DNA of 64,000 bases from NCBI GenBank assembly GCA_028554645.1, contig JAQOOI010000019.1, positions 1,550,001 through 1,614,000 on the forward strand. The letters are read 5' to 3'. This DNA comes from Omphalotus guepiniiformis. Its lineage: Eukaryota; Basidiomycota; Agaricomycetes; Agaricales; Omphalotaceae. The notes beneath the pieces were generated by a model, which searched no databases, was not told where the DNA came from, and worked only from the letters and a program-made list of their open reading frames with translations. The translations under genes were made by a program, and so were the position numbers. Shown piece after piece: positions 1-64,000 of this stretch (its first letter is position 1; each line of letters begins with the position of its first letter).

Positions 1-19
1 CACCTTACATGCCCACGTC

Positions 20-3000
20 ATGCCCTCGTTTCTGTCCAAAGTTTTTGGACGTAAGAAGGATGATTCCTCAGGGCATGGTCCGGAAGGCTCGCTTCTAGAG
101 GGAAAATTCGAGGCTGTTTCACCTACTATCTCACCTACTGCTGAGAAATTCCTGGCTGGTGCCAACGCGAACGGCAACGGTTCTGCGAAAGAGAAGGAAA
201 AGGAAAAGGAAAGGGGAAAGGAGAAGGGAAAAGACAAGGAAATTGGATTTTTATCGCTCAAGACAAAATCTACTACTCAAGAAACTCCAGTGAAAAAACC
301 TGAATATCGCCTTACGCTTAATCTTCCTGGTCCAAAGAACGATGCGAATGCTCGTGCGATACGTGCCGTTTTTGAGGCTGACCCGGCTGAGCTTCTTCTC
401 TCTGATGTTGTCATTGGCCAGCGTCGGTTGAACCCTTTGGAGACTCTTGTTCTAGTTCGCGGATGCTCTCAGGCGATTATGGCTCGAGGCGCGTTCCTCA
501 TCACCAAGATTGTATACTTTTTCTAACTTTTCCTTAGGTCTGGAAACTCTCGGTATCATGCACCCTCATTGGTATTCTGCTTCACCTGAAGTACAGCGCA
601 GACTTCTCTCGCTATTCATCCAATCCTTGGCTCCTAATAGCCCTATAACCACGCTCTCTCCTTCTCTTGCTTCACCTGCCGCCACTTTCGAATCGGAAAT
701 TAATCACAGTCACTCTCCCCATGACGTGGCTGCTGTTTTACGTTGGGGTTTCCGCCACTTGAAGCTTGACAGTGGCTCGTTTGGTAACGATTCAGAGTGG
801 TATAAGCGCTTCTTCGAAGCTGAAAAGTCCGCTCAGTATCCTCCCAAAGCGTTCTCTGAAAAGCTTGCTCCCTTGGTGCCTCCCACTCATTTAGAGCTCT
901 TGTCTGCGACTCTGGATCTTTTTTCTTCTCTTGCTGCTCATTCAGAGGCGAACAGTATCTCTGGAAGCAAGCTGTCAAAGCTCTTAGGTCTATGGCTTCT
1001 GGCCACGGAACGAGTTCAATCTGGTGATGACTGGTTCTCGTTCTATTCTCGATGGGATAGGACAGGTCGAATGATGGAGCATCTTTTCCTATCGCACATC
1101 AGGTCTGTCTATTTTTTTACAGGGGTTTATATGAATACTTATCATCTGTCCTGTCAATGTAGGAATGAAGTCGCCGATCACAGAATGCCCAAACGACTGA
1201 CGGAACTGGTACAACATTACCCCTATACCAAACACTCACAATCGTCTTCTGAAAGCGACCTTCTTCCACGACCGCGTTTTTCGACTCGCAGATACGACGC
1301 CCTGTTTGTTCACGTTGATACTGAAGAATCCTTCCCAGGCGCTAAGCCCAACAAAGATCTTCGGCAACTCATCGTAGACGCCTTGAAAGCAGAACTTGCT
1401 GTCAACTCGAGTGACTACGTTGAATTCTGGAACAAGGTTCGACAGCTTGCTTCAGAGGATGGGGATTCATCAGTTTCTCCACTTGCCAAATATCCTGGTC
1501 TTAGTCGCATATTTTCTGACGAGACTATTCGTCTCTTGTCACTTCTTCCTTCCGATGATGCTACTACAGAGAAACCGACTTTCAACCTCCACATTCCACC
1601 AACGGCTGAGAACCGTCCCACTCGAAGAAGATCTATGTCTCTAGGTGACAAAGGCACTGCTGATGCCGCGGTTTCTAAAGCTAGCCCTCGTCGAGAAGTG
1701 GCTGTTACCGATGGAACTCTCGATGCATCAATATCTACTGGTGCTCTTGGCATCGATTGGACACAGTTTTCCACCTCTGGGTTTCTTGAGAACATACCTA
1801 GCGGTTCGCAACTCGCTGCCACCCTCATGGACAAAGACATCGAAGTCACTGTCCCTCGCACGCACAAGAAGACTAGGTCCGGAAGCACGAATCGTCCCAG
1901 AAAGTCTACGGATGTACTCCCGCCTATTACTATCCCCACTTTCGAAACTAAACCTACCTCCACTGAAGAGCCGATCAAACCTTCGTCTACGTCCAAGACT
2001 ACGCAAGTGTCCATTGTTCAACTTGATGAAGCGTTCATCGATTTTTGGAGTGATGCTCTGTTGGATCCTATATCGTCGGATTGGCCAAGGTTTATTATTG
2101 GTCGATTCAAGACTTCTGTACCTGGGTTAGAGCTTGATGGTGGGAAGAAGCTTGAGTGGTTGGTTGTTGAACAAGCTCATGTGAAGCCTAAACCGCCTGT
2201 TGTTACTCCTCTTTCGGCGACTACAGAGACTTCGCCTACGAACGGTACAGTTGAGTCACGATCTGCTCGACCGACTTCGCCGAAACCGTCTTTCAGATCG
2301 GATGTTTCGGAAGTGTTGTCTTCGACGAAGAAGAGGTTTAGTTTCCTTGGAAGTGTTTCCCGTTCGTCGTCTTCACGTGGGGTTGGGATTGAGAAGGATA
2401 CGAAGACGAAGAAGGCTAGGAAGGGTGGGGTTTCGCCTAAGGTTGGTGTTGGTGAGATGGGGGAGATTTTAAGGGAGGAAGAGGAGGAAGAGGATGGGGG
2501 GAAGAGGAGGTTGAGTGTTGGGGGTGGTAGTACGGTGCAGAAACAGAGTGTTGAGGTACCGAGGACTGTGAAGGAGGAGAAGGAGGAGAAGGAGGAGAAG
2601 GAAAAGAAGGATGTAGGTGTAGGTGAAGGTGTTTCTGTGGCGGGTATCGCTGCTGTTGCGACGGGTGTTGTTGCGGTTGGGGCTGCTGTTGTTGTAGCGG
2701 AAGCTGCCTCGAAGGTTGATACTCCCGCACCCGCACCTGCGCCCGCTCTTGAGACTAAAGATGCACAAAGTCCAACAACTGTCGCGTCTGAGCCGATCGC
2801 TAGTACTGCTGCACCTCCTGCCCCGGAACCAGAAACTGTTTCGGAGTCTCCGGCCGTTCCGGAAGTTTCGACTCAGGCTGCTTCGGAGTTGTCGACGGTC
2901 GAAGTCCTTGCTGAGACGAGCCCTGTAGTGGAGGTTGTTTCACCGGAAGAGCCTGCACCTGCGACAGAGCCTGTATCTGAAGAACCTGCTGCACCTGAGG

Positions 3001-5333
3001 TTCTTGAGGCTGCTCCTAACGTACCAGAGGAAGAGTTAACTCCAGCATCAGCATCTGAAATTGTTCCTGTTGTAGAGGAGGTGGTGGTTGAGGAACCGAC
3101 CGCTGTTCCTGCCCCTGCTCCCGATGCGGTTGTTGAGGTTGCTCCGGTCTCAACCGAAGAGCCGGCGAAACCTGAACCTGAACCTGAAGTTGAAGTTGAG
3201 GTTGAGCCTGTTCCGGCTCCGGTCCTAGTAGTCGAAACAGCTGCAGTGGAGGAACCTGTTCACGAAGATGTAGCTGTGGAGGAACCTGCGACCGTCGAGA
3301 GTGTTCCTGTCGCTGAAGTCGATGAGGTCCCTCAACCCGCGGAAGAGCCGGCACCAGCACCAGTGGAGCTGGAAGCGGAACCTGTGGAGGAGTTGGCAGA
3401 TGTTGAAGAGTCTGTAGCTGTGGAGAGCGAGGTAGCTGAGCCTGAGAATGTCGAGGAGCAGGAGGAGTCTACACCTGAGGTTGAGGAATCTGCTGAGGAA
3501 TTGGTTGTAGAGCCACAGGCTGTACAGGAAGCAATTTCTGTTGAAGAACCTGCTGTTGTCGAGAATGAGACTGAGGCTGTAGAGCCAGAAGTTGTCGAGG
3601 AGGATGTTGAAGTTGAGGTACCTGCACCTGTGGAACCTGTTGTCGCGGCTCTTGTTGAGGAAGAGGAGACTGTTGAGGAGGCAGCTGCGCCCGAGCTGGC
3701 ACCCGAAGCAGTTGTAGAGCCCGCAGAGGCAGAGACGAAGGAAGCACCAGCAGAGGTTGTTGAGGAGGAGGAGGAGCCTGTAGCTGAAGTGACTGAACTT
3801 GCGGAGCCGCCTGTTGAGGAAATCGTAGAGGAAATCGTTGAGGAGCCAGCTGCACCTGAACCAGTACCTGAACCAGTCGAAAAGCCTGCTGAGGCGAAGG
3901 AAGTGATAGCAGAGGTCGCTGAGGAGGAGCCTGTAGCTGAAGTGACTGAACCTGTGGAGCCTGTCGCTGCAGCTCCTACCGAGGAAGCTGCTGTCGAAGA
4001 GGTTGTTGAGGAGCCCGCTGCTACATCGGAATCAGAACCTGTCGCGGAGCCCGCAGAGGAGGTACCTGAGACCGTGGAGTCTGCTGTCGCCGTACCTGAT
4101 GTGGTCCCTCCCACTGAAGAGATTGTCGAGGAGCCAGCTGTGACTGAACCGACTTCAGAACCAGTTGCGGAGCCCACGGAACCGGTTGTAGATGATGTAC
4201 CTGAGACTCCAGCGGTTGATGCTTCTGTCGAAGAACCCATAGAGGAAGCAGCTCCTGAACCAGAGCCCGCCACCGAACCGACAGAAGCTGTGACCGTCCC
4301 AGAACCTTCGGAGGACGCGCCTGTGATTATCAACGAGACTGCCTTTGTGCCCGAGTCTGCTATTCCTCAAGTCGCAGAAGAAGCCACGTTCGTTGAAATC
4401 ACAGAGCCTGTTCAGTCCGTTTCAAATTCTGCACCTGAGGTATCCGATGTTCCTGAAGTCCCTCCCTCTGATGTCACGGAATCTACACCCGAAGATGAGT
4501 CTCAAGTCGAGATTGCCGCGGATGCCAAGGCCAGCGCTACGCCAACATTCGCTGAGGAAACTCTCGTTGCAGAACCCATCGCTGAGGATGCTAATGTCTC
4601 CGAGCCTGTGACGATGCTTCCAGACGTGCATGTTGAGTCTCTTCGAGAATCTTCTCCAGGTCCTCAGGAAGATGCCGTAGTTTCTCAGGCACCCGTGCCT
4701 GTGGTAGACGCTGAAATACCTCCACCATCGGCTAATGGTATCCACAGTGAAGTTGTTGAGGATTTCGAGGAAAAAGAGGTAGAACATCTGGATGCACCGG
4801 AAGAACATGTGGCCGTTGAGTCTGAATTGCCTCCTGCTCCGGAGAATGTTGTGCTTTCTGGCGAGACGCCTGGACCTCAGGTTGCGCTGAGCACAAGTGA
4901 GCCTGTCGCTGCCTCGCTCGCTGCCGAACCTGAGGAACCTGTTGCTGAGGTGGAGCCTTTGACGCCTCCTGGATTGGGTGATGATGTTGTAGAGCAGAAG
5001 GAGGAGGTTGAGGAAAGTGTGGTTCCTGCTGACGTGGCTCAGACTGCTGAGGCTACTGCGGTACCTGCTGACGTGGCTCAAGATACCGAAGTTGTCCATG
5101 AGAAAGAGCCCGAATACCCTGTCGAGTCCGCAAATAATAAGGCTGAATCTGAGATGAAACCTTCATATCGTGCCAACTGTCTCTGACTTCCCTTTCTTAA
5201 TTCTCCAGCTGATGACGCGTCAACGCCGGTCGCCAATGAGTCCAGCAATGGACATGCACAAGATACCGAAGCAACCGAAGCAACCGAAGCTGAGGAGTCC
5301 GAAACGTTGCCTGCTGCCTCCGAGGCCTCATAA
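20..5333 (+). CDS. Msb1/Mug8-domain protein with a very long acidic low-complexity tail
   Basis: Proposed exons are 20-488, 538-1102, 1163-5169 and 5209-5333, giving about 1,721 residues. The N-terminus (MPSFLSKVFGRKK) and the block ending AIMARG, joined to ETLGIMHPHW, resemble the Msb1/Mug8 domain of fungal polarity and cell-wall proteins. Family members act near Cdc42/Rho and protein kinase C signalling at growth sites; that role is inferred here. From about residue 720 the protein is almost only E, V, P and A in imperfect repeats of the type VEEPA, probably disordered. The first intron works only with a GC donor at 489: the nearby GT at 512 would give a 26 nt intron in the wrong frame. The last intron (39 nt) and the short final exon are less certain. 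Confidence 0.72.
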
Positions 5334-5894
5334 TCTCCTTTTATAAATTCTCTCGTCCTTTTTTTCTATGCACCATTTATACCCCACGCTATGTTCCATT
5401 TTTCATTTTTTTCGGTGGACATTTTTTCATGTATTTGGCATTTTCGGTCTGTTCTTTGCTTTCGCACTTTATAATCGTTTGGGATCTCACATTAACTAAT
5501 AATGCGACGATATCAACCACCACACACTCGTTCTGGGCTCACTTCAGTTTACTTCAGGTTTACTTCACCAATCCAACTGCTACTTCTTTTGTTAGTTCTA
5601 AGTTAGTATTATTTCTGCATCCCCCTACATGTTATCTCTATTAGCCTAATACCAAGTTACAAGTATTGTTATTCATTTATCTGTTGAGAGTAAGACATCC
5701 TGATTAGGACACACGTCAGTGTCAAGTTTCTCAACGGTCACGAACAACAAACCTGAAGAAACCCACGGCACGTCAAACATTCTTTCACCGGTACCAGGCG
5801 TAGTAAGAATACGTGTCGCAGTCCAGCTCAGCTCAGTTTGAGCTTTCTCTTTCTCTCTTCTCTCTCTTCCTTTTCTTTTCATTCTTCGTACACA
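5334..5894. other. Intergenic region
   Basis: T-rich 3' flank of the Msb1-like gene followed by the promoter of the transporter. A pyrimidine-rich stretch around 5838-5885 lies just before the next start codon, as is usual for fungal promoters. No gene seen. Confidence 0.5.
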
Positions 5895-7514
5895 ATGGCC
5901 AAGAGTCAGACCAAGAGCAGCGCGCGCTCACAAGATTCTTCAAACTCTGAACCAGGCGTTACATTTACACAAGCAGCCTCGGTTCTGCTAGACTATTCTT
6001 CGGTATATCTGGTTTTCCCCCGAAATTCTATTACCTTTTGGCTTTCCTGTATGAAAACCCCCTCCCCTCTGCTTAGATTCTATCTATGGTTCTAGGCGGT
6101 TGTTGCGCGTGAGTGAACCGGGCCTGGGTACAAGCAAAACCTTGATATGGAGTTCGGATTTTCTTTTGGGTGGATAGGAATGTATGGTCGTATGAACAGT
6201 TGCTTATGATGAATCCTCGGATTGGTGTGTCCTTTTGTTGTCCTTTTCATCGAAGTAAACTCAGGGGTTTTATACCTTGTGTGCTCTAGGCTCTGCTTTG
6301 ACTTTCTCGCAAATGATTTTTATCACAATGCAGTCCTTACCGAGCTTCCTTACCTTCCCACCGAAGAGGTTCTTGCCGCAACTAAAGTCAAGACAGGTAC
6401 CATTAACGCAATGGGCACTACAAGTTCTCGTTCTAACGACGGGATCTCTATTGAACAACTGGGCATTCGCATTTAACGTACCTTTAACTGTACTCATCGT
6501 TTTCCGATCAGCTGGTGAGTAATTGGATTTCCTCGAGTCCCGCAAGCTTTGTTGCGTTCTCTTTCTGACCCCATGCGACTTTGACTTAGGTCTGGCTGTC
6601 TCGATGCTTCTGGGTTTCTTTATTCTTAAACGACGATATACAATGATACAAGTAGTAAGTGAGCCCTTTTCAACCATGACTTCTCACCTATAACCTATAA
6701 TCATTTCTCTATAGTTCTCCGTCCTCATAGTTTCTACTGGTGTCGTACTAGCGACACTATCCAAATCCGCATCACCTTCATCATCACAGGCGTCTCAAAA
6801 TCCCTTAGAAGCAAGCGATCTCCGACGATACATGACAGGAATCTCAATGCTCGTCGTATCCCTCCTCCTAACAGGTATTCTCGGGTTATTACAAGAACGG
6901 ACGTATCAGAAATATGGACCATGTTGGAAGGAAGGAGTATTCTATACGGTATGTACATAGCCATAACGAGGAGAAAGACCCCAAATTTTCCCTCTCAACC
7001 TGGGCTGCCTGGCTAGAGCTTATATAACTGACGCGGTCGGGATCGGATCTGTGTGCACTAAAAAGCATGCACTGTCGCTCCCTGTCTTCCTTTTCTTAGC
7101 TCGTGATGTCAAGCAGGGTCTTGCAAGTCTAAACTCCAGCGACTCCGTGTCTTCTTCAAGTCTTGGAACCTCAACAATGCCTTGGCTCATTCTATCAGGA
7201 AACCTAATTAGCCAACTTATATGCGTCTCTGGTGTTAATCGTCTAACTTCTGTAAGCAACCCTCCATTTTCTCCGTGTTCTCCTTTCACTAACTCGCATT
7301 TCGTTGTCTACCTCAGCGCGTTTCCTCCGTATCGACCAACATCGTACTAACTACCCGGAAAGCTCTCAGCCTTTGCTTCAGTGTGTGGTGGTTCGGAACA
7401 GGGTGGAACCCCAAACTAGCGGGGGGCGCGGGTATGGTTTTTGCGGGCAGTTTTATGTTTTCGTTGGGAAGTCGGGCAACAGCGGGGGTCACGGAGAGAA
7501 AGAAGAAGCAGTAG
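5895..7514 (+). CDS. YEA4: UDP-N-acetylglucosamine transporter of the UAA/SLC35B family (YEA4-like)
   Basis: Eight exons (5895-6002, 6077-6108, 6178-6224, 6290-6514, 6590-6654, 6715-6948, 7066-7251, 7317-7514) join in frame to 364 residues, the normal size for the family. Diagnostic stretches are LGGCCANVWSYEQLL near residue 42, SLLNNWAFAFNVPLTVLIVFRSAG in the middle, LQERTYQKYGPCWKEGVFY and WLILSGNLISQL towards the end. These fit the ten-helix UAA transporter fold, which exchanges UDP-GlcNAc for UMP across the ER or Golgi membrane to feed chitin and glycan synthesis. The protein ends in a basic ERKKKQ tail, compatible with ER retention (inference). Exon 2 is only 32 nt and its acceptor at 6076 is chosen over a later AG because it keeps LSMVLGGCC in frame. 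Confidence 0.9.
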
Positions 7515-8031
7515 AAGGAGATTGACTGAAAGTGGGAGGCGTGAATTATTAAAACTGAACTAGCAGTCGAAATCAAAAGTCGATGAGGTTTCGCGGTTCT
7601 TACACCTCGTCACTAGCAACTCCTTACTTGTACGACCCGCGACGTTGTAGCGACTTTCTTTCTCCCTGATATAAAATGGAATATATGGTTTTGCTTCTTT
7701 CAATGCCATCATTCCGAGAGCTCAAGACATATCCTCACATTTACCAGTGACCTCCTCATCCTTGTGTCCTGACTCGAACTCCGGCTACCACTGCCGTGAT
7801 TTCCTTGTGTGCAAACTTCTCGGTGCGGCGAAGCGATTGGACTGCTGCACATACATACATATATTACTTATGTTGAAGGATAGCTGATCAGAGCAGCATT
7901 TGTCTTTCAAATCATATAATAGCTCAGGCACTGCAATCTCAGAGTGCGAGTAAAGCAGAAAGGCTGCAAGAAATGAATATTAATATCTATAGTATTATAT
8001 CTACACATGCAAGCAAGAACCAGTTTTGCAT
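7515..8031. other. Intergenic region between convergent genes
   Basis: Shared 3' flank of the convergent transporter and F-box genes. No gene, repeat or RNA structure recognised. Confidence 0.5.
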
Positions 8032-9678
8032 TCAATAGTCCAAGATTTCTTCGAAATCGCCAATGACATGCTCAGGGAGATTGAGCTTGAAAGTGGTATT
8101 TAGCTCTCGAGGTATGAAAATTGGCCGATCCTTAGTGCCTCTTGTCTTCAGAGACAGTTCTCCTCGCCAGTTTGTATGAAGCAAAGCTGTTATCCGTTCC
8201 ATCAAATCCACGTCCACCATCATCACCAGTTTCAAGTATGTCAGACAAGGTAAAAGAGGAATTTTTCGGCCGTCACCATCACCATCAAAAGCAAGAAGGT
8301 CAATCAACCCCGAATAACTACAGGACGGAAGCGTAGCACCGTCATCCAGAGGAAAGACAAGCCTGAGCTGGGTAAGCTGAGGTACCGTTTGGAGTATTTC
8401 ATGAAGGTCTGGTACAGAGATCTCCACCCAGTCAAAGCGAAGTCCTCTGAGCGGACATGATAATCGCGAGAAAAACTCTTTGAGATCGTTGAGAACGGGA
8501 CTGCCCGACTTCATCTTGTAACCCTCCTTTGAGTAGATGCACACTGTCTGCAATGACGGCATGACAAAGGTTTTCCACACTACGGCCAATGAGCTCATGC
8601 GGACTGAGGGCTCGAAGTCATTGAGTTCAAACCTCACATCTGTGAGGGAAGGGAAGACTACAGGAGAAGGGAGCGTTTGAGGGACATCCCATCGGCAACA
8701 GCCGCCTCTTAGAACGAGAGTTTTCAATCTGGGACAGATCCTGCTGAGCTGTTGCCAGTCGGTGGTTATACCGAAACGCCAATGAGTGTACGTCTCTATT
8801 TGGGAGTATGGGAAAGCAGGTCCGCCAAACTGTGTCATCAGCAGTGACCGCAGCTTAGGAGCGACCGAAAAGATATCAGTCCCACGGACGAATGCACCCG
8901 CTTTGTAGGCTAGGTCATCTTCGAGTTCAAAGGATACCAGGTTGGGAAAATGACCCTCAACAGGGCGGGGTCCAAGAGATTTGAGCTCTTCCTCCATGAA
9001 CTTCAGAAGGTAGTAACCACTGCGAATTACAAGAATACGCAATCTAGCACGATGGGAAAGCACTTCTCGAGCGATTTCGGTGACTGGCTTGTGGACGCAG
9101 TAGAGGCGAAGATAGAGCGGGAGTGGCTTCGACAATTCGAGATAGCGAGAAATCAACGTGGTTAAACCGGGCGTGCGTAGGTCGTCCAAGTTGATATCCC
9201 ATGCATGACAGGACCACAACCGTGGACAAGACGTTGTAATGCTCCTCCACAAACGACACACCCCCGAGAGCCGCAAAGCGTAGTGTGGATATATGAACAC
9301 TTGATGTTGCACATCGCCAATCGTGAAACATTGCATGGAGAAGCCACCACACACAGATTCTATCGTGACACCCCACAAGAATATTTCAAGGAGTACCTCG
9401 GTAGGTAGCCGATGAATCGGAGGAGTCTGCACGTCCATATGATCGCTACAGCTCTAGATTGTTTATGAGAGAGGGTATCTCGTTGAAATAGATAGAAAAC
9501 AAGACGTACCGTAGAGTCACGCCGGACTCTCTTATTGGGAGGGAATAGGACCATCGCAGAACGAACATCCGAAAGATTTCTGTAGAGAAGAATCATCGTA
9601 TCTTCGAGGAGAAGGAATAGCATACAACGAGACTAACGTGTTCTCCCCTTCGCCAAAGTCAATAGAAGGCTCGGACAT
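8032..9678 (-). CDS. F-box protein with LRR-like C-terminal region
   Basis: Exons on the minus strand are 9678-9638, 9579-9510 and 9453-8032, about 510 residues. The two small 5' exons encode MSEPSIDFGEGENT and NLSDVRSAM...KRVRRDST, then PIHRLPTEVLLEIFLWGV, the F-box itself (residues about 45-90). The rest has hydrophobic LxxLxL-type repeats like those of agaric F-box/LRR proteins. Such proteins recruit substrates to SCF ubiquitin ligases through Skp1; the substrate is unknown. The short 5' exons were found by matching this family's usual leader; starting at the internal Met (9438) would drop them. Agarics carry many recently expanded F-box genes, and another lies at the right edge of the window. 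Confidence 0.8.
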
Positions 9679-10899
9679 GATGAATCAATTTGAATAGTCG
9701 GGACTTGAAGCAGTGAGCACGAACTCGGACAGTTGAACCGACAGTTGAACCGACGGGGAATGCTGGCAGATGCTAGCATATACTGCGTCCATTTTATACT
9801 AGGATCCATCTAAGATTGTGAAATCTTGAGCCACATCAAGGCCACAGTCATTGTCAACTTGAGGAAAGTGGCCATAGCCACACAAAGGACGGAAAAATGA
9901 ACGACCCCTCAGCATTGACCACTGGTACCTTCGGCCCTCGACAGTAAAGCGATTTTCATCAACGTTAAAAGAGTTTCGATAATAAAACTGCAGAGCCTTT
10001 TCCGGAGTAAGACCAAGGAGTAGGCTGAGCGAAACACCGTGCTAGCCTGAGCTTTGAGGAGGGTGATAGGAATGAGACTCGATGATCGAGCTTGGGGCGA
10101 TGAAACGGTTCCCCCTGTCGGACCAAGCTTTCTAGTGGCTATGGGTACGTTCCGAGGTCCATTCACATAGGGCCAGCCAGAGAGAAATCGCGCTATGACC
10201 CTTGGAATCGGGTTTCCTTTGGGCAAACCATCTTTGCGCTTCTGTATCCGGTCTTCCCCTTTGCTCGCACTCTATCTCCAAAACTGCCGTTCGTTCATTT
10301 GTACGCGTAAACGACCTAACGCCGACGGGTTATAGGTCGTTCAATCGGTGTAGCTAGAAACTCTTGTGTCAGAATCTTTTAACCTATATGCGAGTCAATA
10401 CATACTAAATCATATGCTCGCCATGTCCAACTAGTTGTTCGTCAGACGCGTCCTCTTGTCTAACGGCTTTGAAATCCGTGGAAATATCGATGGTGAACGT
10501 GAATGTCAGGCTAAGACGGTTGTATGCGTGAAGCCTCAGGCTGAGGGCTAGCGCTGGTCCCAGGATAAGGCCGTGCTTATATAACTGCGCGCTTATGTAC
10601 GAACGCGGCTCTATAAAATTTACCCGACCGTACTCATCTTTGCTAATAGCTATCGCTAAATGAACACTGCTGCCTACATACGCTGAATTATCTTCTGAGG
10701 AGGACCCTTCAATAGAGATGAATTCGCTCAAGCACTACTTCTTCGCATAATCTTATCATTTGGTTGCTTCGTTGATCATCAGATGCATAGACAGTGGTGA
10801 GACTCGAGAGCAGTTGAACTGACAGCTAACGTACGACAATTGTCACCGCCCTTTTCTTCTCTTTTCGTCTTCTCTTCTATGTCCAACTCAGGCGTATTC
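9679..10899. other. Intergenic region with unassigned reading frames
   Basis: About 1.2 kb without a supported gene. Two uninterrupted minus-strand frames (9909-10226 and 10405-10731, just over 100 codons each) show no recognisable motif and no splice context. Upstream of copy A is the expected promoter. Confidence 0.4.
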
Positions 10900-12196
10900 A
10901 TGATATCTCCTCGTCCTCTTCTAGTTCTCTCGTTTCTGGCGCTGGCGCACTTCCAGTTTCAACTTGTCGTTGGCAAGTTGGTCAATGTTACTATTGACGA
11001 TACGAAAGCAGGACCCGATGGCTCTTTCATTACATACCTCGGTCCTTGGAATATCGGAACGGATTGTACTGGGTGTACTGCACACCCAGACCCCGCTCAG
11101 GTGTTGGATGGTACTTGGCACGATGTGACTGTACGCAATCATCTTTGTTGAATTGGTGTCAGGCAACGTCAGACCTCATCCGGCTCTCAATAGTTCGATC
11201 CAAGCAAAGGGAGCAAAAGTCTTCCATCCAAAGCAAGCGTAACATTTAACGGTAGGTGTCGTCTTTTGAACTCGTCGTTGTTCATGCTTTAAATACGTCT
11301 TTCCAGGCACCGCGGTTTATGTGTTCTGCGTTCTTGCACGAACTACGACAAAACCTGATGGGAATTCAGACATGTCCTTCTTCGTCGATGGGAATCTAAC
11401 GGGGATATTTGTAAAGAAAGCACCTGGTACAGCTGGGTACGACTACAACGTCTCTGTGTTCTCAACAACCTCGTTATCACCGGGTTTCCATAATTTGACA
11501 CTACAGAACGGTCGCGTCAACGGCAGCAAATCATTAGTGCTCCTTGACTCGATTGTCTATTCGTAGGTAGTACCCATATGTTTTGATGCAACTGTTAATG
11601 AGATTTTTGATAGATTTGACGATGGTGAAGTGGACTCTTTTCCCTCCTCCTCCTCCTTCTCCTCCTCCTCCTCCTTACCTTCTCCGGTACAAGCATCGAG
11701 CTCTGCTACTCCAACGGGTCTATCCGATGCTTTATCTTCGAGAAAGTCAGGTATCGTCGCCGCCGCCGTAGTCGTCCCGCTACTCGTCATCACGCTCGCC
11801 GTCGCAACAGTCATTCTCTGCTGCCGACGTCATCGCCGCCAGCAAAGCATCAACGATATTCAACACACCGTCATTGATCCCTTCATTCCGACTCCCACTG
11901 GAAGAGCTCGACCTCGTAATGTCAACAGTCCACCGGTCCGGGAGGATAAACGCCTCACTTACATAAACGCCTCTGGCTTGCCAGTAAGCGAATCCAATTT
12001 CGACACAACCTCATATGCGCCGAGTCTACCTCCTCTGAGGCGTGCAGTCCTACGATCAAAATCACTTGCATCGCGTTTGACTTCATCGAGTGGTGCTAGT
12101 GTGGGTTATCAAAAATATGCCAAGATGGACTATGCACAGCGTCAAAGCAGTTACACTGAAAGTACACGACTGTCAGATGAAGGTTCTATGTTGTAG
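10900..12196 (+). CDS. Serine-rich single-pass membrane protein, family copy A (truncated tail)
   Basis: Exons 10900-11130, 11194-11251, 11307-11562 and 11614-12196 give 375 residues. Order: signal peptide (to about residue 24); an ectodomain in two halves, with a Cys-containing first part (LVNVTIDD...IGTDCTGCTAHPDP) and a beta-rich second part (TAVYVFCVLARTT...YDYNVSVFSTTSLSP); a Ser-rich stalk; one membrane helix (SGIVAAAVVVPLLVITLAV) followed by a CCRRHRRQQ stop-transfer; then a cytoplasmic tail. The layout recalls fungal surface sensors such as the Mid2/Wsc type, but no function is known to me. The start is placed at 10900 to match the paralogues; an in-frame ATG lies at 10879. Unlike its relatives the reading frame stops before the PPxY tail. 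Confidence 0.75.
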
Positions 12197-12370
12197 TACA
12201 GACTCAGTTGGCGGATGGGTTACCGGCAAATTCTTGTGAATCACAGGCTGCGAGCCTCGGGAGTCGGGGCTGGCTCGCTTCGTTGAATCGGAATAGGGGG
12301 CCGGTTCAAAAGGAACTCTTTGTACCCGAATGAAGATCCTCCTGCGCACGACTTTTCTAAAGCGAAGTGT
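12197..12370 (+). pseudogene. Decayed 3' tail of copy A
   Basis: After the stop of copy A the DNA still resembles the end of copy B. At about 12329-12352 it reads NEDPPAHD, matching DEDPPAYE of copy B, but two stops intervene and the PPxY tyrosine codon is now histidine. I read this as the lost C-terminus rather than an extra exon. Confidence 0.55.
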
Positions 12371-13277
12371 TGAAGGCGTAACTTCAGAGAATCGCGACTG
12401 CTTGACTAGCGTCTCGGAGGTTAAATTTACGATTTGTTGCTTATAATTTATTTTCTTTTGGCTCAGGATCACTGCTGTAGACATCACAAGTGGCCTCAGG
12501 CAGTCCTCAGGCTCAGTTCCCGCGACCTGCATCCTCTGAACGACTGTTGCAATATCAATATAGGAATCTCAGCTGAGTTACACAAAGATTTTGGGTCCAT
12601 TACCAGCCGCTTTACGTCGTGATTGTTGTTTCTTACTCTGCAGTCCAGTGCAGGTCTATTGCTACCCGTTCATTCAACGTTTCTTTATCGTTGCGACTCC
12701 GACCATCAGTTTGCTGTTACTTACATTTTGGTCGGAATCAATTTGGTTTCCGAGTCTTGGTTGATGACTCTCGCAGCGGCCATCTTCTGAGTGTCTCCAA
12801 CCGAGATGTTTATGCGCCATAGCCGTGCCTATGTAACTGTTTCTCTTCGTCGGTCGAGGCCATCCTATCAGCTCCTATTGCTTACGCTGGAATATGTTCG
12901 GAGGATATGTATCACTGTGAGAATGTGATCCGTGATCTCGGGCGCTTACTGGCGCTTACCGGCTCTAACTTGACGTTCATCAGACATATTCGCGTAGATA
13001 TCTTTGAGGAGGAACAGTGGAGGAACCTGGAAGGCTGGAACGAGTACAGATTTACAAACGGGCACTACATATGTACTGCTAAAGTAAGTAAGTTAGCAAC
13101 CATGTGATGAATGCTAATTGATAGCATCATGGCAAAGTATAGTGATCATCAGAAGCAAAATTTCATAAATGCTGGGTGTGAGAGCTCACAGAGCTGAGGA
13201 GGACCTAGGCTAATTGCTGTTGGACTACAGCCTTACCATCCTTCGTCGCTTTCTTTCATCTTCTCCGAGGGGTTGCT
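12371..13277. other. Intergenic region between tandem copies A and B
   Basis: Includes the promoter of copy B. The part from about 13045 (AGATTTACAAACGGGCACT, GATCATCAGAAGCAAAAT) is related to the 5' flanks of copies C, D and E. No supported gene. Confidence 0.5.
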
Positions 13278-14916
13278 ATGTTGCATCTACGATTGGTCCT
13301 GCTGGTCTGGTTTTTGGCTCTCTTTCGGTTTCGAATTGCATTTGGCGCGCTCATCAACGTTACCATCGACGATACGAACCCGTCTGTCAGTGGTTCCACG
13401 ATAACATATCTTCCTGCTGGTGCTTGGAATCTTGGAACGGATTGTAGTGGATGTGCTGCACATCCGAATGCCAGTCAGCTGTTTGATGGTACTTGGCACG
13501 ATGGAACAGTACGCAATAACCATTCTTTTTCCGAGCTATCCTTCGCAATAACGAGACTTGATTCGATTTTTAAAAGTTCAATCCTCTTCCTGGGAGCAAC
13601 AATGTCCCCAATCAGACTCTCACAGCAAGTGTAAGCTTCAATGGTACGTTGTCTTCGCTATCATCTGAGACTTTTCGATGTTGAGTTGAATCCAAACTCT
13701 TCAATGGTACCGCGGTTTATGTGTTCTGTGCCCTTGCACGAACTACCACCTCACCTTCTGGGAATTCAGACATGACCTTCATCATTGACGGAGAGTCAGT
13801 AGGGACTTTCGTCAAAGCGGCACCGGGTACAACCGGATACGACTACCATTTCCCAGTCTTTTCAACGACCTCACTACCACCGGGTAATCATACTCTGACG
13901 ATACAAAACGGTCACGTCAACGGCAATAAATCATTGATTATCCTCGACTCAATCGTCTATTCGTGCGTATGCCCTATCTGTCTCCGCACAAAGCTGTTCA
14001 TGAGATTATTGGTAGGTTTGACGATGGTGTATCAGACGTTCTTCCTTCCTCTTTTTACTCCTCCCTTCCTCCCCCTTCTTCAATATCAGCATCATCAAGT
14101 TCTGCTACAATATCTAGCCAGGCGGTTTCTTCATCTTCAAGCAAATTAAGCAAATCCGGTGTCGTGGCCGCTGCTGTGGTTATTCCGGTAGTCGTTGTCG
14201 GTCTCGCGATTATTGTAGCAGCCATTTTCTACTGTCGCCGTCGTCGTCGTCAGCGAATTCAGGAAGACATTCAACGCGCCGAGATAAATCCGTTCAACCC
14301 GTTCGACCCTCCCACTGCAACAGCTCGGTCTCAACCAGTCAGCGTCCAAGCGACTGATAGCTCACCCTATGTAAATACATCCGGCTTACCAGTAAGCGCT
14401 TCCAGCTTGAATACAGCAGCGGCACACGTTCATGCAAATGAACCTGCGCGGCTGGTACCCTTGAGGCGTACAATCACACCATCCGAATCCTCGTCGCATT
14501 TGACATTCAGCGGTGCTACTACCGGGCACGGGCAGAGTACTCAATCTGCCGATGGGGTGATCCATCACGCACAGGCTCAGCGGCTGCCTAGCCCAGGTTC
14601 CAATCCTCATCCTAGGCCTCAATTTGAAAACGGCGCATCACCTCGACTCCCAGATTCCGTCCAAGGACGATTCCGGAAAAAATTGATCCCTAGTGTTCCC
14701 ATGATAATCCATTCACATTCGATTTCGACCACTTTGGCTACTTCTCCTTCGTCATCGTCGCGATCGGGACTCGCTAACCCGGAGGCGGAGGAAGAGGAAG
14801 ACAAGTATCCTGATGAGGATCCTCCTGCGTACGAATTTTCTAGAGGGACTAGATCGTTTAAGGAATGGATGAGGGATCAGAAAACGCCTGGAATGTCTTG
14901 GCTGGTTAACCGATGA
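13278..14916 (+). CDS. Serine-rich single-pass membrane protein, family copy B
   Basis: Exons 13278-13508, 13577-13643, 13686-13962 and 14016-14916 give 491 residues, the longest copy. Signal peptide, two-part ectodomain, Ser-rich stalk, membrane helix GVVAAAVVIPVVVVGLAII, then CRRRRRQ and a tail with DEDPPAYEF about 30 residues before the end. PPAY fits PPxY, the ligand of WW domains such as those in Rsp5-type ubiquitin ligases, so tail-directed endocytosis is a reasonable inference. The intron 2 acceptor used by the paralogues (CTTCAG) is destroyed here; an upstream AG at 13684-13685 restores the frame and adds seven residues. Copy B lies about 1.1 kb downstream of copy A in tandem. Confidence 0.78.
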
Positions 14917-16952
14917 GTCTACTGCTGCTGGACCTTGTTTTTTTTTCGAATTTCGCGGTCACCTATGTAGGATTTGATATCCAGATTTTTATGCTTATTT
15001 AACTGTACAGTCTTTCCCCAGACTCTTTCGCTTCTTTGACGTGAACCATTTCATACATAGGTATTATAAGTAGCTCTGGTAGTCCGTTTGGGCACTGTAT
15101 TTTGGCACTGTCTCCTCAAAACTTTGTATTTAGTTTACTAATGAATCATTTAAATAGCTTTACACCTCCACACGACAAATCCTCCAATTTTTTTGAATCT
15201 GCCGAAAAGTTCTAACGAATGCTTATGTAAGTCTCTTAACCGCTGCGACTCCACCGACGTTCTCCAAGCTTCAAGCTCTTTTTGTAGGTCTGCGAAGCTG
15301 TTCGCGACTGAAGAATAAGAATAGAATCCCGACTGTCCTTCTGCTTTACGAATCTACTTGTATTGGCGGTGCCCCCACATCTTTGCTACATCAGTGGCTT
15401 CAATCATTGTCAAGTCTTGCGCCCAACTTGTGACGATTTGGCGACAACAACATCAACTTGAACTTGTTTTATTTCATCGCCTTGATGGTGGCTTGTTGGA
15501 CAGGTGTTTCGGATGTCTGCGAGGAATACACTGCAGCAGGCTGGGTGTGACAGTGCGTTCTCTACTCTCTATTGTTTTGTGCAATATAGATTCGAATTGG
15601 CGTTCTTCATAGCCCAGATCACTTGAGATTATTCGATAGCTCCGGCCATTCTCACAGCAAGCACATACAATAACAGATCTGAGTTTGTTGTTGGGGGGGC
15701 TATTATTACTGGGTATCAGTATCACGGTAACACTTTCTGATACGTTGGACGAAATCGTTGATGGAGACTTACCATTCATTTCAACAGGTACTTGACTAAG
15801 TAGCAGAGACGTTCGTGACGCGTCAGGCTGCGCAGGGCAGCGCCTGCAGTTGACGGTGCATAGCTCCGGCTCAGCAAACGTTCCTCAGACTTCTCAACAA
15901 ATGTACTTTGACACACAAATCTCGGGCCGATCCATCCTTCCTCTGACCTTGTGCTCTTCCCCTTGTTCTTTCCTCTATAACGAAAGGAAATAGTATGTTA
16001 TCGTGGAGGTTGCGGCATTTACGCTTGAACGTGATAGTTCTCCCTCATCTCAAATGAGGAGGAGGGTACGGGAGGGTACAGGAGGGTACGGGACACATTT
16101 ATCAGTGACACTGCGTGCAACTAACAATACCATCTACATGTACATAGGAGTCTTATTCTCTGCTTATCTCCTCCCCCCCACTCTCCCCACCCCCAGGCAA
16201 TTCATTGTACTCCGCAACAGGCCTAAAAGCGATACTGTACCCTTTGAAGGGATTGTTGATCCTGAAGTTTGGTAAGTCAATTATGCATAATCATGAGGAT
16301 CCATATTTAGATCGTTATATGACTCGGTCAAAGCTACTATGTACTTGAACCCGGAACACGACTTCCACGACTTCCACTTTAGGAGCTAACAGCTGTGTCT
16401 TCCAACGGACAGATTTCCAGAACCAGTAGCATATTCCCGGTGATTCAACACCGCATCTCATTGACAATAGGTGTTCAAGCCCACGTATCCCAGCGTATAC
16501 CGCGCACATTCGTTCGACAAAGATCAATCTACAGGTAAGCTACCGTTAGCCATCATAATCATCATCCTCAGCTGATTCATAGCTGTCAGTAATTCATTGA
16601 ACTCTATCCAGGTATTCAACATCTCTACTGTTTGGCCGCGCGTTCAGAGCTTTGAGGGCATTCTAAATGGAAACTTTTGAACGTTTTTACGATTTGTACT
16701 TGCACTTCTTAGTGGTCTGTTGTCCGATATTCGGCTAAGCAGAAGTGGAGCCTCACTGCTTTTCGGGCGCTTGAGTACAGCTTGGTCCTGCTGTTGTTGA
16801 GTGATAGCTGCTTCACGGTCCTGTTATGTAGTACTTCAAGTTCGTTAGAACCACCGAGGACATAAGCGGCCAGGGCATGCGCCACCTACTTAGGTACCTG
16901 TCACCCGTGACTTCCTGCCAACTTGTAGTCTGATTCAGTGTACCATGGCCAC
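14917..16952. other. Intergenic region
   Basis: About 2 kb. The part around 15058-15120 resembles the 3' flank of copy D (AGCTCTGGTAGT, ACTGTATTTTGGCACT), so the duplicated unit reaches beyond the stop codon. Further on I see only short frames without motifs and one small G-rich tandem repeat. Confidence 0.45.
16061..16090 (+). repeat. Three 10 bp G-rich tandem repeats
   Basis: Unit GGAGGGTACR repeated three times, with a further partial GGA after it. The regularly spaced GGG runs could form a G-quadruplex (inference). Confidence 0.7.
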
Positions 16953-16960
16953 TATAAAAA
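16953..16960 (+). promoter_or_regulatory. TATA-like element of the GTPase gene
   Basis: TATAAAAA, 72 bp upstream of the first in-frame ATG (17025), a usual TATA-to-start distance for fungi. Confidence 0.5.
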
Positions 16961-17024
16961 GGGATTCTTGTCGTACGACCACTACCTTTATCGCGCTTTC
17001 CCCTCAGCTATCCTTAACAAACCG

Positions 17025-20000
17025 ATGAGAGATGCCGCTCGAGAGCCTTCAGAAACCACCATGGCACCTCTTGACACGAATTTTGGAGGGTATAGTCCTG
17101 ATGTCGTTGCTGGGATCGTAGAAGATTATTGTCCGCGTTATCGTGTCCTTGTAATGGGGAGGAGAAACTCGGGGAAGACGACTCTGCTGGAAAGAATGAC
17201 TCATAGCTCGGATGGGAAAGTTTTCATACATAACTCACTTGGAGATCTGGTAAACAAGCATTAGCGCTGAACTATTGTCTTTTTTCTGATATCTGTCTGA
17301 CTTACATAGGTTCAAGATCCTTCCTCGATCCTCCAACCATCTGTTGAAGTATGTTCTCTTCTTTCGCATGATGTTCTCTTCTTCTGCTGATCCACTGGCA
17401 CGGAAATGACTCGGCTGCAGCGTGGCCATAGTCATATAGAATATGAGATCACTTATCCAAGGTAAGTACTGCATCATTCAGTGCGTTCATGGTTTTCTAA
17501 TCTTGCTCTACCCAGCGAGCCCCGCTACGTCTTCCACGATTCGAGAGGGATGGAAGCCGGATCTCGTGACGAGCTCAAGAAACTAAGAGAGTTCATGGCT
17601 CAGAAACGAACCAAGCGCGCGCTTAAGGATCAGCTACATGTCATTTGGCAAGTCGATAGTGAGGTCCTAGCACTCATCACTTGCGCGAAGTACTCAACGA
17701 TTTGTGTTTTAGGTGTTGTCTTCCTGTAGACAATGATCGTCCTCTAGGCAAAGAAGAAATGTCGTTTTTTGAGCAGGGCACCGACGGCGGTAAGTGTGGT
17801 CAACCCTTTTTGATTTCTGCATGACTGATACCACCGGTACCTTCTAGTACCGGTAATCGCTATCTTCACCAAATTCGAATGGAGAATTACGAAGGCGTTC
17901 GATGAGCTAAGGGAGAGCGGCATGCGATACTTGGAAGCGAAGAGGGCCGCTCCGGATAAAGCTCGTGCTGATTTCGAGGCGCATATCCTACAAGAACGTC
18001 AAAGTCGTATGAAATACCCCCCAGCATGCTATGTTTATCTACAAAGTAAGCCTCCTGACGTGTAGTTTCTCTGTCTATTCGATTTGACTCTATTATGTTC
18101 GGGATCTCGCGTCTAGAATTGCACGAAGGAGGCGATTGTGAAGAATTGACGATTCAAACTCACCTCTTAGTCCAGCATCAAGTCAATGAACGTCTTTTCA
18201 CCAAGATTCAGGAAAATGGAATATGTATTTCGGTGAATGTGGCTCTTGTTAAGTGAGTACTTCCTGGCAAAGTAACCCGGGTTGTACGGCTGGCTCATCG
18301 GAGGGTACAAAAGTGCGATTGCATGCACTAAGAAACTGCATGTTGAAGAAAACGTGTCGGAACGGTTACTGAATTGGACCGCCCTTATACTATCTCTGTT
18401 TCCCCACTGGGTAGGTTTGCTCTTTCTGCGAGTTCGACGTACAACTTGCTGATGTGCCTGGTACTGGAATGTAATTATTCTTCATTCTCGGTTAAAAGTT
18501 GAATGAGACTTACTCGTCGTAAATTTCCATGCACGTTCCAATTTTCTTAGGAGGTACGTGTTCTTCCCTTACTTATGAGCTCTTAACGTCGCTAAAGCGT
18601 CCCCGAGTAGGATGTGAGCATGCTTTTTCCAATGTTTTCATCGATTTGAACGTTACTTACGTCTCTTCCCATGCGCTACATAGTATTTTGTGAGACTTCC
18701 CTTTAATGGTTCTTTGAATGCCTCAAGCCGATTTCTCATATGAATACTGTAACACCGGGTTAGCATGTAAGTATTTGCGGTCTGGCTCTCGCGAAGATAA
18801 GACACCTGACTATTTCAATTCACAGGAGGTGAGTTTGGCAACCCTTGGAGACGACTCACAGAATGCTGATGATCCTTGTTAGGCAGTGGTGAGTTTTCTT
18901 TGATATCTGTACATTACATGCGACGTGCTTATTCAAGTTGTGTGCTCTGTAGGTAGTGAGCAGCTGTTTCCATTCTACGTTCCACATCTCTGGTGCTAAT
19001 CACGTATTTCGATCCAACAGTGGGTAAGCGATACATCAAAGACATCTTAACCCACATCCTTCTCATGGAGGGAATACTTCACTACCTACTTTCCACCATA
19101 TAGCATGGCGTAAGTATCTCCGTTTCATATGGATCGCTTATTTAAATGCTTAAACGCCTCGGTATCAGTGGGTGAGCAATAGAATTTTCTCTCCATTCGG
19201 ACCGCAGTAACCCTGCGATTCTCGCTGTGGTCAATTCATAAAGGATTCGGTAAGTACCCTCACACCTGCGATGATTTCGTTGATACTGACTTTCACGCGA
19301 AAGTCGGTAAGCAGTAAGCTTTCCTCGACATCCAATCAGACTCATTGATACTGTAACCTCCGATGAAATTTCATTGGATCAGAAAGTGAGTAATTTCGAG
19401 TCACTCTCACGTCCTATTCCATGGGGTTGCTGATTGGCATGATTTGATACATCTTAGTATGTAAATCTCACATGCACTCTTTTTTGTCGTAACAGTACAT
19501 ACTTATTGTTCTCAAACTCAAGGGAGTAAGTGTATGAAAGCTCGGAATTATCCATCGTTGCTCACTTGGGGATGAATGCGACTTTCTTACATACTACAGT
19601 GGGTACGTAAATTCATATCGTCTCGAGTCTTCTATTGTATGCTGATGGTGAGTCTCACGTCTCGCTGGACAGGCTGTAAGTAACATTTCTGTCATTATTC
19701 CATGTCATTCGAGCATTCTATTGATGGAATACTGATTCACCCTCTTTGCCTTATCGTCATGATATGTATACACTAGCCTGTAAGTTCACTAAATGATTCA
19801 TGAACCTTTGCTAAATGTAGCACTGAGCAGCAGGTAGGCTGATAAGCCAGATCAAAGATTCGTATTTTGCATTAATTGCATGATTCCATCCATGTATTGC
19901 TTTTGCACAGATTGTAAGGCAACGATCTCTTGCTCCCGTATCTCTATGATGATACTTATCATCTTTGCTAACTTACAGCAGGTTGACGCTCTTTCTTCAT

Positions 20001-20528
20001 AACAGCCAACAAGGGACATGAACTGATCGTGACAAATTACCTAGGTTAACAATATACAACCCATTCAAGACATCACATCTGCAGTCTTATCATGGGTAAG
20101 TTGGTTATTCCGAAAAGACATTTCTTTCTTCAAGCAGCTTACCCTTCCTATTTAGTTGGATATCACCGTCGAGCGAGAACTCCAACTACTCACCTTCTTC
20201 GTCGGTCAGTGGGAATCGCGACTTACCAATCCCTCTGAATGCGAATATATGCTTCTATGTAGACGTGTTAATGATTGCTGAAGGCCTTTTCTGGGTCGGA
20301 GGTCGTTCCCCTTGGGAATACGTTAACACCATCACAAGCAGATACAGAATATCAAGTCAACGTCAATCTGTTTTCAACGTTACGAGGATGCTATATCGGG
20401 AGATGAACAGTCCACTACATAGAAATGCTCCATTCGGATGTGAGGAGCCGCTGAGTACCACTGGTTTGACAACTTTGGCGACAAAGTATGCGCCGTTGTT
20501 ATTGGAACATCGACTTCCTAGTCACTAG
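17025..20528 (+). CDS. Fungal G-domain GTPase, extremely intron-rich (about 32 exons)
   Basis: Exons 17025-17249, 17310-17348, 17421-17461, 17516-17647, 17713-17789, 17848-18045, 18117-18252 and 18314-18410 encode the G domain: P-loop GRRNSGKTT (G1), VFHDSRG (G3, DxxG) and VIAIFTKFE (G4 position, with E where NKxD has D). Then come 21 micro-exons (18551-19981), then 20045-20095, 20156-20204 and 20263-20528, which encode VDVLMIAEGLFWV and the C-terminus. All pieces join in frame to 461 residues. It resembles P-loop GTPases multiplied in Agaricomycetes; their role is unknown. The intron at 17648 has a GC donor (GCAAGT). A Met at 17061 has a better start context (ACCATGG) than 17025. The exons outside the train are well supported; the train is inferred from splice signals and frame. 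Confidence 0.72.
18551..19981 (+). other. Train of 21 phase-0 micro-exons (3 or 6 nt each)
   Basis: First bases of the micro-exons: 18551, 18611, 18684 (6 nt), 18764, 18826, 18883 (6 nt), 18953, 19021, 19104 (6 nt), 19169, 19244 (6 nt), 19304, 19383, 19458, 19523, 19600, 19673, 19777, 19831, 19911 and 19979; the rest are 3 nt. Each follows an AG and precedes GTAAG, GTGAG, GTACG or a close variant, and the introns between are 51-101 nt. None is a stop codon and together they add 25 residues. Two boundaries (18883 and 19831) have alternative acceptors, and the weak donor GTTGAC follows the last one. Confidence 0.62.
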
Positions 20529-20928
20529 CGATGATATGTGAGTGTACTATTATGCCCTCATCACAGGTGCTTAGCGCTTATGGCTGACCAGATTTTAGGC
20601 CCTGAGCGCTGAGCGCTGAGCAGCGATACCTTGATTTCTTTTTCTTTTCTTCTTTTTCTTCTTGCAATCAACAGGGAGATTTCAGCTTGATTTGTATTTT
20701 GTACGGCTTTGCGTGGAATGTCACTACATTCCCCTCATCTTGACTTTGTATCCCAGATGATAGAAACATGTACCTCTAGAATGTATTACTTTGTCCCTCG
20801 TCAATTCGTGAGGTTGGTTTGGCAAGTCGTCCATGAACAAGCATAATACATGGAAAAATACATCTTGGTACAATCATGAACGATAACATTTCGGCTTCAT
20901 ACTCTTATGAACGTAGCTCGTCACCTAT
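20529..20928. other. Intergenic region between convergent genes
   Basis: 3' flanks of the GTPase and peptidase genes, with a pyrimidine-rich run near 20635-20665. Nothing else seen. Confidence 0.5.
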
Positions 20929-22803
20929 TTAGACCTCCCCCGAACATACGCTCTCAATCCACTCCGTATCACTTCTCACAGTAGTGAGATTCTCGTATCC
21001 GTCCTCGGTAATCAGGACAACATCTTCAATACGCACTCCACCGACGCTCTCATATCTCTTCAACACTTCCTGATCAATATGCTTCGAGTCGCGTACCGGA
21101 GCTATCAAGTGCGGAGAGAAGTAGCATCCAGGCTCAACAGTCTGCAGCAAGAAAAAAAGAGCATCAACAAATCATTCTCGCAACAGCCCTCATAGAAACT
21201 TACCACAACCATACCCTTCTCCAACGGCAGACGTAGCCTCAGATACGTATAAAAACTCTCGTGGCCTAAGAATAAGCCTTTATTGAGAGTATGATTTATA
21301 TTTGGCTTGCTAGCGCTGGGAACATCATGCACGTCCATGCCTAAACTGTGCCCGAGGCCATGAGGGAAGAACGCGGAGCTGATACCTGATGCTAGGATGA
21401 CTTCCTCATCGTGGTCCGCATCCCATGAATCTCCATTTACAGGAGCAGTAGAGGAAATGGACGAAGGAGAAGGGGACTTGAATATACCGAGTCGCTGGAA
21501 GCCTTTGACGAGGGTGCGGTGACACAGGAGTTGGACAGCGTCCCAGTGAATACCTGGTTTGATAATGTCCATCGACAACTATAAAAACATAAATGATGCG
21601 TCATACTAAAGAAATGTGGAGCCGCTCACCCTTTGCATCTCAAGGACAAGCTCGTAAATAGCGCGCGCTTCCGGAGTGAATTTGCCACCATTACCAACGG
21701 GCATCGTTCGCGTAATATCAGAGGCATAGCAATTCCATTCACATCCCGCGTCGATGAGAAGAACTTGAGGGTTAAGCTGTCGCTCGTTGCCGTGAGCAAA
21801 TTCGTTCGTGTTCTTGTGGTCGTGAGGATGAACTGGGCCCCAGGCGAATTCACGATCGTTGCAGCAGTAATGCAACGTCGATGCACGTGTGGACGCAGCT
21901 ACTATGGGCAGGTATGCTTGGTGCACGGCTCTAAAGGTCTATTAGCAAGAGTCTAGGAAACGATGGAGCTTTGCTTCTGCTTACCCTTCTCGTCGACATG
22001 AAGCAACAAAAATGGCTTCAGCCTCTCCCTCTTTCTCAATCAGCCATTCACCAGGTAAAAGAGGTCTCTCCACACCGGCTCCGGGACCAGGATTAATGCC
22101 GCCCTTGACAGCTTTGCCTAAAACTCGCATAACAACCTCATGCGCTCGTGAACTAATCTGGTTCGCCTTCCGGATCAACGCAATCTCATCTTCGTCTTTG
22201 ATAAGACGTGCTTTATGAAGCGCAGGAAGGAGATATAGATCGCTGATACCCGCATCCTTATTCTCTGGCGCAAGAACAAGCTCCGTGAATTCGGAAGGAA
22301 TAGTGGGGAACAGGGGCGAAGCACGGGGGAGAGTATGGAATAAAGCGTCCGGGAATGCCTTGAGCAAAGTCTTAATAGCTTCTGGAACGGCAGAAGGATG
22401 ATCTAACTTGGTTACGTCGTGCGTTTCCTTCGCAGTGTCGAGTGAAGGTGGGGGTACTGACCACATCATATCGGCGAGTTCGGCTTTGGGAATGAACAGT
22501 TCAATCGATGGTTTCTGAGACAGGCCAGTGCCATCTTGGAATGCTATGAGAAGATGCGAAGATGGGACGGTACATCCAGAGAGATAAAAGAAGTTGGATT
22601 CTTGACGAAAGACGATTTCACGATCGGTATCATTTCTGAAAGGCGTAACCTCTCCAGCAAGTAACAGAATTTGGGGCTATAAGATTGAGAGCATAGATGT
22701 GAAAGCCTGTCGAAAGGAATGAAACTTTTACTCACCTTCGCCCTTTCAGTGGCTGGAAGTATTTTCAGCAATTGCTGGAACGTTGCAAGAGCGTGTTTGC
22801 TTG
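20929..22803 (-). CDS. Xaa-Pro dipeptidase/aminopeptidase P, M24B metallopeptidase (5' exon unresolved)
   Basis: Minus-strand exons 22803-22736, 22676-21985, 21930-21630, 21578-21204 and 21141-20929 give about 549 residues. The N-terminal half carries the aminopeptidase P domain ([13 protein letters not shown], then MMWSVPPP). The C-terminal half is the pita-bread catalytic domain with all five metal ligands: the two Asp in [19 protein letters not shown], His in [16 protein letters not shown], Glu in TVEPGCYF and Glu in GGVRIEDV. It removes N-terminal residues that precede proline, in cytosol or mitochondria. The first exon lies upstream, between here and the divergent RRP42 gene, and I could not fix its start: the acceptor may be at 22804 or 22800. 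Confidence 0.85.
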
Positions 22804-22982
22804 CTAGACAGTAATCAGACGAAAGCCTTTGATACTGAATATCTCAAGATTAACCAGGATAGACCATTGCAATAATTTAAGGCTCGATGAGAGATTTGAC
22901 CGTATAGCGTAGACGAAGATGGACTGGAGGATGGACGTAAGAGTCAACAAGCTTCAGCTTTGACCACCATCATCTCGCGCCA
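22804..22982. promoter_or_regulatory. Short divergent intergenic region
   Basis: Only about 180 bp separate the first resolved peptidase exon (minus) from the RRP42 start (plus), and part of it must be the missing peptidase exon. The two genes probably share a bidirectional promoter (inference). Confidence 0.4.
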
Positions 22983-24190
22983 ATGGCTTCAACCTCGATA
23001 TCTAAAGCCGAAAAATCGTATATACAAGCCGGATTACTTGCAAATCCACCTAGAAGAGCAGATGGCCGTTCTCTTCATGATTTTAGAGCAATATCTTTAG
23101 AGACTGGGGTCGCACCACTTTCAAATGGGAGCGCACGACTGAATATCGGCCGTAATCTACATGATGGTGGAGGGGGGACCGAGATTCTTGCTGCTGTCAA
23201 GCTCGACGTCGAAAATGTTGACGAGGAAGGTGTCGATGGTGGTCGGATTGTATGCCATGTATCTTGGTACGTGTTTTTTTCTCTGTTCCACGACAGAAAA
23301 AAGACATTGGAACTAAATGTCGTGAAGACAGTTCTCCCTCTGCATATCCTCATCTTTCACCTGGAGCCATTGATGATCTTCAACACGATCTCACTACTGT
23401 CATCCACCAAACACTATCACATCCGTCTCTACTTCCCTCGAACCTGGGCATCTTACCCGGAAAAAAATCATGGCTACTCAGTCTTGATCTTCTCGTGTTA
23501 GCCAACTCTGGCAACATCTATGACGCGCTATTTCTTGCTGCGCGCGCTGCGCTATGGGATACAAAAGTTCCAAGGACAAGAAGTGTGGAGTATAAAGCGA
23601 AGAAGAACGATACTGCTGCAAAGGCACCTTCTGGAGGGTCTGGTGATATGGATGTCGATCAGGATGCATCGAGTGGGTTTGATACGAGGAAAATCTCTAG
23701 CGCTGTAGACTTTGAGCTACCAGACTACTGGGACGAGGGCGAAGTTCTCGATGGTAGGGGTCGATGGCCAGTGGCGATCACACTAAATCTAGTGAGCTCG
23801 TGTTTTTCCCGTGTTGCGTTTCCTGACAACCAATCCGCTGTTTTTCATTTAAGGTACCCCCGGTTCACTATCTAGACGGAAATCTACAAGAAGAGGCTTC
23901 TTCGGTTTCAAGATTGTTACTCGTCTTTTCCTTCACATCCTCTTCGTCCCCTAGCATACAAGCCATGCGAATGTTTGGGCCTGGTGAACTGAAAACATCC
24001 GAGCTGAAAGGCCTTGTGAAGGTACGCTCGCAATGCTATGTTACTTACGTTTTGCTGTTGCCTCTTACCCACCTCTTCCCAGGAAGCAGAAAAGTATGCA
24101 AAGGAGATGATCGTGGCACTTACTGCAAAACTCAAGGAAGAAGACGTGCGACGGAATCAAAAAGCTAGGGAGAAATTCTCCAAACGCTGA
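22983..24190 (+). CDS. RRP42: Exosome complex subunit RRP42 (RNase PH-like)
   Basis: Exons 22983-23266, 23332-23791, 23854-24021 and 24083-24190 give 339 residues. The opening SKAEKSYIQAGLLANPPRRADGRSLHDFR and GVAPLSNGSARLNIG followed by TEILAAVKLDVE are typical of RRP42. CSPSAYPHLSP, LDLLVLANSGNIYDALFLAARAAL and PVHYLDGN follow in the expected order. RRP42 is one of six RNase PH-fold subunits of the nuclear and cytoplasmic exosome ring that feeds RNA to Rrp44/Dis3 for 3' processing and decay; in eukaryotes the subunit is normally structural rather than catalytic. An acidic insert (DMDVDQD) lies in the middle. The gene looks intact. Confidence 0.92.
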
Positions 24191-24808
24191 TTGATACACT
24201 CGTTCATGTATGGTCATGTTGGAAGAGTTTGATATTGCTTTGATATTGCTTGGTCCAGAAGGACTTCTTGTCTTCGTAGTGGGGACCAGGCTGAAGACTT
24301 CGAGCGGGTTCGGCAAGTGGACGACTGTATCCAACTCTTCGGCTTTTTCTAGGGTTTGTACATATTCACAATTCTGTAATCTCTGGTAACTGTTCGGCGT
24401 CAATGATAATGGATCAGTGAGTTTACAACTTATCGCTTAGCTCTTGCATCCGTAGAGCCTATTTCTCAATTTGGTATTGGTCTTGCCCTTTGCGGGTCTT
24501 GCCCGCCAGCGCGGCTTGACATCTTCGTGCGCTGAGTGCATGTATATTGCTTTCTCTTTCAACGTGCTTGCGATAAAAAGTTCCGTTACTTCTGCTTGAG
24601 CCCCTTTTTTCCCACATAAAACGGTTCTTCATGACTGTTGGCAGGGTAACTAGGTGACTGGGTGATGCACGACGGTGGTCCTTTCAGAATGATTGTTCAC
24701 ACCATGCGAGTACCACGCCTGTAAGTGTGTTATTCAGTCATATATAAGGTGCTTCCCGCTATTCTGACGTGTAAATCCAACCAACAGTGGCGGTCTGGAA
24801 TTACCTTC
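24191..24808. other. Intergenic region
   Basis: 3' flank of RRP42 and promoter of the next gene. A 5' untranslated intron could run from GTAAGT at 24721 to an AG near 24787. No gene seen. Confidence 0.45.
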
Positions 24809-26392
24809 ATGTCTCACCGTCCCCAGATTAGGGAGTCGAATACCCTCCGAGCATCCATTTTAGACGCAGTACTGCAGCTCGGAGCACTGGATAATAACAA
24901 CCCAATCACAGAGTGGATGTTCGAGGATCCAGCAAACTCACGATCCGCGAGAAACCAGCCATTCTTGCGCACTGACTACGACTACGGGTCTCTAGCCAAC
25001 ACCTACCGAGAACGACAATATGGTAACTATACACGCTCGAATACAGCGAAACCTGTTGGTGCGCCATCTCCGCCGCCGCAGCTCCCACCGATACTACCCA
25101 GTTTGTCTACACAACAATCTACATCTAGCCTTTCCTCTAGGTTCTCTAGCGCATTCCGGTCTAGATCCAAGTCGAGAAATAGGTCATCGAAGAAGAAAGA
25201 GGAGCAGCAGCAGCAGCCTACGGAAGGAAGAAGTTCAGCTGGATACGAGACGGACGAAGGATACACTTCATCATCTCCTAGCAAGTCTAAGAGACGCTTG
25301 TTTGCCAATAAACCTAATAAAGCCGACGGCAACCACGAGTCTGGATCTCCAGGATCTCCTCTCCAAGAACACGCTCTCCGTAGCGTAACGAGCATCGTCA
25401 CCGCTACCACGGAACAACCCAGATCCTCCGAGTCCCCGACTCCCATTAAATCGAGATCGTTCCGGATGTTTGGTAGGAAACGCAGAGAGATTAACATATC
25501 TGATGAGGGAAAATCATCGCCGACTCAGCAGGCAGAAGAGTTCCTTTATTCAGCCTCCAGTATTATCATTGATGATGATGTCCCGTCATCTTCGGGGAGT
25601 GGTACTGGCCGTAGTAGACGGGATGCTGTGGTGATAGAGGAAGGAAATTTAGGTGGGGACGATGAACTGCCTATAAAACTATCCCGAAAACTCTCATTCG
25701 CTGTGCCCCGAGCAGCGCTGAAAAACCCTTTCGGATCCGACAGACGTAAAACCATCCGTCATCGTCCTTCTCTTCTCCATATACCGAAAAACAAAATGTC
25801 ATTTGGTGGAGGACATGATGCTCAAGGGCTCTCGAACTCCCTCCCGCCTTCCCCATTCATTCTCGTCGTCCCAGAGGGCGACCAATCATCCGACCTCGCA
25901 ACTCCCTACATTCTATGCTCCCCCTTAGACGATTTGCTCCCGGCACAACTCGCAGAATCTATGAAGTCCCCTACCGAACTTGGAACCCCAGTATATCCTA
26001 TCTCAGTATCGAGTATTCAACGAAGTCTTGCAATGGACAGCATGGACTTTAGGACGTCCGCCGGCGGAGCTCCTACGTTGAAACGCTCGATGTCTATGCA
26101 AGCTACACCACGAGTTGCTTTTGCTGACGACATCGGCCCTGGTCGATTGAAGAGAGGGAGTATGTTGGAAAGATCATATACGACAGCACGACGCGGTCGT
26201 GAAGCACCTTTCCCTACTCGACCTATACTTCCTCTTCCTCTTTCGCTCACTATGCAGGGTGCTAATGCCCGTGCTGTCAGACTTTCTCTAGACGCCAGAG
26301 CCTCGGTGCTCCGACAAAGATACCAGGATGGAAGTCAGGGCGGTGCCACTGAATTGGCAGGTAACCGTCCTCCGCCGTCAGCATTTATGTGA
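24809..26392 (+). CDS. Basidiomycete protein of unknown function, serine- and arginine-rich
   Basis: One uninterrupted frame of 527 residues from ATG 24809, chosen because MSHRPQIRESNTLRASILDAVLQLG looks like a conserved start and residues upstream do not. The N-terminal 50 residues (ASILDAVLQLGALDNNNPITEWMFED) look folded. The rest is low-complexity, rich in S, R, P and K (SRFSSAFRSRSKSRNRSSKKK, YETDEGYTSSSPSKSKRRL), with several RS and SP sites that suit phosphorylation. No catalytic motif, signal peptide or membrane helix is seen. It is followed by another disordered basic protein on the same strand. Function unknown. Confidence 0.7.
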   Translation: MSHRPQIRESNTLRASILDAVLQLGALDNNNPITEWMFEDPANSRSARNQPFLRTDYDYGSLANTYRERQYGNYTRSNTAKPVGAPSPPPQLPPILPSLSTQQSTSSLSSRFSSAFRSRSKSRNRSSKKKEEQQQQPTEGRSSAGYETDEGYTSSSPSKSKRRLFANKPNKADGNHESGSPGSPLQEHALRSVTSIVTATTEQPRSSESPTPIKSRSFRMFGRKRREINISDEGKSSPTQQAEEFLYSASSIIIDDDVPSSSGSGTGRSRRDAVVIEEGNLGGDDELPIKLSRKLSFAVPRAALKNPFGSDRRKTIRHRPSLLHIPKNKMSFGGGHDAQGLSNSLPPSPFILVVPEGDQSSDLATPYILCSPLDDLLPAQLAESMKSPTELGTPVYPISVSSIQRSLAMDSMDFRTSAGGAPTLKRSMSMQATPRVAFADDIGPGRLKRGSMLERSYTTARRGREAPFPTRPILPLPLSLTMQGANARAVRLSLDARASVLRQRYQDGSQGGATELAGNRPPPSAFM

Positions 26393-26819
26393 TTGGAACC
26401 TACAGGTTGGGTCTCTAGTAATATTTTAGGGCTTCTTAGCGGTCTGATGAGAAGGATATCATATATGCAGAAACGACTTCGTAATTTATTCTAGGGCTGA
26501 CTCTTTGATGTACGATGTATGCTATACATTAAGTATTCTCAGGGTAACTAATGGAGAAGTTCTTGATGAACGTACACAATCACCGGAACAGGACTTCTTA
26601 TTCCCCTTATCATACGCTAAAGGATGATTTTTGTTATACAAATGTGGCGTAAATCAAACCGGGGAGGAGTCAATCCTTCATCCCGGCTTAAAGCGAAGTT
26701 GGCAAGGAAACATGTGTTCTCGATGCATCATCTTCTCGGAAGAGTGTAAATTTTTTCTTACTTAAGTAGTCGTGAAAAAAGACAATGCTTTTAGCCCAGG
26801 CCCCAAACCCTCCTCCCTT
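26393..26819. other. Intergenic region
   Basis: 3' flank and promoter between two same-strand genes. Nothing recognised. Confidence 0.45.
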
Positions 26820-28020
26820 ATGGCCCAAGCCCTACATCGTCGACCATCTAGACGAAGTATAACGCATCTCCGCTTGCTCACTGACCCTATGTTGCCAATT
26901 GATCCATCGCCTGAAGAGTTCCAGGTAAAGCCTTGCATGGAATATACCGATCTGCGCATTAATGGACTATTAGATCCAATCATCTCGATGGTCCCTCAGC
27001 ACCAATGGAACACCTCTAAACGGCCGCTTTCCTAACAATCTCAGCGGGGCTGAGCCATCCAGAATTGGAACTGCCTCTACTTCCAGTTTACACCAAACGC
27101 GACGGACAACCCTCTTCGCAGACAAGAGCAAGATAAATGTTCTGACCAAGTCACGTCCGAACCATACCCCTCCCCCCTTGCCCGACCCAAATCCAGTGTT
27201 ACATTCCACAGAATTCTCGGATTTCCTGGATCTAAGTGATGGACGTGGCAGGATCCGGAAGTCAAGCTACACTAAACACCGCTCTCGTCGCACGGTATTA
27301 GATTCGGAGAGTGAGGAAAGCAAGGCAAGATGGAGGAGAAGTCGGAAGCCGTTTGGGAGGATCATTTCATACCCGTCTAGAGTGATAAGCAGAGTTTTCT
27401 CGCGAAATTCTACAGTGCCAGGCCTTCCAGTTCACCCCTCCACTCGCCCTTCCACCGAAGGTGACACTGGAAGCGATAAAGCTCTTCCCGAGGTTCCAAC
27501 TAACAAGAGTGCTATGCCGAAGCGGAAGCGGAGTGGTGCGCAGTACCGAAGGGTCGCTAAAGATTCTTGGGAGGTGAAGGATGATGATGATAGAAATAAC
27601 CCGCCGTTTCCTGCTACCACAGAGGTCCGTCCTCGATCCGATTCATTGAGTGCCTCGAACGAGGGCTTAAAGCCTGCCTCGTCCGTTCGCAAAGCCCCGA
27701 GGAGGCGTTCGAGGTCACTGAGTGAACTGAAGCGCAACCATCAACCATCCACGGCAATCGAAATCAAAGAGGCTCGGGACGACCTCATCGATACCCAGTT
27801 CGATAGCATTCTAGAGTTCTATTCCTCCGATCCTCCATTAGTTCTCGTTCCTAAATCTCCTCAAACTCGAGCTAACTCGATGGTTCGAAGTCCTATAAAG
27901 GGGCTTTTTCAGCGAGGAAAAAACCGCCCATTCCCGGTCACTACTGGTGATGATGGCGCTGCGAAAATCTCGAGTGGTAGCGTTGTCTCGTCTCCGAGAT
28001 CTCCGACCTCTGGGACTTGA
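26820..28020 (+). CDS. Basic disordered protein of unknown function
   Basis: Exons 26820-26924 and 26974-28020 give 383 residues. The single 49 nt intron has a clean GTAAAG donor and TATTAG acceptor and is needed to avoid a stop at 27033. The protein is rich in R, S, P and K, with KPFGRIISYPSRVISRVFSR in the middle and serine-proline sites near the end (KSPQTRANSMVRSPIKGLF). No known domain. Its composition resembles the upstream neighbour, but I see no clear sequence similarity between them. An additional 5' exon cannot be excluded. Confidence 0.6.
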
Positions 28021-29231
28021 GGGCCTGGCTTCATGGGAATACAGTTGACTTCGTATATGATTGGTATAGCGTTAGAGGTAGCTTAAGATTGGGTTTTAAC
28101 TTTGCGGCACTCACACGAGTAGTAAATACCGTACCGGTTGGGAGTTGGATTGAAACGAGGTTTCCCAAGGGAGGCCATGGAATGCAGATAACCTGAATAC
28201 AGAATGTAAAATGAGCTTGGACCAATGCGTATCTCCTAATCCTCCGTCAAAGTACTCGTCCAGGAAGAATTCTGCTGAATCATGAGATCTCAAGCCTGAC
28301 TCGTCGATTTTGAACTACGTCGTCAAACTCCAGAGCCTCTTGAAACACGGGAATAAAATCAAGTGGTATTGAGTGAGTATTCCCAGACCCCAGAGTTCAG
28401 TCGTACCATCTAATGGTCAACATCTCCCAATTCTTTATGAACAAATGCCGAATCTCCACCACCAATCGTGTCTCTCCCGTTGCGTTGCAGATTTGTAAGG
28501 TCCCAACATGTCTGCAGCACCAGCTAGATAGTTGCGAAGTCCATTCAATTTCGTTCGACTTTGTTGGCGGTGGAAGTATATGGAAAGGGAATCGAGCTTG
28601 CTGCAACGTAGACTCCCTTCTGCGTTGATTTCATGGTTCAGATTCTGTCGCGAACGCAACACATGGACTAAGTCGTCCTCGAAGATGGGAGCATATTCCC
28701 TAAGAATAATATATAAATTGCATGAAAAGTCTAGTACCGTCGAAGACGCCTCATGAGTGGTAACGCTATCGCAATACTAGACCATTTGGTCTCTGCAGGA
28801 GCTTGACTGTGGAACCAGGCCCCACATTCAACAACACACTCGTCCGGGAGAAAATGCACCAAGAACATTGCCACGTCCTCTTCTATTCGAAAGTAAAACG
28901 ACGTAGAGATGATCCGAAAAGTTGTGTCGGTGCTGGAGCATCATGAAACACCGTTTCAACTCTCTCTTCTCCAGGCGTCCAACCTCGATGCATGATACGG
29001 TGAATGAATTGGGGGCTTGCCCAGGAAGGTCAGACCGGTAATCGTGTTCCCAAGTAGTTCAATGAGAACCGTGAAGCGACACTCGAAACGGTGCTTGAAG
29101 TTCGAAGCGTCACTCCAGATAGATGTCCGACTCCCACTAATTTCCTCTTGTCTGGTCGCGACAGTGAACAAGGCATCGTCGCTTCTCTAGCGGACCCACA
29201 CGCAGGCCACCGAACCAGAAACCCCTCACAC
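28021..29231. other. Intergenic region, partly duplicated at 62.2-62.5 kb
   Basis: No supported gene. From about 28885 to 29231 the sequence is closely similar, in inverted orientation, to about 62234-62547, so it belongs to the MRD1 segmental duplication. The conserved part shows no convincing coding frame. Confidence 0.55.
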
Positions 29232-32200
29232 TTAATCCTCCTCCTCCTCTGCCTCCTCTCCAACACCACCAAAATCCAACTTCCTCTTCCTCCCAGGCAT
29301 CTCCTTCCCTCCAACACCAATCCCAACACCAACACCAGCCTTCTTTCTCATCTTCTCTAATTCCTCCTCACCACCTTCTTCCGCCGCCCACTCAAGCACC
29401 AAATGCCTTCCAAGCAAATGCGTATGCCTGAGCGCCTCATACGCGTTTTCTGCCTCCGTCCTGGAGACAAACTCGAGGAAGGCGAAACCACGTGTTCGAG
29501 AATCGAATTTTTTAGGTAGACGAACGGATTTGAGTTGGCCATGTGAGCTGTAGAAACAAGAAAACAGGTTATCCGAGAGTTCCTTCGGCAGAAGCCAAAA
29601 AGACAGGGAAAGAAGGACATACCCGAATAAATCGCGAATATCCTTCTTTGATGCCTCAAACGGCACATTCTTAACAATCATCTTTGTCGTTCGACTCTTC
29701 GATCCAACACCACCACCAGCCTTATCCTTCCCACTTTCCTCCTCCGCACCTCTCCCAGCGAACTTGATATGCAAAGCATGCCCATCAAGCACGAAACTCT
29801 GCATACTCTTCATCGCCTTCCTCGCACCCTCGGCATCCTTAAACCCAACAAACCCGTACCCCATGCTCAGTTTACCTCCAGGTTTCTTCGGATCTGGCTT
29901 TGTCTGTACACGCGCGAACGCAAACGAAGGGAGATTCCGGAAACTTTGGGTTAACCGTTCCGTCGTCGTAGCAAAGGCCAGATTCTTGACGAAGAGCGTC
30001 GTTCCAGATGACAATGCAGGCTCGTCCCCAGTCGTAGCATCAACATCAACTTCCTGCTCAGGAATCTTTACCGCATGCGCAGCCACCGAAGCCTGCACGA
30101 CAGGCTGTTCCTTCTTCGCCGCCGACGAAGAATCACCAGAGAAGATCCCCATAGGCGCTTTCTCTAGATAGACCACAGAGTTCCCTAACCTCCTATACGC
30201 TACGGCCTTGAACGCCTTCCCGGCCTCATCAGGTTTATCAAACTCCACCACAGCAATTGTACCCGCGGGTGGCAGAAGCACCCTGTTGACCTCTCCATGG
30301 GGCTCGAAGAGCTCCCTAATTTGGGCCTCGGATGTTCCGTAAGGGATGTTTTTCACAAGGATGACTGTATCAGAGCGCGCGGTGCGGGAGGAGGAGAAGG
30401 ACTCGAGGAGGACGCCGTTGGACTCGAGATAAGATTTTGTTTCATTGATGATGTGCGTTTCAGCGAGAGCGAGTTTTACAGCTGCCGATGTGGAAGAAGT
30501 GGGGTCGGAGGGGTCGGAGGATGAGTCGGGGTTGAGAATGGCGGACTTTGGTATACTTAGGCGTGAAGCGATAGAGGATGCAACTGCGTCGCTCTACAAA
30601 AAAATCATCAATGAGCATGCAATTCAATGCAGTTACACAAGCAAGCTTACTTACATTCATATACAACATAGCCCAATTAAACTCTTTCCCCGACACCGAC
30701 TTGAGCTTCGACTTCTTTTCCTCTTTCACGCTCTTCTTCCTGCCTCCCTCGCCCTCACCATTCCCGTCATCGGCACCTCTCCGATCAACCGCAGCAAGTA
30801 TGTGCAACAGCCGTCCCTGAAAAGACGTTTTATCCAAGGACTCGTACGCTGCTACGGCGTCGGACGGCTGAGCAAACGTTATGTATGCGAGGCCTTTAGG
30901 CTGCCGGGAGAGCGGGTCAAGTGGGATGTGTACCTGAAAAAAGCAGAGAAAAGGATTAGAATCACGAGAGTGAGACAGACGATAAAGGGAAAAAGAGAAG
31001 GGGGTTCAGAATAAAATTTCTACTATCGGTTTCCCTGAGGATCAACATTCCCGAAGGTCTGATGTCCCTAACTGGTTTTTCATCCGGGGAAGAGAGGGGA
31101 AAGGAAGGATTATTCACCTATAAGAAGGGAACAAGTCAGTACACGATTCTATGCAGCCAGTGGTAAACACAAGAAAAAATCAGAATAAAATTTCTACTAT
31201 CGGTTTCCCTGAGGATCAACATTCCCGAAGGTCTGATGTCCCTAACTAGTTTTTCATGCGAAGAAGAGGGTAAAAAAGAAGGGATGTTCACCTATAATAA
31301 GGGAACAGGTCAGTACATCATTCTCTGCAGCCAGTGGTAAACACAAGAAAAAATCAGAATAAAATTCTACTATCGGTTTCCCTGAGGATCAACATTCCCG
31401 CAGGTCTGATGTCCCTAACTAGTTTTTCATCTCGAAGGGATTTGCAAGAGATCATATAAAAAAGCCTTATTCACCTAACGAGACGGGTAAGAAATTGAGT
31501 CAGCTATCTTGAGGGGTAACGAAAAGGATGAAGAGAGAGAAAAGAGTTCAGAAAAAATTTCTACTATCGGAATTTCCCAAAGGAATCAACATCCTCCTTA
31601 AGAGTCTGATGTCCCTATTTAGTTTGTCATCGTTGAGCCCCGCCCGCCCCGTTTTTTGTTCACCAGCATCGAGGCGGAGAACCATTCGCATTGCCAAAGG
31701 CGTACGCGTAGAACCAAGTAAGAAACCCAAACTCACCTTTGATACTTGTCCATACTGACTAAAAAGCGCCTCCAACTCTGCCTCTGTGCATGAAAACGCG
31801 AGGTTACGGACGAACAACCTAGAAGTCTGTAAAATCGTCGTTCTCGTCGGATCCTGAGGTTCTTCTGGTTCGTTAGACGGTAACTAGAGGAAAGAGAAAA
31901 GATCTCTCGTTAACCCTCTATGCGGAGACGAGATTGAGCGTATGAACAACCCACATCCTTACGTCCATCCACTCCGTCTTCATCCTCATCATCAGATTGC
32001 TCAAAAACCTTTTCCGAACGCCCTTCTACTTCCACATTCTGCTTCATCCTCTTCCTCAACCAATCCATATCCGAAAGACCTTCCTCCCTCGGTCCCTCTT
32101 CCTCATCGTGCATGTCCTGGTCTTGGCTCTCGTCCACTTCCATGATTTTGGCTTCTTCTTGTAAAGGCGCATCTAATGTCTTTGCGCTCGTCGATGGCTG

Positions 32201-32768
32201 CGGCTGAGGCTGCGCTTCATTCGCCCATGAAGGTCCATTCTTCGTACGAGGTTGCATCACTCGCATAAAATCTTCAAGTTGAGCATCACTACGTGATTTC
32301 TTGGACCCATCTTTATCGTCCTTTGGATCCTTCACCCGCTTAGGTTCCGACGACTCATTAGGCGAAGGACCAAGACGTGGACGTTTATTCGGTCTGGGTG
32401 TCGGTGCATCTTTAGCTCCCTAATACCTCCAATCAAAGAAAAAAGAAGGAAAAAATCGAGGGAAAAAACTTGTAGTCAGACGCAAAAATACAACACTCGA
32501 AAGAAAGAAAAACCCAACACACCTCAACAACATCCACCCTAATCCTAGCACTATCAACAAAAGTTTTATCAAACCATTCCTTCGCAGCTTTTGCCTCTGC
32601 TTCAGTTTTATACCCTACGAAACCAAACCGCCGCGAGGTCCCGTCGGGTTTGAAAGCGACTTTGACGTCGGTGAGCGTGCCAGATGGACAACCAGCTTGA
32701 GTGAAATGAGATTGTAGGAGAGAAGGAGTCGCGTATGGAGGGAGATTTTTGATAATGAAACGCGACAT
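29232..32768 (-). CDS. MRD1: Multiple RNA-binding domain protein MRD1 (pre-rRNA processing)
   Basis: Minus-strand exons 32768-32523, 32419-31955, 31865-31737, 30933-30655, 30593-29623 and 29547-29232 give about 801 residues. Five RRMs are visible: MSRFIIKNLPPYA with RRFGFVGYK; RLFVRNLAFSCTE with PKGLAYITF; TVILVKNIPYGTS with IAVVEFDKPD; TLFVKNLAFATTT with MGYGFVGFKDAE; TKMIVKNVPFEAS with TRGFAFLEFVSR. An acidic region sits between RRM1 and RRM2. MRD1 binds the 35S pre-rRNA and is needed for early cleavages that release 18S rRNA, in the nucleolus. The intron inside RRM2 is an 803 nt array of four intron-like units. The donor at 31954 is the weakest junction. Confidence 0.9.
30934..31736 (-). 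repeat. Intron made of four head-to-tail GT...AG units
   Basis: Reading the minus strand the units are 31736-31475 (262 nt), 31474-31292 (183), 31291-31118 (174) and 31117-30934 (184). Each starts GTGA and ends TAG or CAG, so three internal junctions read AG|GTGAA with no exon between. All four share a core of about 75 nt with GGGACATCAGAC and CCGATAGTAGAA; units 2 and 3 are nearly identical over most of their length. Splicing could remove the whole array at once or unit by unit. Confidence 0.85.
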
Positions 32769-33485
32769 CTTCGAGGTGAAGGTTTGGATATTTTCGTTTT
32801 ATTTTACGCGCTGCGCGGTTTGAAAGTCCGCTGGCCCTTGCCGACGGCATCTCCTCGACCCCTACTCTGTCGAAGTTTGAACGAAAGTTTAAACTTTTTT
32901 CACATTTCCGGATATATGAGATAGGATTGCTCAAGGCTCTTTCTCTTAGGTACGTATCGTACTTCTCATACCCGCCTTGAAGACTTATTTACTTCCTAGT
33001 GAAGACGAATAACTGGGCTTTGAGGTACTCGCAGTTCCGTGGTAGCATGTATATCTGTCGAAAGAAAGAAACTCTTGCCACCGCAGACGTACGAGACCAG
33101 TGCTTAACTTCACTGACATCAAAACATGAGATGAGATTTGATTAAACGACAGATCTAGCTAGATGAAACGCAGACGAATAAAATTCAGAGGTCCGTCACC
33201 TCCATAGTTCCTATGCTGATAGTATCCGAACCTCAATGATTGACAACTGTACACCTTGCTTATACTTATATAAAGAGGAGGGTTTTGTTTTTGTTTTGGA
33301 GTGCATGCGCGACTGCATGCAGAAATTTTGTGCGAGTGAGGGACCAACAGCTCGAGCCGTACTCTCCAGACAGAGCCTGTTAAACAAACAAATCAAAAAA
33401 ACCATTGACACTCGTAGTTGAACACAGTCACTTACAACACACACACCTCAATCACCACCACACCTCAATCACCACCACACCTCAA
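32769..33485. other. Intergenic region
   Basis: Promoter of MRD1 and 3' flank of the kinase gene. A short run of repeats of the type CACCTCAATCACCAC lies at about 33430-33500, at the kinase stop codon. No gene seen. Confidence 0.5.
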
Positions 33486-35255
33486 TCACCTCACCTCATC
33501 CACCTCCCCCAACCAAGAACAACTCCCAAGCAACTCACTCGCACTCGGTCTTTCCGCCGGATCCAACCTCAAACACCTCGAAGCAAGGTCCAACCCTCCT
33601 TTAATATCACGTTCCTCAAGACCCCTCTTCTCAGCCCAATGTCTAAAAAGTCTCGGAAAAAACTCTGGATCGATTTTTGGATTCGGTTTGAAGTTCCCTA
33701 AGTAGACGTAGTAGCAAGAACGATCGGACGCGTGAATGAGTTCGAGTTCGAAGTGAGGTTATGAGGCTATGAGGGCTAGGAAATGTTCGACGTACCGGTC
33801 TCCAAATCAAGAATCTCATCAGCCAACTGATAATCCTTAAGAATATCCACAGGGAATACCTGCCCGAGATATTTCATCATTTCACTTATATGAAATATAT
33901 CGGGAGGTATCGTCGGGTGAGAGCGAGTGAAGAGGGGTTGTCCGAGGAGGAATTCATACACCTTCCATATTCAATCAAATCATCAACAGGTAAAACTTTT
34001 GTTCGAAGAGATGGATACACATACTAAACAACCAAAAATCCAAATATCAACCGACTTATTCCAGGGACCTCCTAGAGTTACCTCAGGAGGACGATATTTC
34101 TCAGGAGCGATTTGATAAGTCGATGGATGGTCGATATCTTGAGCTATAGCAACCCAAAAAAAACAAAAAAAAAGGTAACATCAACTCCGAATAAGTACGA
34201 GTGCGGCGCGGAACTCGATACAACGACACAGCACATGCACGTACCGTGTCCCAAATCACCAAGAACATACGAACACGCCATAGCGTCCTTTTCCGAAAGT
34301 GAAGCCGCCGCTAACGGTTGTGATTTCGCCGACTGAACCATCCCTGCGAAACTTTGTTCTGGAGGGTTAAGTTCAGAAGGATCCGAAGAGAGAATATCGT
34401 TGATCGCTTCCGTTGACGTTAGGGGTGGGTATCTACACATAATATTAGTAGCCGTGAGGTCTAAAGTCAACAGTCAATAAAACCAAAGAATCCTCAGCAA
34501 AAAAAAAAAAGAACGCAATACCTGTATGCACACAATTAAGCGCATGCAACTGCGAAATCCCAACAAGCGTATCCCGAAGTATCTTCTTAACCAAACGCAC
34601 AGGCATCCTCCTCTCAGGAAACGATCCCCATATCCTCTCAACATCCGTAGCGAAAACCTCCATCGCCAAACAAACATGATCACCTTCTTCCTCTGTAACT
34701 TCAGGAAGAACAAAATCCTCTATAAACCGAGTACAATGAGATTGCTCAGGACCACACTTCCGCATGATGTCCAATTCTTGAAGAATTCCGTCTTGGAGAA
34801 GAAGTGTGGCGTGTCCGGTGAGAATTTTTATTGCTACGAAAGAGCTGAGATTCCTGTATGTAAGGCCGTGGTATGAGAAATGGAGGCATTGTGATGTGCA
34901 AGACGGTTTACTGGTGGTCTTTAGCAAGCCAAACACTGGACTGGTGACTCAAGTACTCATGAGTGATAAATCAATAGGAAGACATTTCAAAACACACATA
35001 TTTTCCCCAGCCAAGCTTACGAACGATTTCAAAGCGTCCTTCTGGGCCTAGCTTTTGGCCAAAGTGCACGGTCGGGTAGCCAAGCTCGACTCTTGCTGGA
35101 AGACCAAGGGGCTCCTCAGCATAAACCAGATCTACAGTTTTACCTTCTATATCATCATGAAGTCGGATTGGAGTTGGCATTGCACGTATTGAGGAGCGAG
35201 AAAAGCCTCGGAAGATAGGCGGTCGACGAATACGAGGTAGTAACTGTAAAAGCAT
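33486..35255 (-). CDS. Serine/threonine protein kinase, CMGC/SRPK-like
   Basis: Seven minus-strand exons (35255-34998, 34940-34912, 34853-34522, 34460-34245, 34143-34025, 33961-33796, 33697-33486) join to 443 residues. Visible kinase elements: glycine loop start KLGWGKYSSVWLA, VAIKIL with the ATP-binding lysine, catalytic loop VHTDLTATNIM (HTD in place of HRD, as in SRPK-like enzymes), DLG in place of DFG, an activation segment ending YQIAPEKYRPPEV, PWNKSVDIWIFGC, and LRFDPAERPSASELL near the end. The split kinase core with an insert after the catalytic loop fits the SRPK group, which phosphorylates SR-type proteins; the substrate here is not known. Exon 2 is only 29 nt. The start at 35255 is the first ATG of the frame; MPTPIRL downstream is an alternative. 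Confidence 0.85.
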
Positions 35256-36030
35256 GCGAGAACGCAAATCAAAGCAGAATCACACTACAAGGAGGGCAAT
35301 ATTTCACGTAAGCGAAATTACTTGCCATTTGCTTCGAAATACTATTTATTTAGAGTTGTACATTTTCAAAGAAATTTAAGAAGTTTTTCGCACGTAAAAG
35401 GTGTGGCCTTTTGAGGTAATTTTCAGTGACAATTTGGGGAGTTTTCCACGTGACAAAGTGGGTGCAAAATACATGGCAACTTTGCCGTTTTTCCCGTGAC
35501 ATTTATTAAAAATGTCGGCCGGGAAACTAAATGGGCAATCAACGGGCAATCAACGGTAGTCTGGGTTGCCCGTTGATTGCCCAATGATTGCCCGGAAGTT
35601 GCCCGGTGATTGCCCATTTAGTTTCTCGGCCGACATCTTTAATAAATGTCACAGGAAAGAAATGATAAGTAAGGCGACTAGAATTGATCGCACAAAACCC
35701 TTTATTTCACACGCAACAAAGCTTTATTTGTACAAGTCATATGTGAAGATCCAAACAAATATTATTATTTCCAAGCAAATAGCGGCAAGTTTCCCATGCG
35801 GGAAACATTGCCCTGTTTGTAGTGTCAAAGGGGTAGTATATTTTTGTGACGTGGCTGTGCAGTGGCTGTGTCCAATGTATGTATTCAAATAAATCTCATC
35901 ATTTCCTATGAATCTCGTTCTTTATCTTCTCACTACTCAAATACGTATCGTACAACTCCTAATCTCATTCTATCCATCTTGCCAGAAATTTACTCCCGAC
36001 AAGCAGTGAACGGGAACGAAATGGCATACT
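35256..36030. other. Intergenic region holding an inverted repeat element
   Basis: Kinase promoter on one side, 3' flank of the reductase on the other, with the inverted repeat 35496-35652 between. No gene seen. Confidence 0.5.
35496..35652. mobile_element. MITE-like inverted-repeat element
   Basis: Left arm starts GTGACATTTATTAAAAATGT; the right arm is its near-perfect inverse, ending at 35652. Arms of roughly 60-75 bp enclose a short loop and contain several copies of a GGGCAATCAACG-type motif in both directions. This could fold into a long hairpin. Size and terminal symmetry suit a non-autonomous element, but no target-site duplication was confirmed and no second copy is in the window. 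Confidence 0.55.
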
Positions 36031-37511
36031 TCACTGCGGTCGGAGCGCTCTAGTATGAGGGATCCGCTGTGTTTTCGCCGTAGCAGCCAATAAGAGGCTG
36101 GGCTCGCTTCCGTCACCCTTAACAGCCCAGTGAGCACAAGTTCAACCATCCAGCAACATAGAAACTCACTATAAAATCCGAAGGGAACCCAACGTCAAAC
36201 GGAATGATGCTCTCCAAGTACTTGATCTGCTCCTCCGTCAAGGAGATATCCAGCGCCTTGATGTTTTCTTTCAAATTCTCGACTTTCCGGCCGCCGATGA
36301 CGGGGAAGACGTGTGTAGTCTTCTGCATCACGTACGCAATTGCCACTGTGAACATCGTCGTTAGCATAAACATCTGGTATGGATCATGAACCAGGGAAAA
36401 TTCATACCCGCACTAATACTCTCTGTTCCAATCTCAGCCGCAACCTTCTCCAGCGCGCGCGACATCTTCACTTCGTCCTCCGTTCTCTGCCAATCAGTCC
36501 CGTACGATCGACCTTTCTCTCCCGTCTCCCGACGGCGCTCTTCCTCGGCGTCTGTACGAAGTTTCCCCCCGGCGAGGACACTCCATGGGGCGAGGGCAAG
36601 GCCTACGATAAAGGAGCATCAGAGACTCAGAATGTTTCGATGAACCGCGGACTCACCAAGTGAACGAGCCATGGGAATGATATCGCGCTCGAAAGAACGG
36701 TCCATGATATTCCATTTCCCTTGGTAAATAACGAACGGCGTTTTTCCGTGATCTTTCGCATACTGATTGGCTTGTGCGACGACCCATGCAGGCGTATCGG
36801 AAATACCCTGTTAGAAGAGCCAATATAAGAAACATCCATGAAGACAAGACATGAAGAACTCGCCAGATAGAGGGCTTTGCCTTGGGCGACAATATTGTGA
36901 AGATTGTCCATCACCTCCTCGATAGAGGTATCAAAGTCCCACCAGTGCAGGTACAAGATGTCGATATACGACGTTCGAAGTTTCTTCAAACTAGCTTCGA
37001 GACTGACATGTAGAGACTTTGCGCCATTGCCGACATAGCTGACTTGCTGCTTGATATTATCGAATCCCGCCTTGTAGTTTGTCGTGTACTGGAAGGGTGA
37101 AAAGGGTGAGTAATCACATGTAAATCCTTCCTTCGAACAAAGATACATGCCTTGGTTGCGATGACCATCTGGTCGCGAATTCCACGCGATTCCAGCCACT
37201 CCCCAATGAACTCTTCCGAGGTTTCTTGTTGGCTAGATTCGGATTAAACACTCAGCACAACAGTGCGATGTTCAGCGAGAAACTCACTAATTATTCGCAG
37301 TGTCAATGAAATTACCACCCATTTCATAATACGCATCCAACAACTTGAAGCTCGATTCTTTATCCATGGAACCCATGAAGCCACCCCACTTGTCACCGAT
37401 GCTCATAGCGCCGAGGGTTATGGGCGATACGCGCAAGCCAGCGCGTGGCGAGAGGATCCTGTAGAGACCAAGCTTGGTGGGAGGTTCGGGTGCAGGTGCA
37501 AAGATAGACAT
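36031..37511 (-). CDS. Aldo/keto reductase, aryl-alcohol dehydrogenase (AAD) type
   Basis: Seven minus-strand exons (37511-37288, 37232-37151, 37088-36864, 36807-36657, 36602-36408, 36345-36170, 36117-36031) join to 379 residues, the usual AAD length. The catalytic tetrad is present: Asp in [10 protein letters not shown], Tyr in [10 protein letters not shown], Lys in MVIATKY and His in [24 protein letters not shown] is the C-terminal nucleotide-binding signature. Such NADPH enzymes reduce aryl aldehydes in lignin-degrading and secondary metabolism; the substrate here is unknown. Two introns (37150-37089 and 36863-36808) can be removed only with GC donors (GCATGT, GCGAGT), since no GT keeps the conserved ATKY and YLGISD joins. 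Confidence 0.9.
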
Positions 37512-39000
37512 GGTTGTGGTTGTGGATGTAAGAGTTTAATTGGGGTTGAGGTACAGATATTTTGAGAAAGGCGGGTTTATATATGCTAGGTAGATATGAT
37601 CTCATTATTTTTGAGATGACCAAGATCGGTATACGAGTTGTCTATGATCGGTAAAATTCCTACGCGTAGACGGAAGAGCGGGCGAGCCGGGATTTGTTGG
37701 CTGACACAATTCGCGAATTATTCGCGAGTTCGTCGTTGCTCAGCAGTGGTCATAAAGCCTTTTTCGTCAACTCGGCGGGAGCGTGTTTTTCTAGGCATCT
37801 CGGCTATAAGGGAATAGTGTTATTTATTTCATCTTATCCTGCACTCGTGCTCGCCACGCGCCAGCGTTGGCCCAGTTCAAGTATTGAAGAAAAAGGGAAG
37901 TAGATGTGGACGAGGAGGTAATGGCATGAAGACGCAAGAGTTTTACGGAGATGATAAGAACTTAAGGGCGGGTGGTGACAGTGTCGTATAGTGCAATTGC
38001 TCTCGAGTCTCACCACTGGCCATGTTCTGATCATCAAAGGTAAGCACGGCTAAGCGCTACGCGTTTGCGCACCATCTCCCTAAATTCTTCGATCGTGGCT
38101 TCAAACCTGCTTCAAACAGCAACTATAACATTACACGTCAACCTTCGCCTTGCGTCGTCACGGACGGTCGTCGACATCCTGAGGCAGGCCTGAAGCTTGA
38201 AGACTTGTTCCTCGTCGTGAATCTACGCATCAGATGTGAATAGATATGCCATTCCTCGCTTTTGAATGTTCCTCGAGTCTTTTGTGTTCACGCGAGACTT
38301 ATATACAGTAACACGGAAGTGCACTTTGAACGCGGGGGTGACCACTTCAGGCTACTTATTATTGTACATGGCTTGCTATTCCATTCCAGATTATATTCAA
38401 CAACATATCGACCCAGGCCATTACCCGCAGCATTCGGAATACCTGTTCAAGGCCACATTAACAAGCAGATGGGGTTGTTGCCATATCCGATTCCTAGTCG
38501 AATGCGTGAACGGCCGCATCTTGACTCTTGAGGCGTGGATTGCGGTGAAAAAAAAGGGCACAAGACTTGACAATAGTGGCCGTAAGTGAAGATGTGGGGC
38601 ACCGCCGATCGATTACGACTTGTTAAAATCTTAAATTTAACGAACAACATCTAAAGCGCCTACATACCGCAATCTTACAGCCTGTTTGAACTTTTAGAAT
38701 TGAGCACCCCCTCTAAGAAAGCTATTTATTTTGCACTTGTAGCACTCGTATCGACACGAAGTTCAGAGATTGCACAGAGGATCCCTGGGGGAAGTTTCCT
38801 GGTTATGATATACTGTATACATGCTAATTGAATTGTTAGGTTAGTGAAATTCGTAGAAAATTATGATGAGACAGTGCCTGCCAAAATACAGTCTCCAGAC
38901 AGATTCTACCAGAGCTATACCAATACCAATAAATTAATACTACATGGCATTGGTCCGTATGTACCTTCGTCCAAGAAGACCTTTGAAAGACTATACAATT
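37512..39000. other. Intergenic region
   Basis: About 1.5 kb without a recognised gene. Short plus-strand frames around 38262-38589 have no motif or splice context. Confidence 0.45.
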
Positions 39001-40408
39001 CTATACGTACGCAGGAGGAGGATCCTCCGAGTCAGGATACATATCGTTCGCCCCCGCACCGAGTCCCGCCGATGAGGATGAAGGAGAAGGGTGCACCAGT
39101 TCCTGGGGGGTTGATACATCAGAGCTCAAATTTTGTCGTCGTACCAGTCCCTTGACTGCGAGCAGCTGTGCATGATGGATTCCCCCATCGACAGATCGAC
39201 TTGGAGTACTCTTCCCGTTAACGCCACTCGACGAGGTTGAGGGGGTATTTGTACTCGTCAGGGACTCGACTGGTGCAGGTTCATTTGCATGAACGCGTGC
39301 CCGGGGGGCCGCTGTGTTCATACTGGAACCGCTTACTGGTAAGCTGGATGTGTTCAGATAGGATGAGCTATGAGTCGCTAGGACGCTAATAGGCTGAGAC
39401 CGAGCTATTCCAATAGGAGTGTTGAACGGATTGATCTTAATGCGGTCATCACGAATGTTTTGCTGACGACGTCGACGGCGACAGTAGAATATAGCAGCTA
39501 CAATCGCGAGACCAACAACGACCACCGGAACAACCACAGCAGCGGCCACAATACCGGATGTGCTCGTCTTGCTTGAAGATGGAGAGTCCAGCTGGCTAGA
39601 TGGTGATGTTGATACAGAAGAAGGGGAAGGAAGGGAAGAAGAGGAGTCCGATACACCATCATCAAACCTATCAATAATCTCATGAAACAGCTTTGTGCAG
39701 CGACAGATAGGACATACGTACGAATAGACGATCGAGTCAAGGAGAACCAATGATTTATTACCGCCGACGCGGCCATTTTGTATCGTCAGAGTATGATCAC
39801 CGGGTAATAGCGAGGTCGTTGAAAAGACAGAGACGTTATAATCGTACCCAGGTATACCCGGTGCTGCTTTGACGAACGTCCCCACAATCTCCCCGTCAAT
39901 GATAAAGGTCATGTCTGAATTCCCATCAGGTGAGGTGGTACTAGTCAACGCAAGGACACAAAACACATAAACTGCAGTACCTGAAGAGTTTCGGGTGAAT
40001 TCAGATTCAGTTCAACCTTCAAGAAAAGAACGCTACCATTGAAGGTTACGCTTGCCGTGAGGGTCTGATTGGGAAATTCTTGGCTTCCAAGGATAGAGTT
40101 GAACTTTTTTTTTTTTTTTTGAAAAGGAATCAAATCTTGGAACGCGAAGGGGACAGCAAAAGGAGATTATTGCGTACAGTTCCGTCGTGCCAAGTACCAT
40201 CGAATAGCTTAGAGGGGTCTAGGTGTGCAGTACATTCATCACAATCCGTTCCAGGATTCCATGCACCACTAGGAAGATACGTTATCGTGGAACCACCAAC
40301 TCCCGAGTTCGTATCATCGATGGTAACGTTAATGAGCGTGCCAAATGCAACTTGAAACGGACAGAGAACCAGAAACCAGACCAGAAGGACCAATTGTAGA
40401 TGCAGCAT
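39001..40408 (-). CDS. Serine-rich single-pass membrane protein, family copy C
   Basis: Minus-strand exons 40408-40178, 40103-40037, 39980-39722 and 39667-39001 give 407 residues with the same architecture and intron positions as copies A, B and D. Signal peptide MLHLQLVLLVWFLVL, ectodomain with LINVTIDD and GTDCDECTAHLDP, SDMTFIIDGEIVGTFVKAAPG, Ser-rich stalk, helix GIVAAAVVVPVVVVGLAIV, then CRRRRRQQ and a tail ending EDPPPAYV at the very C-terminus, a PPxY motif. Intron 3 is 54 nt and in frame, so it could be read through without a stop. The copy is inverted relative to the others and shares several hundred bp of upstream flank with copy E. Confidence 0.82.
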
Positions 40409-41077
40409 AGCAACCTCGGAGAAGATGAAAGGAAGCAAAGAGGATGGTGGCAACTGAGAGAGGATGTTACTGTAATCCGACAGCAAATTAGCCTATACCT
40501 CCCAACATTTTGTTTTTGATGATTTCTGGGTCCACGTGCTGAAACCTGCTGAAACACCAGCTACGGAACGTATGTAATGATAGCATCAGAAAATACTGCA
40601 GTGCCGTTGATAACTTTCTCTGCATCGCTGTCGCCTGTTCAACGATCTCTCCGCCAATGTGTCGGCCAAAGAAGGAAGTGACAGTAGTCAAATTCAAGTT
40701 CGTCTTCTAGCAAGCCGGACGTCAAAATACTTGTCAATGTAGCCTGATGCTGCTCGTCGCCATTAGATTCTGAGAAGAAGGGAAAGCTCAGGGAAAGCCG
40801 GGGGAAAGCTCAACGAAAAGGCCAAGAGAACTTAGAGGGGGCACTGGATAGTACAAACAAACTTGTTTGGTCGCCGCGTTTACCTTCCCGGTCCGGTAAA
40901 ATATTGAGGTACATCCTGGGTACTTACATCTCCCCTCAGAGGTTGGTTCCAATTCCAAATTTTAGGCTCCAGGTCGCGGATAAAATTGGGAATTTGAGGT
41001 CAAATGTTAGATCCATAGCCCGAACAGAATCCATCGCATTGATGCCGCTGCGCATATGTTAGATCACATATCGATAA
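40409..41077. repeat. Duplicated 5' flank of copy C
   Basis: Read on the minus strand, about 40409-40880 aligns with 57885-58257 upstream of copy E. It includes a near-palindrome (ACCAAACAAGTTTGTTTGTA) and GCGACGAGCAGCATC. The parts next to the start codon also match copies B and D. Confidence 0.7.
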
Positions 41078-42143
41078 TCAACCACCCTCCTTTTCTCCTT
41101 CTCCCTTCGATTCCGCCTGAATTCTCCTTTCTCTTCTTCGCTTCACATCCCAATTATACACCCTCGCCATATTAACCTCCATCATCGTAAGCTGTTCCCT
41201 CAAAAACTCCAAATCTTCCACCACACCCGCAAGATTCGTCTCTGCCGCATCGAGTTTGGATTTTAGAAGCGAGATAGCAGAGGGGATTTTGTATGATAAC
41301 ATCACGTTTGCCTAACAAAAATTTGAACTCGATCAGGAAAGTCTTTCGATTTGATGGAGATGGAGCGAGGTGAACGCACGCCTAGCCATAGATAAACCGT
41401 GTCAGTCTCCTCTAATTCCGCTTCAGCGAATAAGGTATCATTAAGCTCGAAAGTTGTCTTGAGGGGTTTTGCCTTTCCTCCGCCTTCGCTATCGTCGTCT
41501 AGATCGTCATCTAAATCGTCCTCATCGTCACCTGATTTGGCGCTTCCACCGGCCTAAGAACACGCATGTAGCAGGGAAAACATGCAGGAGGAGTCGAAGA
41601 GAACACACCTGCCTCTCCTGTAAATACTCCACCATACTCAGTGTCTTTTTGATATCCGGTATCTTCTCCTCAAGCCCCCTCCTTCGCTGCGTCAAGTTCG
41701 CGTCCATGTACCGGTATTTTCTAGTAAACGCTCAGCATCAGTCATGAATATCTCTCCTATCTCAAGACAAATGGCGATGTCGAGGACGCAGGAATGGCTG
41801 TAAAAGCAACATCATAGAAAAGACCGACGCGTAAGAAGACTCACGCTATCGCATCCTGAAACCTCTTCAGCGGTGCCTCAACCTCAGCATCCGGCCCACC
41901 GATATACTCCTCCACATCTGCCTAACAGTGATTAGAGCATAGATCCATGCCGAGCATTATATCGTTTAGAAGTCCAGGTTTTTGTTTGAGCAAATAGAGG
42001 ATTTGGAAACCAAAAGTGAGATCAGAAATGAACTTGATAAGAAGATAAAGCGAGATATATCATACGATAAAAGGAGCTTTTGGTATCCCTCTTGGGTTTC
42101 GTTCATCTGTTAGGACTGTTTGTGAGGACGAAGACGAAGACAT
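41078..42143 (-). CDS. PAC10: Prefoldin subunit 3 (PAC10/VBP1 homologue)
   Basis: Minus-strand exons 42143-42066, 41921-41845, 41720-41609, 41553-41380 and 41311-41078 give 224 residues. NPRGIPKAPFI, then ADVEEYIGG and FQDAIAKYRYMD form the start of the N-terminal coiled coil. An acidic linker (DDEDDLDDDLDDD) follows, then TDTVYLWLGANVMLSYK (the beta hairpins) and the second coiled coil with AAETNLAGVVEDLEFLREQ and ARVYNWDVKRRR. Prefoldin is a hexameric cytosolic chaperone that hands actin and tubulin to the CCT chaperonin; subunit 3 is an alpha-type subunit. Gene intact and of normal length. Confidence 0.93.
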
Positions 42144-42184
42144 GAGTTATGGCTGATGAGCAGAAGAGGCTGACGGTCCGGTAG

Positions 42185-42767
42185 TCGGAGTTTTAACGTT
42201 TGACCTCCGCCCCGCGGCATAATGCCGGCTTACTGTGTCACACTCATCTCATTTCAACGAACTGCTGCATACACTAAACTTTTCAATCTCTTCGTCTCAG
42301 TAGCATCGCCTCGAGAGGATACCACATGTATATCAAGAATGTAGCGCCGACTTCAATGCGCTCAAGTCTGCTCTGGTTTCTCCCGTGATCATCAGACGCA
42401 TATACCCAGTTCAAAGTTCAAAGTTCAAACTCTAACGTCTTCATGTTGATTCCTAGGTCTCATGGAAATCTACTTCTCTCGTTTGGTTATCATTCTCTGC
42501 TGCAGGTTCTGTCGCGGCCAGCAAAGCATCGACACACCGTCTTCGACCCCTTCGTTCCTCGCCTTCTTTGCGCGGTGAGGTCTTTGAAAAGGAACAGCGA
42601 TGCATACAGAGTTACAAACGGCACTGTTGCATGATGTTATCAGTACATGCCAGTTGCTAACATGATCATCACAGCAAAATGCTGGGGAGGTATAGGTCAA
42701 TTGCGGGATTACTTAACATCCTCCGTTGCCATCCTCTTTGCTTCCTGTCGTCTTCTCCGAGTTTGCT
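42185..42767 (+). repeat. Duplicated 5' flank of copy D
   Basis: Closely related, in the same orientation, to about 57395-58257 upstream of copy E. Shared blocks include TTTGACYTCCGCC, GCGGCATA, AGTAGCATCGCCTCGA and GATCATCAGACGCATATA. Confidence 0.75.
42483..42562 (+). pseudogene. Relic of a copy A-like exon 4
   Basis: TCATTCTCTGCTGC followed by GCCAGCAAAGCATC, ACACACCGTC and CCCCTTCGTTCC match the membrane-proximal coding region of copy A (about 11810-11895) with small deletions. No reading frame survives. Confidence 0.6.
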
Positions 42768-44329
42768 ATGCTATGTCTACAAGTGGTCCTGCTTGTCTGG
42801 TTGCTTTCTCGGTTTCACTTTGCGGCTGGCAAGCTTATTAATGTTACCATCGACGATACGAACCCGGGACCCAGTGGTTCGACGATAACGTATCTTCCTG
42901 ATGGGGCTTGGAATCTTGGAACGGATTGTAATGTATGTACTGCACATCCAGACCCCGCTCAGTTATTGGATGGTACTTGGCACGATGGAACGGTACGTAA
43001 TAACCTCCTTTTTTTGTCTTTCGCAGTTCTAAGATTTGATTCGTTCTCAAAAGTTCAATCCTCCTGGGATCAATAATTTCCCCAATCAGACCCTTACAGC
43101 AAGTGTAAGCTTTAATGGTATGTTTTCTTCGCAATCATCTCTAAGCTTTGTTGTTGTTGAAACTCTTCAGGGACTGCGGTTTATGTCTTCTGTGTCCTTG
43201 CACGAACTACCACCTCACCTGATTGGAATTCAGACATGACCTTCATCATTGACGGAGAGTCAGTGGGGACGTTCGTTAAAGCAGCACCCGGTACAACTGG
43301 GTATGACTACAACGTCTCAGTTTTCTCAACGACCTCGCTATCACCGGGTGCTCATACTTTATCGATACAAAATGGTCACGTCAACGGCAATACATCATTG
43401 GTGATTCTCGACTCGATTGTCTATTCGTACGTATGTCCTATCTGTCGATGCACAGAGATGTTCATGAGATAATTGATAGGTTTGATGATGGTGTATCAGA
43501 CTCTTCTTCCTCCCCCCCTTCTTCATCATCAACATCAGCATTTTCAAGTCCTACTACACAATCTAGCCTGTTGGATCCTTCATCTTCAAGCGAGACGAGC
43601 ACATCCGGTATCGTGACCGCTGCCAAAGACTCTTCTCCTTCCTCTTCTTCCCCCCTCTCTTCCTCCTCTTCTCCCCTCCCTTCCTCCTCTTCTCCCCTCC
43701 CTTCCTCCTCTTCCCCCCTCCCTTCCCCCTTTTCAGTTTCAACATCAGCATCATCAAGTTCTACCACACCGGTTAGCCTGTCGGATCCTTCATCCTCAAG
43801 CAAGAAAAGCAAATCCGGTATCGTGGCCGCTGCCGTGGTTGTTCCGGTAGTCGTCGTCGGGCTTGCTGTCGTAGCAGCCATATTCTACTGTCGCCGTCGA
43901 CGTCGCCAGCAAACCATTCACTATAACTGCAGCAATGTTGATCTGCTCGACCCTCCTATCGGAACAACTCGGGACGAGCCTGTTAGCATCCTAGCGACTA
44001 ATGGCTCATCCTATCATCCAACTCCCCTAATGACCCTAATGAGTACAATAACACCATCAACTTCGTCGTATTTGACGTCCAGCGGCGTCAACGGGAAGAG
44101 TACTCTAGGTCGAACTGTCGATGGGGGGATCCATTATGCACAGCCGCTCGTAGTTAAGGGACTGATAGGACAGGATTTGAGTCCTGGTGTATCAGGACCG
44201 GGGCTGGTACCACATTCTATGGATACTCCTCTTTCGTCCTCGTCGGGACTTGTTAGCGCGCCGGGGACCGTAGTTAATGTAGAAGGTGATGTGTACGTTG
44301 ATGAGGATCCTCCTCCTGCGTATGTATAG
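42768..44329 (+). CDS. Serine-rich single-pass membrane protein, family copy D
   Basis: Exons 42768-42992, 43054-43117, 43171-43426 and 43480-44329 give 464 residues. Signal peptide MLCLQVVLLVWLL, ectodomain (LINVTIDDTNPGPSGSTITY, GTDCNVCTAHPDP, then SDMTFIIDGESVGTF), a doubled Ser/Pro stalk, membrane helix GIVAAAVVVPVVVVGLAVV, CRRRRRQQ and a tail ending DEDPPPAYV (PPxY). The stalk holds an extra block, DPSSSSETSTSGIVTAA, which repeats the normal pre-membrane sequence and the first residues of the helix. A 21 bp repeat coding SSSSPLP follows, so the stalk has grown by internal duplication. All splice sites are canonical. Confidence 0.82.
43660..43722 (+). repeat. 21 bp minisatellite in the copy D stalk
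   Basis: Three near-identical 21 bp pyrimidine-only units (43660, 43681, 43702), flanked by degenerate ones. They encode a Ser/Pro/Leu heptad and keep frame. Confidence 0.8.
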
Positions 44330-45237
44330 ACCTTTGAGGAAATTATTGTTTTTGGAATTCGCAGCCCGTGGAGTTTTTCAACTTTTTTGGTACATGAATG
44401 AAACTGGCTTATTTCATCTGTACAGTCTTTCGCTTCTTTAAGCAGTCAGTACATATTTACAGACTATGTAGTACGAATTTATAGGTATGGCTCTGGTAGT
44501 ATCTGTCTCAGTCTGGTACTGTATTTTGGCACTATTTCCGCCCACTTCTACATACTTAGTGAAGTAATAGTTCAATACCAGGTTCGTTAGGGGTTCTTTG
44601 CAATCTGATCTGGTACTGTATTTTGGCACACTTTTCTACTTACACTAATGATTCAATACCAGATTCCCCAGGGTTCCCTCTGTGCAATCTGAAGTTCGTG
44701 GAGAGAAGAGGAACATCACGATTTGTAAGTATCAAGCTGATTCAGTGTGATTCTGCGATTTCTTCCTCGGCGTTCTTTCGCTTTCGGTTGGTCGATTGGT
44801 ACATTCCTGGTACGTTGGGTGTAAGTTGTGGCGCTCTAGAATCCTAGCCTCTTACCCAAGGTCTTCTTCTTATCTGAGGTATCTACTGCGCAAGTGCCCG
44901 CTGCCTGAATTCCCAATAATATAAACACACGAGTACGAGGTCACATTGGACTTCGATCCTCGGCAGGCCTGTTCCTCTTGCGGATGACACAACGTCACTC
45001 TCATCCAAACTAGGGTGAGCCACGCAAAGTGCTATAGTTTCCGAGATAGCGAGATCGAACAGGGGATATGTAGCTTCTGTGAACCCCTTGAGTACCCTTT
45101 TTACTATGTATATACGATGATGACGTACAGTACATAGGCTTCCTCGTGAGGCTGGCGGCCTACATACTGTACATACACCTGTGTAGGTCCATATCGTATT
45201 TATATCTGTCCATCAAAGGCCGGAACTCGTAAACCTG
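44330..45237. other. Intergenic region
   Basis: 3' flank of copy D, where ACTGTATTTTGGCAC occurs twice (about 44518 and 44617), then the promoter of the DUF7330 gene. No gene seen. Confidence 0.45.
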
Positions 45238-45245
45238 TATATAAA
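45238..45245 (+). promoter_or_regulatory. TATA element of the DUF7330 gene
   Basis: TATATAAA 63 bp upstream of the start codon. Confidence 0.5.
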
Positions 45246-45307
45246 CTTCGAGGACCGTGTGGGTGTCCCCCATTCTCGAGCTGTAAAGCCCATCCCCAAC
45301 ATCTACC

Positions 45308-46030
45308 ATGTTGCCTAAAGTACGACCCACAAACTACGCATATTTCATCAGCGAAGACCAGTCGCTCGTCAAGAACCTCATCATTGACCCATCTCTTCAT
45401 ATCCCCGAAACTCTCCTCCCTGATGGAGTGAAGAAGCTGTCGAAGAAGGATAAGCAGAATCTGCTTTTGAGTACTACCAGTGGAAATGGCATTAAAGGTG
45501 GCATTGATGTTGAAGTTCATCTTGTTTCGGAGCTATGTTCTAGATCACTGGAGGGGAGAGCGAGTGCAGGCGCAGTGATTCAGTGTACCACCAACTCTGG
45601 GGATATTTCTGTTAAAATGAAAACAACCCCAACTCACTCCCTCCCCTTTTTCCATCTAACCGCAACCTCCCTCAGGGGCAAAATTCGCCTCTCCCTCCCC
45701 CGCTCCTTCACTGGTCCTATCAGGATTATATCCTGCGAAGTAACTTTCTCCCCGCCATTCGCTGAATCTCTAACCACCTTATCGGAGATATCGGTGCAAA
45801 CTACGTACTTGAGGACCGTGATATCAAGAAGGCAGTACTTTTTAGGGGAGGTCTCCAAGTGGGCCCCAGACGATCATGGGGAGGCGCCTCAATATGATGA
45901 AGTTGTTGCGGAGACGAGCGGAAATGATGTTTTTGTGTGTTTTGAGGATGAGGATTGGCCAGCGCCGCCAACGCCGCCACAATTGCCTGTAGTGAGAAAG
46001 ATAACTAGCGCCAAGCCAAGGGCTATGTAG
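45308..46030 (+). CDS. DUF7330-type basidiomycete protein
   Basis: Intronless, 240 residues. It starts in good context (CTACCATGTTG). RPTNYAYFISEDQSLVKNL, then IDPSLHIPETLLP, GIDVEVHLVSE, TTNSGDISVKM and GKIRLSLPRSFTGPI form the run of short beta strands typical of the DUF7330 fold, in which NGSV/SGDI-like turns recur. FLGEVSKW and a closing VFVCFEDEDW complete the pattern. The biochemical role of the family is unknown. No signal peptide or membrane helix, so probably cytosolic. The short C-terminal extension (PAPPTPPQLPVVRK) is proline-rich. Confidence 0.75.
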   Translation: MLPKVRPTNYAYFISEDQSLVKNLIIDPSLHIPETLLPDGVKKLSKKDKQNLLLSTTSGNGIKGGIDVEVHLVSELCSRSLEGRASAGAVIQCTTNSGDISVKMKTTPTHSLPFFHLTATSLRGKIRLSLPRSFTGPIRIISCEVTFSPPFAESLTTLSEISVQTTYLRTVISRRQYFLGEVSKWAPDDHGEAPQYDEVVAETSGNDVFVCFEDEDWPAPPTPPQLPVVRKITSAKPRAM

Positions 46031-46954
46031 TTATCTGTAGCACGTGTAGAACGTGTAGCTCTAGATAGCTCAAGGCTAGTAGGCAGTAACAGTCAAAAAT
46101 ATTATTCTTCATTCTTGTATTCTATATAGCATCAACCAAGTTCTATGTAGTTATATACTTTATGAGCCACATTTTAGTGGAAGAGAATGTTTCTTTTTTT
46201 AACTTGCATTTATTTTATTTCAGCAAAATTGGCAGTCCGCAGATTTTGAAAAAATGCCACCACCAATAATGCTGTTAACAGAGTACAAGTAGATTTATTC
46301 TGTAGTAGGAACACCTGTAGTCCGGCCGTCCTGAGGTGCGGTCCCTGCGAGGTCGTCGTTGTGTCTCTCCAGAGTCCTTCAAGTTGGACCCAATATGTAT
46401 ATTACTTACTTCCTTCCTATTGGGTACCCAACGAATGGCTGGTAATCTCTGGGAATACACCGCTACTCTTGTGCGAATAGAATTGCTAGGTCGGTTCCGT
46501 CTTCGTCCGCATAAAAATCGAGTAAATTGCTGCTCTTCGAAGTTGTACTTACTCCTCGGAGACCTTGAACAGGCTTGATACATGATTTCTCTCCTTCACG
46601 TACCCATACTAATGTACTCGCCTCTTCAACCCAGCTTTTACTCTATCCATCCCAATGGCCCAATGGTCGGCGGTCCAGGACGGAGACATGCGGCGAAAAC
46701 ACTCTTTTCTCACTGTGGCACACGTCAAGCTATTATCAATCGATAGACGTAGTATGTAAACCGAATACAGTCATGGCTTTTACTCACGAAATTTATATAT
46801 AACCGGAGTAAATTCTTGGCTTATGGCCATCGTTCTCTATCCTTCTGGTTCATTCTAGGTACCTACATATCGGTAGGAGAAAGAAAAGACTCGGATTCGT
46901 TCACTACTCGCGGATTCTTTTCTTTTTCATCGATACTCTTAACCCTTATCGACC
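46031..46954. other. Intergenic region
   Basis: About 0.9 kb; short frames only, no motif. The part next to 46955 is the transporter promoter. Confidence 0.45.
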
Positions 46955-49203
46955 ATGTCCTCAAACTCATTGGAATCCAAGGTCGAAGAGGTTGAGCTGC
47001 CTACGACGTTTGCGGCCGCTCGTGGTAGCAAGGATACCCTTACGGATTTGTTCGATGAAGGAGGAGATGTAGATCCGGTGTATCAGGCCAAGGCGAGGGT
47101 CTTGAATAGAGCTATTCAAGAGATTGGGATGGGGAAGTATCAGATTTACTTGTTTTGCTGTGCGGGATTCGGGTGGTTTGCTGATAGTGTCACCTCTTTT
47201 GATGTCTGAAAAGGTGGGTATTGAAGCTGATGTCGTTTTTTCTTTGTGTATGCAGTGATAGTGTCTGGCCGGTAAGTCAGAGATTTGTGTTCTTCGCATA
47301 GATTTGGGCGTTGAATGTCTTTTGGTAGCTCATAACGGGACTCATCTTAACCCCCGTCGTTGCTGAATTCAAGTTCAATGGACCCTTCTTATCGTTAGCC
47401 GCAAATATCGGTTTACTTGTCGGTGCTATAGTATGGAGCTTTGGTTGTGATATCTGGGGACGAAGGTCTGCTTCAATGCCCCTTAATACTCTCGCGCAAC
47501 TGTTCTCACACCATCATATCAACTTTAGATGGTCGTTCAACCTGACCCTCCTGATTGCAGGCATCTTCGGTCTCGCTGCAGGCGGTTCGAACAATTTCGT
47601 CACGCTCGCTTCATTGGTCGCTGTGTTGGGTGTTGGGGTAGGAGGTAACATGCCTGTGGATTCAGCGGTTTTTCTGGATCTTGTACCCCCAAGTCACCAG
47701 TACCTACTGACGGTCATGTCTATCTGGTGGTGTTTGGGTCAATTGGTTGTTAGTCTCGTGCGTATATTCTTTATCTCTTCATGCCTGACGTTTCTAGACT
47801 TCCCCGTATACACAGCTCGCCTGGCCATTCATAGCAAACTTCTCTTGCTCCAATACCACCACCTCGCCATGTACGCGCTCCGAAAATATGGGCTGGCGAT
47901 ACCTCCTCTTCACCCTCGGCGCCCTTACTCTAGTCCTATGGGCAGTCAGGTTTTTCGTATTCAAACTTTTCGAAAGCCCGCGGTTCTTAGTGGGCATAGG
48001 GAAAGATCGAGAAGCGGTGGAGGTGATCAGAAGTATTGCGGAGTACAATGGGAGAGAGACGGGGTTAAGTGTGGAGATGCTTGTTGATGCCGGAAAAAGT
48101 GTTGGCGAACTTGACGAGAAGGCGGAGGTGATGGAGGAAGAAGGTGTGGAGCACAACAAGAAGGTGGTGTTGAGTGCGAGTTCGGCGTTGGGTTGGAAAC
48201 ATGTCAAGGCGTTGTTTAGGACGAGGAAGATGGCGTTTTCGACTTCGTTGTTGATTTTGATTTGGGGTAAAGCAGGATTTTGTTTGGCGTTTTGGGGAGA
48301 GAAATACTAATGTCGTGGTGAATAGGAATCATTGGGTTGGCTTCGACGTTGTATAACAGTTTTCTGCCATTCTTGTAAGTTCGGCAAGATTTCTCTCGAG
48401 TGCTTGCTGAGCATACATTATCTCTTTCAGGCTGGAAACTCGTGGTACAGCATTCGGCGATGGATCACTATACATCACTTACCGTAACGTACGCTCCTCC
48501 CTATCTCCTTCTCTCTACTCCTTATTCCCTCCTTCTCCAGCAATTCATCCTAAGCGTAATCGGCGTTCCCGGCGCATTCCTCGCCGGCTGGGCCGTCCAA
48601 CTACCCTACCTTGGACGCAAAGGCACCCTAGCCATATCCTCGGGCGAGTAACCTACTAAGTATCCTAGTGTTGACTTTATTCAACGACCTCCTCGCGAAA
48701 CATAGGGCTCACGGGTGCGTTTTTGTTCGCGACTACGACGGCGAAAACTTCCAATGCGTTGCTTGGGTGGAATTGTGGGTATACGTTTTTTAGTAATGTG
48801 AGTTTGGGGTTTTTTACTTGGGTTTTGGTTTATTCGATGCTGATGGGGATGCGGGATGGGACTCTTTTGGGGTAGATTATGTATGGTGTTTTGTATGCTG
48901 TTTCACCTGAGGTGTTCCCTGCGAAGGATAGAGGGACGGGGAATGGGTTGGTGTCGACTGCTACGAGGGTGTTTAGTGTGATTGTAAGTTTTCTTCTTTT
49001 TGCAATTTCTCTTTTAAGCTGATGAACCGTCTTATTGATTTGTCTGTCTGTAATTTCGCTATCACCTCCAGGCCCCAATAATCGCGCTCTACGCAAACCT
49101 CGAGACGGCTGTACCGGTGTATATCGCGGGAGCATTGATCATTTTTGCTGGGTTCCTCGCGCTGTTGTTGCCGTATGAGCCGAGAGGAAGGGCGTCGATT
49201 TAA
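46955..49203 (+). CDS. Major facilitator superfamily transporter (SV2-like group)
   Basis: Eleven exons give about 533 residues: exon 1 to about 47181, then 47256-47271, 47329-47465, 47529-47757, 47816-48266, 48326-48374, 48431-48488, 48541-48643, 48706-48797, 48876-48983 and 49072-49203. The cytosolic start (ARVLNRAIQEIGMGKYQIYLF) leads into helix 1. The helix 2-3 loop has the MFS signature as GCDIWGRRW, and GNMPVDSAVFLDLVP and LFESPRFLVG match fungal SV2-like or organic-solute carriers. AVSPEVFPAKDRGTGNG lies in the second half. About 12 membrane spans are visible; substrate unknown. Intron 8 needs a GC donor at 48644. Intron 1 lies within a 10 bp direct repeat and has no GT-AG solution that keeps frame. 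Confidence 0.85.
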
Positions 49204-49563
49204 GTAGTTTGGTGGGCGACGAAAGTCATGATTACGTCGCGTCTTGAGCTACGCTCTTCAAGCAGTGTGGTCGTTGGCCTCGCTGGAAGTTGGATGAAAG
49301 AAACTAGATCTGTTTCAGAGGAAGATAGGTGTTTTTCTTTTTGCTTTTGGACGAAAGGTACGTATGTACATAGATGAGAGAATGTATTTTCTTCTTGACT
49401 TTGTCAATGATAAGAATCTTCCCATTGGCAAGTATTTGCTTCTCAAGGTCTGGAACGCTGAACCTGAGTGTGAGTCATCGCTTGCGGGAACGAGAGAGCA
49501 CGTGCTTTTGTTGTCAGAAAACGCGTCCACGATGCTTTTGTCTGCCTACCATCACCACGGTCA
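49204..49563. other. Intergenic region
   Basis: 3' flank of the transporter and promoter of the SNF2-RING gene. No gene seen. Confidence 0.4.
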
Positions 49564-52500
49564 ATGCGCGACCCTACTATCTCTCATCACACTGAATGGC
49601 TCTGCTCGACACCTCGACACCATCAACTTGCACGTTCAGCAGCGAACAACCACTATAGACCTACCCTAAATCTCCGCAGTGTCGTCGAGTTGATACGGTC
49701 TTTGTCACCTCTTGGCGCATCGGAGAACTCTGATAGTCAGGATAAAGGGAAAAAACGCGCGAGAGAGGAATCGAGTGAAGATAATGGTGGTGGTAAGCGG
49801 TTAAGAACTGCTTCTGGGAGTTTTCGATCTATGGACAATGAGAAGGTGGATGACCCCTATCCCGCGTCAGCCGCCCGCGCGATGGTGTATCCGTCTAGAG
49901 GTCATTTCATTCGGTCAGCGCCATCCCTAAGGGAACAATCCGTAACTGCATTCGAACATGTCATGGAAGTCAATTATCTTGCTGATGTTCAAGGGGATGC
50001 GACGAATTTCCTTACCGACTTCAACAATTCAGATGAGTGGCGGGAAGAAGAGGAATGGTTCAGGGATCAAATCACTAGTATTTGTGAAGGGTTGGAAGAA
50101 CCTTGCACGGTCGATTTGGGTATCGTGAATGTTGTGCGCGATGGTGACGGTTTAGGTTTTCATTCTGATCGACTGGTAGCAATATCGGATGTGGCGGCAC
50201 GAATACATATGCAAGTAGACCAAGACAATCATGGCATAGCCTATTGTGGGCCATGGTTGGCTTTGATTCCCTCGTATAATCCTGAAGACTTGAGCTGGGA
50301 GGATTTCGACTTCGTGTCGTCGAATGCGGAAGATCTTTTGGTGGCGGCGCATACGCTTTCTTGTCGTGCAAAGGCGCGAATAGACCTTCAACTCAAGATT
50401 GTCCTTCTTCCGATTGCTTCATCGAGCTCTTCGAGCAATGAATTTCCGTTTCGACTACAGTTCCACTTCACTGTGTCGTTCGTGACGCCAGAAATCTTCG
50501 AATCACCACAATCGATGCTCAAGCGCACGATGTCTGGGTTAGAGGATGCGCAACGTCGCATACTACACTTTCTACAACCTTCTGATCCCCCACCGTCTTT
50601 CAAGGGCGCGATAGACATCCCTTTCTTTTTCTCCATCTTGGGACCTGCACCGACTCTCAAATCAAAACTGGCCGAGAACCAAATGCAACCTGTGGGTATG
50701 CTACCTACACTCTTACCCTTCCAACGCCGCAGTGTGGCCTGGCTGCTCGATCGAGAAGGCATGATCGTATCAAAGGAAGGCAAGATTATTCCAAAGGAGA
50801 ATCCCACGAATTTCACGTTCTGGAAAGCTATTCAGCTGTCGAATGAGGTTACTTGGTATTATCATTGTCTATCGGGTACTTTGTCCCCTACACCACCAGA
50901 CGCGGGTGAGCCTGCTCTCGGCGCGATTTTGGCGGAAGAACCTGGATTGGGAAAGACGATTGAGACTATCGCTATGATCATGTTGAATCCGGCTCCACCC
51001 GAGCGAAATCCGAGCGTGAAGCGTTGGGATCCTGAAGCTAAAGTGGATGTGAAGGCTATCAAGGTAACGATTCATTTCATAGCATAATTCAGACTGATTC
51101 AAGTACGGTTTTTTTTCTATCAAGTCTACCCTCATCGTCACGCCTGCAACCCTTGCTTCGCAATGGGTCGACGAGCTCAAGAAACACGCTCCTAGTCTGA
51201 AAGTATTGGTGTACGACGGCTGGTCGACTGTGAAGGTACCTATTAACGAGTCGCAGGTTGAAGAGGCGAGAGCAAAGGCACTTCAAGCGAAGAAGAAGGC
51301 GAAAAGGAGAACTGCGCGCGCGGGGAGTAAAGCGAAGGCTGTGGCGAATATTGAGAAGTATGGAAGAGCGAAGGAGGAAGAGGAGGATTATGAGATGGCG
51401 TTAGTTGATGAAGAGCTTGGGGAGGAGAAACCTATGGATTGGTGTGCTTATGCTCATACGTTTGATGTTGTCATCACTACGTATAATGTGCTGCAGCAGG
51501 ACCTGAATGTTGCGCGCGCACCTCCGCGGAGGCCGAGACGTGATGGGGTTGTTTATTCGAATGTGGAGAGACCGCGTTCGCCGCTTATTATGGTTGAGTG
51601 GAATAGAGTGGTTATGGATGAGGTGCAGATGGTTGGAGGTGGGAAGACTGAGTGAGTTTTGAGGTTTTGCTCTGATCCCCTTGCGTTGCTCATGCTTGTT
51701 TTATTAGGGATATGGTCTCGCTTATTCCTAGACTGTCGTCCTTTGCCGTCTCTGGAACTCCTGCAAGGGCAGATATCAGGGACTTGTCTCATGTTCTCAA
51801 GTATGTTCTATCCTACTTTTCATACGTTCGCTGTTGATTTATCTTTGCGACTTTGAAGGTTTCTACGCGTCGATATTGGCCCTGCTCGTTTCTGGCAACG
51901 TCTTTTCAAGCCTGCGTTTGCACGTCAGTTTGCTGACCTTTTTCAGTACTATTCTATTCGGTATGTTCTACTTTTCGCGTGACGAAGGGAGTGCTCATGT
52001 CTGAATCAAGGACTATGAAGTCGGCTGTTTCGCATGAACTGACGATTCCGCAACAGACGCGGTTCCTCGTTCCTATTGAGATGGGTCGCGTTGAGCGTCA
52101 TGTACGTTGCGTTCTCGAGTTGCTCTGGTTTTGTACTAATGGAAAGTGGCGTAGGTCTATGATCAAACGTTTGAAGGAGTCTTGAACGAACTCGGTCTGG
52201 ATGCTCGTGGAGTCGCTGCGTCTGAAGGATGGGAGGTGGATGGTAATGTGTTGAGAGCGGCGGTGAGGCGTTTGCGTGGTATTTGCACGCATCCTCAGGT
52301 CAGTTTTCTTGGTACGAAGGGGTACTGGGAGGTTTTCATGCTAAGGGGTTTTCTCAGGTTGGGCAATTGCAAAAACCGAACGATAAGCTTTACAGGCCTG
52401 GTACGCTGAAGACGATGGAGGATGTGCTGCAGGTGCGTTTTTGAAATGTTCTTTTATTGGTGTTGTGTGCTGAGCGTGTGGTCAGATGATGAAGGATCAG

Positions 52501-55500
52501 AATTGGCGAAATCTAATTGAAGACTGGAGGACTAAGGTGTGTAATACTTCGCTCTGGCAACATCCTGTTCATGCTAACTCTGGTCATTAGATCCACACGC
52601 TACTCAAAATAGCCCAACTCCAACAACTCGACACTAAATCTCGGAACCGTTTCCTTACGATGCTCGAGACGCTCAACACCGCAGAGGAAGAGGTGAAAAA
52701 GATGGTTCAAGAGATACAAGATGCTCTCGCGGAGGAACACGCCAAAGGCGAGATACTCAAACGCGAAGCTGCGGAGAAGAAAGAGATGGTAGCGCAGGCT
52801 CAGAGTAATAGGGATGCTAGAGATACTCAAACCAAAGATAAAGATAAAGGGAAGAGGAGAGAAAGGTCGGTTTCGCCTGGGGGTTTAGAGGATGACGATG
52901 ATGAGGAAGATGCGGATATACCGAAGACGCCTGCGGGTGAAGAGCATCGGATAAAGATGCGTGCGTTGAGGCAGAGATTGAGAGAAGGGAAATTGGTTCA
53001 TCATAAGGTCAAGTTTCTTCAGGGAGATGTTTATCATAATCTTGGGCAGACGTTTTCTTCTAAAGAGGATGGAGCGTATGATGCTGCGGAGAAGTTGAGG
53101 AAGGAGTTGTTGAAGGGCATGTTTTACCTTTTTTTTTCCCCCCTTGGTGCTCACTGCTAATGGTACGTTCTTTACAGTCACGGAGGATGATGCGAAGCGG
53201 GGGATGGCTCAACTTCAACTGGATGTTACGAAGTCAGGTGTCGCGAAGAAAGATCTGGTTCTCCCGGTCCCTTTCCTTGAACAAGGAGGTATACGTTCAG
53301 CCGAATCGGTTCGTGTACTCTCTTTTATGCACCACAGACATAATCCTGATGACAGAGGTATCCCAGATCGAAACTCTGCATGAAATTATTGAAGATGTTC
53401 TCAATGAGCAAGCGGAGTTGTTATGGGAGTGGCGTTCAATGATATACTCGTTACTCACTAAGAGTTTGTCTGCGCCTGATGAGGATGTTGATGGGCAGGA
53501 GTATCAGCGTACGTTGGATAATCAAGGGGAGGCAGAGACGTATCTGCAAGCGTATGCTGCGCTTCTTGCTGACCGTCGTGAAGCATTGGTGAATGAGCGT
53601 ACTCTGCTAGCAGCGCATGATGTGAAGTTAGTACTTCAACTCTTTACCTTGGTAGTTGCGGATGTTGACGCTGACGTTCCTTTTTAGGGAAAAGAAGCTC
53701 CGAACTACGAGAGCGGCGTTGAAGGCAATTGCAGCTGACGACCAGTTGGAGTTTCCTGCGGATGTTGATATACAGCCTCAACATGAGGTTTTGCATCAGA
53801 CACTGTCGAATCGGAGGAAGGAGCTGCTTCTGGAGTTGAATGGACGTGCTGTGAAGAGCGTGAGTTTTCGTTCTCCTTCAGGAAGTGAGCCTGATGACTG
53901 TTCCCTTGCTAGATTTTGGTCGAACTTCAGACGGCGTTCAGTAAACTGCGAGACAAAGAGAACGATCCTGAAAAAGTTTTACTTCAGAATTCAATTGCTG
54001 ACCTCCGGCGACTAATCAATTCACAACGTACGGGTCTTAACCCTAATAATTCTCATTCTCAGGGTGCTTTACTCACTCTACGCCTTCAGAATCCAACTTG
54101 GAAAACCTAGACGCCGATCTAGCTCTATTCCGCAAAGCCTTCAACCAACGAGTTCTCTACTTTCGCCAACTACAAGAAATCTCTGATTCTGTTGCAGATT
54201 TCGAATACGAAGGTTCTCGAGAGGAGGTTTTGGAAGAAGCTGAAACTGAGAAGAAAGAACTTGGGGTTAAGATTAATACTGCTCGTGCGAGACAGAGGTA
54301 TCTTGATCATCTTGTTAAGACGCAAAGTGGAGGTGATGCGGATGAAGATGATCGGCTTTGTATTTTATGTCGGTGTGAGTTTGATCGTGGGTTTATTACG
54401 ATGTGGTAAGGGCTTTTGTTTTTTTGCTATTTGGTGTGGCTAGGGATTGACTTGGGTGTGTCTGTCTGTTTGTTAGTGCGCATATATTCTGTGAAGGGTG
54501 TATGAAAGCGTGGTTGCAGAGGAAAGATGGGAAGACTTGTCCTGTTTGTCGGTGAGTTTTTGTTTTCTTTCCTTTGCTGTCGTTGGGTTGTGCGTCTGAG
54601 CGCTTTTTGTTTGTCGTGTTCAGATTGATCCAGAGAACCTTCAGAGGTTCAAGTTGGACGGGGATAAATCAGGAGAACCTCAGACTAGGATTGTTAATGG
54701 TGAATTGATACCAACGTCTAGACGAAAGATTGAGTATAACGTTATTGGTATGAGTTCCTCTGTCCTTTGTTTCGAGATAGTAATCAAGTTTTGATGATGA
54801 CGAACCCTTCCCTTCCTCTGAATACCCCAGACAGGAACATTTTCGACAAGATCCAGCAGATGGAGTCGCTAGGAGATTTCGGTGCAAAGATTCAAGGTCT
54901 TGTGAGGCATCTTTTGTATTTGCAACAAGAGGATCCTGGAGCGAAGAGTATTGTGTTTTCTGCGTGGGCTGATTCGCTTCATAGTAGGGTTTTAGTTTTT
55001 GAGCTGTGTTTTGCCAACTGACTGACTGACTGGCTGATCACTATTAGTTGTGGAACGAGCACTGTCTGATAATAGTAAGTCTTCGTTGATGTTGTATGAT
55101 CTTGGCTGTTGGCTCAAGCAACTCTTACTAGATATCTTGTCTCTACGAATCGACCGAGGTGTCAGAGGAGAAGGTCCAGCGAAGAAATTCGCTACTAATC
55201 CTGATATTTCTGTGTTATTGCTTCACGGGTACGTCCTCCCCTCCGAGTCCTACTCTACCTCCCGAGCTTACATACGCACCCCTACTCACTCTAGCGAACG
55301 AGAAAATGCTGGCTTGAACGTTACGTGTGCTTCTAGGGTGTTCCTTCTGGAGAGCGTTGTTCATCATGGGTTTGAAATACAAGGTGGGTTTTCAACGTGA
55401 ACACTAGTTGTTTTGATGTTATGTTATGGGATGTTGAGGGTTGAGGGTGTGTTTTTTTGTCTAGCTATTGCGCGTATTGATAGGATGGGGCAGACTCGAC

Positions 55501-56132
55501 CTACGGAAGGTATGCGGGGTTTTTAAAGATGTGGTCTTTGAAGATGCTTATATGCGTTGTAGTTTATTGTTATTATGCCGAGGGTGAGCGCTAGCTTTCA
55601 TCTGTTCGCTCATCGTCTCTGTCTTGACTAGACTGATTGACTGACTGACTGGATTGGCATTGGTGTCCATAGATACCGTAGAACGCAACATCCTAGATCT
55701 AGCCGCAAGACAAGGACTCTCGCTATACACAAAACAAAATGCTGTAGGGATGTTGAATGTTAATTCACTTTCTGAAGGAGATAAACAAGGTGAAGCTACC
55801 GCGAAGAAGAGTGCGAAGGTGCAGAAAGGGGATTTTATATCCAAGTGAGTTTCCTTCCTCTCCCTCTCCATGTAGCCCTCCACTCAACTAATGCCCGTCT
55901 GGCTGCCGCTCGTAGGATCGACGACATGCTAGCGGTACTTTTCCCGCATATGTATGAAGATGTTGAGTATCTTTTACCTGTGGAGGATGTTGTTATGGGC
56001 GATGTTACGAATACGCATCATGATCATGATGGGAGTATGCGTGTGTCTGGTGTTGATGATGCTGGGGGGAAGAGGACGAGGTCTGGGAGACAGGTTAATG
56101 CGGTTGCTGGGCCGTCTAGGGTGAGGAATTAA
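49564..56132 (+). CDS. SNF2-family ATPase with RING finger, SHPRH/Irc20-like
   Basis: A long multi-exon gene; exon 1 is 49564-51063 and exon 2 is 51125-51651. Walker A region AILAEEPGLGKTIETIA (about 50920-50970), DEVQMV as the DEAQ-type Walker B box (about 51615), SGTPARADIRDL, then a long coiled-coil insert (about 52600-54300). A C3HC4 RING follows, C-I-L-C...ITMCAHIFCEGC...CPVC, with an intron inside it at about 54408-54477. The helicase C domain has SIVFSAWADSLH and IARIDRMGQTRPTE (motif VI). A RING embedded between helicase lobes is the hallmark of SHPRH and yeast Irc20, ubiquitin ligases in DNA-damage tolerance and recombination. The C-terminus is a basic tail. The start at 49564 and some middle junctions (52.4-54.1 kb) are tentative. 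Confidence 0.85.
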
Positions 56133-56395
56133 ACTAAGATGGGGAGGTCAGGTATTTGTGGTTGTATTTAGATTCAATTTCTAGGTAATAGTGTATGGTG
56201 TCTTTTTGTTTGTATCACACGATGGTGGCTTCCTTCCGAGAAGTGCGGATTCCGGAATGATATTCGGTGCCGATGCTGGAGTCATAATGTACATACTTAT
56301 TAATAACATACAGTAGTACAGTATTTTGATTGAAAGCGAGTCGGCAACAGACTTGGACCTGTACCACGACGTTGAGGTTGTAGGAATACATTAAA

Positions 56396-57298
56396 ATGGC
56401 CACTGCCGCTGCTCCTCCTCTAATCGGCGATGCTCAAGGTCGGTATAGAATTAGAATTATAGGGAATAGTGGTATGTGAACCGAACCCCGACTGCGTTTG
56501 TTTCTCAATGTTGTGAACATTGAACAATCCTTCGTCGGACTCAGGGTCTGGTAAAGTAAGTCAAAACCTCCCCAAAATCCATCCTCTCATCTCATCTCGT
56601 CTCATCTCCGACCCCATCCCACCACCACCAGAGCACCCTCGGCGCCACGCTCTCCTCAATCCTCTCAATCCCATACATATCACTCGACGAATTATTCTGG
56701 GAACCAGGTTGGAAAGAAACACCTAACGAAGAGTTCGAGAGAAAAGTTCGAGAGTTTTTGGGGAGCGATGATGCGAAAGAGAAAGGGTGGATTATGGATG
56801 GGTTTTATGAGAGACGGCTTGGTGATTTAGTTTCGGTTTCGAATGAGGATGTTACGGATGTTATATGTACGTTCCATCCATGTCTCCCCCCCTCCTCCCT
56901 CCCTTCCTCCTCAACCCACAAACAAGTCCATCCATCTATACTACCCCTAACACCATGCTAAATCGATTATCGTTTCGCGTCACCCAGGGCTAGACCCCCC
57001 ACTCATCATATACCTCCCCCGCCTAATACACCGTACAATCCTCCGTCTCATGGGTCTCCGTGAACCCTGTAGCCCAGGATGTGAAGAATCGTTCCGAGAA
57101 GCGTTTTTTTCGAAGGAGAGTATTATTTGGTGGTGTTTGAGTCGGCATTGGGTTGTTAGGAGGAGGGGGCAGGCGTTGATGGGGGTTATGGGGGTTGGTG
57201 CGGGAACTGGGGCTGGGAAGATGAGGAGGATTGGGGGGTACGGAAGGGAGTTGAAGGATTGGGTTGAGGATGTGAGGGGGTTGGTTAGACGTGAGTAG
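56396..57298 (+). CDS. Small P-loop NTPase, adenylate-kinase-like
   Basis: Exons 56396-56471, 56545-56555 (11 nt), 56632-56866 and 56988-57298 give 210 residues. RYRIRIIGNSGSGKSTLGATLS is the Walker A motif, spread over three exons. ISLDELFWEPGWKETP and EKGWIMDGFYERR fit the nucleoside-kinase-like topology-modulation (FlaR-type) group, and DPPLIIYLPRLIHRTILR is the following strand and arginine-rich helix. The substrate is unknown. A glycine-rich stretch (GVMGVGAGTGAG) near the C-terminus looks like a repeat expansion. The gene is tandem to the SNF2-RING gene with about 260 bp between. Confidence 0.8.
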
Positions 57299-57394
57299 GG
57301 TTGAGTCTGGGAAGTTGTTGTGCCATGTTTCGCTTTGGAATTTAGCAGTAGAGAACTGGATTTAGAAGCTACATTATGTAGAATGAGAACGTCC

Positions 57395-58257
57395 GCTGTC
57401 TGGTAGACGGAATTTCAACTTTTGACTTCCGCCACGCGGCATAGGGCCGGCTTACTTTACCACAACTCATCCTGTTTATCGCTCTTTTGTGATGAACCTT
57501 CAACTTGTTGCATACGCTGAACTTTCCAATCGCTTCTCCATACTGACAAGTCTGCAGGAACGTAGCCAGTAGCATCGCCTCGACAGGCGACTATATCACA
57601 AACGTAGCGCCGCCTTCAACATTGAACAGGCCTTGATCATCAGACGCATATAGCCAGTGCCAATGGTAAGCTCTACCGGAAAAACTCTAATAGCTTCATG
57701 TTGCTTCCTAGGCCTCATTCATATCTATTTCTCTCGTTATATGCTGCCCTATGTCGTCGCAGCCAGCAAAGCACCAGCGGCGGGGTCATTGCCAACCCCT
57801 TCGTTCCTCCTACCGGAAGAGTTTCACCTTGCACTCTCCATATCTCACCGCCTCGGGAAGGTGCTTCTGTAAATTCTGAGGACCAAACAAGTTTGTTTGT
57901 ATGTATTCAGTACCCTTCCCTTGTTGAGCGCTCACTCCGATCGCGACGAGCAGCATCGGACTAGGACATTGATAAGTGGCATTATGTCCGGCGTGCTACA
58001 AGACGAACTTCAAAACTGACTACTGCCACATCCTTCTTTCGCGGAAAGATGTTCGTATAGGGACAGCGATGCTGCACGCATACAGAGGCACAAACGACAC
58101 TATTGCATGATGCTATGATTATTCCAACGTCACTTGCTAACATGATCATCAGAAACAAAATGCTGTAGAGGTAATCGCTTGTATTACTTATTTAACGTCC
58201 TTCGGTCTCAGTTGCCACCATCCTCTTTGCTGTCTTCTTGTCTTCTCCGAGTTTGCC
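57395..58257 (+). repeat. Duplicated 5' flank of copy E
   Basis: Similar to 42185-42767 (copy D flank, direct) and, in its second half, to 40880-40409 (copy C flank, inverted). It shows that the promoter and about 0.5-0.8 kb of upstream DNA move with the gene. Confidence 0.75.
57735..57835 (+). pseudogene. Relic of a copy A-like exon 4
   Basis: GTCGCAGCCAGCAAAGC, then CATTGCCAACCCCTTCGTTCC and CTACCGGAAGAG match the membrane-proximal codons of copy A (about 11830-11905). Frame is lost. Confidence 0.55.
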
Positions 58258-59692
58258 ATGCTGCGTCTACCATTGGTCCTGTTTGTCTGGTCTCTGGCAC
58301 TCTTTCGGGTTGAATTTGCAGTTGGCACCCTCGTTAACTTTACCATCGACGATACGAACCCGGGACCCGGTGGTTCCACGATAACATATCTTCCTGACGG
58401 TGCGTGGAATATTGGACAGGATTGCAGTGGATGTTTTGCACAACCAGACCCCGCTCAGCTATTGGATGGTACTTGGCATGATGGGACTGTACGCAATAAC
58501 CTCCTTTTTTTTGTTCTTCGCAGTTTCAATTTGATTCGTTCTTAAAAGTTCAATCCGGTTCTTAGCTATTTCCCCAATCAGACCCTCACAGCAAGTGTAA
58601 GTTTCAATGGTACGTTTTCTTTGCAATCATCTCTAAACCTTTCTTGACATTAAATTGAATCCACTACACTCTTCAGGTACTGCAGTCTATGTGTTCTGTG
58701 TCCTTGCACGAACTACCATTTCACCTGATGGGGATTCAGACATGACTTTCTTCATTGACGGAGAGAAAGTGGGGAAGTTTTTCCAAAAAGCACCGGGTAC
58801 AACTGGGTACGACTACAATGTCTCTGTCTTCTCAACGACCTCGCTATCACCGGCAATTCATACTCTGACAATACAAGCTGGCAGCCTTCATGGCAATGTA
58901 TCATTGATTTTACTCGACTCGATCGTCTATTCGTACGTATTCCCTATCTGTCTCTATACAAAGCTGTTCATGAGATTCTTAATAGGTCAGATGATGGTGT
59001 ATCCGACTCTTCTCCTCCGTCCGTCCCTCCCTCTTCTTCAGTATCAACATCACCATCATCAAGTTCTGCTACACCGAATAGCCTGTCGGACCCTTCATCT
59101 TCAAGCAAGAAAAGCAAATCCGGTATCGTGGCCGCCGTGGTTGTCCCGGTAGTCGTTGTCGGTCTAGTTATCGTAGCAGCCATATTCTTCCGTCGTCGTC
59201 GTCAGCAAATCATTCATGATGACGGCACCACCACTATCGATTCGCCTCCCATTGAAACAGCTCGGTACGTGCCTTGTTAGCAGCTTATCCTATCTAAATA
59301 CATCCAACTTACCAGTACGTGCTTCCAGTATAAGCACAGCGGCACACGTTCATGCAAATGGACCTGCAATGGTTCCCGTGATGAGTACAATCACACCATC
59401 ACCCTCGTCGCATTTGACATTCAGCGGCGCTAACGGGCAGAGTATGCCACGTACTCGAAATCGATTTGCAGATGGGGTGATCCATCGTGTACAACAGTCG
59501 CTCGTGGCAGTCAAGAGAATGGTACTACGACAAAACATCCCTCAGCCTGATGTATCAACCCCGGTGTTGGTGCATCCTATGATGCCAGTGACTACTACTC
59601 CTCCGTCCTCATCAGGACTCGTTGGTGCGGGGGCAATCACTTTAGAGGAAGATATTACGTACCCTGAGGAGGATCCTCCTGCATACGTATAG
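58258..59692 (+). pseudogene. Serine-rich membrane protein family copy E, frameshifted
   Basis: Exons 58258-58488, 58549-58609, 58677-58932 and from 58986 match the family: signal peptide MLRLPLVLFVWSLALF, LVNFTIDDTNPGPGGSTITY, SDMTFFIDGEKVGKFF, stalk, helix and RRRRQ. The frame then meets TAG at 59278. Compared with copy D (CCTGTTAGC) the sequence reads CCTTGTTAGC, one extra T. In the shifted frame the tail resumes (SYLNTSNLPVRA...) and runs to EEDPPAYV at 59692. As it stands the product would be truncated just after the membrane helix and lose the PPxY tail. A GTACGT donor nearby cannot restore the frame with any AG I see. It could still encode a tail-less protein. Confidence 0.72.
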
Positions 59693-60371
59693 ACCTCTGA
59701 CTTGTTTTTCCCCCCAAACTCGCAGCTCCCCTGGGATTGAATATTCAAATTTTTCACCTTGATAGTGGGGCACAGTCTTTTGCCGAAGTTATAAACAAAT
59801 GACCATGTACTATATTAATTCATACTAATAGGTATGGCTGTGGTTGTCTGGTTTTGTAGGTTTCGATGAGTCGATGTTTTAAGCATCGGAAAGGGTTAAC
59901 GCGCGGAATTCCGAATAGTGGTTCTTGTGTTCAAGTTTCGACTCGTCTCAGTCTGCATTGCACAGGGATGTTGAGCACCTTTGATTATTTTATGCCTATT
60001 GTAGCCCTGACAATGACAAGTTCAAATGTTGAAGAAAGAGAGGAAAAAATTTAGAGATCGTAGTATCCTGTGAAGGGATGTGAGGAGATAGGCTCGTACC
60101 CAGCCGCTTCTACATAGAAACTCAGGCCACGTGGCCTCTCGGACCGTATGACTCCGAGTCGTTGCATCTTGTTTGTTCGCCAAGCAAACTAAATTTGGAT
60201 GTTTGTCCATCCAAATATGCTCGAAATGGAAAGACTGGGAACGAGTCTATGCCAGAACTGGCAGAATTGTACGCGACTCCTACACCCCTACATATTAATC
60301 CATATGTACATGCTGAATCTCGTCTCTGCATGGACCGTCTAACGAGCGTGAAGAACTTCAAAAATCGACAA
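59693..60371. other. Intergenic region
   Basis: 3' flank of copy E and DNA up to the MRD1-like duplicate. Nothing recognised. Confidence 0.45.
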
Positions 60372-62233
60372 CAATAACGATTTTACAGACTTCTAGGTCG
60401 TTTGTGCGTAACCTAAACCTCGCGTTTCGTTTTCGTGCACAGAGGCGGAGTTGGAGGAGTTTTCAGCCAGTATGGACAAGTATCAACTGAGGTGAGTTCG
60501 GTTTTCTTATTTGTTTCTACGTATGCGCCTTTGGCGATGCGATTGCGTGAACGAAAAAATGAGGCAGGCGGGGGCTTAACGATGATTTTATTATGAACCT
60601 CCTTCTTTTTCCCTACCGTCCTTCTTTCGTGATCCTAATTGTCTTGCCTCCTCATCCCAGATACACATCCCACTTGACTTTCTTTCCTGCCAGATAAATG
60701 CGCATATACTACCTTCGGTTAGCCGTCCAACCCCGTAGCAGCGTACGAGTCCTTGGACAAAACGTCTTTTCAGTGATTGTACTTGCTGCGGTTGATCGGA
60801 GAGGTGTTGATGACGGGAATGGAGAGGGCGAGAGGCAGGAAGAAGAGCGTGGAAGTCGGGGAAAGAGTTTAATTGGACTATTGTGTAAGGATGTAAGTGT
60901 GTTTGCTTGTGTAACTGCGTTGAATTGCTTGCTCATTGAAAATTCTATCTGTAGACCGACGCAGTAGCATCGTCTATTGCTTCACGCCTAAGTAGACCAG
61001 AGGCCACCGTTCTCAATCCCGACTCATCCTCCGACCCCTCCGACCCCACTTCTTCCACATCGGCAGCTGTAAAACTCCTCTCGCTGAAACGCACAATGCA
61101 CATTATCTCAAGTCTAACGGCGTCCTCCCGCACCGCGCGCTCTGATACAGTCATCCTTGTATCCCTTACGGAACATCCGAGGCCGAGAGGTCAACAGGGT
61201 GCTTTTTCCACCAGCAGGTACAATTGCTGTGGTGGATAAACCTGATGAGGCCGGGGAGGCATTCAGGGCTGTAGCGTGAAGGAGGTTGGGGAACTCTGTG
61301 GTCTATCTGGAGAAAGAGCCTATTGGGATTTTCTCGTGATTCTTCGTCGGCAGCAAAGAAGGATCAGCCTGTCGTGCAGGGTTCGGTGGTTCAGTGGTTG
61401 GGCATGCGGTCAATATTCTTGGACAGGAAGCTGATGCCGATGCTACGACTGGGGACGAGCCTGCCTTGTCATTTGGAGCGACGCTCTTCGTCAAGAATTG
61501 GCTTTTGCTACGACGACAGACCGGTTAACCCAGAGTTTCCGGAAATTCCCTTCGTTTGCGTTCGCGCGTGTACAGACAAGCCAGATCCGAAGAAGCCTGG
61601 GGGTAAACTGAGCATGGGGTACGGGTTCGTTGGATTCAAGGATGCCGAGGGTGCGAGGAAGGCGATGAAGAGTATGCAGAGTTTCGTGCTTGATGGGCAT
61701 CCTTTTGCATATCAAGTTTGCTGGGAGAGGTGCGGAAGAGGAAAGTGGGAAGGATAAGGCTGGTGGTGGTGTTGGATCGAAGAGTCGAACGACAAGGATG
61801 ATTGTCAAGAATGTGCCGTTTGAGGCATCTAAGAAGGATATTCGCGATTTATTCGGGTATGTCCTTTTGGGCTTCCGCCAAAGGAACTCTCGGGTAACCT
61901 ATATTCTCGTTTTATAGCTCACATGGCCAACTTAAATCCGTTCGTCTACCTAAAAAATCCGACTCTCGAACACGCGGTTTCGCCTTCCTCGAGTTTGTCT
62001 CTAGAGCGGAGGCAGAGAACGCGTATGAGGCGCTCAGGCATACGCATTTGCTTGGAAGGCATTTGGTGCTTGAGTGGGCAGCGGAAGAAGGGGGTGAGGA
62101 GGAATTAGAGAAGATGAGAAAGAAGGCTGGTGTTGGGGTTGAGGTTGGGGTTGGAGGGAAGGAGATGCCTGGGAGGAAGAGGAAGTTGGATTTTGGTGGT
62201 GTTGGAGAGGGGGAGGAGGAGGAGGAGGATTAA
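60372..62233 (+). pseudogene. Degenerate partial copy of MRD1
   Basis: Matches MRD1 from within RRM2 (CGATTTTACAGACTTCTAGG at about 60380) to the stop codon, in inverted orientation to the intact gene. The RRM2 intron is present as one unit (60492-60660). Disabling changes include an altered exon end (ATCAACTGAG), deletions near 61160-61240, a stop in place of a Tyr codon at about 61278 (GCGTGAAGG for GCGTATAGG) and frameshifts near 61330-61600. The last third (RTTRMIVKNVPFEASKKDI, PGRKRKLDFGGVGE) is well preserved, so the duplication is fairly recent. Confidence 0.85.
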
Positions 62234-62902
62234 GTGTGACCGATGTCTGGTTCGGTGGCCTGCGTGAGGGTCCATTAGAGAAGCGACGATGCCTTGTTCA
62301 CTACGGAGTCAGATATCCATCTGGAGTGACGCTTCAAACTACAAGCACCGTTTCGAGTCTCGCTTCATGGTGACCACTTGGGAACGGGATTACCGGTCTG
62401 ACCCTCCTGGGCAAGCCCCCAATTCATTCACCGTAACATGCGTCGAGGTTTGACGCCTGGAGAAGTGGAAGTTGAAACGGTGTTTCGTGATGCTCCAGCA
62501 CCGACACAACTTTTCGGATCGTCTCAACGTCGTTTTACTTTCGAATGCCTCTTCTTTTGAAACGGTCGTTGGATCGTCGGTCTGGAAACTATATGTGACC
62601 GAGCCATATTGGAATATGGTTGATCTGTTCTCTACTGGCAATACAATGCACTGAATCTGTGTGAGTATGAGCAAGAGGGTGTCAGGACGCTACTGTAAAT
62701 ATAAGTCCTAGCAGTGGAGGACGCTCCACGTGAACGTCCTGTGACTGGCGCTGGGAAAATAAAGTCTTTTTAAAGATTTCCAGCTTTGCCGTTCGGCGCT
62801 CGTTGCTCTTTGCAAACTACTTCGAAGAAGTTGCAGACGACGAACGCATCGCTGGAGGATTGCTTTCACGTTACTCCTTTTCTGTGCAACCACATCTCCA
62901 AA
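62234..62902. other. Duplicated MRD1 3' flank, then intergenic region
   Basis: Similarity to 28885-29231 (inverted) continues to about 62547. Beyond lies unique DNA and the promoter of the F-box gene. Confidence 0.6.
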
Positions 62903-64000
62903 ATGGATCGCTTCATCCAAAGTCGGGAGATTTTACATCTTATTTTCGAGAACTGTGACGAGGAATCGAATGCTAATAACGCGACGGTTTGCAAGTTTTT
63001 TTCAGATGTATGCCTGGATGTGATCTGGTACGAGGTCAAGAGCTGGCGTCGCCTCTTTGGTCTACTTGGCACTTGCGTTAGACAGCCATATCCACAAAGT
63101 ACTAGAAACTGTCTACCGCCGGATTATGTGAATTTCTCTATTCTAATCTTCACAGTACTCATTACTAATATTGCTTTGAATTGGGTTTCATCAGTCGTTC
63201 CAGTCTTCAAATCTTTCCTATGAACAGTGGCGCCGTTTTCGCTCTATATACGCTCCTCGCATCCGAAGGATTGAATTGTATACCCCGCCCGATTCCGTGG
63301 TTGGCCTGATATCTATGATAGATGTAGTCGCCCGCTTCAGAACTGCCGAGCCTTTCCTTCCTCGACTCGAGAGCATCAATTGGCATGTTTTCTCTTTGAA
63401 GGAGCCCACAAGTGCGGTGTGGATGTTTATGCATCGATCCGTCACCCGTTTCGACCTGCAAGTACAAGATTCGTCAAAGGAGCTACTGCAGGAGGATTTC
63501 TCGAGGTATCTAGAGATTGTGGAGGAACGCATGCCCCGTCTGACTACGCTCGTTGTGCGTGTGGTGGCAAGGCAGGCACTGGAGGAACCGCTTGTCACTT
63601 TGTTGTCGTCTCTCACGACGCTTGAAACAGTCATTCTACCGCTATTCCCTGATAGCTCTAAACTTTTGAGGGTGGCTTCTACGCTCCCTCGACTGAAGAA
63701 TTTGACTATTGGCCACAAACGTTGTAACGCGCGGCTCTATGAGCGTCACACTGGTTGGGGCTCCTTCCCGATGCTAGGATCATTTAGGACTATGACCACT
63801 AGTTGTTCTTCTCTGGTCAACTTTTTCTCTGGCTTACCACTGTTCCACCTCACGTGCATCGATTTACCCTCCATGATCCCTATCAATTCACCTTCAGAGG
63901 TCCGAAACCTCTTTACTGCTCTCGCGGAGTCGTGCAGAGAACTCGCTGCATTTACCTTAGCCGTATCACGCATGGCAGACGAACACGGCGAAGCGGGCCC
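62903..64000 (+). CDS. F-box protein, 3' end outside the window
   Basis: Exons 62903-63127 and 63195-64000; the frame is still open at the window edge, about 343 residues so far. MDRFIQSREILHLIFENCDEESNANNATVCKFFSDVCLDVIW is the F-box, with the agaric pattern of a short N-terminus and a CKxFxDxxLDxxW core. SYEQWRRFRSIYAPRIRRIE follows the intron as in many agaric F-box/LRR proteins. Later repeats such as LTTLVVRVV and LTTLETVILPLFPDSS look like LRRs. The protein presumably serves as an SCF substrate adaptor. It is not closely similar to the F-box gene at 8-9.7 kb, so it is probably from another subfamily. Confidence 0.78.

Follow-up and report, generated by a model that had tools for sequence, protein, structure and literature searches.

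A G-domain GTPase gene of Omphalotus guepiniiformis with a probable array of 20 or 21 one- and two-codon exons

The window analysed here is a stretch of 64,000 nucleotides from the Omphalotus guepiniiformis assembly GCA_028554645.1 (contig JAQOOI010000019.1, positions 1,550,001 to 1,614,000 of the forward strand), an assembly of 42.5 Mb in 80 contigs. On the forward (+) strand of the window, positions 17025–20528 can be read as a single gene of 32 exons, whose spliced coding sequence of 1386 nt, including the stop codon, yields 461 aa without an internal stop. Exons 1–8 (17025–17249, 17310–17348, 17421–17461, 17516–17647, 17713–17789, 17848–18045, 18117–18252 and 18314–18410) translate without internal stops and have homologues at E values down to 6e-114; exon 8 ends at 18410 with ...LLNWTALILSLFPHW, closing on FPHW. 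For exon 4 we chose a GC-type donor at 17648 (GCAAGT), since it recovers the IW-CLPVDN reading of the family; the GT donor at 17659 shifted the frame and was rejected. The gene ends in three ordinary exons, 30–32 (20045–20095, 20156–20204 and 20263–20528, with the stop codon at the end), which read VNNIQPIQDITSAVLSW, then LDITVERELQLLTFFVD... and then stop. Placing a 58-nt intron at 20205–20262 (GTCAGT...TAG) removes a frame shift in the last exon, and the LQLL, DVL, IAE and FW of this region are common to two homologues, P0001 and P0002.

G-domain proteins share a P-loop motif, GxxxxGK[ST], which the gene model contains as GRRNSGKT. Searching with the predicted protein gave 27 matches at E ≤ 0.001, many of them named as G domain-containing, and the nearest matches of the gene came from Marasmius, Rhodocollybia and Collybiopsis. 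MMR_HSR1 was matched by the predicted protein below the curated cut-off (E = 0.0048) and by P0001 above it (E = 1.8e-5). Judged by its sequence, the predicted product is an Agaricomycete G-domain GTPase. When the best candidates from searches of the same genome with P0018, P0002 and the predicted protein were scored, they comprised this gene and at least one distant paralogue, on contig C77, whose introns appear ordinary by eye. Rfam returned one match, far below threshold.

Between FPHW and the VNNIQPIQDI that begins at 20045 lie 21 pieces of 3 or 6 nt, each preceded by AG and followed by GT, all at the positions given in the original prediction. Seventeen are of 3 nt and four of 6 nt, summing to 75 nt or 25 codons, and spliced together they read EDYFHEAVVWHGWDSSKYGWAPQIQ. 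The array is entered through intron 8 (18411–18550, 140 nt, GTAGGT...TAG, with CTNAY 38 nt from the acceptor). Micro-exons 1–7 are GAG (E, 18551–18553), GAT (D, 18611–18613), TATTTT (YF, 18684–18689), CAT (H, 18764–18766), GAG (E, 18826–18828), GCAGTG (AV, 18883–18888) and GTA (V, 18953–18955). Micro-exons 8–14 are TGG (W, 19021–19023), CATGGC (HG, 19104–19109), TGG (W, 19169–19171), GATTCG (DS, 19244–19249), TCG (S, 19304–19306), AAA (K, 19383–19385) and TAT (Y, 19458–19460), and micro-exons 15–21 are GGA (G, 19523–19525), TGG (W, 19600–19602), GCT (A, 19673–19675), CCT (P, 19777–19779), CAG (Q, 19831–19833), ATT (I, 19911–19913) and CAG (Q, 19979–19981), all on the + strand. The predicted tryptic peptide that follows the lysine of micro-exon 13, YGWAPQIQVNNIQPIQDITSAVLSWLDITVER, covers eight of them. 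Ten open frames of 40–67 aa also overlap the array on either strand, one of them extending out of exon 8.

Some boundaries allow more than one reading. The two described as ambiguous from the outset, at 18883 and 19831, are indeed so: micro-exon 6 can be read as GCA with the donor GTGGTG, although the 6-nt reading has the better one (GTGAGT), and micro-exon 19 can be read as a 6-nt CAGCAG or with no nucleotide at all. A zero-length junction is a further option at 18953 (micro-exon 7). The weakest piece is micro-exon 21, which may not be an exon, given its donor GTTGAC; the other 20 of the 21 have consensus-like donors. An additional micro-exon had been suspected in the 140-nt first intron, where inspection by eye gave no credible one and the protein P0001, discussed below, requires none.

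The 22 introns of the array measure 51–140 nt (median 67.5 nt), or 51–101 nt without the first, just as had been proposed. The nine other introns of the gene measure 54–72 nt, so that the two ranges overlap, with the array introns running longer. Branch sites, which had been noted for many of these introns, played no part in picking the pieces. Of the 22 array introns, 19 have CTNAY at 8–45 nt upstream of the acceptor, as do eight of the nine others, compared with a mean of 8.4 and a maximum of 16 in 3000 shuffles of the array introns; three array introns have no CTNAY in the tested range, and with the looser YTNAY the same range contains a site in 21 of 22. The T content of the array introns is 0.333 (0.338 in the other nine), and their donors score a mean of 3.2 out of 4 (3.4 in the other nine). 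All 22 array introns are in phase 0, whereas the other nine fall three into each phase. The prediction that the pieces are multiples of three, in phase 0 and free of stops was thus borne out, and because all of them are whole codons in this phase, any piece could be skipped without loss of frame.

To compare the array with background, we defined a strict pattern of HAG, three or six nucleotides (N3 or N6) and one of the donors GTAAG, GTGAG, GTACG, GTAAA or GTAGG. This pattern matches 20 of the 21 pieces, so that the GTRAG-like donor ascribed to every piece is present at all except micro-exon 21. In 5000 dinucleotide shuffles of the array region, the number of strict sites averaged 0.40 and never exceeded 4. 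With the spacing set to 45–105 nt, the longest chain of sites in the array is 20. Chains did not exceed 2 in 3000 shuffles; elsewhere in the window their maximum was 3 on the + strand and 2 on the − strand, and a sample (not a census) of 19 further 10-kb pieces of this genome, 190 kb read on both strands, gave none longer than 2. A looser donor pattern combined with a YAG acceptor gave 17 sites in the array, or 10.4 per kb, versus 0.54–0.61 per kb elsewhere. The short lengths emerge even when none is preset: in the array, acceptor and strict donor are 3 nt apart at 16 sites and 6 nt apart at four, every other length from 0 to 15 is represented by at most two sites, and the background is about 0.2–0.4 per 1634 nt at each length. 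If the spacing rule is dropped, up to seven strict sites occur per 1.6-kb stretch elsewhere on the + strand, in a cluster from about 31153; most of this cluster falls within or next to a 174-nt tandem repeat, and its sites do not make up a long chain. On the − strand there are five, directly opposite the array.

A counterpart of the array peptide occurs in P0001, a relative's protein of 372 aa encoded by an intron-less open reading frame on a 1435-nt contig of source 'lgn', which we take to be an assembly of public sequencing runs. Because it is without introns, the P0001 sequence is most simply a transcript. It aligns to residues 29–384 of the predicted protein with no interruption by introns, and its last eight residues diverge. 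From FPYW to VVSW, P0001 has 44 residues (NNFFHMERHYEVHWDWIEGWTPFLKLSESDQEIVKTISRAVVSW), and the corresponding interval here, from FPHW to VLSW, has 42. The GWTP of P0001 follows FPYW at the same distance at which the GWAP of the array follows FPHW, and its FFH sits where the array gives YFH. Without gaps, five of the 25 array residues are identical to P0001 (F of micro-exon 3, whose YF aligns with FF, H of micro-exon 4, G of 15, W of 16 and P of 18); with gaps, the count is eight of 25, the W of micro-exon 10 then also standing opposite a W. The two 25-residue stretches have a global BLOSUM62 score of 25, which was reached by 18 of 20,000 residue shuffles, and an ungapped score of 18, reached by 51 of 20,000. 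Alignment of the 25 residues with intron-poor homologues, put forward originally as a check, thus gave a match that is short and modest but in place. A search restricted to the C-terminal part returned no protein; it was insensitive, as it missed P0001 too.

In a structural model of P0001, the segment that matches the array (residues 294–318) lies between helices 276–288 and 321–336, overlaps two poorly supported helices (290–302 and 308–313) and forms the longest stretch with pLDDT below 50. This low pLDDT is weak evidence for a flexible linker, because P0001 alone among 27 alignment rows has the whole segment. The 25 array residues are probably a linker in the C-terminal helical part of the protein. 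In a fold search the P0001 model had immunity-related GTPases and other proteins with a G domain as its neighbours, with TM-scores by query length of no more than 0.41 among the matches listed, and says little about the array.

Two protein searches, returning 27 and 30 proteins, together gave 33 distinct homologues. The models of 21 of these end before FPxW; the other 12 extend as far as FPxW, where exon 8 ends (P0018 has FPHC there), and only P0001 continues through the whole segment. Nine of the remaining 11 end 8–49 residues past FPxW: P0003, P0004 and P0006 from Rhodocollybia, P0005 from Marasmius tenuissimus, P0013 from Stygiomarasmius, P0016 from Dendrothele, P0018 from Phlegmacium, and P0020 and P0023 from Mycena. 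Local alignments of these nine to the predicted protein stop no later than five residues past FPxW; those of P0018, P0020 and P0023 end about 30 residues before FPH, and these three were placed by eye, by the motif alone. The last two, P0002 from Marasmius crinis-equi and P0032 from Collybiopsis confluens, come to an exon end ...HSW or ...LSW after 18 and 27 residues, respectively, versus 42 here. In the computed alignments, the stretch of P0002 stands opposite the array; read by eye, it would instead belong to the next exon. The segment could be dispensable or absent in these two proteins.

Taken on sequence, this G-domain GTPase gene of a mushroom-forming fungus very probably contains a real array of one- or two-codon exons, 20 or 21 in number, and one that is probably spliced constitutively. 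That the pieces are real exons, as first proposed, is well supported by the branch sites, the peptide of P0001 and the spacing of 3 or 6 nt. The sequence itself shows the sites, their non-random spacing, the branch sites, the phase and a relative's peptide that fits, whereas splicing in vivo, the inclusion rate of the micro-exons, the order of intron removal and the role of the segment as a linker are inferred. Introns of 51–101 nt with full signals are a normal substrate of fungal intron definition. Each short intron would accordingly be recognised across itself, with donor, branch site and acceptor all supplied by that intron. Neighbours would be removed at different times, since a 3-nt exon is unlikely to have a spliceosome at work on either side of it at once; no fixed order would be needed, and any order that spares the simultaneous handling of neighbours would suffice. 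The original argument that a 3-nt exon precludes simultaneous splicing on both sides is reasonable, and was made likewise for Arabidopsis APC11, for whose constitutive 1-nt exon a model combining intron definition with one-after-another removal has been proposed (PMC4674806). By contrast, it does not follow that each junction rebuilds the next donor: at 19 of the 21 pieces the next donor lies 3 or 6 nt past the acceptor, so that the micro-exon provides the exon positions of this donor, and rebuilding by the previous splice is therefore unneeded. A missed exon would remove one or two residues and leave the frame intact, a tolerance that may be why the array could grow and that would also make regulated variants possible.

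Such regulation is the content of a rather unlikely alternative that is compatible with the constitutive array and adds to it, namely that the region serves as a combinatorial cassette, of the kind proposed for schistosome micro-exon genes, in which skipping of different sets of micro-exons would produce many versions of the 25 residues. All 21 exons are of 3 or 6 nt and in phase 0, so that every combination would stay in frame, and the low pLDDT of P0001 residues 294–318 fits a variable linker. However, the low pLDDT may merely reflect that P0001 is the only row with the whole segment, and the distance from FPxW to GW-P here equals that in P0001. Very unlikely is a second alternative, in which 18411–20044 forms a single phase-0 intron of 1.6 kb, with micro-exon sites that splicing normally passes over as decoys or relics. 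Both ends of such an intron would be in phase 0, preserving the frame, and P0002 and P0032, both genome-derived models, pass the region with 24 and 15 residues fewer than the prediction. Against it stand the length of the gene's other introns (54–72 nt only), the fitting residues held by P0001, and donors and branch sites that are about as well kept as those of the other introns, which would be unexpected for unused sites.

A further alternative concerns only the origin of the array and is compatible with real splicing: the introns might be recent copies of a mobile intron (introner-like element) or recent tandem duplicates. Copying one unit would give uniform phase and similar lengths, and the mean pairwise score of the introns is slightly raised (13.2, versus 12.5 with s.d. 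0.14 in mononucleotide shuffles), an excess that could stem from the shared branch motif or from composition. However, direct repeats in the region do not exceed 15 nt, and the array DNA gave no second match in the 42.5-Mb assembly. By the repeat search, the DNA search of the own genome and pairwise scores only slightly above shuffles, the introns are not evidently the similar copies that characterize introner-like elements, and recent copying is extremely unlikely; an older, eroded duplication could still lie behind them. There is next to no chance that AG...GT motifs simply piled up in one long intron: single sites do occur at about 0.4–0.5 per kb elsewhere and short clusters exist (the seven near 31153 and the five antisense to the array), but such accumulation is contradicted by the shuffles, the rest of the window, the 190-kb sample, the spacing spectrum and the branch sites, and is refuted at the level of sequence statistics.

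The micro-exon array may also have a history beyond this species. In a count made post hoc, eight of the 11 homologues other than P0001 have a valine within two residues after FPxW; valine is encoded by GTN, which fits models that read on into a GT donor, and the early ends fit gene predictors failing at one common architecture. The array might thus be conserved in relatives. We tentatively suggest, as a possibility that is some way from probable, an old architecture of this GTPase family in the Agaricales (including Marasmius, Rhodocollybia, Stygiomarasmius, Dendrothele, Mycena and Phlegmacium), in which the coding sequence after FPxW is carried by one- or two-codon exons, the proteins are misannotated there, and phase 0 results from frame-safe growth. 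New one-codon exons might have arisen inside a phase-0 intron, or a unit of intron plus codon might have been duplicated, and the uniform phase would then reflect such growth rather than separate intron insertions. This could explain why gene models of the family stop at one residue in several fungi.

If spliced as read, a single transcript would lose 22 introns to join 75 nt, mostly as single codons, making the array an extreme test of the splicing machinery. If true, fungal splicing by intron definition would need practically no exon, the array would be a natural system in which to study how adjacent splicing events are ordered and how faithful they are, and, with 22 of 22 introns in phase 0, it would bear on the origin of introns and of one-codon exons. 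Within the text accessible from the literature searched, fungi included, no series of about 20 one-codon exons came to light. Already known from these sources are micro-exons of 1–6 nt, the micro-exon triple of RPS24, the schistosome and aphid genes, and recursive splicing.

Like the array, APC11 and other plant micro-exons are too short for exon definition and are missed by annotation, but in the accessible text they occur singly or, in one case, as two adjacent exons, rather than 20–21 in a row (PMC4674806, PMC8831610). Human RPS24 has three micro-exons in a row, and both papers on it use the terms '3-bp exon' and 'consecutive microexons'; these are only three, alternatively spliced and from an animal, compared with about twenty in a fungus (PMC11162997, PMC12686416). 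In fungi themselves, micro-exons down to 6 bp are described in P450 genes of Phanerochaete chrysosporium (PMC1184071) and another in Xlr2 of Trichoderma (PMC11121469), in both cases with no long consecutive series reported in the parts of these papers at hand.

Schistosome micro-exon genes resemble the array in their very small, symmetric exons that can be skipped frame-safely; as described in the available text, these exons make up most of the coding region, and the genes encode secreted or gland-associated proteins and are alternatively spliced (PMC4350168). The array shares with this class symmetric small exons (21 of 21 pieces of 3 or 6 nt, in phase 0), and its pieces have the donors (20 of 21) and branch sites (CTNAY in 19 of 22 introns) expected of spliceosomal micro-exons, defined as exons of no more than 30 nt between canonical introns, but at 75 of 1386 coding nt inside a GTPase it falls well short of most of the coding region. 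The bicycle and megacycle genes of aphids likewise have many small internal exons, nearly all in one phase, and one aphid gene has more than 100 micro-exons; that phase is phase 2, the protein family is a different one, and no one-codon runs are reported in the sections available (PMC9168663). Recursive splicing resembles the array in that its ratchet points have a donor closely after the acceptor; there, as far as these sources describe it, the two are juxtaposed (PMC8605326, PMC6110457), whereas in the array 3 or 6 bases lie between them, with a zero-length, recursive-type reading, in which the donor starts from the first base after the acceptor, possible at only two of the 21 sites (18953 and 19831/19834).

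The GTPase gene that bears the micro-exon array also contains a GC-AG intron (GCAAGT...TTTTAG; window positions 17648–17712, plus strand), which we accepted because the conserved IW-CLPVDN stretch stays in frame only with it. Searching the species' own genome assembly, we found a distant paralogue of the GTPase (locus L009, G000:C77 near 1898911), in which exons of ordinary size, read by eye, occupy the place matching the array.

Opposite the array, the minus strand carries six strict micro-exon-like sites (3 or 6 nt between acceptor and donor motifs; window 18448–20196), a number above the window average. No long chain was found among these six antisense sites, which may simply be the complement of the array's splice signals. 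Micro-exon sites are mimicked by some copies of a 174-nt unit repeated in tandem about 2.5–3 times at 31006–31526.

Other repeats were observed in the window. Collinear inverted pieces at 28885–30598 and 60950–62546, about 30 kb apart and 92–97% complementary, may represent a mobile element present in two copies. A 300-nt repeat family, adjoined by additional similar blocks, is dispersed across the window, with direct-orientation copies (11306–11605, 13706–14005, 43170–43469 and 58676–58975; 71–86% identity to the reference copy) and an inverted copy at 39686–39940.
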